A stretch of 64,000 nucleotides of DNA from Turbatrix aceti (taxonomy: Eukaryota > Nematoda > Chromadorea > Rhabditida > Panagrolaimidae). Below, piece after piece: positions 1-64,000 of this stretch; positions within the stretch are counted from its first letter, which is position 1, and each line of letters begins with the position of its first letter. A program made the translations under genes and the position numbers. The stretch covers positions 11,848,471-11,912,470 of the forward strand of contig OZ017767.1 in NCBI GenBank assembly GCA_963969345.1, written 5' to 3'. The notes beneath the pieces were generated by a model. That model saw only the letters and a list, made by a program, of their open reading frames with translations. It did no database searches and was not told the origin of the DNA.

Positions 1-993
1 GCTACGTGTCGAAGTGGGATCGTAAAATTCAACGTTTCCGGTAGCTGGTGTCATTTTACGTCCATTGACGTACCAGATGAATTTGACGGCGGACGAAGAT
101 TCGACTTCAACATCGATCAAGGCTTCAGCGCCGGGGCGAAGTGTCAAGTGAGGTATCTGGCTGATGAATTTGGGTGGTCGCTGCAGCACTGCCCTGGATG
201 TGGTATCTTGAATTTCAAGATATTCCTCGGAGGACGAAGAAGTGAGTAGCTTCTGCCGAGCTTTTCCATCTGAAAAAAATGTTTAGTTAAAAAAAATGCA
301 TTCCTAATCATACCCAATACGGTAATGTAACCATAACTCTTGGATGTACCGGTAGGATTCGTCGCTGAGCAGCTGTAGACTCCCTCAACTGGACCGTTGA
401 CAGTCAGAGTTGTCAAATTCATGGCATGTGCGACTTGAAAGCGTCGACGATCCAATACCACGGGTTTGTCGTTGCAGAACCACTCAAAAAAGGACGGAGG
501 GTCGCTGTTGACAGCGACGATAAGAGTCAGGCGAGCGTCGTCAAAGACGCGGTACGCCTTGATGACCTGCGTGAACTTGGGGGGAGCAGCGGCTTCGATG
601 CTTTTGATCTCGGACGACCAGTGTTCTTCGGTATAGAACCTGTCCTGGATGCCTTCGTGTCGAATGACGTGGGTTTGAGCAAAACTACGGCCGTCAGGTG
701 AGGCTTGACGGATCACCGTTTCTCGATCTGAAAAAATAATGTTGAGGTAAAAATTTCAAAACAAAAAATTTCCTGCCTGTTGCAAAAGTAGACAACGGTG
801 AATGTTGTGCAAAGTACTGAGATCGTCGATTGAGTGTGCCTCCCGGACTTCCGCCATCAACACTGCCGCCAACCGGTGATCGTAATAAGTCGTTATTCCC
901 ACCACTTATTCCGGGCACCAGATGTTGGACTGCGGCTTGTGGCTGCTGGCCCCCGGGATTCCGTTGCTGCTGTTGGTTGTGGTGAGGGTGCAT
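1..993 (-). CDS. Immunoglobulin (I-set) repeat protein, N-terminal part; continues beyond window start
   Basis: Three exons can be joined on the minus strand: 993-777, 727-314 and 269-1 (open at the window edge). The ATG at 993 has an in-frame stop two codons upstream, so it is the true start of this reading frame. The first about 70 residues are Gln/Gly/Pro-rich low complexity (HPHHNQQQQ, SVDGGSPGG). Then come two Ig-like domains: one after APPKFTQVIKAY, with FFEWFCNDKPV and GVYSCSATNPTG giving the W and Cys of the fold, and a second starting at RPPKFISQIPHL with FIWYVNGRKM. Both exon joins are phase 1. The first intron has a GC donor (CAG|GCAGGA), and the reading frame closes exactly with it. 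Arrays of such I-set domains are typical of intracellular muscle proteins of the titin/kettin/DIM-1 kind; that assignment is inference. No signal peptide is seen. Confidence 0.75.
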
Positions 994-3190
994 GTTTCAC
1001 GTAAGTCTTCTGGGATGGATCCTCCACTTCGTTAAACAGGGCACATTTGATAGGCTATAAATTTTTTTGAACAGATTTTTTTTATTCAATATGAATTTGT
1101 TTTTCCTGATTTGAGATAAAATTTAAAATTTTATGAATATGAAATTTATACCATGAATAATGTATTTTTTTGTCAGAACGTTGCTTGCAACGTGCAAAAT
1201 ATGTTCTAACAATTATTTAAAATCTTAATTCACCTGTAAGCTAATTAGGTAATTAATGTAAGCTAATCAGATGATGCAAAAATAGTTTTTAAAACAGTCC
1301 GAAAAATTATTTTTTTGACGTTTTAGCTCAAAAAATATTTATGATCAATTTCAATTTGACAGTCCCTAGAAAGATAAATTTTAAAACCCCAAAGAAGTTT
1401 TTAAAAATTCGTTTGGACACGATTTTTTACGACAGCTGTTAGGTGCAGGCAACAAGCATAAAACAAAGTGTCAAATATAATATTTAAAATTGTAATGAAA
1501 TCGAAAAATGTGTAAACATAATGGCAAAAAAATCACTGAAAGAAAATGAAAATGCTTACAATTCACCGGAATAATTTTGACAAGAATAACAAAACGAAGG
1601 AATAAAAAATCTATTTTTTCTCGATTTGTCGATTTTCGAATTGCGTTCGTTGTCGAATCTAGAAAAACATACAAAATTAAATTTAGGGAAACAGCAATAA
1701 TATAAGGATTTTACACAAATACAAAATTTGCCAACGAAAACAAGTTGGAGTATTTATTTCAAGTATTTGAAACACGCACATCGCCTCCGCGATTTTCATT
1801 CATTAAATCGCGCCTTGACGGGAAAGCAAGCCGGAGGGGCAAACAACAACGACCCACGGCAGATGGGTAAAGGCAAGCGTCATGGGGTACGCACATTTGT
1901 TCGTTCTGCAATAAATAACAGGGGAAAAAAGGTACGATCGGCAAAGCTGCTTGCACAGTCGATAATCCCAATCAACAAAGCAGGACTTGTCTTTTTTTTC
2001 GTGTTTTTGCCTAGCTGCCGTTGGCTGCTTCGTTCTCAATTGGCTCTGCGGTGTCGACGAACTCCCAGCTCTATCTCGCTTGTCTGCCGGGTTGAAATCG
2101 AGTCGATCACTCTCCTATGCCTTAAGGGATCCCTTCTGCCGCTGTTGCTGCTGGCTGTGAAATCGAAAATGAGTAACGACATATCAGAATAGCAGAATGT
2201 TGCTGGTCTATTCCCTCCCACCCAAACCTTTGCAATCACCTTGCCTGCCTTCCGGTCTGCATAATGAATGGCAGCCGCCGGCAAGGTGGGTGAGTGCGGA
2301 ACACCGTCACTGCCAGCCTGCAGCGGCGGGCAGCTATGGCGAAAAGAGAACGCAGTCCAGGGAGTGCACACGTGAGCACACAAAACATTGGTTCATTGTT
2401 TTGTGATACAAGTTTGCCATTTGGTTTTGATTCATTGCACTGGATGTATCCGATTTTATGAAGACGGCAATAATTGTGTAATGTGATTGATTTTTTGAAC
2501 AGTTGAAATATAAAAATTGCAATAACATTCTTTGAGAAACCACAAATGATTGTGTTAATGTGGTTAGCTCAAAATATGTGCACCTCTTGGCATTTTTACA
2601 AAATAAAGTTTGCACATCTGCTATTTTATGGTTGCATAATTTGCCGCACGATGGAACGTAGCAGTGCAACGATGGTGAAGAAAGCATGGGCGAGTTAGTA
2701 TTCGCGCACGAAGTAATGGTTGTACGTGTGCCGGTGCTTGTCGACATGCAAGTCATAAGTTATCTTCATAAAACAAATTTACAAATTTACTCATTCATCG
2801 TTTCTGATGCCACCATGCTTCACCAAAAGCATTTGTTTTCATTTCACACATTTTTGCTGACAATGGTTGGCAACAACAATGGTTTTCACACTATTCGTGC
2901 AAGCCAGATCCGCATCTCAATAACGTATCTGTTCGAATAAAAAACGAGTGATACAAAGAAAACAGACATCAAGCCTAACATTTGTCTGCGACTGTTCAAA
3001 TTTACGATATCTGCTCAGACAGATACCTTTCTACCCAAAAAAAGCTGACATCAGACGACTGGTCTTGTGGATACATCTGTCCCCCAAAAATCAAAAAATG
3101 TAACGATCCGAGCTTGGATGCCGGCTTTGTCAACACGAGATTTACGGGAACAGTGTTCTTTCTCACGCTGTGTTCTTTATTTCAGATGCG
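994..3190. other. Intergenic region between divergent Ig-repeat and ShK genes
   Basis: About 2.2 kb of AT-rich sequence between the start of the Ig-repeat gene (minus) and the promoter of the ShK gene (plus). Open frames at 1728-2192, 2036-2383 and 2334-2756 overlap one another on both strands, show no family resemblance and lack good splice context. I treat the region as shared upstream sequence. Part of it (about 1800-2400) is less AT-rich than the rest and could be an upstream exon or regulatory block. Confidence 0.5.
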
Positions 3191-3198
3191 TATATAAG
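3191..3198 (+). promoter_or_regulatory. TATA box of the ShK-domain gene
   Basis: TATATAAG lies 170 bp upstream of the ATG at 3361. Transcription would start near 3220, leaving a leader of about 140 nt. The leader contains an acceptor-like TTTGCAG at about 3255-3261, so it may be trans-spliced or hold a small intron. Confidence 0.5.
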
Positions 3199-3360
3199 GA
3201 TTCTTGGAAATCAGAAAAGTCATCATCTGCTTGTCATTTCTTCGCTTTCATCTGTTTGCAGCATGCAAACCGTTTCTCTGAGTTGCATGTTGCGGGCATT
3301 TTTTTGGAGGTTCGAAACAACTTTTATCCAACAACAAATTTTTATAGGGTCCAATTTGCA

Positions 3361-4143
3361 ATGAAGTCGCTTCTCATTGTCGCATGCATCGTCGGCGCTG
3401 CCTACGCCCAAAGCACGGGCTCCGGTGAACTCCGTTGCCAGTACTCCAACGGTACACTGATGCCGGTCGCTACTGTGTGTAGCAACAACATCTCGGACAC
3501 CGAGTGCACGGCTATCTTCGGCACCCAGGCATCAGGAACTTCCCGCCCTACTCTCTGCGACAGCGTTGACATCCAGAGCCTTGCATTGTCTTGCGCAAAG
3601 ACGTGCGGTATCTGCTGTGAACTCCCCCAGTACGATTGCGAAGACGACACAACCTACACGGCCATCAACTGCACCATGAACAAGGACAAGTGTACCAACT
3701 CCAACTGGACATCCGTCATGGCCCAGTACTGCCCCCAGACCTGCGGTCTCTGCAACGTTGGCGCGTGCCGCGATCTCAACGGCGGATGCAACGACATGAT
3801 CAGTCTCTGCCAGAACGTCAACTGGTACTCGTACATGCAGACTAACTGTGCTCGTAGCTGCGGATACTGCTCGTCGACCAGCTGTACCGATGTCGCGTCC
3901 AACTGCGCCTCCATTTCCAGCCTCTGCACGAACTCTGTCTACCAATCTCTCATGCAGCAAGACTGCAAGGCAACTTGTGGTTTCTGCACGTCGTCCGGTA
4001 CCAGCACCGGAACAGGCTCGTCTTCGTGCGTTGATAACAACTCGGACTGCACGACATGGGTTGCCAACGGCTTCTGCACCAACAGCTTCTACAGCTCCAC
4101 CGTCCGACAGCAGTACTGTGCTCGCTCGTGCGGCCTTTGCTAA
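3361..4143 (+). CDS. Secreted protein with five ShK/SXC (six-cysteine) domains
   Basis: Single-exon frame of 260 residues. The ATG at 3361 gives a clean signal peptide (MKSLLIVACIVGAAYA, cleavage before QS); the longer in-frame extension upstream lacks this and is 5' leader. After it come five Cys-rich units, each ending in the ShK signature: CAKTCGIC, CPQTCGLC, CARSCGYC, CKATCGFC and CARSCGLC. Units 2-5 are evenly spaced at about 40 residues; unit 1 is more divergent. A short Ser/Thr/Gly linker separates units 4 and 5. N-glycosylation sequons (NCT, NWT) are present. ShK domains are abundant in nematode secreted and cuticle-associated proteins, where they act as small disulfide-stabilised binding modules. 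The only domain type present is ShK, so a catalytic role is unlikely and the ligand cannot be read from sequence. Codon usage is markedly GC-richer than the surroundings, consistent with high expression. Confidence 0.9.
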   Translation: MKSLLIVACIVGAAYAQSTGSGELRCQYSNGTLMPVATVCSNNISDTECTAIFGTQASGTSRPTLCDSVDIQSLALSCAKTCGICCELPQYDCEDDTTYTAINCTMNKDKCTNSNWTSVMAQYCPQTCGLCNVGACRDLNGGCNDMISLCQNVNWYSYMQTNCARSCGYCSSTSCTDVASNCASISSLCTNSVYQSLMQQDCKATCGFCTSSGTSTGTGSSSCVDNNSDCTTWVANGFCTNSFYSSTVRQQYCARSCGLC

Positions 4144-4445
4144 GCGACAAGTTATGCAACATTGGACAGCTTCATCTTGGATTAGTTAGCCATTAATGCC
4201 AGCCCGCCCCCATTTCTCCTGCCCTGGATTTTTTGTCGACTAATAAAAAATTCTGATTTAATGAATTTCATGACACAAGGGGTTTGTAAAAAAAACATGA
4301 ACCACAAACAGAAAACAATTTTTTGTCCTCTACTGGGCTAACCAGTTGCGCGCCATATTTACTCACCTTGAAAAAAATCGTGAGTTTGCGCACATGCGAC
4401 AGTTTAAGTGGCCGAACGAATGCTAATTAAGGAGTTACAAAATGC

Positions 4446-4452
4446 TATAAAA
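4446..4452 (+). promoter_or_regulatory. TATA box of DUF148-like gene 1
   Basis: TATAAAA sits 39 bp before the ATG at 4485. With a start site about 30 bp downstream, the leader would be only about 10 nt. Confidence 0.5.
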
Positions 4453-4484
4453 CTGGACACCCAGAGTTCGAAAACGCAAAAACC

Positions 4485-5317
4485 ATGGATTCGAATTTTC
4501 TGCTTATTTTTTGTTTTTTCAAGATTTTACTAACCGTACATGGTTACGAATACCTTCACGATAGCTGGGTAATTTTTTTTTAAATTTTTAAATATGAAAC
4601 ATATTAAAAATATTAAACATCGCTTTTTCAGAGTTTTATACTGTCCGAACCTGTTCTCACCAAGCTCCACGCCATCGAAAGCAACGATTCCCTGTCACGT
4701 CGGGGTGTGGAACGAGGTGTCAATTCTTTACTCCAAACCCAAGATACCTTTTTGCTGGATCGCATGGACCTACCGCCTCGTTTTGACTACCTTCCAGAAA
4801 ACGTCAAATGGCAGATTCGGGACATTGTGTTTGCAAAAACGTTAGATCATAAAGAAAAAATGAAAATGGTAAACTCCCTGATTTCTACCGTGCCAGAACA
4901 AACAATAGATCTCCTTGAAGGAAATTACGATAAATCCGTATTTTTTGTTGGTGCTCATACAGCTGTTTATACAGTTAAATTTTTCTTTGTAAGTTTCAAA
5001 ATTTCAAAAATTAAAAAAATTAGCAAAATAATAATTTCAGCCTCTTAGTGAAGTCTCAACAAAGCTGCATAAAGCCGATTTTGATGATTTATTTTTGGTC
5101 ATTAATAATTCTTCAAATACTGTAAACGTAAGTCCTCTATAATCTTCAAAAAAAACTATTTTTTTAGGACAAACTAAAATTTCTCCGACTAACAATGAAT
5201 CGTCAACCGATGCACCTGCAACGCAGCCTTTTCAAACGGCGTCTAAACACTCGAATAGACGAGCCAGAATTGATGAATCAATTGACGACAAAGTTTCTGG
5301 ATGCGGAAAAAAAATGA
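4485..5317 (+). CDS. Secreted DUF148/SXP-RAL-2-like nematode protein 1
   Basis: Four exons, all joined in phase 0: 4485-4568, 4632-4988, 5041-5127 and 5168-5317, giving 225 residues. Exon 1 encodes a hydrophobic signal peptide (SNFLLIFCFFKILLTVHG). Exon 2 carries the recognisable motif block: PPRFDYLPENVKWQIRDIV followed by LDHKEKMKMVNSLISTVPE. This is the pattern of an aromatic-LP helix and an acidic/basic helix ending in a P-E/L turn that is repeated in nematode DUF148 and SXP/RAL-2-like secreted proteins. The C-terminal part (exons 3-4) is Lys/Arg-rich with no recognised domain. The gene is convergent with its relative at 5385-5831, only 67 bp between stop codons. These are nematode-restricted families, many of them secreted; biochemical function is unknown. 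Family assignment rests on motif pattern only. Confidence 0.75.
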
Positions 5318-5384
5318 AGTGGAATAACAATTTTATTTATGCAAAACAAAAAAATATCATAAATACAATAACGATTTCGTTTTT

Positions 5385-5831
5385 TTAGTTTTCAATTTGA
5401 AAGGTCGAAGTACCACTTGTTCGTGGTAATTTTTTGAAAATATCCATGGTTTTGGCTTTTTTTTGTTCAAATGTCAGTGTTGGATTTCTGTGCACTTCCT
5501 TGAGCTGGGTCTGGACGTCAAGCGGCAATGCAGCAAACCCAGGCGCCGGAGGAATTCGATCCAACACGGCCGCTGGAAGTTTCGCCATGATCGCATCAAT
5601 CTTTTCGTGTTTTTCTTGGTGCGTCAAAGCGTTGTCGGCGTGAATTTCTTTCAACTGAAGCGCAGTTTCCGGTGGGAGAACTCGTTCGACTTGTACTGGC
5701 AGGGGGGGCTAAAAAACATTTTTCTTAATAAATTAAAAAAAATAGAAACTCCTCACAAATGCTCTCATGGGTTCAGCAAAAATCATGGATACCAAACAAA
5801 AGAAAAATACTGCTACAACTGAGGTAGTCAT
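5385..5831 (-). CDS. Secreted DUF148/SXP-RAL-2-like nematode protein 2
   Basis: Two exons: 5831-5757 and 5708-5385, joined in phase 0 across a 48-bp intron (donor GTGAGG, acceptor TTTTTTAG), giving 132 residues. The ATG at 5831 opens a signal peptide (SVVAVFFFCLVSMIFA). The mature part contains two copies of one repeat: LPPETALQLKEIHADNALTH with KHEKIDAIMAKLPAAV, then LPLDVQTQLKEVHRNPTLTF with KKAKTMDIFKKLP. This helix-turn-helix repeat, with the LP..(V/A)..QLKE(I/V)H core, is characteristic of nematode DUF148-like secreted proteins. A TATA element lies at 5921-5930. Its convergent neighbour at 4485-5317 has a related motif. Function unknown. Confidence 0.8.
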
Positions 5832-5920
5832 GACGATAGCAAAAGTTGAAAAATCACCTGAACACCTGAAGGTTCTGCCGACTGTTGTCTTGGACTTGGA
5901 CAAAGTTGTTGCTCTTGGGA

Positions 5921-5930
5921 GTATTTATAC
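5921..5930 (-). promoter_or_regulatory. TATA box of DUF148-like gene 2
   Basis: GTATAAATAC on the minus strand, 90 bp upstream of the ATG at 5831; it is part of a small palindrome (GGAGTAT..ATACTCC). Confidence 0.45.
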
Positions 5931-5931
5931 T

Positions 5932-7129
5932 CCAACTTTCACTTATCTCTGTCATTGAATCGTGAACAATATATCTCATTTCACCGATTAATTTTAAGAG
6001 TAGAAAAAATGTTACGCGCACGATGAGCAAACAGATGCGCTGTACGATTGACCTTTATTGGTGGCGGTGCACTTGACTTTTTTGTCACTGTCAGAAGGAG
6101 AGGATGAATGCGGATTTTCGAGCATAAAAAAAGATACATTTTGTTGTTGAAATCGAACGTTTGAATGAAAATAAAATAAAAAATAAAAAATAGCGGTTTG
6201 TGAACAATTGACGTACGCAAACTTCATCCAACAACCAAAACGGATTCAGAAAAGTTAAAAAAATAATTTGATAAATGATATCACATTTTACGTTAATGAG
6301 ATAGTGAACATGATAGATGTTGGTTAAAATTGTATCTTGTTCGCTCTCACATGAGACAGTTTTGTGAAAAATCTGGTTTGTTTGCGGCACAATCCCAATC
6401 CGTTGCGTTTTAAAAGTTGTGGCTTAACAGCAAAAAACTGACGTATTTAGTTGTTAGTGATAAATAGAAAACCTGGACAGTATTAAAATATTTGGGGCAA
6501 TGTGAATGTTTCTGTAGTGTTGTAGTTATTTTACTTTACGAGTTGATCGATTTTAGTACCAGATATTTTTCTCATTGTTTTACGCTTTTTTATTTGTATA
6601 GATAAAATACGTAAAGTAAATTAGAATATTTATGTTTAAATTATAATGGTATTTTTTTGTTACAAACAAGTAATTTCGTGATCAATTGTCATACATATTA
6701 GAAATGATAAACGATCATGTGTGTTCGCCAAAAATAATATAACGTGATCTGAGTTGCTCGTTCAAAGTTTAAAAGTTTAATTTTTTGTGTTACTTTGTGT
6801 TAATTAATCATAGTGCTCACACCCGTTTTATTGTGCACTATGATTAATTTTTTTAACATCATTTTGACTTATTCGGCGTACAATAAATTTTTTTGTTTAA
6901 AAATTAAAAAAAAACACAAACTGTTCTGGCTTTTGCTCCGAGGAAGGGATTGGATTTTATATTATTAATGACTACAGCCGGGGTATACTCCCTTTGGATT
7001 AACGGGATTCAATTGGACATTAAAAACAAGTTTGAATATAACATTTTTGTCAGTGACAATTTTTTTCGCTACTAAATATTGTCTTCCTGTTGCGGGTTGA
7101 TGTATTTTGTATGTTGATATTACCTAAAT
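5932..7129. other. AT-rich intergenic region upstream of the SulP gene
   Basis: No supported coding exon; the small frames around 5981-6390 are in poly-A/T sequence and lack splice signals or family resemblance. The region contains a perfect 15-bp inverted repeat at 6802-6849, listed separately. Confidence 0.5.
6802..6849. repeat. Perfect 15-bp inverted repeat with 18-bp loop
   Basis: AATTAATCATAGTGC at 6802-6816 is followed at 6835-6849 by its exact reverse complement. It can form a stem-loop on either strand and lies about 280 bp upstream of the SulP start codon. Confidence 0.8.
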
Positions 7130-9795
7130 ATGCAGAAGACATCTCAACGCTTGTGTATCGGGAACGGAGACGACCATCTCATGACTTTCTCTACGGTGAG
7201 TCTTTCACATTTTTTTAAAACAATTCGTTTTGTTTTTTTGACAATTTGCTCTGTAAAAAAAACTGTTGCGAAAATGTTGCTCTCTTTAATTTTTTTTGAT
7301 AGAAAAGCATAAAAACAAAACGTTTTGCATTTGGAAAAAATTTATTGATGCAAATAAGCAAAAAAAATCAATTGAATAAAGGTCAATAACAATTGTATTC
7401 ATTGATTTTACTGCAAGGATTTAAATTTTTTTAATAACCTACAACCGACGGCTTACTGTGCATCATGTTTACGCGTGCGCGTGCACTTGGTAAAAACAAA
7501 TGAGGATCAGACTTTTTTATTGTGCATGCATAGATCAGATACAATTTAGAGGTCATTCAAACCATAATATGTCCATTACTAACTGTAAAAAACTTTTTAC
7601 CTTTTTTCAATTTTTAGGACATTGATCGCTCCTCCCTTCTAAAAACCAACACCTCCACCGATAATGACAACATTGTTTTCGACGAATATCCGCACCTAAT
7701 TGACAACGCCATCCGAAAGCTCAAAACACAGTGCTCATCTCCGGCCAATCTCTTACAAACGGGGTTGTCATTTTTTCCATTTTTTACCTGGTTACCCCAA
7801 TACTCGTTCCGCAATGACTTTTTACCTGACATGCTTGCTGGTCTTACTGTAGGCATCATCCACGTTCCAATGGGCATATCGTATGCCCTGATGTCCCATG
7901 TCAGCCCAATCAACGGACTGTATGCTTCTTTTTTTGCAACATTTTTTTATTTTTTCTTTGGCACTTCCCATCAGATGTCTCTCGGTCCGATTGCACTCAT
8001 CGCTTTGATTACTGGTGCTCTCACCGATTCACTGCTGGAAAACACAATCAACGCTCCTGATCCAGAAATAATAGCATCGACGCTGAATTTTACCATTGGA
8101 TTGGTCGTCCTCGTTATTGCTGTGTTAAAGTTGGAATTTATTGCGACTTATTTTTCGGACGCGCTGGTTGGGGGATTTACGACGGCCGCTGCGATTCACA
8201 TTTTGTCTACTCAGATTCCATTAATTTTTGGAATCAGAGCGGACGGTGAAGGGGGTTTTGGGAATCTGGCCAAGGTTTGTTTAATTTTATTTTTTGACTG
8301 CTTGATAACCGGTTTGAGTACCCTATCCAAATTTTTTGGCTACAGTTCAAAAAATCTTAAAAAATTATAATTTATGACACTCTTGATTATGACTTTTTTT
8401 AGAGAATCACAATGTTTGTAAATAACTTACCAATGACCAACTTTGCTACCCTGACTCTTGGAACAGTGTCGCTATTAATTTTGAGAATCTGCAAACACGT
8501 GATTCATCCAGCATTGATAAGACATTGCTGTTTTAGGGTCTTTGTACCGTATGAACTCATTTTGGTTCGAATTTTTTTCCATGTAAATATAAAATTTTGA
8601 AAGTAAAAAAAATTCAGATTACAATCACAACAATCCTATCAGCAGTATTCGAATGGAACTCAACATACAACATTCCGATAGTTGGTTACATAAATCCAAA
8701 ACTACCGGTCCCAACTCTGCCCGATTTTTCCCTTATCCCTGACTGCCTTGGTTCAGCCGTTGGCATCACAATTATCGCCCTCGGTCTTCACATTTCAATC
8801 GCCAAAATGGCAGCCAAAAGATGTAATTACGAAATTGACTGCGGACAGGAGGTCTATGCCATGGGGTTTACAGCTTTATTTTCTGGATTTTTTCCAACTA
8901 TTCCGGGGGCTCCAGCTTTGGCAAGAACAAATATTGCGATAGAAAATAATCAACGGACGCTTCTCGGTGGAGTGCCGACATGCATACTGTTGCTCTTTGT
9001 AATCATCGTTCTGGGACCCTACCTGAGTACGATGCCTCTATGCGTTCTGGCTGCCGTTATCACTAATGCTTTGATGTTCATGATGGAAAATTTTTTGGAT
9101 TTGGGCCATCTTTGGGTTACGTCTAAATATGATTTTGTAAGTTGTTTTCTATATATTAATTATATTGGAAAATTAATATTTTTTGGCATTTAGTATCTGT
9201 TTTTTTATTCTTTACCAATGGTAATTTTTTTAGCTAATATGGACGGTAGCATTTACGATAACGCTGGTTGCCGATGTAGTCGAAGGACTTGTGGCTTCTT
9301 TAGTTTTCATTCTTCTAACAGTCATCATTCGCACCCAAAGTCCCTGCTGGACAGGAGAATTTCACTTCAACAATGCCATGCAATGCGTCATTTTTAAATT
9401 TAAGGGATTTTTGCTCTTCAGTAACGTCGACATTTTTCATGTCGCAGTCAATCAAATTTTAAACAAATATGAACAGCAAATTGGAGTTGAAATTCTGAAT
9501 TTAGCGAAAACAGATTTTGACAATCGTGTTATATTGAGAAAATTTATTTTTGATTTTGATGCCGTCATTGAAGTCGATTCTGCCGGGTACAAAGCCATTG
9601 CTGAGGCTTGTGCTACTATTGATCGTCGAATGAAGCTGAGCTGTGGCTTTGTCAATCTGAAACGTGAGTTTTTTTTATTAATAACATGTTTGTTAATTAA
9701 AAAATATTTTAGCGGAAATTCAACAACAAATTGTAAAAAATGTTACTTTTTCAATTGATCCTGAATTTTATAACGCTACAAAATTTTTTCATTGA
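7130..9795 (+). CDS. SulP/SLC26-family anion transporter
   Basis: Six exons: 7130-7195, 7618-8274, 8403-8564, 8618-9136, 9234-9663 and 9713-9795. Total 1917 nt, 638 residues; the frame closes at every junction (phase 0 except the last, phase 1). The N-terminal half has the SulP core: PDMLAGLTVGIIHVPMGISYALM, then NGLYASFFATFFYFFFGTSHQMSLGPIALIALI, matching the family's sulfate-transporter signature region, followed by further hydrophobic segments to about residue 470. The C-terminal cytosolic part is a STAS domain (FNNAMQCVIFKFKGFLLFSN, then FDFDAVIEVDSAGYKAI). SLC26/SulP proteins exchange sulfate, chloride, bicarbonate or oxalate across the plasma membrane; the substrate cannot be read here. 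The protein is slightly short at the C-terminus compared with vertebrate SLC26 but similar to nematode sulp proteins. The first intron (422 bp) separates a 22-codon first exon from the rest; that first exon is the least certain part. Confidence 0.9.
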
Positions 9796-12700
9796 TTTGA
9801 AAGTGCTGTGTGTTGTACATATCATATTTTGTGTAATTATGTACCAGATTAATTTCGGCATAAGTTGTTTTACCGTTATATGCAATGAACATATTCGTAT
9901 TTGGCTTTTTGAGCTTGCAACAATCTGTTCCTGGTCCAAACAGTCGCTATAAAAAGTTTTGCGTCGAAACCTTCGACGCGGGTGCACTGACCGATATCAC
10001 CTATATAATACTGTTCACTATATTAGTCAGTACGGGGGTGGGAACGTTCAGCTAATATTAAACAAATTTTCCTTGTTCAGCTTCGACATTCCCATAAAAC
10101 AGAAAGAAAAATTGTCACGAGTTGATCACCGCGTGTTATCTGATGTGAATAAAAAAATCAGAGTAATAAGATATTTTTGCATTTACATCACAGATTTATG
10201 CTACGAAAAAAATACTCACACGCATGTTCTCCATTGACTGACATCATCAGGTCATTTGCACCTGATTTGCAACTGAGCTGAGCTGACTTACAACTTACAT
10301 CAAAGGTCCTGTCCTATTCCTTTTTCGACTTATTTGTTCTACCAGCATGCTATCAAAGGTTTAGGTATTATTTTTGGAATCAATGAATCGACGCTGTGAC
10401 ACATTTCAAAGTCGACAAGAATACGAAAATGATTTTTTTTCAAAAAAAATGAAGGTTGGTTTTTTTTGTTTTTTTGTTAGATAGTTAAACATTTGAAAAC
10501 AAAATTTGTCTTAAAATTTTTACTGTAACAGGGGCCCGAAGCACTCTAAAAATTGCATGAAAAAAATTTGTTGCGCACGCATTTATTGAGATAAACATGT
10601 TTTTCATTTCACTTCTGTTATAATATTTTGTTTTTTCCTGATTAAAGATGAATCGTTTTTATCAAACTTCTCATTCTTAAAATTTCACAAAAAAAATAAT
10701 GAAATGTTTTGATTGCTTTTGCAACATACGTACAAATTCGTAACTTCTGACAGCGATATGTTGGTCAGTGCTCAAATTGTAATTTGGATTGGTTGCTAAC
10801 CCATTCATTGAATTCATCCGTGCTCAAACACAGAAAAAGCTTTTGACACATGCAATGCGTGTTTTAACATTGACGATTCTGGTCGTAAAAAAATCAACGA
10901 ATAATTTTTTTGATCTATCGTAAAATTTGTAACCTAACGGATCCATGATTTCTGAATTTTGTATGCGCAGGTCTGGATGATTGACAAATAACCTCCGCGC
11001 CTACTTTGTTTATGCTATTTTAGTCTGATTTGTTCATCGTTAGTCACTCAACAATTACCGCAGCTTGTAAGTCGACATCCTACATGCACTTTTTCTTTTC
11101 TACTAAACATGAATCCGGTTTTGTTGCTCTGAAGAGCTTTGAATTCGGAGAGAACCCATAGAAGCTAGAGAATACTTTCTCTCACCCAGATCGTCTCGAA
11201 CTTTCACTCAACTTTCCCGCCTGATCCGGTTTGTTAGCAGGACGCTCTTTCCTTATATTCCGATTTTTACGAGCTAACAAACCACCAAGCAACTTGTACA
11301 TCAGCTGCAACGCTTGTTTTCTCTCACTCCAACTGTATTTCTTCTTCCTGTCGTTATCTCTCTTTCCCTCACGCAAACAAAACGAAAACGCACATGCTTT
11401 GCTTCTGATTCATCGGGTAAACACAAAGGGGAAGCCTCTTGTTCTTGTCTGACTGCTGTTGTGCGTAGATTATAGTGTCGCGTGCGGAAAGCGTAACCGT
11501 GTCGGATTTTTGGGTTACGTCAGATCAGTTTTCCATACATCACGTATTTTTTTCTGGATGACTATTTTAATTTAAAAAAACGTTTTTTTGTGAATGAAAA
11601 AGTCTGAATCGTACATTTTTTTGTTCAAATCGTTTGGGTACCTTTTGTATGCTACGTATGTATCTTTTGTGAACGAGCGCGCTGTATTTGCTGTGAAAGT
11701 TGCTGCTTGTACCGGACAAACATTGAACATACCGGTCATTCCTTCAATCTGTGATCATTTCTTTGATAGATAAATGAAAAACGGGTTCAAGAGAGCGGAA
11801 TAACGATTATTAGACCGGGAGGTATCGAATACGATTTTTGCAGAAAAAACGAGCTTGCAGGATTTTAAATTTAACAAAATTTATGTCAAGAAATTTAAAT
11901 ACAAAAAAATAATTTTTATACATTATACAACATTTTGTAAACCCTTATAAACATTTTGCGTTCAAAAAAACGCGTTTAACAATTTTCTAAAATCACAGAC
12001 CACTTTTTCTAAAAAATCTCAACTTATTTATTTTATACTCAAATTTTTTGTCTTTCAATGAAATTAACATCCTAGTGTGCTGAATAGTTAAGGTTCTTTT
12101 TTGTTTATTCGTTTCGTGTTAGAAAAAATTGTTTGCACATTTTTTTCTCGTCATCACTGCATTAGACGGTTTAAGCCGTTTAAATTCAAGTGGCGTGAAA
12201 CACGCGAGATTTTTTTAAATGGATTTTTTTTGCCTGCAATCGAAATTTTTTTGCAGATTTTTGAAATCATGAGACTGCCAAATTAGATTTTTTGATTAAA
12301 AATATTTGAAATTCAGCGGATTTTTTTACAAGAAGGATTATTTTAGAAAAAATCTATTTTTTATTCCGAAAATTTGAACCCAATCTGTTCTATTTTTTTT
12401 AGTTATTTTTCGATCCAGCATTAAATACATACCCTTGCCGTTATGTATTTCCCTCTCCTTCCCATGGAAACAAACATGTTTTATGTTCAGTAGTGTATTT
12501 TGTGTCTCTCCTCGGTTGTCGGATAAAAATCTACGTGTGACTCATGTGTCTCGTCACCTGCACGTCCTGCTCCTCTTGACGAGATTTCATGGATTTGATG
12601 CGTCAAAAGGAAAAAAAACAAATATAGAGCAAAGTCCTAGGAGGCAAAAAAAGCTTCACGCGGAATGTTATGGTTTCACGTTTTTTTCATTGTGTCATCT

Positions 12701-15700
12701 TCGAATTATGTTTTTTTTGGCGTCAAGAGTCAGAAGTCAATCCGCGAAGTCAATATGTGGTGTTGTCGTTTGTGATCGGATGACGCTTTTTTTCCTGTTT
12801 GTTACCGGAATTCAACGAAGAAAGAATGAACGGGATCGTTGTTTGTATTTACCCCCCTAAAATGCCCTGTCTCGGCTTTTCTCCTTCCCGACACGCAACC
12901 AACCAAAACTTAAACATCGACATCAGCAGAAGATCAAAGTGAGGCCAGAATATGCTTCGTTGATTTTGCATTGCTTTCTCTTCTTTTGCACCCCCTTCCT
13001 TAGAACTCATTAGAAAAAGGAGAGTATACTATTTACTCGGCGGATTATGCATCACTTGAGAAGGTCGAATAGGGGGGTGGCCTTGTTTTGTCTCTAGCTT
13101 ACTTGAATAGTCAAAGAACGTGGAAATGCCGGAACGCTGTTTTTTTTCGGATCGGCAAACTAGGATTATTTTTTTAACAGATGCTGCTGTTTCTTTCTAA
13201 TTTGAACGTTTTTTGATTTCGTTGAAAATTTGAGGCGAAAGATTTGTTTCAGATAAAAAAAAACACTATTTTTTTTATTTTTTTTTATTTTTGCAGAATT
13301 TGAACGTGTTTTTAAAAAATGTGCAAAAGCTTTCAGTTTAAGAAAACATTTTTAACTCCAAAAAATTCTAGGAAAAATGTGTTTTGTAGAAATTTCTCAT
13401 CTTTCACTAACCAAAAAAACAAACTGCTTTTGCACACCGCGCGCAAACTTTGACTGTACACAGAATCTCCTCAAATCTCTAATCGTTATTATTGACCTCG
13501 CAAGACAAATTGTAGGATGAATTTTTTTAATTGTTATAATTTTTGCAGGCGCCTATAAATCGATCTTTTTTTTCTGTCAAAAATATTTTTTTAATAAAGT
13601 ACATTTTTTACTGTGAAGCCCCAGCTATGTAGCTAATATATTCCGTTTTATTCATGTCAGATTTTTCAACAATTTTTTTATCGCTATTTTGTTTGAGATT
13701 CTTCACCGGCTTAATTTATTATTTTTTTCTGCCAAAAAATTAGATTTTTTTGTACATTAATTATTTTTATCTACACAATAAATATTTATGTATGTACCCA
13801 TACCATGTCATTATTGCGCCAGCCTGCCCTAAACTTACGGTAATTTTAGTTTATTTTATTTTTTACATAATCCATCACGTGCAAGCGTACGTCTAAATCG
13901 TTAACCATTTAGCCTAAACTGTCATAATCCGCAATATCCGGTTTTGGAGTGTCATAAATAGTGTCAGCGCATCCTTTCATCTAATGCCAGATGGTCAAGG
14001 CGCCCGTGGTGGCCACTAGCCAGCCGATTGTCGTCGTAACTTGATACCCTTGCTTTTCTTTTTTCTTGCTTTGGGGGCTGCCTTGCAAGGTGACGGAAGT
14101 GGGGGTGGGGGGAGATCACATGTCCATCTTCCTTCATAAATAAAAAGAGAAAGGCGTCATCATCATCAACATCATCTGCCGGCGGTTGGTTCATTGTGTG
14201 TTCTTTTTTTTGTTGCTTTTTACGCTTTCTTTGTGCTGGGTTGGTCGCGTGTACCTTATCGTTTGCGTGAGCTGCTTGCCAGAAACCAGATGATTTTTTT
14301 GGGCGCATAAAACATAGATCATGGTAGTATGGATCGTTATGCGCATTTATTATGCATACTTTGTCCAGGCAATCTAACAGGTTATAAAACAGTGCAGTTT
14401 TTGCAAAGTTTTTGTACTTACTATCTGTTTGAAATGTAATTCAAAAAATTTGGCCTTAAATAAAAATATCGGAAGCAAAATAACTTTTTTATCACAAAGA
14501 ACAACATAAAGATCACCCACGTTGCCGGAAATATCTATATGTGCGCGCGTAGCATGTAAACTCCTTGCCACAATTTTGCAAGTTGCTGACAAGTTTTATA
14601 CCTGTCTGGGACCGTTTTTGACTTCAGTGTAGTATCCATATTTATTAAATGAAATGATGAACTCTCAGGCTAATTTGTGGCCGTTCGGCGCATGTACAAA
14701 AATTTTAGCTAATTTCTGTACAAAAAACATACACATTTTACGACGGACTGTCTACTTTCTGATGTTTCCTACTCATATCACATTTTATTAGTCGGTAATT
14801 CCGTGATGTGCTTATCACACTTCCGCTATCATCAACGCGCAAGCTTGCGGCACTTCAGTTCATCGAACAATGTGTTCCGAGAATGTGCTGCTGATGTTGG
14901 AGATGTATACATTATTATTGTTCACTCACAGCACGGGACTAACACAGAAAGCAATATTCCAGTTTATCCCCTTTTCAAATCTTTACTACAATTTTTGTGA
15001 TTAAAAAAACTTCCGTGTAACTGCAAATCTGATATCAAAGAAATTATGAAACCTAAACTTTCACACATTGTCTTTGATACTTTTGTACCGATATAAAATT
15101 TTTTTGCTGCCATGTTTTTTTAATTTTTTGCACAAAAATGAAAACTGGACTTTCGAAAGTAAAGTCATTTGGGTACTGTACCTATTTTCAATTTATGTGG
15201 TTTCCCATTCTCGAAATCACTGAGGTTCTCCATCGTGCCTGGTCAGTCAGTCGGTGGCGCGTGATCTGTGCCCTGAGGGCACGTCGTTTGGACATTGTGT
15301 GGTTTCTCTTCCCATTCTCCTCTCCTTTCTTTCTTATAAGGCAGCTGCTGTCAATTGACTGCCAGTCGTCTTCAGTCGACCACGATTGCCTAAACTGGAC
15401 ATTATCAATCTCTGGACGTTTTACGCGGGCGGGAATCTTGTTTGACCACAAAATGCGTGCACAACAATCAATCAGCAATGCGCGCAAAGGATAGAAGGTA
15501 GTTGAGCTTGTGTGACGACATACCATGCCTGGAGGGCATTTGTGACCACAAAGCGGTTTTGCGCAAAATGCAAAACTGCCTTCTACCGACGAGCGGTAGT
15601 TATGACGTACTGCTGACCGACCGGCTCGTCCACAAAGAAGATGACTTTCATAAAAACTTTCACAGAAGAGGGAGGAAGGGAGAGTAGATGCCACTGCCTA

Positions 15701-18700
15701 GGACAAAATTTTTTGTCATTACAATTAAGAGAGCCTACATGGGACGAGATAGGGCTGACAGATAGTACAGCCAGTTGAATTTTATTTATCTTAGAAAAAT
15801 ATAGTTCATCTATTTTTTTACAAAATTTTACGGGATTTATATTTTTATTGTGAAAAAATTCCATGACGAAAAAATGTTATGAATTTTTTTTGCTGCCAGT
15901 TGTCTTGCTCGTTTTCCTAGGCAACCATGTTCTGCTTATGGACTCATTTTAGCGTTCCGAGTTGAGTGTTTCGATCTTACAAACGAACAAGACACGTTAA
16001 TTTATTTGTTACGCTTGAACACTTTTTTCATTTTGTAAACGTAACCCCGCAATTTTTGCAAAACTAATTATATTCAACGCTCACGACCCTCTTTTTTAAG
16101 CACTCAAAAAATTATGGACTTTTTAAAAAAATCTACCAGAGTGCATAACTATGAGTTATTTTTACGTTTCGTCGCTCTGTGCCACCACGAGCAGGAAGGA
16201 AGCCAGTCAGTAGTCGCCTACTTGTTTTGCAATATTCTGTGTACCATTTTTTTAAAAGAAAAACGTGTGTTGTCTGTTTTTTTATTGCGCACATATTTTT
16301 TCTATTACTCACTGCTACATATAGGATTGGATTATCTTTTTGTTTTTGCTTTTCGGATATTTTTCTTGCAGAAAAGACTTCAGTGTACTCACAGGTGTTT
16401 TTTTGATTAATAATGCATCAAATATTCAGACAACTAATGTACTAAAAAACTTTGGCTTTTAGCAGAAGTTGTTTGTGTACAATTCCTCACTCTCTTTGCT
16501 GATGTAAGTGTGTTTTAATCATGGGATTTCTGAAAAAAAAAGTATTTCAGGAATTTTTTAGAAGGTGTCATTAGTGTAAAAATTATACAGAACAAAAAAC
16601 CATCCATCTTTTTTAATCCGAGTCACACAAAGCTAACTAAGCTCTTATGGCCATCGTTACTCTCCTTTTATATTTTATATTTTTCTCCGCTTTCTCACCT
16701 GTAACACTTGCTAACATTAGCTATTAATTTTTTTTGTTTATAAAAAAACGTCAAATGTCAGTTTCATCAGTACCGCTGGTAACCGCTTATTTTGTAACAA
16801 ACTTTCACTTTCCTTTGTCTTATCTTATCTCGATTCGCGATTCATCAAGTATCCGGTCACTGCACGTATCCTATCAATTCCAGCCGGAATCCCGCAATCT
16901 AGTTGCATTTAAAATCACGCGAGGGTTCTTTCCAGGGGGTGTATACCTTGCGTGATCTCCTGTAGTTCGATCAAATTGTAATATCCTTTTTTATTCCTTT
17001 CTTCTTGTGTCACTTTCATTTCACCTGACAATGCGAAAGTTTAATCATGTCTTCCACGGAAGTTGGGAGGAACTGCCCCCAATTGTGAAAATAATCGGAT
17101 TTTTTGTTCTTTTTTGACCCATAGTAACGGGGGATATGCATATCCCAACTGTTATTAATTTTTTTTAGAAATCCAAAATTTAAGCTTTACAAAACCTATT
17201 AGGGGGGAAGGGTCTAGGGAGGGATAAATGATGCATCCGCCTCTTTTATATCGCCTCCAGGAGGTCATTTCACTTTCGGTTGGTTTCACATCTGAACCGT
17301 TTTTCATCTTATAACGTAGTCGTAACAAAGAGTTTTATTGTATTTTTTTTTGTTTTTACGGTCAATCAAAAATGTGAGAAACTGTGTCATTTCTCACGTT
17401 ATAGAAATTTTTTGGACAGTTTTACAAAAGATGATTTTGCAGAAATTCATTTTAAAGTAGTTTTATAGAGGCCGTGGTATACATAATACTCAACAATGAA
17501 TTTTTTTATTCACTGTACCATTCAAAACGGGAAGATTATTCAATTTTGGTAAAAAAATAAGTGCTTTGAGGATTGTATTTTCGGTAAAAGTTTTGTAGAA
17601 TGTTAACGGATCACGAGAATTGTTGATGTGTTTCAAAATTTATTTTGTATACGATTTGCTAGATGCGAAATATAATATATTAAAAATTATGTATTATATT
17701 TCGCATTAAAAAAAAATACCCAAAAAGCGAAAACGCAAAAACGTTTAATTTTAAATGGTAGTTTTTTTCAAACCAAAAAAAAGACACCAAGTATTTTTCT
17801 GGTTGGCATTACGGAGAACAGCAAAACAATTGGGTCATTCTCAAAAACTCTTCTTTTCACACGCCACTTCACGCGCGGATGATTGAATAGAAATGAAAGG
17901 GAAGTTTGGACTATTTTGGGGTATCAGTTGTTTTTTTGAAAACATTTATCATTTTTTGGGGAAAAAAGTCATTTTTGTTAAATGGGTATCGCTTATGGGC
18001 GAAGGTTTTTTAGGTGTATTTTTTGTGTTGTTAAATTTTTTGGACAAGAAACTGTTTTTGATAAAAAAACGCCATCGAATTTGCGGGTTTTAAAATTTAT
18101 TTGGCATATCACATGTTTTGAAATTAAAAAAAAAAATTTGAACGTTCAATTTAAAAACATTTGAAACATTGCTTGAAGAAAATCTCAAAAACGGTCCAAT
18201 TTTTTTCCGTTTTCCGCGTTTGACTTCACAGAAAGCAGATAAAACGTTTACAAGTTTGCTTGCGCACAGAAAACAACGGTAGCCTGGAAAGGTGAAAAAT
18301 AACACTGAATAACCTTTTTCGGGGGGTCTAATTGTTTGCCTTCCTTTCTCGCTTGCTCCTTGCGCAAAATTGACAAATCGTCGAAGCAAAGGCGCTGTCG
18401 ATAATTGATTTCTGCAGTGGAGTAAAAGAGAGAAAAGGAAAGAGGGTTGACAGCAGATCCCGCGCCACTGGAACTCGACGCCAGTCGAGTCCATTGATTT
18501 GACGAAGATCATCAGGCAGGAGGAGGCGAGGGAGGAGAAGAGGATCTGCGTGGTGGGCGCATCTTCATTTAAATATTAGTATTTGGTTGTGCACGCGACA
18601 ACTGTATCTGCAGAGGAGTACTCTAAATTGTCTTAGCCATCCCTTTCAACTCCCTTCTGTTGTTTCTCTTTTGTACGACGTCAAAGTTGGGCGCCGCGCC

Positions 18701-19716
18701 CTGGTTTTTCAAAGTTGAGACTGTGATCACAATTGTGCGACGTGTTTTGCGTGGTCTTTAGGTACCATACTATATCTAGTCTATCCTACGTGATCTGTCC
18801 CGTCTTTTCTTCAACATATTTAACGGCTGTTTTGATGTTTATGTTTTCTTGAGACGCGTGATGATCGATTGATCGGTTGAACTGTTTACCAGTGTTTGAT
18901 GGAGTTTTGAAAACACGTAAGATCTGAATTTAAGTTCAGTGTTTTTTAATATAGGGTTGCTTTGTTTTTTAGAATTGAGATAGTTTTTTCTTCTTGATCA
19001 GCTTTTGGGATCAGATTTGTGATATTTGTGTATTGAAAACCTGTTTTCACAGTAAAAAGTTTAGGATTCAATACTTCATTGTTTTGCCTCTTTATGGTAT
19101 ATTTTTTTTACTTACTTTAAAATATTTTGTAAAAATAGTTTTTTTTATATTTTTAAATACTTGTGTTTTGTGTGCAAAAACTTTTTCAATACTCAATTTT
19201 GTATTTTTATAAGGTTATGTTTCAAAAACTACATTGTTTTATGTTCTTTGCAAATCTTTTGTACAAGCAAAAAAATATTCAATTGCTATAAAGATGTTTA
19301 TCCATTTCTTATACTGGCGTACTTTTATTTGGCTTCTTTAGAGAGCTCTACATTGCCACTTTCTTTCACTGCCCAACATTGGCGACATCTTGTCCAGATT
19401 ATATTATTGTATGGAGGTGAAAGAAGCCTACCAAAGCCGTTTTTATCCACACAACTCTATGAATACTGCCATTATGGCAGTATGAGCTTTTTGGCAGTGC
19501 CATACTCGGTTTTGTATTTCACGTGTTTACACCAATATTTTGTGTAACTAGTTTGAAAATTTAAAAGTAAAAAAGTACTTTTTTTTAATGGAATCCAGAT
19601 ACAATGATTTTTTGTCATCTGTCAAAGAGTTTTTCATTCGATTTTTTAGTTTTGGCATTCGTGGTATTATTTCAATTTCTTCAGTTTTATTTTTTTTTAT
19701 AAACTTGTTGTTTTCA
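9796..19716. other. 9.9-kb gene-poor region with + strand T-runs
   Basis: No coding exon or RNA gene could be supported. Open frames are short, scattered on both strands and mostly made of Phe/Lys-rich translations of T/A runs. The + strand carries many runs of 6-9 T and fewer A runs, the composition of nematode introns read in the sense direction. The TMEM41-like gene that follows begins directly after a splice acceptor (TTTTCAG at about 19711-19717), so much of this stretch could be its 5' intron or promoter region. A 15-bp hairpin lies at 17663-17706. Confidence 0.5.
17663..17706. repeat. Perfect 15-bp inverted repeat (AT-rich hairpin)
   Basis: ATGCGAAATATAATA at 17663-17677 is mirrored exactly by its reverse complement at 17692-17706, leaving a loop of 14 bp. 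Confidence 0.8.
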
Positions 19717-19726
19717 GCGGCGGCAC

Positions 19727-20920
19727 ATGGCAAGCAGAACATCATCGATGACCCGGCTGCTCATCCTGCCGGGCATCTTTGCTGCGGCTTCGCTGGCGCT
19801 ATGGATGATGCTTGTATCGGCACCCGGGTGGTCAGAAGATGGAAATACATGGGAAATACCATCTCAATTTGAAAATTTTACAACGCTTGCTGAAAAATTT
19901 CGAGTATACAAAGATCATCATTTTGCATACATATCAACACTCTTTGTTTGTACCTATCTGTATAAACAGACCTTTGCCATACCTGGTTCTTTCTTTTTGG
20001 TAAATTTATCTCCAAAAAAATACGTCCAATTTTAATTTTATTTTAGAACATCATCGCAGGAGCAGTGTTTGGCATGTGGTTTGGCTTCTTTCTGTGCTGC
20101 GTGCTAACGACCACTGGTTCCACGCTATGCTACCTCTTCAGCGAGCTTTTTGGACGCGAATACGTACTGTACTACTTTGGCGAACGACTTACCTATCTCC
20201 AACAAAAAATTGACGACAACCATCAACGATTGCTACCATTTTTGCTGTTTATAAGGATGTTCCCGATTTCGCCCAGTTGGTTACTCAACATTGTGGCGCC
20301 TTTTCTCAACATCCCGTTGCCTATTTTTTCGCTTTCGGCGCTAGTTGGTTGGTTTTATATTGAACTTCTGCATAGGTTTATTAATTTTAAAAATATTTTT
20401 AATCTTTTTCTTATTTATTTTCTCAACGTGTTTTTTTTCAATTTTTTTTGATAGAAAATAGAAAGTTTTGTTTAATGTAAAAAATTAATTATTTAAAAGA
20501 ATTGCAAAAAAATTGTGATCAAATAAAATTTTGCCGTTTTTAGGTCTCGCCCCGTACAACTTCATCTGTGTTCAGGCAGGCTACATCCTCTCCGACCTCA
20601 CATCCTGGGATGACGTCTTCAGCACGACAACCATGCTGAAGCTGTGCTCAATTGCACTCGTGCCCCTAGTCTACGCAATCCTTGTTCGACCACGCAAATC
20701 CAAACTTGCAGCCCAGGCCCTTGTCATGCAGGAAGCGTTATCCAACAAGAAACAACCCCTTCCATCAAGGAGTTTCTGGAAGCGATGGCTCTTTGGCTGC
20801 ACGTCGTCACGCGTCGTTTCGGCTACACCAGCTGAGCTCTCGTCCTCCGACACATCCTTCCTCGTGACAAAGTCTGACAACGGGGGTGGTCTGCCTGAGT
20901 TTAAAGTGAACATGGTCTGA
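19727..20920 (+). CDS. TMEM41-like VTT (SNARE-associated) domain membrane protein
   Basis: Three exons: 19727-19999, 20047-20347 and 20544-20920, total 951 nt, 316 residues; junction phases 0 and 1 close exactly. The N-terminal membrane helix (LLILPGIFAAASLALWMMLV) is followed by the VTT core: FAIPGSFFL then NIIAGAVFGMWFGF across the first junction, RMFPISPSWLLNIVAPFLN, and GLAPYNFICVQAGYILSDL after the second junction. These match the FxxPG, NxxAGxxFG and R(M/L)FPxxPxWLxN motifs of TMEM41A/B. TMEM41B-type proteins are ER phospholipid scramblases with roles in autophagosome and lipid-droplet biology (family knowledge). The cytosolic tail is Lys/Arg/Ser-rich. The ATG lies 9 bp after an acceptor-like TTTTCAG, so the messenger probably has a 5' exon or spliced leader. 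Confidence 0.9.
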
Positions 20921-21532
20921 ATCCGTCCGATTTGTGTATTACTACAGTGCAATCTACTTTTTTCCTTGTTAACCCCTTGTCTTTCACACATCCGACACCC
21001 ATTTGTATACCATCGCCAGCATTTCTTTCAAAGACTGAAAATCAATCACTGAAAAAATCAATAAGCTCAACTTTGTTTTTCACTCTTTTAGCCACTGTTA
21101 GCAGAAAAATAAGATACTTTTGCATATTCACGGGTTTTCTTTTATTTCGTTGATTTTTACATCAAGCTCCGCCCCTCATGACAGTTTGACAATATACCGA
21201 CAGAGGTAACGTCTGTCCGCCCCGTTATATTAGTTGTCGGCCGTCTGTAATTTCTCACTTACCCATGTTCTACTTACTCCGGTCTAACCAACTTACCATC
21301 CATTGAACATCTGCCTTACCTGTTGCCTATATACCTGAAGTGCTACATTACCGTAATTGAAATGGGTAAACGATATAAATTTTGCATAAAATTTTTTTGA
21401 AAGAGCATAGCCATAGCACTAGGAGCTTACTTAATTTTTGAACGGATATACCGTCGACCATCCGTCGTTTATACCGGGTTTTTATTCAGCACATAAATAT
21501 ACTTCGTATGCCAACAAATATGTCTCACCAAG
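20921..21532. other. Intergenic region between convergent TMEM41-like and DUF229 genes
   Basis: About 0.6 kb holding the 3' flanks of two convergent genes. No coding sequence was recognised. Confidence 0.5.
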
Positions 21533-23791
21533 CTATGCAAAACACTGACAAATATTTTCCAAGACAAAAGCACTTGGACACAAATTAAAAATAACTAACG
21601 GCGCTACATTGATTTCCATTTTGTTAAAGGTGGGCATCCACAACAACCTCATTTTTGCTCTGCCTTCCAGAACATGAGCACCTATTGATCGGACACGGAT
21701 ATTACTTGTCAACTCCAGTTCGGCGGTTTCTCTTTTCTCCGGGATCCATTTGTCTGCTAGGGCTTTCACACCACTGCGAGCCATTGTGGAAATCGTCCAA
21801 AATTTAGGATTTGACATGTTATCTGTGCTAATGTTTGCTATGCACGGAATCATCGTTGTCAATTTATGGAAATAAGTATTCAATGCTTGATTTAGACAAT
21901 TCTGGAAGTTAGTGGTAGTCAGATTACTGTCAGAGGAATTGCTTGGGTCTTCCATACAAAGACAGAAGTTTGGGGGAATCAAGGCCGACTTGCAATCACG
22001 ATCAAGGGGGATTGTGTCAAACAGGCTGATTCCATGGGTTTCTGTTTGTGGATGCTTTGACTCACTGAGGGAGATGTCCATCACATCGCTCAGTGTTTCG
22101 AAAATATCAAAGTGAGAAACTAATCGATTCTGATTGATTCTTAGATTTTTGGTTTTTTCAGGATACTCTGCGGCAAATTTAGGAGGCAGGAAAACGCTCA
22201 AAAATGGTGAGCGTTCTTCTATTCTACCACTGTATGTTTTTTGAATGTCATTCTGAAAAAAATTGTTATGTGGTCAGTATTTCAAATGCTATTTTTAAAT
22301 TCCTGAAAAAACCTACAATACGATTACCGTGATCACCCATAATGACGACAACAGTGTTGTCAAACACGCCTGTTACCTTGAAATCATTGAGTACCTCTGA
22401 CAAAATGCTATCATAAAGTTCTAGGTTATTCGGTATTTCGTGGGTCAAACGAGTGATGAAATTGAATGAAAAATGAGTTTTATTGGCGTATCGTTTCGAA
22501 AACGCAGACATTGGACGGAAGTATCTCGGTGCTAGCGGGCCATCGGTATCGCACATTACGTTAGAAGCATTCATAAAATTATATAGATACTGATAAAATA
22601 ATCGGTAATAGTAATGCGCAATTGGTTTTCGAAAACCAGTCCAACCAAAGTATTGGTAGAGTCCAAAGCCTTTGAGACCAACTTCGTCATTCCACATTGT
22701 GGCATAGCCGCCTTGCTTTGCACGGGTGTAGATAGCCGTGGGATAACTTTCAATCCCATCCAAGTTTACTTTTATTTCGGTATCATTGGAAATGATGCTT
22801 TTAAATCCGTGATCTTTTGCTTTGTAGACGTGACCAGTCAGTACGGTATTCAAATTAATGAGACTGTTATCACCGACTTTTGTGAATCCGCTGAAAAAGT
22901 TGAAACCCAAGTCTTGCATAATTTTAAATGTCGAAGACATGTGCCGAAGAAACTGGGTTCGGGATATGGATTCCAGAACCAAAACGACTATGCTGTATTT
23001 GTGGGGGACGTTTGATGGCTGTGGTTTGACAGACGGCTTTGGAGGAACCCAGTTGAAGGCATTTCGATAGACATGTTGATTGCTATTCATCGATATATTA
23101 ATCATCGAAATGTTTGCATTGTAACATTCGAGAACAAATTGATCATAGCCAACAAAAAAGGGCCTTTCAAATGGGACTTCAAAATACGTTTCAATTCTGA
23201 ACTCATTTGCATAAGGCTTAAGCGCACCGACGAGTTTGGCTGCGTAGCATTTGTAATCTCCTTTTTTGTCCGTGACATGATGAACGTATATTGCACCATT
23301 TTTTTCCTGATGTACGGCTATTTTTCGAGAGGACGATGAAGTGCAATTAAACGTACGATAATGGGCAACAAATGTTGCAAGATCAGGTTCCTCTGGAATA
23401 AAAATAAGGTGGTTATGCGAACGCAAAACGTAACATTTTTATATCCAAAAAACGGGCAAAAAATAGCGTCACGTGTTCACATGATGTCTTTACAGAACCT
23501 ACGTTTATTTAGCACTGGATAACGGCACTTATTTTCCAGAGGATGAGATAGAGAATAGTCAATCGGTTTCATCCAATCGTAACTAGGATGAGAAAGTTCA
23601 GGAAGTGGAGTCATGACTTCAAGACTACGTTTATCAGCGATTTCTCCAGTTGGCCACGTTAGCCTTTTTGTGACACGCTGTTCGCTTTGGTAGACTCCAG
23701 ACTTTCCAATCAGCAAAATCAGTAACAACAATGTGACTGCTGTCAAAAATAGATAAATTATAGCAAAATTTTGAAGAATTGCCTTTGCCAT
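21533..23791 (-). CDS. DUF229 (sulfatase/alkaline-phosphatase-like) membrane-anchored protein
   Basis: Three exons on the minus strand: 23791-23503, 23392-22317 and 22252-21533. Total 2085 nt, 694 residues; junction phases 1 and 0 close. Residues about 8-28 (NFAIIYLFLTAVTLLLLILLI) form a signal-anchor helix. The large central exon shows the DUF229 core: VVLVLESISRTQFLRHMSST near the start of the catalytic fold, YPTAIYTRAKQGGYATMWNDE, and VVVIMGDHGNRI at the end. The third exon continues with TYSGRIEERSPFLSVFLPP and a Cys-containing C-terminus. The GDHGNR motif and the upstream Ser/Thr-rich strand resemble the metal site of the alkaline-phosphatase superfamily, but no DUF229 enzyme activity is established to my knowledge. 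The family is expanded in nematodes. A TATA element lies 63 bp upstream. Confidence 0.92.
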
Positions 23792-23853
23792 TTATCGCAA
23801 AAAACACCCTGGATGTTTTACGGAATGTTACCGACGCTGTAAAATAGGTCTAG

Positions 23854-23861
23854 TATTTATA
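23854..23861 (-). promoter_or_regulatory. TATA box of the DUF229 gene
   Basis: TATAAATA on the minus strand, 63 bp upstream of the ATG at 23791. Confidence 0.5.
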
Positions 23862-25118
23862 GAAAAATAATAGTAAGACGACTGTGCCAAATGAGCAATA
23901 ACTCTGGAGAATCGAGGCAGTTTGCAGTCTTTGGAAAAAGTTTGGTATAAGCCGCACGTTGCACAATAGGGTCACGATTACAAAGCTCTATAAATCGGTT
24001 CGCCAAAGACTACAAAGTTTCAAAATTTTGTACGCAAGTGCACTTATTTGTGACCCTCTGCGATCAAACGTGGCCTCTTTTACACGCACAATAACAACCT
24101 GTCTGGTGACAATTTTAATCCACATGTGTATTGTGTACCTAAGCGTTGAGTCATCCTGGTATTACGGTTCTATTGTGTATTGTACGATAAAAAAACTGAA
24201 TGATCAAATGTCAAATTGTCGTTGTCAGGATTTTTCTATGCGCTCGGTAGAACTGTCGTGCGTGCATTTTTAGTTCAATGCAAAATAAAGATGGACTACA
24301 AAACAGAAACATCGAAAACATTTTTTAGAAAGACATAAGAAAAATGAAGCAAAACCAATATTTTTTATTGTTAAATTTTTGTAAATATTTATAGCTTTGA
24401 ATTTTATAATTGGATGAACCTTCATAAGGTATCCTCAAAGATTGGTTCAGTCGGACCACTGATCAACGGTAGATTACACGTGCGCAGACGTCATATTTGT
24501 TTGGTTGCATTTACGTTAAAACATCAGGATCGGTTTAAATTCGCTTTTGTTTGACCTTGATTTAGCTATTTAAAAACTTTTAAAAACTGTTTGATCAATG
24601 AAGTGGTTTCTTTTGAATTGTCGGAACATTATCATTAATAATAATAAAAAATTCCGCTTTTGCCTAATGTTTCCCTGACACAAAAATATTTATATCTATG
24701 TTTGGGTCCTATGTATAATAATTATAATAATTATACTATAATTGCATTATTTATTAACAACAATCTGTATTTATAGTAAAAATTGTTAGAAACACACACC
24801 GGCAAAATACTGATCTCATTATGTACATGAAAATATTAAAAAAAGGAAATTACAGTTCCATTCACATTAAAATGTTAGTATGATTTAGAGATAATCAGTA
24901 GGAGAGGTGTTTGTCTATTCATGTCAGTGGGATATGAAACTGGGTAAAAAAACACATCAAAAAATTTAAATGTAAGATTGTGCTAAAAATAAAAATGGAT
25001 TATTCAAAGGAGAAATGATGGCACAATACCGGTAACCTGAATCTGTTTTGGTAAACAATTGGATGGAGTTGTTGGAAGGAAAAAACAAATAAGTGTAACA
25101 AAAAATGTGTTGTTGCTT
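23862..25118. other. Intergenic region between DUF229 and globin genes
   Basis: About 1.25 kb, AT-rich toward the globin 3' end, with a run of TAATTATAATAATTATA at about 24717-24736. One plus-strand frame at 23959-24273 has no splice signals or recognisable similarity and was not called. Confidence 0.45.
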
Positions 25119-27954
25119 TTATGATGAAGCGCCTCCTTCCGGGAGACGGGTTACATCGTTGCAGGACGGAGACGCTCGAAAAGTCGACATGCCCTGTTTG
25201 ATGTTGTCCGTGATGAAGGCTATGATTGCCAGCCAAGCACGGCGAAGTTCCTTGTGACGACGAACCAAGTCGTTTTTTCGGACACCGTCTAGGATTGCGT
25301 CTCCTGAAAAAATTATTAGAATAATTAAAGAAAATTTGAAGCATACCAAAATCATCCCACATAGCAATATTCATGCCTTCATCCTTAAGTGCGCGGTGGG
25401 TTTGTCCGCATTCCATCAAGTAGGCAATGACGTTTACGGGTGATCCGTCTAGGTTTCGAATAATCACATCGATAAGTTCTAGCGTCAGCTTGGTGTGCAG
25501 TGAAGTACAGTCTGCGCCGCTCTGACTGAACACAGCCACGCCATTGGCCTTTTGCATCATGGCCTTTGCCTTCGGATTCCTGGACGTCAGATTTGAATAC
25601 AGAGAAGAAGCAAAGGCGCCGGATGTCCCGGTGGCAAATATATTGGGCCAGCACTGCAGCAGCAGCTTGGCCTGGTACGGAGAAAGACCGATGACGTCCT
25701 TGAGGCACTTTTGTTTTCCATCGGAGATCAAATCACTCGCTTGTCGCTTGAGACCTAAGTTTGGGGAATCCGAGATGGAAAGAGTTCTGAGGGGGGTTTC
25801 ATCAATGCTTGAGGTTCCATTAATGCTTTTTTTCTGTTGAACCATTGGACATGAAGTCAAACCAAGTCCTTCGAGATCTTCCGAATTTGGATCGGTTTTT
25901 GATCGACCGACTAGCTTAAGAAGGGGGTTTCCAGTCGTTGGACTGAGAAGACCATCGGTGTTGGAATGCATCGGGGGGCTTTCCTGAAAAAGTCGTCAGG
26001 TAAAAAAATCTAAAATCGATCAGAACTCACCACTTGGTCTTCCATAATTCGCTGTCGTCTGACTTCTTTTAGACACTGACGCTCAAGGCTATCGATTGAA
26101 TCGGTGCTAAAAAATTGCAATTAATTAAAAATTTTAAAAACGAGTTTTTTAGAAGAAGCCAAGAGAAGCCCTCTTCCGCATATCGTTTCGTGAGACCTCA
26201 CTCTGAGGTTTTTATCAAAACAGAGCGCAAAAATATCATAAATCGAGATTTTGTAACACAAATACAAAAAAAAACAACACGCTACTTATTTGTGTCGAAC
26301 GACGGCATCGCTTGCACACAAAAAGCAACACCGCCGCCGACCCCCTCCCTCACATCGCCCAAACTGACTAATACTGATTACGACGGGTGCCACCACTGCC
26401 TGTATAATTCTCAATATTATGTAAGCCTGCTTTTGGACGGAGTGTGCGAAAAAGTCTCATGCTCGTGTTGTTCACCTGTCGAAAAGCTTTAGTATTTTTG
26501 TATGGCTCACACACACTCTACTCTCTCTTTCCCTCTATTTCTCTCTATTTCCTCGCCATCGGTGGCAGGCGTCGGTTCGTTGCCGATTCCATGACATAAA
26601 ATTGTCAGTGCAAAAAAAGACAGGTGAATTTTTGCCCTCGGGCGAGTTGTAATTTGGCCACGTCAACGCAACCCCTGGAAACAAGGGCTGAAAAGAATCA
26701 ACTGACGATGGCAGCGCGAGAAGGACGCGTCGGCGAATAGCGCATGGTGACGGTGTTTGCTTCTAAATATCCTATGCATTTCTTGTGTCGGGTCGGTTGC
26801 TGGACGATAGAAAAAATGGGTCCAAGACAAAAAATGTGTTTGGGAACTTTTGTTCGGAAAAAAATTAAATAAACTACAAGACTACAAAACATGGAGCCTA
26901 CAGTAACAATGTACAAAATTTTGCGTCAAAAAAAAATTTTTATCATTACAGGAATCGAACCCGGGACTCAAACTTATGCGCGCGTCATTTTTGCCCTTAC
27001 ACCACGGCGTAAAAAGGAATGCAACAGTTCTAAAAAATAAGAAATCCTGAAATTTTTTAGGACTGTTGTGAAAAACTATACTTCCCAAGAATAAGTTTTG
27101 TACAAAACGGAAATTGTAAAATTATGCGTTCTGTAAAAAAGGAATAGCAACAAAACGAGTTGCATAGCGACCGGAAAAGGGTCTATAAAAGGATAAAAAG
27201 AATATACAATGTATCAAGTTGCAAATCGGCTAATAGAACGACTTCCGGAGGATGCGGGGGATGGATAATGCCGAGTCCCTTACTGATTTATGCCCAGCAA
27301 AAAAATAAAAGAATACGGATGCTACATTTTATTGAAAAAGAGATGGAAGAATAAAGGTCAAAAAATGCGACATAAAGTGATGTCAAAAATATTACATAAA
27401 TATAAAATGTTTTCGTGCCAGAACCCAAAAAGAAAAAGAAACAAAATTTTTGTAGTGTATGAAAATCATTCTAAATAAGGCGATAAAGAGATTTTTTTTA
27501 ATCAAAAAGTCGCTCACCTGAATGTTCTGATAAACCGTAAATTCGAACAAATAGAAGTACGCCGATGAGCTGCGGTAACGCAGATCGATGGAACAGATGG
27601 CTCTTCGCGTTGATAATCGTAATCAAAATTATTATTGTCCTTGTTGCTACTGCTATTATGCTTAAAAGGCGTAATAGCAGCGCTGACACCCTCCAAACCA
27701 GATGTCACACCACTACCTCGCGTTGTGGCTGCTGTTCCACCACCACTACCACCGCCACTTCCACCACCACCGGTCGTTGCAGCAGTGTCGGACTCCGGCA
27801 GGCTTTTGTAATTATGATGCCTGATGCCGTTGACAAAATTGGTGGCAACGTTGGCAGTTGTTGGCGTTGACGACGACGACGACGACGACGATGGAGGATA
27901 ATACTTGCACGAATGCGTGCGCCATCCACTAGTCTCCGAGGTACTAGCTGACTG
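25119..27954 (-). CDS. Nematode globin with long low-complexity N-terminal extension (5' end uncertain)
   Basis: Four exons chain in frame on the minus strand: 27954-27518 (phase 2 out), 26106-26031, 25983-25347 (phase 1 out) and 25303-25119. The two 3' exons encode a globin fold: LLQCWPNIFATGTSGAFASSLYSNL (helices A-B), CTSLHTKLTLELIDVIIRNL (helix E region), ECGQTHRALKDEGM with the probable proximal His, then DAILDGVRKNDLVRRH and RRAWLAIIAFITDNIKQG (helices G-H). This fits the neural-type globins of nematodes, thought to bind heme and act in oxygen or redox sensing. Upstream lie about 70 Ser/Pro-rich residues, and the 437-bp exon adds poly-Ser (from TCG repeats), poly-Gly and His/Asn-rich tracts. 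That exon is linked only by matching splice phase. At least one more 5' exon is expected because the exon opens at an acceptor in phase 0. Confidence 0.75.
26945..27010 (-). repeat. tRNA-like Pol III module (SINE-like) inside globin intron
   Basis: On the minus strand an A-box-like TGGTGTAAGGG (27004-26994) is followed about 30 bp later by a B-box-like GGGTTCGATTCC (26962-26951), with a run of nine T just downstream (26936-26928) as a Pol III stop. The cloverleaf is poor: the T-stem has a mismatch and I found no convincing acceptor stem. I read it as a tRNA pseudogene or tRNA-derived repeat rather than a working tRNA. Confidence 0.5.
27868..27892. repeat. GAC/TCG trinucleotide repeat encoding poly-Ser
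   Basis: Near-perfect GAC repeat on the plus strand, read as TCG codons (Ser) on the minus strand within the N-terminal extension of the globin gene. Confidence 0.75.
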
Positions 27955-30900
27955 CTGCAACGAGAAAGAGTGAAAAAAAATGAGGGAGTCATGAAAAAAA
28001 ATATGTTGAGTAATAATGCATATTAGATATCGTACATGTGGATACAAATTTATTGCCTCGCCGATGGTGACCAAACAAGCAGGGAGTCAATGATGCGAAA
28101 TTTTTCATCGTAACACTTCAATTTTTATTTATGTATTTTTTGCCACTTTTTTCAGTATAAAAATTTTTTTGAAGTTGAAAAAACTATTTTTCTTCTGTTT
28201 TGTGCCCAAATTTATGAAACATTGTTCTATGAACACCAGGGGACATCACTTTTGACTCGATTATCCTGGCTTACAGGCAAAATGAAGAAAGGAGGGAGGA
28301 AAGGGCTTATGACCATACAAAACCCTCCAAACAAATAAATATTCAACTAAATGTGCACCACAACATGAGGGCACAAAAGATGATGGTAATGACACAAAAA
28401 AAGTCCGGTTGAAAACACAAATTTTCACAGACATCTATTAAAGGAGAATAATGTTTTTTGTAAGATCCGGACGTTGATGCTGGAAAAAAAATAAATTGCG
28501 TGTTGGGGCGGACATTAAAAAAGTAGAAATAAAACAAATCGCAGTTGTTGGAAAAAAACGGTAAGTCACCTTTGAAAAATGTTTTTGTAGGTCTGTATCG
28601 TGGATATCAAGGACAAATGCAGTTATCAAGCGGAACTAAAAATAAAAAAAATAAAAAATACATGAATTGCTTAAAAAAATAAACATAGAAATATACAGAA
28701 ACAAAAATAAATATTTTTTATTGTTCCAACAAAAAATTAAAAAAGGGGCACCTTATGTAAAAGAAAAATCCGTGTTTTGCATTCTTTGTGTCATGAAAAA
28801 TAATTTTTTTTGTCATGACACCTCTATTACTTGTGACAACGAATCCAACATGAAAGAAAAAAATGGATAATAGTTTTACCGCCAACAAAAAACGAGATAT
28901 CTTCCTATTTTTAAACGACCAAGCGTATAAATACGTTTACGTACCGTATAAACACTACACTTCCTACTAAATTACATGGAACAATGAATGACTTTATGCA
29001 TGTCGTTCAAAAAAAGGACACAAAACCGACATCACAAAAAAGACGTCACTCGTAAAACAAAAAAAAAGTACGACAATTCGGTTGACGGGGATCTCCTTGG
29101 TATGAATTTCTGACGACAATGATGATAGTTGGTGTTATCAATAAAACCATGCATCAGTGACACGGGACGAAAGACAAATAACGTTCAGATATGGTTCAAC
29201 GACACTTTTTTTGTTACCCAAAAGAAAAATAAGGGGGGTTAAGGAAGGACACTATGATTAACTAGACAAAAAATTGCAGGAAACGAAGAACTTGGAGTGC
29301 AACAACGGAAAGCAGAAAAAAAAACAAATATCTTTTACATTTTTTTGCAATTTGCTATAATTTACACACAACATTTTTTATTTACAGTTTGGCAATTTTG
29401 CGTCAATTTTTGAGGTTTGCGGAACTTTTCTCCAGTCTAATGTAAGAGTCTGTCTTGCCTAGCCCAATTTTAATAGATTGCAACTGAAATTTTTTTGTTG
29501 TTTTACGTAACAAATTTTTAAACTAACTAATATTTTTTTGAATTATGTATTAAAAATTTTCAGTTTTTTTCAACGATTACCATTAACAATTGCAGATTTT
29601 CAAAAAACAATTTTTTTGCAAAAATTGTTGACGAAAAATTCTGTTTTCCGCCATTTGAAGTTCAATTGTGTATTATTTACAACAATTTGGAACCGCTGAC
29701 AAAACTATTTGAAAGCCGCGTTCTCCGATTTAAGCTCAAACAGCACGAACATGCGAAATAGATACATATATAGTCTATCGTCTCGTACACTTCATACGAA
29801 AGCGTAAAAAATGAAACCAAGTTTAGTATCGTTTCCCTTCCCTCCTTCTTTAACGTGTCTGTTTCATTTTAGTTTCGGATTTCGGTTCAAATATCAGGAA
29901 GTCTCAAGTTCTATCTTCATCTAATGTGTAAAAAGCATCCCAACAAAAATTACCGCTGATAGAAAAAAAATTCATTTGTTACGCCGAACATATTATTTTT
30001 TTAAACTTTGAACTTTACTCAATTGCTGAAAACCAGAATTGGTTAGTGTCTGAAAAATAATTTTTGGTTTGTTTCATTTTAAAAAGCGCATAATTAATGC
30101 TAGAAGCTGCGTTGGTAACAGAAAAGGCTTCAAACAAGCGTTTATGCCTCAGGGTTTTGTTCTCGATACGGTTAAAAATTTGAAAAGTTTGAGAAAATAC
30201 ACCTTATTAAGCGTCTGATGTGAATGCAAGAAAGGTCATCATCAGTTAGTTTGCGAGATTGGTAAAAAATTTTGAAAAATTGTTTGTGAAAAAAATGTAA
30301 GGAAATCAAAACAATATGCCACACGAAGAGCGTAAAAGAAAAATATATTGGTTTCCCTTTAGATATATTTTTTTCACGCCATTAAGCAACGCAATCCCAC
30401 ATTAAGGTGTAATCCTTATACTTTTCGCCAGGCACAAAAAATGCCTAAAATACCATAAAAAGATAATATGTTTGTAAATAGCTGCAATTTAGGCATTTTC
30501 TAAACAAAGTGAAATTTCTTAATTTTGTTTTTTATCGTAATACGAAAGCAAAAGTGCTTCGTAAAAAAACAAAATCGAAAATGGGGGAATGCAAGTGTTT
30601 TTGTAAAGTTTCGACTTGAAAAAAATGTCTAGTAAAAACTATTCAAAATGTCAAATTAGTCTGCAAGCTTCCGGCTTCAAAACCTCGTCATTCTGTTCGA
30701 AAATTGACCGCTTTAGTGTTTAAAATCGAGTTTGTCCGCCTTTACACAAAAATGACTATCAAAATTTTAGTAACACTATTTTTACTAATACGTCCGGACA
30801 AACAAAAAAATGGTTTGATTGACATCTTCTTTGGTAGAATTTCACACATTTCATGTTTGTCAGTTAGTCATCCGATTTCACGTGACGGTACTAATGGTTG

Positions 30901-31299
30901 TTTTTCTGACTAACTATACAACTAAAATTTGGATACGATAGGGCTGGATCAAGTTTCGTTTCTTAGTGTAAAGTTATATCCAAACCGATAAGTAGCCAGC
31001 CAATGTCACAACTTGCAGCAAGTGACAAAAAAAGACACGTGATGTTTTTATAGGGTGTGATTTCATGAATTCGATATTTTTGCTAAAACACATTTTTTTA
31101 TAGGAACTCACATCATTCAAATTTCTATAAAAATATTTTATGTCCTTTGGTTTTTATTATTGGTTTTAAGATATTTTTTTATAAACATCAATACTAAATT
31201 TAATTTAAAAATAAAACTAATGTATTTTGAAAACAAAAATTGGCAAAAAAAGTTCATTTACATTTTTTTCGTATTTAAACAGATTAGATAAATAAATCA
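27955..31299. other. Gene-poor region, probable minus-strand intron or intergenic
   Basis: About 3.3 kb of A-rich (+ strand) sequence with no supported exon. It includes a short hairpin near 28787-28823 (GTGTCATGA and its complement). Composition matches intron sequence of a minus-strand transcript, which would fit an extended 5' part of the globin gene. Confidence 0.4.
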
Positions 31300-31872
31300 T
31301 CAAACACCCACTTTCTTTCCAATTTTCGTTCTTGCGGTATCACTTCCAACTCCAGGCTTATTATTAAGCTGCCCAAAATCGACAGGTGCAGTATTCCTAG
31401 ACGGCGAAACCATAGAAAACCCTGCGGTAAACAGCTTGGACGGCATATACAGCCGTAACGACTTCCTTGTCCTCGTAAAAGACGGCTTTGTAGCCCGTTG
31501 CGTAGGCGCCGGTTCAGGTACAGGTGCCGGGGGCGGCGGAGGCTGATGTTGGTCGTTTGCAAAGCAGTTAGCAGACCTTGATTCGCGTAACGGTCGATGG
31601 CCGGTACCTAGCATGGATGTTCGCTGATCGTAGGCCTCAGAAGTGAGAGAATCTGGCATGATTTTCTGTTCGAGAGAGGGGTCAGAGTAAATGTGGGATG
31701 ATCGTAGCTGATGAGAGGGCGACCTTACCATACGAATGTCAGATGGGCACAATGAGAGCATTGGAATTGTCAAAGTGTCCGGCTTTGTGGTGCCTTTAAT
31801 TGACTTTTTCTTCAACCAGTCGGTTTTTATTTTCAATGATAATAGATAGCCTGCTTGCGTGTTTGAGTGCCA
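31300..31872 (-). CDS. Possible minus-strand coding exon, proline-rich, unknown
   Basis: A 190-codon open frame that stands out from its AT-rich surroundings by higher GC and protein-like composition: a Pro-rich tract (HQPPPPPAPVPEPAPTQ), Ser/Arg-rich stretches (SPSHQLRSSHIYSD, TRTRKSLRLYMPSK) and few Phe/Lys runs. It ends with a TGA at 31300-31302. It also contains a possible donor (AAA|GTGGGT, exon end 31312) in phase 0, which would match the phase-0 entry of the globin-associated exon at 27954. So it may be either a terminal exon of a separate gene or an upstream exon of the globin gene. The upper boundary is approximate and no convincing acceptor was found. Confidence 0.35.
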   Translation of the reverse strand, partial: WHSNTQAGYLLSLKIKTDWLKKKSIKGTTKPDTLTIPMLSLCPSDIRMVRSPSHQLRSSHIYSDPSLEQKIMPDSLTSEAYDQRTSMLGTGHRPLRESRSANCFANDQHQPPPPPAPVPEPAPTQRATKPSFTRTRKSLRLYMPSKLFTAGFSMVSPSRNTAPVDFGQLNNKPGVGSDTARTKIGKKVGV

Positions 31873-31890
31873 ACAACAACAAAAAACCAC

Positions 31891-34800
31891 AAAATATACG
31901 GCGGCGTCGACAATTCCGGTATTGAAAAAAAATTGAAAACTTGAATTACAATTTTACAACAAATTGTAAACGTTGTTTTTTGGGTCGGTAAACAATTTTT
32001 TTCTGAAAACTGGCAGAATTAAAAAAATACAAAATAAAAGCAGTAAAAATTTTTCAACAACTGATTGTGATCCAATTATGAATGTCAAGTATCCGTAAAA
32101 TGTATGAATCTTGAACAGACTGATTCGCCGTAGTTTAAAAAATCGTATTAAAACAATAGTTCCTTTTTTTACAAAACGAAAATAAAAAAAGCCGTCTATG
32201 CATGCCAAAAAAATTCAGCATAGTTTATTTCAAAAGGAAAGGGAAGCAGTGAAGGGAGGTGATGTGATGCGCATCAATCAACGAGCGACACCAAACGAGA
32301 CGGGCGTAAAGGAACAAAAGGATCGACGCCCTATAATAAACATTTGTACCCGCAGACATTCATGAATGAAACAAACCCCAATACAGACTGGCTTTTGGAA
32401 AAATGTATTATTACTCATTTGGTAGAAAAAAATTGTAGCTTGCGAAAAAAACTGTATTTATTCTTGGCAAGTAAGATTTTGAACTCATGTCACTATACAA
32501 AAAGTAATTAAATAATAAAATATAAAAAAGAAATGAAGTCATGATTGAAATTTAGATGCATTCCTGAGATTTTCAAAACTTCAAAAGTGAAAAACACCAT
32601 ATTTTGAACTTTTTTTGAACATTAGCATTGTCAACCAAAAAATGAAAAAAAACGACTTGCCTGAATGATTACTGCACCAAACGGATATCAATGTAGGAAA
32701 AACTAGATGAAACGGATTTATGTACACATCTTCAGGTTGTGTCGGTAAAGCTGAAAGTTCGCATATAAAAGTACAAACTTGTGTTGTAAATCGACACGCC
32801 ACGCGTTGTTTTTTAGACTCAAAACACGGTGATGTGATGTCTGTCATCAACGACTTCGCGAGGCATAAAATGAAAAATCTATCCACCCTCTAAAGACCAC
32901 CACATCCTGATCAGCCTAATCCATGCCCACAAATTTCTGATATTTTCATGTTTCTTTTATGAAGAAACAACTTCAATTCCGCAAATTAATCACTAATCTT
33001 CACAGTATGAAAGTTAAAAAAGCGGAAATATCACGTCAAAACATACGGCTAGCAAATATCATCGACAAAGTTCACGCTTTGTCCATTTCTCGTTTTGTTG
33101 CCACTTTGCACGCATCACTGGCATTTCTGGACTACAGGCGATGGACACAAGCAATGCTACCAAACAACATCACTTTTTCTCACAAGGAATAAAATGTCAC
33201 GTATTGGGAAATCTGATTTGTTCTTGGAAAAGTTTGGATACGCTTCAACGCTTATGGTTTTGTAATTTTTTGCAAATATATAGAGAAAAAATTTATCAAG
33301 AAAGAATTTCGATTTGAAAAGTTCTGTGATTTTGCCAAAATTTTTGAAAAAAAAATAGACAAAGTTAGATGCAGTGTTGGGCAAAAACCGGAACCGACCA
33401 GATAAATGAACCATACCAGGATCTCAGAAAAAATAGTTTCCGTTTTAGTGACCCGTTTTTCTGGCATCGATTGGGTAATATGTACTTTTGCACCAAAAAA
33501 TTACGTTAAACTTGACTCGCCCGCATGTGTGCATGAGCTCATGCATGAGGTGTGAAAAATGGAGTTTTTATTTTTAAAAAATATGCTCAGTGTCAAAAAT
33601 ATTTTTTCGTTCATTGAAGCATTACGTGACATAATAATCCGTTCTTTGTCAAATAAGCCGCAAAATGACACACACATACACACTCACAAACTGTTAATTT
33701 CTACTCGGCACGGCAGCAATTAAAAGGACACTTCAAAGCTGAGACTTCATATGAAACAACTTTTTTGAGACAGGACAAAAGCGTGACACGGTTGTTGACA
33801 ATTGCTACTAGGACTCATGGCTGCGATATTGGCAGTGTGCGAGAAGTTATTGCAAATTGTGATATCTGCAGAACATATATATGTTCTAAAAATTTTTCAA
33901 GAACCAAACTTTTTTGGAGAACATAAATGTATTCCTTTGTAAACCTTATTGAAGCCTAAAAAACGACATGTCGGGCAAAAGGTATACAACCTTTGAATAC
34001 CATAAAAAACAAAAAGTCATAAAAAATGCACAAGTTGCTTTTTCCTTGTGGTTTACTGCTGTCTCAAATAAATCAAAAAAAGACGTCAAAGTTCTTGCAA
34101 AACTGCAGGCAAGCATAAAAAATTTATGAACCCGATCTAGTTTTTTTGTAAAAAAATTGTGAAAAAAAAAAAAAAAACTAATTTATTATTTTTACGTAAC
34201 AAGAGACAACGTCTTTTGCGGTAAAAACAAAACACAATGAGTATCTTCGTTTTTTCAAACGTCTGAGTAAGTGTCAGAGAGTAAAGGAATATCCAGAAAG
34301 CAAGACGCCGGCGCATTCATTAGTAGGTAAATCATAACACAAAAAAACGAAACGCAAGCAAAAGCAATGCAGACAAAAAACATTGGAAATTCAAGGCAAT
34401 ATTTTTCCAAATATAATACGATGTTTGCTATTAAAAAAAGTGAACGGCAATGTTTGGTAAAAAATATTATGTATTCAAAGAATACATAAAAGGTAACGTC
34501 TACAGAATTATGTACCTCATGATGTTCTTTTGTATGGACTTTTTAGGTAATAAAAATGCGACATATGTACCTATAAATATTTATATCCATCCACCCTCCC
34601 CCTCTCTCTCCAAATTTACTATTGCCGGCGACATGTTATGTTGCATTGCACTTGCTGGCTAAGAGCTGCGTTCTGTGACCACCCAAAATCCCACAGGCTA
34701 AGTCAGATGAAAAAAAAAACATGGATAACATAAATTGGCGTTCAGCCGTAGCAACATAATTTATGTCAAAATATGAGTTCAATTTTTAACAACATAAAAA

Positions 34801-37800
34801 TGTGCTGAGCAGATAGAAAATAATTTAGGATAAAAAAGAGAAATTGACCTTCGAATTATCAAATTATAAAAAGAAACTAACAATTCGAGGGGGTGTACAT
34901 GTGAAAAAAAGTGTCTGTTTTTTGAAGTGTGAAAAATTCCCCGGGGACTATTGCGCACATTTTGCAAGGTATAAGTCCTGACAAGCATCAGTAGTTGCAT
35001 TGACAGTATCGGCATGCTGATGTGAGTGCAAATAAGGGACTATGCTGTCAGTAATGTTCAGCGTTCTATGATATCGATGGGTATTTTTTCTAATTTATAA
35101 AAATTACGTAAAAAATGAAAACAGGAATTTTATAATAATTAAAGTAAGTTTTTTTTCATTAAACTAAAACAAAAAATAATAATTTAAAAAAACATCTAAA
35201 AATGTTTTCCTTTAAAATTAGAAAAAAAATGTACAAAAAAGGTTTCAATAAACTATTGTTTCAATTTGAAAGTTATTCGTGTAGAAACTCTCAATGCCAC
35301 TTTCTTAACAACTTTTTTTTTTCAATAAACTTCGACGTGTGTTCCATGTTCTTCGTTTTAAGCAGGAAAGCGACAAATAAACAAACAGACAGACAATTAG
35401 ATGACAGGGAAAGAAAAAAAAACGAAGAAGTAGTCTCTTCATAAAACTTTCCTGAAACCCGTCAATATGTAAAGAAGTCTGGAAGGCGGCGAAAACAAGA
35501 AACAAGAAACTCATCCCTTAAAAATGACGACGTTGGAATTCCGTTTTTTGTACTTTTTTCCCGTGAGACTCATTACCTTGTTAAAAGGAATGCGGAAGGA
35601 TTAAACCAGACTGACTAACTCACGATGAAAAGCAGAATTACTTTGAAATCTGATTTGAAGCAAAAACGCATAAAAGCTATGTCGTTTAGTTAAAAAGGAA
35701 AAAAATAATTGACTATTTTTAGACACAAATTAGAAAATCGTAACTTTTTTGGACTCAATTTGAATTTTTTGGGATAAAAAGTACAACAAAAAAATTATTT
35801 TGTCCAAAAAATTGCACAGATGCAAATAAATAAATAACATGATACTCAACATTTCACTTATTTCACCTCCTTCTACCCCCGTCAATAAAAAATTCACAGA
35901 AAAACAAGGAAGAGATCGAAGATTCATCAGCGGAGAAATAACGTCCGTGACAAGTAGAGGGAGGACAACAACGGTGACAAGCATATGACCCAAAGTAAGA
36001 CGCAAGCAGGGGATATGGAAGGGCGATATGGAGCTGCATTGCAAGCAGTCCCCTTTTCTCCTCTGTCTACCCAGATATGGAAAAAACAAAAAAATTGTGC
36101 CGCATAATTGGATTAAAGTGCGGTTGAATAGAAAACAAAAGGTCTTGCTCATTATTTATGCGTAAAACAAAAGAATAAAAAATGACGCTAAAGTAAATTT
36201 TTGACAGGTACTATCATACAGAAAATTGGACGATAGAAGAAAGTTGAAATTAGATACGATACATTCGTTGTTGTAGGAAATTATTAAGACAAAAATAAAT
36301 GTTGTAACGTAAATTAATTTAACTATTTACCGAATGCAAAGGTGCACGTGAATACAGGGAAAAAGTAGCAATGAACATGATGTTATAAAAACACAGGAAC
36401 ATAAATGCCAAAGTAAATGATATAATTTGTTTTATCACAGTTTTGGTGCTGTTTTATGATAGATATAAAGAACGGTGCGAAACACATTTACAAAAAAAGA
36501 TGCTAAAGGACACAATGCACGCGCATGATAACAAATGAAATATATACTTTTTGAAACAATGACGCTCACTCTGTGTACTCTATGCCTTGCAATTTTTCAA
36601 AAAAAAAGACCTTTAAAGGTCAAAAATCCTAATTTAAAAACGGAAATTGACCCCAAATTCTACAAATTATCCAAAACTACCGTCTAGTTATACTATAAAA
36701 TATTAAAAACGTGGTACAATGTTAAAAAGAATTCTGTCAAGAAAAACGTCGTTAGCGTATAAGCAAAGCATACCTACGTGTTAACTGTCAAGTAATGAAA
36801 GCTATCATCTACTCTTTTTTAAGAAAAATAAAAGCAAGCAGGTAATCATCACACATTTGTAACAGTTATTTTTTTAGTTCTGACGATTTTTTTTCAAAAC
36901 TTTTTACGTCACAACAAAAAAAGTGTAGATATAACTTTGCTTTTAAGCGCAGCAGTGTCTACCAAAATATGCAACATGATGCGAAAAAAGGAGAAAAATT
37001 GCTAAATTGGGTTATTGTAATCAAAACTATGAAGCCAGCCGTACAAGCTATAGCCTTGGCATAATCACGTCATGCATTAGAGCCGCGGAATTTCCTTATG
37101 AGGACTGAATAAATTTTTCGTTTTAAAAATGGGGTGTGTCGTTTTTGTGAAAAAAATGTACTGTTTTTTTTAAAGTATTTGTTTCTTAGTACAATGAACT
37201 TTTTGTGAGAAGTTGATCCTTAAAATATTGTATGCTGTGTAAAATTACCTTGATTTTTACTTGCTGGAAGTTAAAATTTAACAAAAAATATACGTGAGTT
37301 ATACAATCTACAAAGAACTCAAGACGACAATAATTAGAGACATTTGTCAGAACCGACATAACTGTGAACAAAAACCCAAATAACAAGCTTTTACCTAACT
37401 AAAAACAAAAAGCCTTTGATTTATTGGCCACACTGGCCGTGCTTAGAAGAACAAAAAAACAATAATGATAAGAAGTTAAGCCCCTCGACGACAAAGGAGG
37501 GACGGGATTTTTGATATCAATGGCAAATGCCGAAACACGTAGTTGCTTGATTATTGAGAAATGAATAAAAAAGAGAAGGAATTAGTTGGGGTTTCTAGAT
37601 AAGCGGTTATGAATCACGTGAGAAGCCTTGTTTTCTCTTCTTGATCTTGCGTGACATTTTGAATAAGAAAAAAACGTAAAATTACTACATGTAAAACTAC
37701 TAAAATAAGCGTAAAACTATTAAAATAGCATTCATGGGTGCATTTTATGACAAAAATTTACAATCTGAGGTTTTGGCATGAAAATACATAAATATTACGG

Positions 37801-40800
37801 ATTACGGTAGTCAAAAGTCTTCATCAGCAATGTTGATTCAATGCCCGACTAAATCAGTGATTTAGTCCGTAATACAAAATACCAAAAAATTATTTAAAAA
37901 AAAACTAAGTGACAAATTTCAGCCACAAATTTATTTTTGCAAAAAAATGTTGGAAACTCAAAGTTCCCAAAAAAACCATAACGGCAGTCATAATTTTACC
38001 CTTGGTAAAAAGCAAAAAAACTACAGTCTCAAAAAAACAATTTCTTGGAAAAATGACAATTAGGCAGAACAATTTCTTTTTTGTCTCTCCCCTCCCCCCG
38101 GGTGACTGGCGACGGCTTTGACGACCGGCGACACCCAAAAGAGACAGCTTTCCGGCTCCAATCTACCCTTCCAGACAAATGAAGAAAAAGCAATGAGCCG
38201 ACTGTATGTACTTGGGTGGTAGTTTCAAAAGGATAACATCAAAGTTCATCAGTACAAAAGTTTTTAGCTCTGGAATTTTCTTGCAAAAAAAGTAAGAAAC
38301 AAAAAATGGCATGTAATTTTTTGATTTAATGAAAAAGAAACGAAATGAATTTTTAAATTTTGAATCATTTGAACTAGAATAATATTTATTATTTCACTAC
38401 TTTTTATTTTGTGATTCAAAAATTGTGACCAAAAATAATTGGAAATTTAAAAAAAAATTTTTTTGACAAAAAATACATACTTCACATCAAATTTCCAAAA
38501 TCATTCACTGTATTTTGCACAGAAACCATGAATACCGTATAATGTACCTAAATTCATGCTTAGTTAGTTTAATCATTAATGTCCAAAGTATTATATAATA
38601 TAAGACTCGGTAAAACTCGCATCATCTGGCAAACAGGAAGTAAAAACAACATTGACTTCATCGCTCTGGAATTTTTTTCATAAGTATTGTATTCTAATAC
38701 AAATCCCAGTAGAATACGACTTTTAATACTAAAAAATGCAAAATGTTTTTTTTAAACACCGTTTAATTTAAAACTGACAAAAAGCTTTGAAAGCATAAAA
38801 ATTTTGAATTAGCATTTTTTTAGAACCCTAATTATGCCAAGGTCGTTATGATGCCAAAAAAAGGTTCCTGGTATGGCCCAAAATTACACCCAAAAAAATA
38901 TGAATAGCCAGAAAAGTAAAAAATAATAGTAAAAAAATTTGATTGTGAAAATTTTTAAAAACAGAAATTTTACACAAAACAGGAGAAAACAAAAGAACAG
39001 TGGGGAAAAATGTGTTTTCAGGTTTTTGGTCCACAAAGGAAGAAAAAAAAGTTTGTTGAGACTGTCTGTCTTTTTTTAGCAGCAACAAGTTGGGGGATGC
39101 AAATGAGCCAGAAGAAGACAACTAAATTGACTGACCCAGATGGTGGGAGTCAACTATATTTCTAACAATAACTATTCTGCTTCTTTGAGTAAAGTTATGT
39201 AGGTCAATGGAGCTACATATGCATATGTGTGAAAAAAGTCCGAAAAAGCCGATCTATGGGAAAAAAATAGGGGTCGGATAGTTTTGGGAGTGCAGCAGTA
39301 AAAAAAGTAAGTTGTTTGAATGTCCATGAATATTTTTTATCAATGTTTCTACTCACGTCGAAACCTATATATTTAGGGGCACAACATGACAGTGCACAAA
39401 AAAAAACATGACAGCAAGGTGACAATGTCTGAAATGAATAAACGTAGACATTCGAAAGGAATGTATAGTATATTCCCTTGAACGATTCAATTTAAAAAAG
39501 CGCCAAATATAGAGCGGAAAAAAAGTTGCCGACCTCTCAAAAAATTCAAAGCGTCATTTCAGTCAGATGCCAATCAGCGCTATCGCGTCATAAAAAAAAA
39601 CAAAGCATCAACTTGCTTGTAGGACTCGAAGTCGTGAATTTTCAGTTGGCTATTGTTCTGGTACCTGATATTTTAAAATTCTTTTTTGCTTTAGGAGTGC
39701 CAATTTTTTTTCAATCACATTATGCAGGTGTGTGCATCGCAACATTTAAAACAATTTTATGTTGACAGAAATTTTACGGATGTTTTGTTGTTGGACGCTT
39801 TCAGAAAAATCGGATATCCGATCACAATAACAAAGCACCTATGTATGCATGCAATTGTTGTTATAAATACGTTGAACCCCAAGTTTATATATTCAAGAAG
39901 ACCTAATGTAAGAACAGACAGGTCAGCGGCAGCAATCGTTTTTCGGCCAAACAAGCAAGCGATCGCGAATCGATGTTCGCCGTCATCGTGTCGCTTGTGC
40001 TTGTCTCAAAAATGCGCGCCAGGTCACTCTCACTCACCGCTCGGCGGCTGGGATGAGATGAGATGGGATGAAGTTGGTCTATCTCCTCTGCCACAGCCGA
40101 CTGCGGCCGCCGCGACTGGCCGACGCCGACTATTGCTCTCATTTGTCTTCACATCGTTTTTTCTTGTCTGCGGACTTTCTATTCGATCCCCATACAAAAA
40201 TACGTTTTTTTCTTGATTGTGTTATTCCTTTTTTCTTCCGTTTTCTCACTAACTAGCTGCATAACCTTTGAAAGGGAGCAGGAGAGAAGCAATAATGACT
40301 GTCGGGTGCTTGTTTGCCTGCTGGTTCCTTCTTTCTCCCTACCGTTGGCATTATCGTCTTCCTTTCCTTAATTTGCACTTTTCTAAATGCTACAGACGAT
40401 CCTGTTTTTGTCATATTTGTTGACGATACTGACCTGGCTCTAGTTTACTCATGTCAGTTGAAAATCAAAAAAAGAAGAATTTTATCGATATCACCTGTTT
40501 TCCATGTGTCGTCAGATAATTTGATCACACAATCACTTTTTTGCACACATTTTTACGGCAAAATATGAAACGCCATAAAAACAGATCGATACCGTTGACA
40601 CAGAGTTTTTTTTATTTCGTACCGGGATTTTCATGCACATGTCAGGTTTTCGACAAGAAAATTTTCAAATATACAGTAAAATTGTGTTTCATTTTTTACC
40701 ATATTGTTTCATGATTTTTTCGGTGTCAATGGATCTCTTTTTATCCCAAGTTTTGGACTTTTTTTGAAATTGACATTATAAGCAAAGCAACGCCTACAAA

Positions 40801-41462
40801 TGTCGTGTCTGCTAGCAAGGTGTTGGTGTACAAAAGTGTGTGCCGCTCGCGAGGAAAGCGCACTTGCAGCAGCGGCGCAGTGCTAAATTGTCTCACATCA
40901 GTCGGGTTACCTCGCCTCGTGCTCGCTCCAACGCGGTTCATCCATGCTTTATTGTTTTTAACCTGAAACCTTTGCACTGACCGGTCCGTTTGGCGCATGT
41001 TATCTTATTAGCTAACCTTTCTTGCGCACATGTTATCAATGTTCGCACCTAAGATCACAAGCTCGTTATCCAAAAATGATAAAATATACATTTTTTTTCT
41101 CTCATCCTGCCTCAAAATACGCCGCATCTTTGGCTTTTTTGAATTGATTGTAATGAAGTTAATTTTTCCTTTTTTTGTAAGTAGTGTGCCACGCAAACAT
41201 GCAGAGAGTGAGTTCTAGACGCGTTTTGGCCTCGTGCAAACCCTTTTTTCTCTAACCTTTTTTTGTCGATAATTGCAAATTATGCTTATAGTTTTTTGTG
41301 CCGGGGAAGCTTCTGCAAATTAGCACCCTTGCTTTACTTTTTTTCCACTCATTAATCGTTTTTTACACTCGATCGACCGGGCAAGCCCACATTGCGACAC
41401 GCGGATGCTTGTTTTATCACCTGTCTTTGTTATTAATTATCCCTTCACACCTCTTTTTTTTA
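31891..41462. other. 9.6-kb gene-poor region with + strand A-runs
   Basis: No gene could be supported. Runs of 6 or more A are common on the + strand and T-runs rarer, up to about 39.6 kb, the mirror image of 10-19.7 kb. Small minus-strand frames with somewhat better composition lie at 32660-32886 (followed by a GC-donor-like CAG|GCAAGT) and at 39903-40142 (with RRAVSESDLARIFETSTSD); neither could be joined to a gene. From 40.2 to 41.4 kb the bias turns to T-runs, fitting the plus-strand gene that follows. Confidence 0.45.
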
Positions 41463-41496
41463 GCCAATTTTTTGGACGACTTTTGCAACAACTTCA

Positions 41497-42288
41497 ATGG
41501 CGACCGAACGACTCCTCGTTGACTTCCCGATCGATGAGTATCCCACGCAGAAGTCGGGATGCTGCAAAGCGGCCTTTGTCGCTTTTCTGATCGGAATCAT
41601 CGTCATGCCGACGGCGTTTGCCATCTGTGCCTCGCTGCACACCCCGACTGCTGCCGACCCCTACGACGACCTGTGCTACGTTCGTCTGCAGTTCACGAAC
41701 GTTTTCATGCTTTTGGTTGGTTTTTTTTGCAGTTTCGAACCTCTGGAGCGAAAAAAGTTTGCCTAGGGAGACAAAAAAAGGACGATAGAATTTTTGTGTC
41801 AAGAAACAAGTAGTGCGCATAATGAATTTTCTCACAAAATAGTATATCGAAATTTGTCTAGATATTAAGTATATTTTTAGGACACGGCCCACTTCGGCTA
41901 CGTCATGTCGAGCAGCATGTACTACAACGTCCGCAGCGAAACCTACGCGGTCCTAAAGGAACGCAACCGTGTGAACTCTGAATTCAGAGATCTTCTCAAG
42001 GACATTTCGGCCGCCCGCGTCCAGTACTTTTCTCTGGTCGACCCTGTCGAAGTCATTCCCTTCTTCATCATCCTCACGCTCGCGACCCCCGTCATCCTTG
42101 CGTTGATCGGCTTCGTCGTCCGCTGCTGCCGTACCTACCCTCCGACGCGCCGCGAGAAGGAGGCCTGGTCTGTGCTCAACTTCTTCATGCGTGGCATCGC
42201 GATCAGCCTCATCGTCGTCTTCATCCTCATCGCTACCCGCACCTGCGAGCCCTACAAGAAGCCGGTTGTTCAGATGCACTTCTTCTGA
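41497..42288 (+). CDS. Unknown multi-pass membrane protein
   Basis: Two exons, 41497-41715 and 41881-42288, joined in phase 0 over a 165-bp intron, giving 208 residues. Three hydrophobic segments are visible: AAFVAFLIGIIVMPTAFAICA (about 26-46), VIPFFIILTLATPVILALIGFVV (about 128-150) and IAISLIVVFILIATRT (about 179-194). Between the first two lies a loop of about 80 residues with Cys, Tyr and charged residues, and the protein ends in a short His/Phe tail (VVQMHFF). Topology suggests a cytosolic N-terminus and an extracellular or luminal loop, but it lacks the CCG motif of tetraspanins. I do not recognise the family. High GC codon usage and preserved frame across the intron argue that it is real. 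An acceptor-like T-run plus AG ends at 41463, 33 bp before the ATG, suggesting a spliced 5' leader. Confidence 0.75.
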
Positions 42289-42880
42289 GGTGATTCTGTG
42301 CCGTTTCGCTGGTTTGTTGCCATTTCAGAAGGGTATCGCTTTGTGTGTTATTGTTTGTTGATACTTTTCAAAATTTTTTTCTGTACTCCATTTTTTATTA
42401 TGTTCATAATTTTTTTGTTTAACGATTTTGCCATAATAATGTTTCAAAAACTTGAAATGAATTTTGCGCACTTTGCAAATGTCCGTGAACTTTTGAGCCT
42501 TTCCTTGAACCTACTTTTGCAAGTGTGCAGTCGACAAGACTATTCCACAACAATATGTATGCTATTTGACACACTAGGTAGCAAACGGACAAAGACAAGA
42601 AGCAGCCCTCTGATTTTCTCTCTCGATGATGTAAGAGGGTGACATTGGTCAAACAAGCTGTCATTCCTTCCATATTCCCAGTGGTGGTCAGTCATCGCTT
42701 TTCTTATCGGATTGCCTCCCCCTCCATAAGGATTGGTGTAAGGCTTGGTTTTGCAACCGCGGAGGAGGGTCATTTAGACGAATGTCAAGTTGTCAATGAC
42801 CCTGTAGATGGTGCTTTTGTAATTTACTTTCGTGTCCAATTGTTTTTTTGGTATTTCGGGGAATTCATTATATTTGAATT
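42289..42880. other. Intergenic region, no recognised feature
   Basis: About 0.6 kb between the membrane protein gene and the Ser/Thr-rich gene. Frames at 42298-42642 and 42639-42944 overlap others and lack family resemblance. The latter would start at GTG, and the signal-peptide frame at 42881 is preferred. Confidence 0.45.
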
Positions 42881-44114
42881 ATGTGGATCAGAAGTTTGGC
42901 AGCGATGCTGTTTCTATTTACTACGACTTTTGGATCAAATGTAAGTTTTTTTATAGAAAATCTTTAACATAAAACAATTTTAATACGTTTTTTAAATATT
43001 ATATATAAAAGTTTCATTTTTGAATTCGTGGCTTACTAATTAAAAATAGGTTTTATAATTAGATTTAAATCCGTTTTTTTTCTTATTTGTTTTTATTCTA
43101 GGCCTATACATACTTTGACAAACGACTGATCCCTCAACGACTAAAAGTCAAGATGTGTGAGCAGAATCCGTCACTTGACATTTGTGAACTCGTAAGGGTA
43201 TTTTTTTATAAAGTTTGTTCAGATTTTACTGTTTTATTGTGTTCTTTAGAAATCAGCAAACAAGGTCAGAGCCTTGGAGCTTTCACCAGATTGGCAGTTT
43301 AAACAAGAAATGTGCAAAGATCTACCATTTCTCGTTATTTGCAGGTTTTTGCCTTCCCGGAACGTTTACAATGTCACCATTGAACCGGCTAGTTATTCAG
43401 ACATTAATTAATTAATTGTTTTGTTTTTTATAGATGTTGCCGATTTTTGAATCTACGAGAAAAACTATTGGTTCTGAGAATCCGACAGGTGATTCGCCAT
43501 CGTTGTCATCCGTGCCTATTGTTTCTACTACGCGGAAACAGGTTTTGGGATCGAGAACTGGAACTATAACTAAATTACCACCGACAATACGTCCCGGTGT
43601 TTCTAATGTGCCAAAAAATGTTGTTTTCACAACTACCACTAATGCATTATTTGAGCCTTCTTCGTCAACCCTTTCACCAACACCTGCATCAACCCGTCAG
43701 CCAACACTTTCATCAACGCATACATCAACGCATTTGTCGACGGTTTTAGTACCTCTTTCGTCCACCGTTTTTTCGAGACACAAGACGATTACAAGATTGA
43801 CACCCACTTCGGCTCCAACATCGGTATCATCAACGACATCATCCGCCGCTCCTCAAACAATGCACAGTGCGTTGTCATCGTCGACACCCCTACCAATATT
43901 GCCAAAACATCCTGAACTTAACGAATTGCCATCTACTACTGCACCCACATCCACAACTTTTTTGTCGTCAAGTACTACCACAACCGATGACACCTCATCG
44001 GAAGCTGCATCGGAGGAAGTTTTGGATACTGAATTGTCGACCACTACTCTTGCCGCAGCTTTGCTACCCACGACAATTTATGATATCACAGATGAAAAAG
44101 ATGACGACGATTGA
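42881..44114 (+). CDS. Secreted protein with short Cys domain and mucin-like Ser/Thr-rich region
   Basis: Four exons: 42881-42940, 43102-43191, 43250-43363 (donor uncertain) and 43434-44114, about 314 residues. The ATG at 42881 opens a signal peptide (RSLAAMLFLFTTTFG). Exons 2-3 encode about 68 residues with four Cys (KMCEQ, DICEL, EMCKD, LVICR), probably two disulfides. The last exon is extremely rich in Ser, Thr and Pro (STLSPTPASTRQPTLSST, TTTALLSSSTTTTDD-like runs), typical of densely O-glycosylated mucin-like stalks, and ends in an acidic tail (DEKDDDD). No membrane anchor is seen, so the product should be secreted. The exon 3 donor (AAC|GTTTAC) keeps phase 0 but is weak; CAG|GTTTTT 20 bp earlier has a better site but shifts frame. 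Nematode surface-coat or gut mucins are plausible, without direct evidence. Confidence 0.65.
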
Positions 44115-44602
44115 GGACATCCTAAAATCTTTTTTTACAATACGTTTGAAAATATTTACCAGATTGATCTACCTGGTCGATCGGTATTATGCGGGGTAAA
44201 TAAATAATGCATAGAATATTTAGTTGAAACTCCGACTCTTGCGGGAGTTGAGAATTAGTGGAGACCGGAAGTGTTTCCCGTCTAACATTGAGTGCGTTTT
44301 AGTGCAGATTATTGTTATTGGGGATTGATAAAACGGGGATGCCGCGAATACCGTATACAACGCTGCACTAATGTGTCTGTTCATGTGAATTTCATTTGTG
44401 CATCCAATTGTGCGTGCTTTTAACAAACAACATGAGTTTGGTGCAATGCGGTTTTCGTTGATTTTTTTTTTGCACAAACGGCGTACAAAAAAGTAACCGA
44501 AACAAACCACTAAAAAATGCACATCATTTTGGCCGAAAGATCAATCGAGATCGCCATGAATAATTCACATTGGCAAGTGAAATGTGCTGCTGTATAAGGT
44601 TG
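44115..44602. other. Intergenic region upstream of MFS gene 1
   Basis: About 0.5 kb without a supported coding exon; ends at the TATA box of the MFS gene. Confidence 0.5.
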
Positions 44603-44610
44603 TATAAAAG
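44603..44610 (+). promoter_or_regulatory. TATA box of MFS gene 1
   Basis: TATAAAAG 76 bp before the ATG at 44679. The same block, with similar following sequence (ATCCGCATCAG versus ATCCGTATCAG about 30 bp downstream), is conserved upstream of MFS gene 2, supporting it as a core promoter with its initiator. Confidence 0.65.
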
Positions 44611-44678
44611 CAGGTGTACGCTTTGCAATTTATCCGCATCAGCATTCCTTTATCGGTTGTTGGTTACAAGCTCCTGCA

Positions 44679-46338
44679 ATGGTTCCCCGTCCCGATAGTT
44701 CCAACGGTCCCGATGACTTGTCTTCCTCTACAAACAACATCATAACCAAAGAAGCAGTATCCAAGTTGGCGGATGAATACAAAAAAGAAGTGCCTTCTGC
44801 AAAACTGAAGAAGACAAAGAAAACTATAGATCACGATTATGGATTCTTCTTTGGTAATCAGACACGGTATGTGGTCATGGTACTTACAACGCTCTGCTTT
44901 ACTCTTGCGATTTCAAATTCATTGACGCTGAATTTTACGATCATTTGTATGGCTGATGGAGAAGCAACTGAAAACGGCACAGATAGCAGGTACAACTACT
45001 CAGCTACTGAGACTGGCTGGTTGTTTTCCGCGGTTGCATTTGGCAACTTTTTAGGAACTCTACCGTTAACCTATCTTGCTCATAATTATGGGATACGGTG
45101 GGTTGAAAGCATTGTGGGTGCTATTATTCTATCATATTTTTATATTTTAGCTCTACAATAACAGTATACGGTATAATATCTGCAATTTCAACCTTTGCGA
45201 CTCCCTTCGCTGCGCACACTCACTTTTATTTTCTCTTGTTGTGCAGAATCTGCCAGGGCCTAGCCGTATCTATGATCATGACAGGTCAAGGCACTGTCGT
45301 AAACTCTTGGTCAACACTTGCACGAAGCAGCTTATTTTTCACATTTGTTTCCTGTTACTTGCAATACGGTCCAATCTTCACGATGCCCCTTGCGGGACTT
45401 TTTTGCGAATCCTCATTTGGATGGCAGGGTGTGTACTATCTGCACGGGCTACTCTCACTCATTGCTTTTGGCGTGTTTTTTGTCTTCTTTCGGGATTCTC
45501 CCAGATTTCATCGAAATGTAAGCACAAAGGAACTCGCCAAGATCGAATACGGCAAAACACTTTCAACCGTCAGTGAAGACGGCAAAAAGCCGCCAATCCC
45601 GTTTCGGGCTATGCTGACGGATTCAGCGGTCATTGGAATGTTCCTCTGTGCATTGGGGGATTTTCTGGGATTCCAAGTTTTTATGCAGTACGGCCCGATG
45701 TATCTTAACAAAGTCCTAGGCTTGGACGTCAAGGGAACCGGATTTGCAGCTGCAATACCCTTCATTGGATCTATAGTTGTGAAACTAATTGTTGGACCCC
45801 TAAATGATTATGCAACCTGCATACCAATCAGAAGCCGGGTGGTCTTCTTCGCTACTTTTTCACAATTTGCAATGTTTGCATGCTTGATTCTTCTCGCGTA
45901 CTTGCCGGGAAACTCGGTGCTTATTGGTCAATTGGCTTACACGATGAATATCATCTTTTCGGGATTAAACACCATTGGTGTCATTTATGCTGCCCAACTG
46001 GTTTGTTTTTTTTTAAATACTTGCCCTAACCGGAACATTGTCTTCAGCTAAGCGGCCAGTACACCCACGTCATCATGACGGCGCTTGCTTTCATCAACAG
46101 TGCGACTGTACTCGTGCTCCCCATTATCGTGTCCCTCGTCGCACCCAACAATTCTCCGGAAGAATGGGCGATAATCTTCTACTTCATCGGTGGATTCATC
46201 GTTGTGGTAACACTAATATTTGACTTCACATGTCAAGTCGACACTCGGCCGTGGGCTTACGGCACGCTTACTAGAGTGCCAACAAGATCTGTTAAAGTAT
46301 TCTCCTCGAATACGCTTAACTCAGATGCCGGACGATAA
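44679..46338 (+). CDS. MFS transporter (SLC17-like), copy 1
   Basis: Three exons: 44679-45097, 45151-46000 and 46048-46338, total 1560 nt, 519 residues; phases 2 and 0 close exactly. After about 60 hydrophilic residues with Lys-rich KKTKKTIDHD, the first helix ([20 protein letters not shown]) begins, followed by an N-glycosylated loop, then [20 protein letters not shown] and [27 protein letters not shown], and [13 protein letters not shown] before the central cytosolic loop. Six more helices follow. This matches nematode members of the major facilitator superfamily related to SLC17 anion transporters. The substrate is unknown. A TATA box lies upstream. The gene is paralogous to 54251-55720 and is followed by MECR copy 1, an order repeated at copy 2. 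Confidence 0.92.
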
Positions 46339-46904
46339 AATTTTGTTAACATTAAAAAGCAAATAATAAATACCGTAATTCAACAAAGCTTGAACAGTTA
46401 TGCCAAAATGATTTTAACATTCTCTACGCGTGTTGTAGAAACAGTCAAACTGCTGCTAAATGTGCGCACACCCGGTCGTCCCCGACAGATCACAGATCAC
46501 ACATAACACGCCAAAGATCACACATCGTTTGTCAACGGCTTCTAAGAATTGTAAGAGAATCCCTTGACTGACCGCTTGCTGCACCACGTGCTTTACGCAG
46601 CATTTTTGTTATTGAAGATCACTACAACTGCTTTGCTGTGGGAGAAGAAAAAAAACGGAAAACGTTTTTGCCCGCCTTTTTTACATCTGTAGCAGCGGGT
46701 CGCTGCTGCAAAAAGTGCATTGATAGCATGCACACGTTTGTTACCCAACGATACTTATTGTCATTGTTTTTTTTCATACAGTATCGACTATTACCCCACG
46801 AAGCCCTTTTTTGTTCATTTTTATAAAGTTTACTACATTTTATTTTTTTGACATGAGGAATTGTAAGCATTTTTTATTTGTTATTTAGTTTCACATCTTT
46901 TTAG
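46339..46904. other. Intergenic region between MFS 1 and MECR 1
   Basis: About 0.57 kb without coding signal. It includes short direct repeats (ATCACAGATCACACA.. near 46485-46530). It ends in an acceptor-like TCTTTTTAG at 46904, seven bases before the MECR ATG. Confidence 0.5.
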
Positions 46905-46910
46905 CTAGAT

Positions 46911-48032
46911 ATGCTTCAAAGCAATCGCTTGCGTTTTCTTTTCCCACCCTCCAGTCGTCGACTGGCTTCTTCGCTTGTCTATGAAAAATACGGAGAACCC
47001 CTGGAGGTCCTCAAACTCCAGCAATCACCTCCAGTTAACGCCCGTCTGACAGGCAAGCAAGTGCGGCTCCAGATTTTGGCTGCTCCGATCAATCCCGCCG
47101 ATATCAACCAAATCCAAGGCGTCTATCCCGTCAAGCCACCCCTTCCAGCAGTCGGTGGCAACGAGGGCGTTGCCCGTGTCGTGGATGTTGGCCCGGACGT
47201 CAAAAATCTTGTTGCCGGTGATCACATCATTCCTGCGCTTGCTGGCTTTGGCATGTGGCGTGAAGAAGCCATTGCAGAGGATGAGGAGCTGCTGTTCAAA
47301 ATTGATTCCAGACTGCCGATTGAATTTGCTTCCACGCTGCAAATAAACCCTTGCACTGCCTATCGCATGCTGACGGATTTTGTCAAACTCAACACCGGAG
47401 ATGTCGTCGTTCAAAATGGCGCCAATAGTTCCGTTGGGCGTTTTGTTATTCAGGTTGGTTCTTTTGGTCCAGTTCATTTTTGACTAAAAATGTTTCGTAA
47501 ATCGTGTTTTTTTTAGATTGCAAAAATCTTTGGTCTGCAAACCGTCAACATCGTTCGTGATCGTCCTGAAATTGACAATCTCAAAAAAGATCTGACAAGG
47601 ATTGGCGCCACCCAAGTCTACACGGAAGAAGAATTCGGAAAAGTGCGCAACGTAAAAAGCCGTCTGGTTCTCAACTGTGTCGGCGGGCGTTCAAGCTTCC
47701 AAATTGCCCGGACGCTGCAGAGCGAAGGCGTCATGGTGACCTACGGCGGAATGAGCAAGCAGCCAGTTCAAGGTGCCACCGGCCCTTTTATCTTTAGCGA
47801 CATCATATTCCGCGGCTTCTGGATAAATACTTGGTACAAAAAGAACAAAAACGATTCCGACAAGATTCGCGAACGAGCCAAGATGTACAACAATCTTGCG
47901 CAATGGATTCTTGCTGGTCAACTGGAGGCTCCAAAATTTGTTTGTCGCGAACTCAGGGACTATCAGAGCGCTTTGGCTGACACTGTTGCATCTGCCAATG
48001 CGAAGCAGATTTTTGTTTTTGGTGAAAAGTAG
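46911..48032 (+). CDS. MECR: Mitochondrial trans-2-enoyl-CoA reductase (MECR), copy 1
   Basis: Two exons, 46911-47453 and 47517-48032, phase 0, 352 residues. The N-terminus (SNRLRFLFPPSSRRLASS) is Arg/Ser-rich and amphipathic, as expected of a mitochondrial presequence. The body follows the MECR pattern of the medium-chain dehydrogenase/reductase family: APINPADINQIQGVYPVKPP, GGNEGVARVVDVG, the catalytic-Tyr segment NPCTAYRMLTDF, then QNGANSSVGRFVIQIAK for NADPH binding, and YGGMSKQPV. MECR performs the last, NADPH-dependent step of mitochondrial fatty-acid synthesis, which supplies lipoate and respiratory-chain acyl groups. Length matches the family. The 63-bp intron is identical in sequence to that of copy 2 (60970-62100). 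An acceptor-like TTTTTAG ends six bases before the ATG without a nearby donor, suggesting a spliced leader. Confidence 0.93.
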
Positions 48033-48144
48033 AAAATAAGACTGTGTTTGACAAGTATATTGTTTTGTGGCAAATAAACCAGAAAATGCATAAATATGTA
48101 TCTTGAGTGCTCTTGAATGCTGGATATTTGAATGAGATCCCCAT

Positions 48145-48716
48145 TGTCGCGTCCTACAGACCGCGAGCTTTATCTTGCTGCGCTTCACACCTTCCCCGAT
48201 GGCCCCCCAGAGAACCATCTGCTCCAATCTCTTGGAAATGCCGGCCAGCGGTGCCGTCTCCCTCGATTTGAATACGGACTCTTTGTTCTAGATAATTCTG
48301 TCCTCTTTTTGAATTGTCCCGCCCCTTTTGATTGTGCCTATATAAAGGGTCAGTCGAAGACTGACCCCGGTTCACTCTCTTGGTCCCATCGTTGGGTAAC
48401 TCGGTCGTCCCCTCGTTGGCTCCTTGGTTGTTCCCTCGTTGGTTTCCCTATGTGGTTACACTAGGGAGAACCAGTTGCAAACCAATAAAGTTGTTGAGTA
48501 ACTCGCGTTTGGCTATTCTCTGCTTCGACCGACTTCGTACGGCGAAGCTCAACGTTCACCAAATCCTCGTTGACGGCAAGGCCTCAGAGCCCCCCGCAAC
48601 GACATCATCTCCAGTCCGGTAGCGTCAGGCGCCGCGACGTCATCATCTTCGGTCCGGTAGCGTCAGCGCCGCGACCCCAACCTTCTCCCGTCCAGCAGCC
48701 GGTCGGCGCTGCGACA
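48145..48716 (+). repeat. 5' LTR
   Basis: 572 bp, TG...CA. Contains a TATA box (CTATATAAAG at 48339-48347) and a polyadenylation signal AATAAA at 48484-48489, giving U3-R-U5 order. It ends with GC-rich tandem units (CCGGTAGCGTCAGCGCCGCGA-like), fewer than in the 3' LTR. About 98% identical to the other LTR over the first 440 bp by eye. Confidence 0.9.
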
Positions 48717-48788
48717 TTTTCTGGTGCAACGGCCTGTTCGAACGTGTGCCGTTTATCAATCAACTAAGACCCACGTGGCAGCACCAAA

Positions 48789-50246
48789 ATGCCAAACGCA
48801 AAACTCGAAGCGTCCAAAGCCGATGCCCACAGGCTGATCGACGATCTTTTGAACTACATCAACCTCGTTAAAGCGGGATCAGAGACAAACGACGACATCA
48901 TTAACCATACAAGCGTAAGTCGTGCAGCCGAAGCAATATTCTACCAACTACGCGATGACTTTTCTGAGGAAACGAAGCGTTACCAGGCCCAAATAGCCGG
49001 GCTCTCGGGAGAACAAGCCGACACCCGCAGAGCTCAGTTCGAGATGGAGAATCACGGTGCTAATGGTACCACAGAACTCATTGACAAGTTCAAGGCAGTC
49101 AGGGACGAAGCCTTCGACATCCATGCACGCTGCGTTCTCGCCAGATACAGATCCAGAAAAGCGCAGAACCAGTCGCATACCGCCGGTCAAGGAAAACAAC
49201 TTCAAGGCACGGAAAATTCTCAAAGTAAATCCACAGATCAGGATATTACTCAACGCGCCGATCGCAGCCTACCACAATTGGAAGCTTCTCATGTGGTCGA
49301 AGACAAGCTACCAATCCGTCCGAAAAATCATTGTCTCAATCAGACGACTACCCTATCCACAGTACCAGCGTCGGACTCTTTAGCATCGCTTGAAACTCCA
49401 TCAAAGGGTGACAAGGTAGGACAAATCATTACAGATCCGGCAAGCTTTCTACCTTGCCCCCGGCCGACGCTGCACACATCCTACGGAGCGTCCCCAATGA
49501 TGCCTGTCAAGCAAGTGCCTCCGGAACCACCTTCTGGAATTCAACAACCCGCGTTGCCAGCACCCGAGAGCAAGCCTGATCCGGCCGTCTTCGGGCAAAA
49601 GAACTCCGGCACCACCAACCCGCGCTCCCACCGCCCTCGGGAGGGTTCCCTTCGGAAATGTAGATCGGGCCGCCAACCTCAAGACTCAGCATGTCTACGA
49701 AAGGCGTCAAAAGCCGTAGTCTGCTCCCTCAGGCCTCGACGTGCTCTACAAGGACACCTCAGCCGTCTTCGCAACTCCGCGACACGACGAGTCGCTGCAT
49801 GCAACCGACGCGCACTTCATCCCGTGTCACGCAGACGCACTGCCAAAGCAACTCACCGCGCACCCGGCTGTCACTTGGGAAAAATGCAGCGTCATCACAT
49901 CCTGAAACAAGCTCCACATGGTCCACACCGCACCGAATTCCGCATTGGTCCTGCGAAACTACCAACAGGAACGGTAGGGAAGAAAATGGATTTCAGGTTC
50001 CTACCTCCACCTCGGTCAGCCGATCGATCGGTCAGCAGTAGCCGCCGGCCTCTGGATCGTTTACTGTCCTCCATCCGATCATCGCCCATCATCGAGGCCC
50101 TCTCCTACGCCGCCGGGAGTGTCGCGTCCTACAGACCGCGAGCTTTATCTTGCTGCGCTTCACACCTTCCCCGATGGCCCCCCAGAGAACCATCTGCTCC
50201 AATCTCTTGGAAATGCCGGCCAGCGGTGCCGTCTCCCTCGATTTGA
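48789..50246 (+). CDS. Gag-like ORF of the LTR retrotransposon (degenerate C-terminus)
   Basis: 485-codon frame starting 72 bp after the 5' LTR and running into the 3' LTR. The first about 120 residues look protein-like and helical (KADAHRLIDDLLNYINLV, SRAAEAIFYQLRDDF, TELIDKFKAVRDEAFDIHAR), as in Gag N-terminal regions. From about residue 290 (position 49650) the composition turns to Arg/Ser/His low-complexity with no motif, and a neighbouring frame reads better, which suggests an internal deletion or frameshift. No zinc knuckle was seen. Because the frame ends inside the 3' LTR, the natural stop was probably earlier in another frame. Confidence 0.6.
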   Translation: MPNAKLEASKADAHRLIDDLLNYINLVKAGSETNDDIINHTSVSRAAEAIFYQLRDDFSEETKRYQAQIAGLSGEQADTRRAQFEMENHGANGTTELIDKFKAVRDEAFDIHARCVLARYRSRKAQNQSHTAGQGKQLQGTENSQSKSTDQDITQRADRSLPQLEASHVVEDKLPIRPKNHCLNQTTTLSTVPASDSLASLETPSKGDKVGQIITDPASFLPCPRPTLHTSYGASPMMPVKQVPPEPPSGIQQPALPAPESKPDPAVFGQKNSGTTNPRSHRPREGSLRKCRSGRQPQDSACLRKASKAVVCSLRPRRALQGHLSRLRNSATRRVAACNRRALHPVSRRRTAKATHRAPGCHLGKMQRHHILKQAPHGPHRTEFRIGPAKLPTGTVGKKMDFRFLPPPRSADRSVSSSRRPLDRLLSSIRSSPIIEALSYAAGSVASYRPRALSCCASHLPRWPPREPSAPISWKCRPAVPSPSI

Positions 50247-50805
50247 ATACGGACTCTTTGTTCTAGATAATTCTGTCCTCTTTTTGAATTGTCCCGCCCC
50301 TTTTGATTGTGCCTATATAAAGGGTCAGTCGAAGACTGACCCCGGTTCACTCTCTTGGTCCCATCGTTGGGTAACTCGGTCGTCCCCTCGTTGGCTCCTT
50401 GGTTGTTCCCTCGTTGGTTTCCCTATGTGGTTACACTAGGGAGAACCAGTTGCAAACCAATAAAGTTGTTGAGTAACTCGCGTTTGGCTATTCTCTGCTT
50501 CGACCGACTTCGTACGGCGAAGCCCAACGTTCACCAAATCCTCGTTGACGGCAAGGCCTCAGAGCCCCCCGCTACGACATCATCTCCAGTCCGGTAGCGT
50601 CAGGCGCCGCGACGTCATCATCTCCAGTCCGGTAGCGTGAAGCGCCGCGACTACACTCATCCGTCCGGCAGCGCGAGCGCACCGCGACGTCATCATCACC
50701 GGTCCGGCAGCGTCCTCGCACCGCGACCACCCCAACTTCGGTCCGGTAGCGTCAGCGCCGCGACCCCAACCTTATCCCGTCCAGTAGCCGTCAGGCGCTG
50801 CGACA
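50120..50805 (+). repeat. 3' LTR
   Basis: 686 bp, 114 bp longer than the 5' LTR. The excess lies in extra copies of the roughly 33-bp GC-rich tandem unit (TCCGGTAGCGTCAGG.. and variants) between about 50588 and 50800. TATA at 50314-50322, AATAAA at 50459-50464. Confidence 0.9.
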
Positions 50806-50809
50806 CCAT

Positions 50810-51190
50810 GCAGAAACAAGCAAATAAAAAAAAACTGAATTTTTTTTTCGATTTCACATCCCCTATAATAAAGATCAAGAAAACCAAAATCAAAAGCAAT
50901 ATCAATATGAATATAGCCTGATGTCTGAGATTTCTACTTTGTGCGCCTGCACAAAATAAAATAAAAATGAACCCAAACCTCTCTGCTGACACCAAGGCGT
51001 GCATCTGTGTAAGACAAATCATAAATGTGCGTCTGATGCGGGCACAAAAAAGCACAAAAATTTATAAGCAGAGAAAGAAGGGTTTCTTTATAACTGGCGA
51101 AATTTTCCATAACTGGTCACGTTGATGGTCACTTGTCACGCTGATGGAATTTTGATACTTTGCCATCGAAATTGATTTCTGTTAATTCCA
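50810..51190. other. Intergenic region upstream of the mARC gene
   Basis: About 0.38 kb. A TTTATAAGCAG element at about 51060 could be the TATA box for the mARC gene at 51191. Nothing else recognised. Confidence 0.4.
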
Positions 51191-52380
51191 ATGGAATCCC
51201 TGACTAAAGCACAATGCGCAGCTGCCATAATTGGCGGTGCAACAATTGCCGTTGCAGCTGCGTGGACAAGCCATCGCCTCTATCAACGGTATTTTTACTG
51301 GAATGCTCCATTTGTGTTCTGCGGAAAAGTTAAGGAACTTTTCATCATTCCTATCAAGTCTGCGAAATTGATTGAGGTAAGCGACAGTGGCATGCAGAAT
51401 TGTTTGTGGTTCTTATAAAAACATCTGTCATCACAGGTTGACTGGCTGGACTGCACATCAGATGGAGCTAGGCATGGCGAAAACAAGGATCGTCACTTTG
51501 TTTTTGTCGACTCAAAGCACGATCATCTTTTTCTCACCGCTCGTCAGTACCCCCAATTTGTTCTTATTGAACACTGTGTTCAAAATGGGATTCTACGAGT
51601 TAAGATTCCCCATGGAAGCGAGTATGAAATCGATATGAGGGACGTCGTTCGTAGAAATGACGTTCGACAAGCCATGTTTGTGTTTTTCTTGCAGTCAAAT
51701 TTTTGTATTTATAATTTCAGTCTTTGGACGAACAAAAAGGCACAAGGCCTAGACTGTGGAGATGCAATAGGCCGTGCTGTCACTGAATACCTCGGCGTGC
51801 AGGACAAACGAGATATTCGTTTGTTGTACTTTGGAGAGGGACTCGATACTGAACGATATTTTAAAACCAATGATTCGTTTTGGAACAATCCTGTTCCAAA
51901 GCTGGATGAAAGGGTAAGTAAGATCAAAAAAAAATTTATTTTTGTTCAATTTTATTTCAGCCTGTTTACCAAGACCAGGCAACGTACATGCTCTGCACCC
52001 AAGCCTCTCTCGACGATCTCAATACTCGTCTTCCCGAAGCTTTAACAATGAAAAACTTCCGTCCAAACATAAACGTCGAAGGCACGCTTCCCTACGACGA
52101 AGACATGTGGCTGTTTGTGAAAATTGGGGATGTGGAATTCGCGTGCTTTAGGCCGTGCAATCGATGCGTCTTGACTACCATAGACATGGAGAAAGGAGTC
52201 TTTCTCGCCGACAACCAACCTCTGCGAGAACTTCGCAAATACCGGTTGGCGCCCGAAGGAAAGATGCGTGACCTCTACACCCAGACTCCCATTTTTGGTG
52301 TGAATATGTCGATTATCAAACCCGGACGGATCCATAAAGGAGATTCGGTGTACGTCAGCCGAAAGCCAAGTCCTTTGTAA
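51191..52380 (+). CDS. MOSC-domain protein, mitochondrial amidoxime-reducing component (mARC)-like
   Basis: Four exons: 51191-51376, 51437-51675, 51721-51913 and 51961-52380, total 1038 nt, 345 residues; phases 0, 2 and 0 close. Residues about 10-28 (AAAIIGGATIAVAAAWTSH) form an N-terminal membrane anchor like that of mARC in the outer mitochondrial membrane. Next is the MOSC N-terminal beta-barrel (VKELFIIPIKSAKLIEVDWLDCTSDG), then QGLDCGDAIGRAVTEYLG, and the MOSC domain with FRPNINVEG, ACFRPCNRCVLTTIDMEKG and a C-terminal FGVNMSIIKPGRIHKGDSV. The Cys in PCNRCVLTTID corresponds to the molybdenum-cofactor ligand. mARC enzymes reduce N-hydroxylated compounds with electrons from cytochrome b5. 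Gene lies between MECR copy 1 and a GST on the opposite strand. Confidence 0.92.
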
Positions 52381-52565
52381 GTGTTCTTAACATATATATT
52401 TTTTGTGCTAGTAAATAATAAATAGATAAATAATGCATGAAAAAATATTCGCAATATTCTCCGTTCTTCAAAAAAATGTATATCTGAAATTACTTACGTT
52501 GTATTGTCATATTTTTTATTCATACTACAAAAAAAACTATTTAGAAAAAACAGAAAAGTAGTTTT

Positions 52566-53251
52566 TCAAATGATAATTTTATCAGTTCTGCTGGCAAGGT
52601 AGTCCTTGAGTTGGATGAAGCTGTGTATTTTTTCACGGAAAGCTGATAGCTCTGGGAATCTGTTAGGGAATTCAGGATCCCAAGTTTCAAAGTTTTCGAT
52701 CCAGTTGACGGCTACGAAGTCGACCCATGTCACGCCAGAGTCGGCGAAGAAACCACTTTTTGATTTTTTCAACAACTGGACAAGTTTAGGAGCCTTTTCG
52801 TTGAGAACTACAAGATAAACTTCGCGGAAAATTACTTCGCGGTCGCTTTTCTGGTCCCTGCCATTAATAGTCGAGAAAAATGGAACAAGACTGCTGATAA
52901 CGTCTTTGATGTAGTCGCCGACAGAATCCACCTGAGCCTTCTCCCAGTCGTCTTTGCCAGCCAGTCCGTGCCTGTTGGCCAGGAAGCGCAGGATGGCGTA
53001 CGACTCACAAAGCCGCTTGCCTTTATATTCCAAAATGGGAACTTTGCCGAAGTTGTCGTCTAAAAGTAAAAAAAAATTATTTACAAAAATGTATACAAAA
53101 CCCGTTATAACGGGTTACCTGTCTCCATGGCCCGGACTTGTTCCCAGGAGATGTTGATATCTTCAAATGGCACCCCTGCGTACGACAGAAGCATTCGAAT
53201 AGGCTGGGCGATGCCACGCAGAGGAAGATACGTCAACTTGTATTCAGCCAT
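52566..53251 (-). CDS. Glutathione S-transferase, nematode sigma-like class
   Basis: Two exons, 53251-53119 and 53059-52566, phase 1 across a 59-bp intron, giving 208 residues, the normal length. The N-terminal thioredoxin-like domain has EYKLTYLPLRGIAQPIRMLL with the catalytic Tyr near position 8, then FGKVPILEYKG and the glutathione-binding ESYAILRFLA. The helical C-terminal domain follows (VDSVGDYIKDVISSL, SGVTWVDFVAVNWIENF). This is the nematode GST group involved in conjugating electrophiles and lipid peroxidation products, or acting as a glutathione-dependent prostaglandin synthase. A TATA box sits 37-44 bp upstream of the ATG. The intron starts with a GTAACCCG/CGGGTTAC-type palindrome around CCCGTTATAACGGG. 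Convergent with the mARC gene. Confidence 0.95.
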
Positions 53252-53287
53252 ATTTCAATTGTGGTCGTTCAACGTACTGTCTGTGCT

Positions 53288-53295
53288 CTTTTATA
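53288..53295 (-). promoter_or_regulatory. TATA box of the GST gene
   Basis: TATAAAAG on the minus strand, 37 bp upstream of the ATG at 53251, within GC-rich flanks (CGCGCCGGGG). Implies a leader of only about 10-15 nt. Confidence 0.65.
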
Positions 53296-54082
53296 CCCCG
53301 GCGCGGCGCTGTTTGTTGATCTATGTTCTGAAAATTTCACCCATGTGTCATGAATGCAGCACATGAAGTCGTTCATGGCAGTCTATTTTGTGCGCTGTAA
53401 TTCTACTTTGTGCGCAAGCGAAAAGAACCCGCTTCTACTAACTCCCTCAAAAATATTTCTTTAATTAAAAACACCAAACTGCTATCAAAATTTAATAACA
53501 AAAATATGGCAGTGAAAAAAATCCAAAGAATATGCACACATACTAGAACACAGTTGTTTGTTGTTTTTTTTGTTTTTGTCATCACAAAATATAGAGCATT
53601 CGGTCAGTTTACAGCCCAGTTACTCCCAGACAGTTTACAGACAGGTCAGTTCACAGACAAGTCAGTTTTCTAAATGGCAGTATGTTCAAGCTGGAAGTTT
53701 ATATTAAAAAAAATTATAAAATATGACATTCGTAAATATCATACAGAATGTAAAAAAATTTAAACAGTCGATCTTGCACTGACAAAAAACAAAGATTCAA
53801 AAAACAAAAGGAAGTTCACCTGTCGATTCCATGGCATTGTATTTCTGTCTTCCATGGGATCGGCAGGTAAACTTATTTTTGTGTTCTGAGCGACATACTA
53901 GTATCTTCGAGGTATAAGCTTTTTTTATATACGATCAGACAGAACATGTTTATGATAAACACGGGGTCTCCGAGTAAGCCAAAACAAAACAGGCACAAAA
54001 TCATTTCACTCTTTTGGTCAAAATATCAAACTTAGATTGACATGAATTATTCACAATATGTAGCAAGTGATTTTTGCGGAAG
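53296..54082. other. Intergenic region with degenerate CAGTTTACAG repeats and a hairpin
   Basis: About 0.8 kb between divergent GST and MFS 2 genes. At 53604-53670 the motif CAGTTTACAG/CAGTTCACAG recurs at about 20-bp spacing. A 21-nt stem-loop lies at 53814-53872 and is listed separately. No coding exon. Confidence 0.5.
53814..53872 (+). ncRNA. Candidate miRNA-like stem-loop
   Basis: Two 21-nt arms (53814-53834 and 53852-53872) separated by a 17-nt loop. On the plus strand 18 of 21 positions pair as Watson-Crick, two are G-U wobbles and one is a C-A mismatch. On the minus strand the wobbles become A-C mismatches, so the plus strand is favoured. The arms are not low-complexity. No conservation or expression evidence is available, so this stays a structural candidate. 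Confidence 0.35.
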
Positions 54083-54091
54083 CATAAATAT
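54083..54091 (+). promoter_or_regulatory. TATA-like box of MFS gene 2
   Basis: CATAAATAT at the position matching TATAAAAG of MFS gene 1, with the downstream initiator-like ATCCGTATCAG also conserved. Confidence 0.5.
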
Positions 54092-54250
54092 GGGTGTGCA
54101 TTTTGCATTCATCCGTATCAGTTCCCTCAGCGGTTGGTTACCGTCAAAACAATTGCTCCCCGACCTTATAGTTCAGCCGTTCCTGAATCTGTAAACGAAA
54201 TTATCACTCAAAAATCCCAGTTGGCGGATGAGTGCAATGCTTCTTCTGCG

Positions 54251-55720
54251 ATGTCGAGAAAGACAAAGAAGCCGATTAATCACAATGACGGATTTTTCTT
54301 TGGTAATCAGACACGATATGTGATTATGGTACTTACAACAATTTGTTTTACTCTCGCAATATCAAACTCACTAACGCTGAATTTTACGATCATTTGTATA
54401 GCTGATCCGGCTGGAAATGGCACAGGAGGCATGTACAACTACTCGTCTTCCGAGACCGGATGGTTGTTTTCGGCAATCGCGTTTGGAACTGTTTTGGGAA
54501 CACTGCCCCTGACTTACCTAACTCACAATTATGGAATACGGTAGGCATTATTTATAGGTTACAAATGCCATATAGTGTTTTTTTTTACATTTAGGTCCAC
54601 AATAACAGTATATGGTATAATATCTGCAATTTCAACATTGGCAACCCCGTTGTTAGCTCATGCACATTTTTATTGCCTTGTTTTCTGTAGAATCTGCCAA
54701 GGTTTAGGCGTATCCATGATCATGACAGGCCAAGGCGCAATTGTCAACTCCTGGTCGCAGCTTGCAAAAAGTAGCTTCTTTTTCACTTTTGTATCTTGCT
54801 ATATGCAATATGGCCCAATTTTCACGATGCCAATTTCGGGACTTTTGTGCGAATCCGTATTTGGTTGGCAGGGTGTGTTTTATCTGCATGGGACTCTATC
54901 ACTACTTGCTTTTGGCGTGTTCTTTGTATTCTTTCGGGATTCTCCCAGATTTCATCGAAATGTAAGCATAAAGGAACTCGCCAAAATCGAGAATGGCAAA
55001 ACACTTTCAGTCGTCAGTGAAGACGGCAAGAAGCCTCCAATCCCGTTTCGGGCTATGCTGACGGATTCTGCCGTCATTGGAACTTTTCTGTGTACATTTG
55101 GAGATTTCCTAGGATTCCAAGTTTTTATGCAATATGGACCGATGTATCTCAACAAAGTCCTTGGCTTGGACATCAAGGGGACCGGCTTTGCCGTTGGCTT
55201 AACATTCATAGGATCTATTGTTGTTAAATTAATTCTTGGACCCCTGAATGATTACGCTACCTGCATTCCAATTAGGAGCCGGGTGGTCTTTTTTGCTACT
55301 TTTTCACAGTTTGCAATGTTCGTATGCTTGATGCTTCTTGCCTTCCTGCCTGGAAATTCTGTCTTCATAGGTCAACTGGCTTACTCATTGAGTATTATTT
55401 TTTCTGGGTTAAACACAATTGGTGTTATCTATGCTGCACAACTGGTTTGTTTTAGAGAATAATTTAAAATCAGTTTTACCAATTGATTTCAGCTGAGCGG
55501 CCAGTACACCGATGTCATCATGACTGTGATGGCATTTATAAACAGTGCTACCGTACTCATTCTTCCCATCATTGTGTCCCTTGTTGCACCAAACAATACT
55601 CCAGAAGAATGGGCGAGAATCTTCTACTTCATCGGTGGATTTATCGTTGTGGTAACACTAATATTTGACTTTACGTGTCAAGTCGACACTCGGCCTTGGG
55701 CTCATGCCATGGCAAAATGA
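54251..55720 (+). CDS. MFS transporter (SLC17-like), copy 2, start codon displaced
   Basis: Three exons: 54251-54540, 54595-55444 and 55493-55720, total 1368 nt, 455 residues from the first in-frame ATG. Exon structure, phases and most residues match copy 1 (for example [50 protein letters not shown]); exon 2 has exactly the same length, 850 bp. The ATG used by copy 1 is ATT here (54152-54154) although the frame upstream stays open and recognisably similar, so copy 2 either starts 33 codons later at 54251 (before [17 protein letters not shown]) or uses a non-AUG start. All transmembrane segments remain. The C-terminus is also shorter than in copy 1, ending soon after [11 protein letters not shown]. 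Probably functional; substrate unknown. Confidence 0.88.
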
Positions 55721-56038
55721 AAAAAACGGTGCCAAAATTCGACAATGTATTTTCCTCAAATACGCTCACTTCAAATGACAAACAATAATTTTTTTAAATT
55801 AAAATAAAAGTTAACTTATATTTATTTCTCACAATGGTGCAGCAAATAAATTTTTTTATTGTCTTATGTTTATACTTTGTGCATCAGATGCGTTCTTTGA
55901 GAAATACAATAAAAAATGATAAATGCTTCACAAACATAATAGTTGCTACATTTGCTGACGGTGTGTATTTTGTGCAATGTCACCAAAAAGTGAGTGCAAA
56001 GCACAGAAAAAACACCGGTGGCCTCACTCGGTTTTGAG
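55721..56038. other. Intergenic region between MFS 2 and the SDR gene
   Basis: About 0.3 kb with an AATAAA near 55803 for the MFS gene and no coding exon. Confidence 0.5.
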
Positions 56039-56046
56039 TATAAAAG
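56039..56046 (+). promoter_or_regulatory. TATA box of the SDR gene
   Basis: TATAAAAG 59 bp upstream of the ATG at 56105, in the same sequence context (GTATAAAAGCAG) as MFS gene 1. Confidence 0.65.
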
Positions 56047-56334
56047 CAGCGCACCGTGAGTAGTAACATGCATTATTTTTAAGCATAACTCTCAACTTGT
56101 CATCATGGTAGGTCGCTTTGACGGACGTGTAGTCATCATAACCGGCTCATCATCCGGCATCGGACGCGGCGCTACTCACAGAAAAATCTGAAAGGGCAAT
56201 ATATTGCTTAGGATTTCTGGGAAATATATTGCCCCATTGTAAGGCAATTTGCCTTTACATAAGAAATATAATGCCTTTACTGAGGCAATATATTGCCACG
56301 GCGAAAATCACAAATCGCGCTAGATTTTTTTCTT

Positions 56335-56413
56335 TGTGGTGCGAGGGGTAGAGGCAAGGACTGTCGAGCATGTAGTCTTCGGATCGAGCCCGATGGGTGT
56401 TAAATATTTTTTT
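56335..56413 (+). repeat. tRNA-like Pol III module near left end of the TA element
   Basis: A-box-like TGGTGCGAGGGG (56337-56348) and B-box-like GGATCGAGCC (56381-56390), about 35 bp apart, followed by a T-run terminator at 56407-56413. Between them a stem AGGACT/AGTCTT frames an 11-nt loop containing CAT. Not a canonical tRNA: the loop is too long and the acceptor stem is poor. Confidence 0.5.
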
Positions 56414-56511
56414 CTGATTTAAATTTGATCAGATTTACGTTTAAAGTAATAATTACAGAAAAATAACAAACCCCTGCGGGTATATGGCGCACCCGATGTT
56501 TAAGCATAGGA

Positions 56512-58300
56512 CGCGCAGGCTGTCTGGACTATCCTGCTCACTGTTGTCTCTAACTGGTTTTTCTCCGTTCAGAGCGCGTCGCACTCATAAAGAGGGGGTC
56601 TCCCGCGGCCCGAGCGCGCTGGTCGAATTAGTTGCAAAAAAAGGAATTTTGGGCCAAATTTGGAAATTTTTACTTTTTCAAATTAGATTTGTAATTAGAA
56701 TAATATTTGAAGCACCTTGATGTGTTTTTTGGAATTGTGGGACAATTTTTGATCAAAATCGAGTAGGGTACGGTAGAAAAAATCCACGGATCTCCGAAAT
56801 GTCGATAGAGAGCTGAAAATTTCAGGGTAGACTAAAAACAAAATTTCCTTTCGAATGGCTTACTCAGTTTTTTGATATCGAATCGATAAATGTCCGAAAA
56901 AACGTTTTTTTTCGGAAATTTGAAAAATTCGGTACTTTCTAGAACTTGGATCAAAAAATGAATATCACCAGTCGAAAGCGCAATATCTTTTTTATCTACT
57001 GCAAAATTTTCACAGACTTACCATATCCCTGGGGCATACGGTAACGATTCTCCCGAACCCTACTTGTTCCAACGCCTGAGGCTATGAGGTAGAGCGCTGT
57101 AGAGCAAAGTGAGATAAAGCATCTTGTTAGAAATTTTTCGGCCTACAAAATGATGTAACTCTCGAATTTTTACCTATTTTTTTCGCTTCGCAATTTTAAT
57201 TCGCGCAACATACACTCATTTTTGGTACCAATTTTCCGAAAATTTAAATCGAAAAAGGGGGGTCTGGGGGAAAATTCGCCATTGACACAGTTTTGGAGCG
57301 TTGTAGCATGAATCTTAACCCCAGACGTAAAAAGCCCTGCAGAATTCAAAAATTTTATTATTTTGTTTTTAAAAGTTCGAAAAAGTTCCAAAAAATGCTT
57401 TTTTTCGAAAATTTGAACTTTTAGGAATTTTTCGGTCCAAATTAAAAGAAACGGATGTCATCATCGAATTTAGAATTCATTTTTACTTCTATACTGAAAT
57501 TTTCAGCTATATTGCTTTCAAACTGAACGAATGGCGATTTTTCCCCCAGATCCCACTTTTTCGATTTCAGTTTTCGGAAAATTGGTACCAAAAATGAGTG
57601 TATGTTGCGCGAATTAAAATTGCGAAGCCAAAAAAATAGATACAAATTCAGGAGTTACACGGTTTTGTCGGCCGAAAAATTTCTTACAAGATGTTTTATC
57701 TCACTTTGTTCTGCAGCGCTTTACCTCATAGCCTCAGGCGTTGGAACAAGTAGGGTTCGGAAGAATCGCTACCGTATGCCCCAGGGATATGGTAAGTGAC
57801 TGAAAATTTCAGAGTAGATAAAAAAGATACCGCTCTTTCGATCGGCAGTATTCATTTTTTGATCAAAGTTCTAAAAAGTACCGAATTTTTCAAATTTCCG
57901 AAAAAAAACGTTTTTTCGGACATTTATCGATTCGATATCAAAAAACTGAGTAAGCCATTCGAAAGGAAATTTTGTTTTTAGTCTACCCTGAAATTTTCAG
58001 CTCTCTATCGACATTTCGGAGATCCGTGGATTTTTTCTACCGTACCCTACTCGATTTAGTTCAAAAATTGTCCCACAATTCCAAAAAACACATCAAGGTG
58101 CTTCAAATATTATTCTAATTACAAATCTAATTTGAAAAAGTAAAAATTTCCAAATTTGGCCCAAAATTCCTTTTTTTGCAACTAATTCGACCAGCGCGCT
58201 CGGGCCGCGGGAGACCCCCTCTTTATGAGTGCGACGCGCTCTGAACGGAGAAAAACCAGTTAGAGACAACAGTGAGCAGGATAGTCCAGACAGCCGCGCG
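56512..58300. mobile_element. Foldback element with two 782-bp inverted arms, nested in the TA element
   Basis: 56512-57293 and 57519-58300 are near-perfect reverse complements. Examples: GGCTGTCTGGACTATCCTGC at the left and its complement GCAGGATAGTCCAGACAGCC at the right, and the block around GGGGGTCTCCCGCGGCCC. A 225-bp unpaired centre lies between them. Mismatches are scattered, so it is not an assembly duplicate. No coding frame was recognised. Arms this long would form a large cruciform or long double-stranded RNA if transcribed. Confidence 0.85.
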
Positions 58301-58929
58301 CCTTACACTCGCCCCTGTTTGTGCCACATGACATACCGGTCTGAGCCTTCAGCAAAAATGTTGCCACGGATAAAATTCGCTGTGGGAGTTACCGATTTGC
58401 AAAACTGTGTACTCCCGCAACTCTCGACGCGAATTTTGCTACTCTTGGGCGCGCTTGGGCGAGCGCAGACTTGCAACTTCTTTCTAGTTTTTTCTTCGTT
58501 TTTATGACTTTTGCTTCTATTTGTTGTTGTTTTGCTTGTCTTTTGACGTATATTTTGTACTATGACTACTCATAGACTACCGTGGAACGACAAGATGACC
58601 TAACAGTGACTAGCAGCAACCTTGGTGAGTTTGGGAGGGGTGGAAAGATTTTTTGCGCTATCAAATGACATATTTAAAAAAAAATCGTTATATCGTGGCT
58701 TGGCAATGCTACTCTTCTGATCTTCCTTGTTGATAAGTTATTCAGGTTGGCGTTTGAGTTATGGGAATACTAGGCTGATGATAGGTTACCGATTTTTTCG
58801 ATCGTTGGCGCTTCAGAACCGCAGTTTTTGCCAAGTCATGATAACTCGATGATTATAAAAACAAGTCATTTGTTAGTTTTTAATTGATTTTTCTATTACA
58901 GCGATACCTAATTCTTAACAGGTGAACAC

Positions 58930-58980
58930 CAGGCATGAAAACGGGCCTAATTTTTAGGCCGGGCCGGCCCGAAATTATCC
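58930..58980. repeat. Possible terminal fragment of a GC-rich hAT-like repeat
   Basis: CAGGCATGAAAACGGGCC followed by GGCCGGGCCGGCCC resembles an end of the hAT-type MITE at 62166-62549 (CAGGCATG then GGGGCCGG). No partner end was found, so it is a truncated or divergent relative. Confidence 0.4.
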
Positions 58981-60702
58981 GTTCTATTTTTTTTTGAATT
59001 TTTATCCAAAAAATAGCAATTAATTGTTATACATATAAATTGCATAAATTACTGGATTTTACTGGAAATATCATGTTTTCTATCCGTAGATTTATGAATG
59101 TACAAATTCCAACAAACTTGCCTATTTGCGTTTTAGATTACGTCAATGGGTTGCACACTACCGTCGTCGAACCCATCATATATCCCTTATCATCCGGGTC
59201 AACGGACGTAACCGACGTCAGATTGCGTGGCGGTCTTTTTTTGTAAGTCTGCAGACTTCATGAAGTCTTTTGATGCCAACTTTGATGGAGAGTTGTTTTT
59301 TAGGCTACTTCAATTTCCAACCTATGCGCCGCGCCACTACGGTGCTGTTTTGGCCAACGAGGAGAAAAACTCGACAATTGTGACCAGATCTTTCAAGCCC
59401 ACGGACAAGACGACAGGATCAGCTATGACCAACTTACTACATTGTTGGCATACTTCGTTTTCTCTCATTTGATTGTCATTTGTATTATTTGCTGTAATAA
59501 TAATAAATACCGTACCTAAAACCGTGTCGAAGGGGGTGGATTGGGCCTAAAAAAGCAGCAACGAGAAAGGTTTCGTCACACTTTGCCAAGGATTTTCGCC
59601 TAGATGCGCTGCAATATGAGCCTTCGGTATTGCCCGTCGTGAGGCAATATATCGCCTCGGCTCAGGCAATGTACTGCGCGGCAATATGTTTTTCTAACAC
59701 TCATGTAGATAAAATATTGCCTGCCAGCAGACAATACATTGTCTCTTGGCGAGCAATATGGGTAAAAATTTTTCTGTGAGTATTCTTGGATTTGCCAAGG
59801 AAGGCGCATCTGTAACTCTGCATGGTACAAATGCTGAACGACTGGCCGAAACAAAGAAACTTTTAACTGAAGCTGGAACTCCGAAATCCCGAATTCTTGT
59901 TATTCAGGGGGCAATTGAAAACGAAAATCTTCAAGCTAAGCTGATTGACAACACTGTTGCCAAGTTCGGACGTCTGGATGTGCTTGTCAACAACGCCGGT
60001 GTTCTGCAAAAACCCGGTGCAGATCCTAACAGTTTGGAAAATTACGATTATGTTTTTTCGATCAATGTCCGGGCGTAAGTTGTATGGTGTAGGATATCCG
60101 AGAAATCTAAATATTATCTTTAGACCCCTGAACCTCATAAATCTTGCTGCTCCACATCTTGCTAAAACACAGGGCAACATCGTGAACGTCTCCAGCATTA
60201 CCTCAATACGTTCACAGGTTAGCTCGGCAGGTAATTCGATTTATGGTGCTTCAAAATCGGCCTTGGACACAATTACGAAAACCAAAGCAGAACGATTGGC
60301 CAAAGACGGAGTCCGTGTGAACAGCGTCAATCCTGGACCATTTTTGACAAACATCATGAATCGAAATGATCCTGCAGGGAATACAACGAGCTTGGATAAA
60401 GCGGTCGGTTCCAACCAAAAAAGTTGAATTCTAACAAAAAAAATTTCAGGCTGAAGATTTTGTTGATGCAGTTGTTCCTCTAAAGCGCTTTGGCAATGTT
60501 GGCGAGCTCACACCAGTTATACTTTTGCTGGCAGATCCCACAAACACGTTCACGACTGGGTCTATCTGGGTTGTTGACGGCGGAAGTCTTGTTGGCACAT
60601 CTCTGACTTTTTAACCCTCAACCAAACATGGTTACCTACGTGGACATCATTTGTGCATCCTGACATCTGGTCTAATGATAACTAACCACTGAGCGACTAA
60701 TG

Positions 60703-60728
60703 GTGAAATAAATAAATAAATAAATAAA
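60703..60728. repeat. AAAT tetranucleotide repeat in SDR 3' flank
   Basis: GAAATAAATAAATAAATAAATAAAAAC, about five perfect AAAT units, also offering polyadenylation signals for the SDR gene. Confidence 0.8.
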
Positions 60729-60969
60729 AACAAACATTGTTTTCAAAAACGAAAAAAAGTGTTTCGTTTGTTTAAAAAAGTGTATCGTTTTTGTTCGTGG
60801 TTGATTATGTGATAGTGCTTTATTATTTCATTTCATTTATTATGCGTTTTGTTTTTCATAAATCATCATTATTTCCTAATTTTTATAAAGTTCACAATAT
60901 TTTAATTTTTTGAGATGCGGAATCGTAACTTTATTTCTTATTAGTTTTCATATAGTTTTTTTGTGCAGA

Positions 60970-62100
60970 ATGCTTCGAAGCAATCGCTTGCGTCTTTATT
61001 TTACGCCTTCGAGTCGTCGACATGCTTCTTCGCTTGTCTATGAAAAATACGGAGAACCCCTGGAGGTCCTCAAACTCCAGCAATCACCTCCAGTTAACGC
61101 CCGTCTGACAGGCAAGCAAGTGCGACTCCAGATTTTGGCTGCTCCAATCAATCCATCCGATATCAACCAAATCCAAGGCGTTTATCCCGTCAAGCCACCC
61201 CTTCCAGCAGTCGGTGGCAACGAGGGCGTTGCCCGTGTCGTGGATGTTGGCCCGGACGTCAAAAATCTTGTTGCCGGTGATCACATCATTCCTGCGCTTG
61301 CTGGCTTTGGCATGTGGCGTGGAGAAGCCATTGCTGAGGATGAGGAGCTGCTGTTCAAAATTGATTCCAGACTGCCGATTGAATTTGCTTCCACGCTGCA
61401 AATAAACCCTTGCACTGCCTATCGCATGCTGACGGATTTTGTCAAACTCAACACCGGAGATGTCGTCGTTCAAAATGGCGCCAATAGTTCCGTTGGGCGT
61501 TTTGTTATTCAGGTTGGTTCTTTTGGTCCAGTTCATTTTTGACTAAAAATGTTTCGTAAATCGTGTTTTTTTTAGATTGCAAAAATCTTTGGTCTGCAAA
61601 CCGTCAACATCGTTCGTGATCGTCCTGAAATTGACAATCTCAAAAAAGATCTGACAAGGATTGGCGCCACCCAAGTCTACACGGAAGAAGAATTCGGAAA
61701 AGTGCGCAACGTAAAAAGCCGTCTGGCTCTCAACTGTGTCGGCGGGCGTTCAAGCTTCCAAATTGCCCGGACGCTGCAGAGCGAAGGCGTCATGGTGACC
61801 TACGGCGGAATGAGCAAGCAGCCAGTTCAAGGTGCAACCGGTCCTTTTATCTTTAACGACATCATCTTCCGTGGCTTCTGGGTAATTTCCTGGTACAAGA
61901 CAAACAAGAATACCCCCGAAAAGATTCGCGAACGAGCCAAGATGTACGACAATCTTGCGCAATGGATTCTTGCTGGTCAACTGGAGGCTCCAAAATTTGT
62001 TTGTCGCGAACTCAGGGACTATCAATCTGCTTTGGCTGATGCAGTCGCTTCCGCAAATGCAAAGCAAATTTTTGTTTTTGGGGAAAAAAATAACATGTGA
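60970..62100 (+). CDS. MECR: Mitochondrial trans-2-enoyl-CoA reductase (MECR), copy 2
   Basis: Two exons, 60970-61512 and 61576-62100, phase 0, 355 residues. Same motif order as copy 1: GGNEGVARVVDVG, NPCTAYRMLTDF, QNGANSSVGRFVIQIAK and YGGMSKQPV. Differences gather in the first about 20 codons, in a stretch of about 100 bp after QGATGPF (where copy 1 has SDIIFRGFWINTWYKKNKND and this copy NDIIFRGFWVISWYKTNKNT), and in the last about 20 codons. The rest of both exons and the entire 63-bp intron are almost identical. An acceptor-like TTTTTTTGTGCAG ends one base before the ATG, suggesting a spliced leader. A polyadenylation signal AATAAA lies at about 62144, just before the hAT-type MITE. Confidence 0.93.
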
Positions 62101-62165
62101 TTTTGTTTTTTTTAAGCGATATGTGTATTGTATGCATTTTTTAAAATAAAATTATCCGTGCCATG

Positions 62166-62549
62166 CAGGCATGTCCGGCCCCCTCGGCCCCTAGGTTTTC
62201 GGACCGGCCCCCTGGCCCCCGGCCCCTTTTGGCCCCTCGCGGCCCCTGACTTATATTTTTTTTTAATTTTTGCAATCGAATTCAAAAAACAAAACTGAAT
62301 GATCAAAAATCAAAGCTACTGGTTGATGAAGGAGTATGGGAAGGTAAAGCTAACAATTCACAACCAAAGAAAAGGACAAAAAACACGCGCATCTTTTTGT
62401 TGAATGCGCAATCTTTGCTAGATTTTTTAAAAAAAAATATAAGGGGGGCCAAAAGGGGCTTTGGGGGCCGAGAAAAAACGGCCCCGACCCCCGGGGGGCC
62501 GAAAGGGGCCGCGGCCCCCGGGGCCGGCCCCCGATTTTTGACATGCCTG
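62166..62549. mobile_element. GC-rich hAT-type MITE, 384 bp
   Basis: Ends are CAGGCATGTC (62166-62175) and its exact complement GACATGCCTG (62540-62549), a 10-bp terminal inverted repeat. Flanks are GTGCCATG at 62158-62165 and again at 62550-62557, an 8-bp target duplication. Together with the CAGG start this matches the hAT superfamily. The arms are G/C homopolymer-rich (GGCCCC and GGGGCC runs), and an AT-rich centre holds no coding frame. It lies in the 3' flank of MECR copy 2 and cuts a minus-strand gene fragment. Confidence 0.9.
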
Positions 62550-62826
62550 GTGCCATGTACGTGAAGTGTAAAAGCACCACCGAGAAGGCGGAGACAGATA
62601 TAATTTCGGCGCTGAGAGGAACGACGATTGGAGGACCGGGAATCTCGCCGTTGATCGTGACAACAACTTGGGGAAGGCCGTGAAGAATAACTGACGCAGT
62701 AGCGGTGTAGCTTGATAGGTTGACGAAATCGATAAATTTTACCTTTGTCTGATTCAGCAATTGTAATTTCTTTATATAAACAAGTGCAAACGTTTTTGTT
62801 GTGTACTGATAAACAGTAAGTTGCAT
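62550..62826 (-). pseudogene. Fragment of unknown gene, possibly the start of a multicopper-oxidase-like protein
   Basis: Minus-strand open frame from an acceptor at about 62826 (TTTTATTTTATCAG) to the hAT-type MITE. It reads SSYTATASVILHGLPQVVVT then INGEIPGPPIVVPLSAEI. The NG.IPGPPI pattern with a preceding beta-strand resembles the N-terminal cupredoxin domain (Cu-oxidase type 3) of laccases, which usually has NGQFPGPTI. The protein would end a few codons after the insertion site even in the uninterrupted sequence, so no copper-binding His motif (HWHG) is present. An upstream exon may end at about 62872 (CCAGTTCAG|GTTTGC). Treat as a gene remnant; family call is tentative. Confidence 0.35.
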
Positions 62827-63022
62827 CTGATAAAATAAAAATAAAAATACAAAATAAAAAATTCACGCAAACCTGAACTGGGGATACCTCAACAGTAGTG
62901 ATGTGTTAACTGTTCCAGTTCAATGCAGTTATTTTGTCATTCAGGTTTATTTGGATTACATTTCACGTTTAAAAATATAAATTATTTGTTGTCAGTTATT
63001 ATCAAAAGTCCTTGCAATAATA

Positions 63023-63358
63023 TCAACAAATCTGGAAGGCGGAGCAGATGGTTTGCGGGGTTACGCTTTGCTGAATGTTTTGGACGATTTCATCGATGAA
63101 TTTGGTAGCAACTTCGTTGCACGTCTGTACGTACTGCGAGGGTGCCAAGCCGCACACAAAAGAGACAACCTGTAATTTTTTGATAATTATGTATATATTC
63201 TCAAATACAAAAAAACATACATTGGCAACCGTACTTGGATTTGTAAGAGCGTCTGCGATGGTTTCAACACCTTCTTCGCATATGGAGCACAACTGGGCTT
63301 CAGTTGTCACGAAAGCGAGAGCGCCGAGAAGAAGGACGAAGGTGAAGAGACGAGACAT
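63023..63358 (-). CDS. Small secreted saposin-B-like (caenopore-type) peptide
   Basis: Two exons, 63358-63221 and 63169-63023, phase 0 over a 51-bp intron, giving 94 residues. The ATG at 63358 opens a signal peptide (RLFTFVLLLGALAFVTTEA). The mature part has six Cys in saposin spacing: LCSICEEG, FVCGLAP, TCNEVA and ICSAFQIC, with amphipathic helices between (VATKFIDEIVQNIQQ). Nematode saposin-like proteins of this size (caenopores/spp) act on membranes in the gut, as antimicrobial or digestive pore-formers; that role is inferred from the family. Upstream in-frame codons lack a signal peptide and are leader. The 3' end is close to the minus-strand fragment at 62550-62826. Confidence 0.9.
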   Translation of the reverse strand: MSRLFTFVLLLGALAFVTTEAQLCSICEEGVETIADALTNPSTVANVCFFVFENIYIIIKKLQVVSFVCGLAPSQYVQTCNEVATKFIDEIVQNIQQSVTPQTICSAFQIC

Positions 63359-63858
63359 GTTGACGGGTTGTTGACTGATTTGATTTGATTTGAAGGCAAG
63401 CAAAGGGGTATAAGTATGCATCCGTAAAATTTTCTGCCATTGTATAACCGTCTTCGCGTTTTGAAAAAAGAACGAGAAAAAAGTATTAGAAGAGGAAAAA
63501 ACAATAAATGTATTATTCAATTGATGGCTTGAATTTGCTCGTACGCATCTTGATTTGTCAAAACAATAGAAACCATGACTTTATTGTTTGATTTAAAATT
63601 TGGTAACTGTCAACAATTTTTAATACTTTTTAAAAAAAACAAATATAACTATTGCGTCCAAAACGTATGTTATTCAAATTTAAGAAATAATAAAAAAAAA
63701 ATTATTAATAAAAAATTTTTAAAAGTTAATCTCCTCTCCCGTTGTTCTGATAACTAAATATTTGTATTCTTTATTTCACCAAAAAAAGTGAACTAAACTA
63801 CGATCCACAAGGGTTAGCGGCCAGAATGCTTTCCCGTTCATGGTAAATGACAATGACT
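63359..63858. other. Intergenic region between saposin-like gene and TVEAS-repeat gene
   Basis: About 0.5 kb; TATACC-like promoter element near 63407-63413 for the saposin-like gene on the minus strand. The right half is A/T homopolymer-rich. No coding exon. Confidence 0.45.
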
Positions 63859-64000
63859 TTAGGCGGCAGGAGTGCTGCAGACACACGAAAATTCGCCGAT
63901 GGTGGTTTCGTAAACCTGAGTCGTTGAGGCCTCAACGGTGGAAGCCTCAACAGTGGATGCTTCAACGGTAGATGCCTCGACTGTAGATGCTTCAACGGTG
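63859..64000 (-). CDS. C-terminus of a TVEAS-repeat protein; begins beyond window end
   Basis: Minus-strand frame open at the window edge, ending in TAA (63861-63859). It reads five copies of TVEAS, then TTQVYETTIGEFSCVCSTPAA. The repeat is Ser/Thr-rich and acidic, typical of secreted or surface proteins with extended O-glycosylated spacers. Whether the N-terminus has a signal peptide cannot be seen. The two Cys (SCVC) near the end are the only ones visible. Confidence 0.65.
   Translation of the reverse strand, partial: TVEASTVEASTVEASTVEASTVEASTTQVYETTIGEFSCVCSTPAA
63926..64000. repeat. 15-bp minisatellite (at least five units)
   Basis: Units GAGGCCTCAACGGTG, GAAGCCTCAACAGTG, GATGCTTCAACGGTA, GATGCCTCGACTGTA and GATGCTTCAACGGTG lie head to tail and reach the window edge. 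Most differences are synonymous for TVEAS. Confidence 0.9.

Follow-up and report, generated by a model that had tools for sequence, protein, structure and literature searches.

Results

The DNA analyzed here is a 64,000-nucleotide stretch of the Turbatrix aceti genome (the window; contig C2, positions 11,848,471–11,912,470), in which an SDR gene at 56105–60614 has its first coding exon interrupted after base 56174. The 5′ piece of exon 1 (56105–56174, forward strand) runs from the start codon to a TA dinucleotide and encodes residues 1–23, including the TGSSSGIG motif; the remainder of the exon is found at 59783–60074, followed by exon 2 (60124–60403) and exon 3 with the stop codon (60450–60614), all on the forward strand. 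Between the two pieces of exon 1 lies a 3,606-bp element (56175–59780, same strand), three more near-full copies of which are present in the genome. When the element and one TA are removed and the flanks joined, the frame reads through 268 residues to a stop codon without internal stop or frameshift, contains two introns (60075–60123 and 60404–60449), and carries the motifs TGSSSGIGRG, NNAG, and YGASK, just as the original prediction had claimed. The features of SDR membership are all present, that is, an adh_short domain (PF00106 matches the frame 59713–60075, which contains the exon 1 remainder), TGxxxGxG, NNAG, and YxxxK, and 7,590 of the 7,992 candidates scored are relatives at E ≤ 0.001; the best named relatives among these candidates come from Panagrellus (50–55%).

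An uninterrupted version of the site is found in the closest SDR paralogue, L070 (C4:2467623–2468498), which matches the window gene at 86% over residues 1–123, 62% over 119–225, and 80% over 218–264. Over the 901 bp read, L070 is continuous at the codons where the window gene is split, and its intron places match those of the window gene; the dinucleotide at the target site is CA in L070 and TA in the window gene. Further paralogues are located on C5 (six rows within ∼7 kb, 48–52%) and also on C2 and C4, and a search of the 28 contigs for a second, uninterrupted allele of the window gene returned none. Given the paralogues on C5, C2, and C4, it is plausible that the host tolerates the loss of this gene through redundancy, in keeping with the tolerance suggested originally.

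The element is bounded on the left by the terminal inverted repeat CTCACAGAAAAAT (56175–56187, forward strand) and on the right by its exact reverse complement (59768–59780, reverse strand); the two agree at 13 of 13 bases, in line with the exact complementary ends reported at the outset, and are flanked by the left (56173–56174) and right (59781–59782) copies of a 2-bp target duplication, TA. Just inside the ends are subterminal repeats of the GGCAATATATTGCC type on the left (56194–56302) and of the GGCAATATAT type on the right (59628–59683). A palindromic core consisting of two 889-nt arms with zero spacer, 90% complementary to each other, occupies 56518–58295 and is also found elsewhere in the genome; this nested repeat of ∼1.78 kb, which makes up 49% of the element, had escaped the original prediction. 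To the right of the core, a block at 58467–58902 (forward strand) is ∼84–85% identical to sister families of 2.3–3.8 kb that end in CTCACAGAAAAAT and CTCACAAAAAAA(A/T), and a second block at 59386–59598 (forward strand) is 78–85% identical to these families over its whole or partial length. The two blocks may be remnants of both ends of a gene from an autonomous ancestor. A short repeat at 58917–59090 has many matches elsewhere in the genome (78–84% among the best 40 of 150 candidates).

Reading frames lying wholly within the element are at most 95 codons long. None of the 17 stop-to-stop frames of at least 60 codons (one of which starts 33 bases before the element) matches a Pfam family over the cut-off; three rows below the cut-off (E = 0.068, 0.052, and 0.0031) are taken as chance over 17 frames. 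An open frame of 86 codons (59212–59469, forward strand) is identical in all four copies and is without a known domain, and searching with it returned the four copies alone. For a hypothetical spliced reading of this region, the genome search gave the four copies and, in addition, a single row at E = 0.53; the protein collection contained no match at E ≤ 1. Neither this reading nor two frames from the sister families matched a Pfam family at E ≤ 5. No transposase was recognized in the element; a multi-exon gene within it is conceivable. Among the elements read, there is no autonomous copy with the same ends. In the whole genome, PF13359 gave no match at E ≤ 0.001 (control positive in 1 of 14 genomes). 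PF02992 was likewise without a match, its control being silent; PF01359 had a single weak match, which contains stops (control silent), and PF13358 gave one match (control positive in 3 of 14). Neither of the last two matches is at any element read; the list of ends covers C1, and both matches are elsewhere.

In a genome of 59.9 Mb, there are 27 occurrences of the exact 13-mer CTCACAGAAAAAT and 3 of a reversed, non-complemented control. Four facing pairs of the 13-mer, 3.6 kb apart, define full copies of the element, i.e., the window copy and those at C2:8454978–8458588, C1:9814998–9818608, and C4:9229411–9233019. The existence of further copies with these ends, and the 2-bp duplications seen at facing pairs, uphold the original call of a mobile element. 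Outside the core, the three sister copies differ from the window copy by 0.2–0.6% (compared over 1,828 bp of that copy and leaving aside up to three gap columns); between pairs of copies, the difference is 0–0.58% in the left part and 0.07–0.47% in the right part. Because divergence outside the core is this low, the family must have moved recently. The window copy carries four private substitutions in its 1,828 bp of non-core sequence, which supports the recent insertion that had been proposed. Nematodes mutate at a few 1e-9 per site per generation, and the window insertion would accordingly be about a million generations old at most. Over such a time, the 807-nt SDR coding sequence should gain an estimated one to two substitutions, and the absence of further lesions in the gene, originally read as a pointer to recency, polymorphism, or tolerance, therefore says little.

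Target sites were compared over the related families. A first set of 22 loci yields 14 pairs of ends, 13 of which have identical 2-bp neighbors (the exception is L052); at the other eight loci (L053 and L063–L069), the exact 13-mer is present but has no clear partner. At one of these, L063, a possible short pair exists, with a facing end ∼0.3 kb off that has two mismatches and with differing neighbors (ta/aa), and it was not counted. A second set comes from the pattern CTCACANAAAAAW, which is found at 488 places in the genome versus 137 for the reversed control. Among 100 of the 488 places, all on C1, ends face each other within 4 kb in 18 cases, whereas strand shuffling gives 7.1 such pairs on average (maximum 15 in 5,000 shuffles). 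Ten of these 18 pairs form the second set and seven belong to the first; the remaining one, 8308249–8309520, an apparent segmental duplicate, was left out (two of the 18 resemble segmental-duplication copies). Identical neighbors are validly found in 7 of the 10 further pairs; one of the others is masked (L075/076, set aside because of its flank), and two are within inverted duplications. In all, three facing-end loci on C1 sit within inverted duplications that take in host flank, and L052, L085/086, and L089/090 were set aside for their inverted host flanks, which is how L089/090 comes to show a matching CG.

All four full copies have a target duplication (TA, AA, TA, and TG). Over the related families, with L055/L056 (common flanks) counted once and with counts taken from lists unfiltered for matching duplications, the 19 independent sites are TA in 9 cases, CA and TG in 3 each, and CG and AA in 2 each. 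Pyrimidine-purine steps thus account for 17 of 19 sites, whereas they make up 23.5% of the window dinucleotides outside 56101–60700 (binomial P ∼ 2e-9). The target duplication of the family is 2 bp long with a strong pyrimidine-purine bias, TA being the commonest target and not the rule; the description of the element as TA-flanked is correct for the window copy, which has TA on both sides, and does not extend to the family, where TA is found at 9 of 19 sites.

A query with a single core arm gave at least 105 matches (among the best 40 of 196 candidates), and matches to the core were found at no fewer than ∼40 places on C1, C2, C4, C5, and C20, most of them with a second arm in head-to-head orientation. 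Near-full core matches other than the query itself are at 89–95% among the matches listed. The four full copies and L052 account for five of the ∼40 places, leaving at least ∼35 others; of the eight places on the listed part of C1, three are within facing CTCACA pairs and five are outside. Because it is found at other places, five of the eight on C1 being outside facing pairs, we read the core as an older dispersed repeat in its own right that became nested in the element before the last spread of the latter. The five C1 places outside facing pairs may have more diverged element ends.

In its divergence, the core of the window copy departs from the rest of the element. Whereas the cores of the three sister copies differ mutually by 1.1–2.8%, the window core differs from them by 7.3–8.9% in the left arm and by 4.3–6.1% in the right arm. 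The core has 148 variable sites, 100 of which fall into 50 mirror pairs, compared with 6.1 pairs expected (maximum 15 in 2,000 draws), and 48 of which are unpaired; the mirror pairs are complementary in every copy in 33 of 50 cases and not so in the other 17. The window core differs from its sisters largely in such mirror-matched changes, which point to gene conversion between the arms or to replacement of the core. Differences private to the window copy cover element positions 491–1010 in the left arm and, one isolated site aside, only ∼1680–1975 in the right arm; the tract is thus mirrored over part of its length and unmirrored over the rest. This pattern is explained best by arm-to-arm gene conversion following the import of sequence from another copy. 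Against this explanation stand the 48 unpaired sites, the 17 mirror pairs lacking complementarity in some copies, and the fact that among the scored cores none is closer than 95% to the window core, so that the import itself is an inference.

Discussion

Taken together, the results make it very likely (probability ∼0.92) that the element is a young DNA transposon of the cut-and-paste, non-autonomous kind, bounded by terminal inverted repeats, and that its insertion at a TA step split exon 1 of the SDR gene, which would thereby be null. A transposase from another element, acting in trans, would cut with a 2-bp stagger, mostly at pyrimidine-purine steps; the young element with its short terminal inverted repeats would then insert at the TA step in the exon, and the older palindromic repeat nested in it would exchange sequence between its arms and probably also with other copies. 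The element resembles non-autonomous class II terminal-inverted-repeat transposons in its exact short ends, its short duplication, its near-identical copies, the uninterrupted paralogous site, and the lack of recognized coding capacity, and is unlike such transposons generally in that almost half of it is a nested palindrome whose arms change together. The insertion itself is ordinary biology; less ordinary are the 2-bp target at pyrimidine-purine steps and the palindrome that changes in concert.

As for the superfamily, the CACTA-Mirage-Chapaev (CMC) group is the assignment that we tentatively favor, although the odds are against it. Animal CACTA elements with 2-bp target duplications are described in passages of PMC4298943 and PMC6004678, and as in some of these the duplication of our element is not fixed in sequence; its length also falls within the 2–5 bp range that a passage in PMC12730594 gives for CACTA/CMC elements. 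The ends CTC…GAG, in contrast, depart from the CAC…GTG or CA…TG termini that the same passage reports “in most cases” (and that PMC6004678, where it treats the termini, also gives as usual). CAC ends are, however, not universal and hence no strict bar, as illustrated by the Hydra CACTA element, which starts with CCC according to the description in PMC4298943. The transposase of this group would carry C(2)C and H(3–4)H motifs; PF02992 gave no match in the genome, and its control was silent as well.

Three properties of its reading frame make it very probable that the SDR gene is null in this assembly or haplotype. Translation into the element would end at an in-frame TGA (56189–56191, forward strand) after 28 residues; there is no GT donor that would spare the cofactor motif; and the remaining part of exon 1 contains no in-frame ATG. 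The point about donors bears directly on the idea that the element behaves as a tolerated intron, being spliced out to leave a functional gene. In C. elegans, exonic insertions of the Tc1 type are sometimes removed by splicing, the right end of our element, TTTTTCTGTGAG, is acceptor-like, and GC dinucleotides occur in the interval from the cofactor motif to the new stop, making non-canonical splicing formally possible. The 5′ piece, however, contains five GT dinucleotides, all upstream of the cofactor motif, and from the start of TGSSSGIG to the new in-frame stop there is none; GT-AG splicing therefore cannot excise the element while retaining TGSSSGIG, and its product would lose the cofactor-binding motif. 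Rescue of the gene by splicing was rejected for this reason and is, in our judgment, very unlikely.

A further alternative is that the junction reflects misassembly or an allele that is rare in the population sequenced. Long zero-spacer palindromes are difficult for assembly, and the element holds one; moreover, the three C1 facing-end loci mentioned above lie within inverted duplications that include host flank. Against an artifact stand the perfect 2-bp duplication and the base-exact frame obtained on joining, as well as the three sister copies at other sites, which share its ends and nearly its length and each have a 2-bp duplication of their own. We consider such an origin highly improbable for the insertion in the window.

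Two other assignments fare poorly. The short duplication is compatible with ISL2EU, a member of the PHIS group, for which duplications are absent or 1–4 bp long in a passage of PMC10045372; the element, however, starts with CTC and not with the GG that usually begins ISL2EU ends in the account of PMC4482050, and these ends, together with the missing match to PF13359 (control positive in 1 of 14 genomes), given that a DDE_Tnp_4-type transposase would be expected, disfavor this family. Tc1/mariner (ITm) membership was rejected as very improbable, although the 2-bp duplication and the commonest target are alike, since TA, the ITm target “in general” as a passage of PMC10045372 puts it, is not obligatory here (10 of the 19 independent sites are CA, TG, CG, or AA), and the single weak, stop-containing PF01359 match and the single PF13358 match lie away from every element read, with ends listed for C1.

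A more far-reaching proposal, which we regard as unlikely, is that the CTCACA…TGTGAG elements represent an undescribed cut-and-paste lineage that cuts with a 2-bp stagger, mostly at pyrimidine-purine steps, by means of a transposase outside the four families tried, and whose palindromes are conversion hot spots, the core changing an order of magnitude faster than its carrier.

Returning to the young non-autonomous transposon favored above, its family combines intact ends with very recent copies, and its transposase, once found, would assign it. The four copies, with near-identical sequence surrounding the core, allow arm-to-arm conversion in a palindromic passenger to be read. At the SDR locus itself, the insertion would provide a clean natural disruption, with a bound on its age, of one paralogue in an expanded SDR family.

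Results

When copies of the putative non-autonomous transposon that splits exon 1 of the SDR (short-chain dehydrogenase) gene are compared (fetched loci L048-L051), its palindromic core (window 56518-58295) diverges between copies roughly ten times as much as the surrounding transposon, or more, and the changes are mirror-paired across both arms. Within the core, a 70-codon frame on the minus strand (57445-57654) drew a sub-threshold Pfam row for PF11108 (E = 0.0031; 18 bits, cut-off 25), which we took as a chance match. Elsewhere in the element, a short repeat (58917-59090) has 78-84% matches at many further places, among the 40 of 150 candidates scored.

A 1.87-kb derivative of the element lies within an inverted duplication (L052:1114-3758), in which a 79-bp piece of the element's left end, together with 387 bp of host flank, recurs in opposite orientation at 99% identity. 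At two loci with terminal inverted repeats facing each other (L085/L086, C1:9510848-9511416; L089/L090, C1:11068835-11072152), the host flanks are perfect inverted copies over the 15 bp fetched, reflecting either real inverted duplication or an assembly artefact.

One sister-family copy carries a nested inverted repeat (L054:3567-4873; 628-nt arms, 97% complementary, 51 nt apart) that is missing from the compared 2.4-kb sister-family copies. Two others, L055 and L056 (C1:8301800-8318100), lie about 11 kb from each other with identical 12-bp flanks and are apparently a segmental duplication.

Six SDR paralogues, 48-52% identical and apparently intronless over the matched length, are clustered on another contig of the genome (G000:C5:10529385-10536347).
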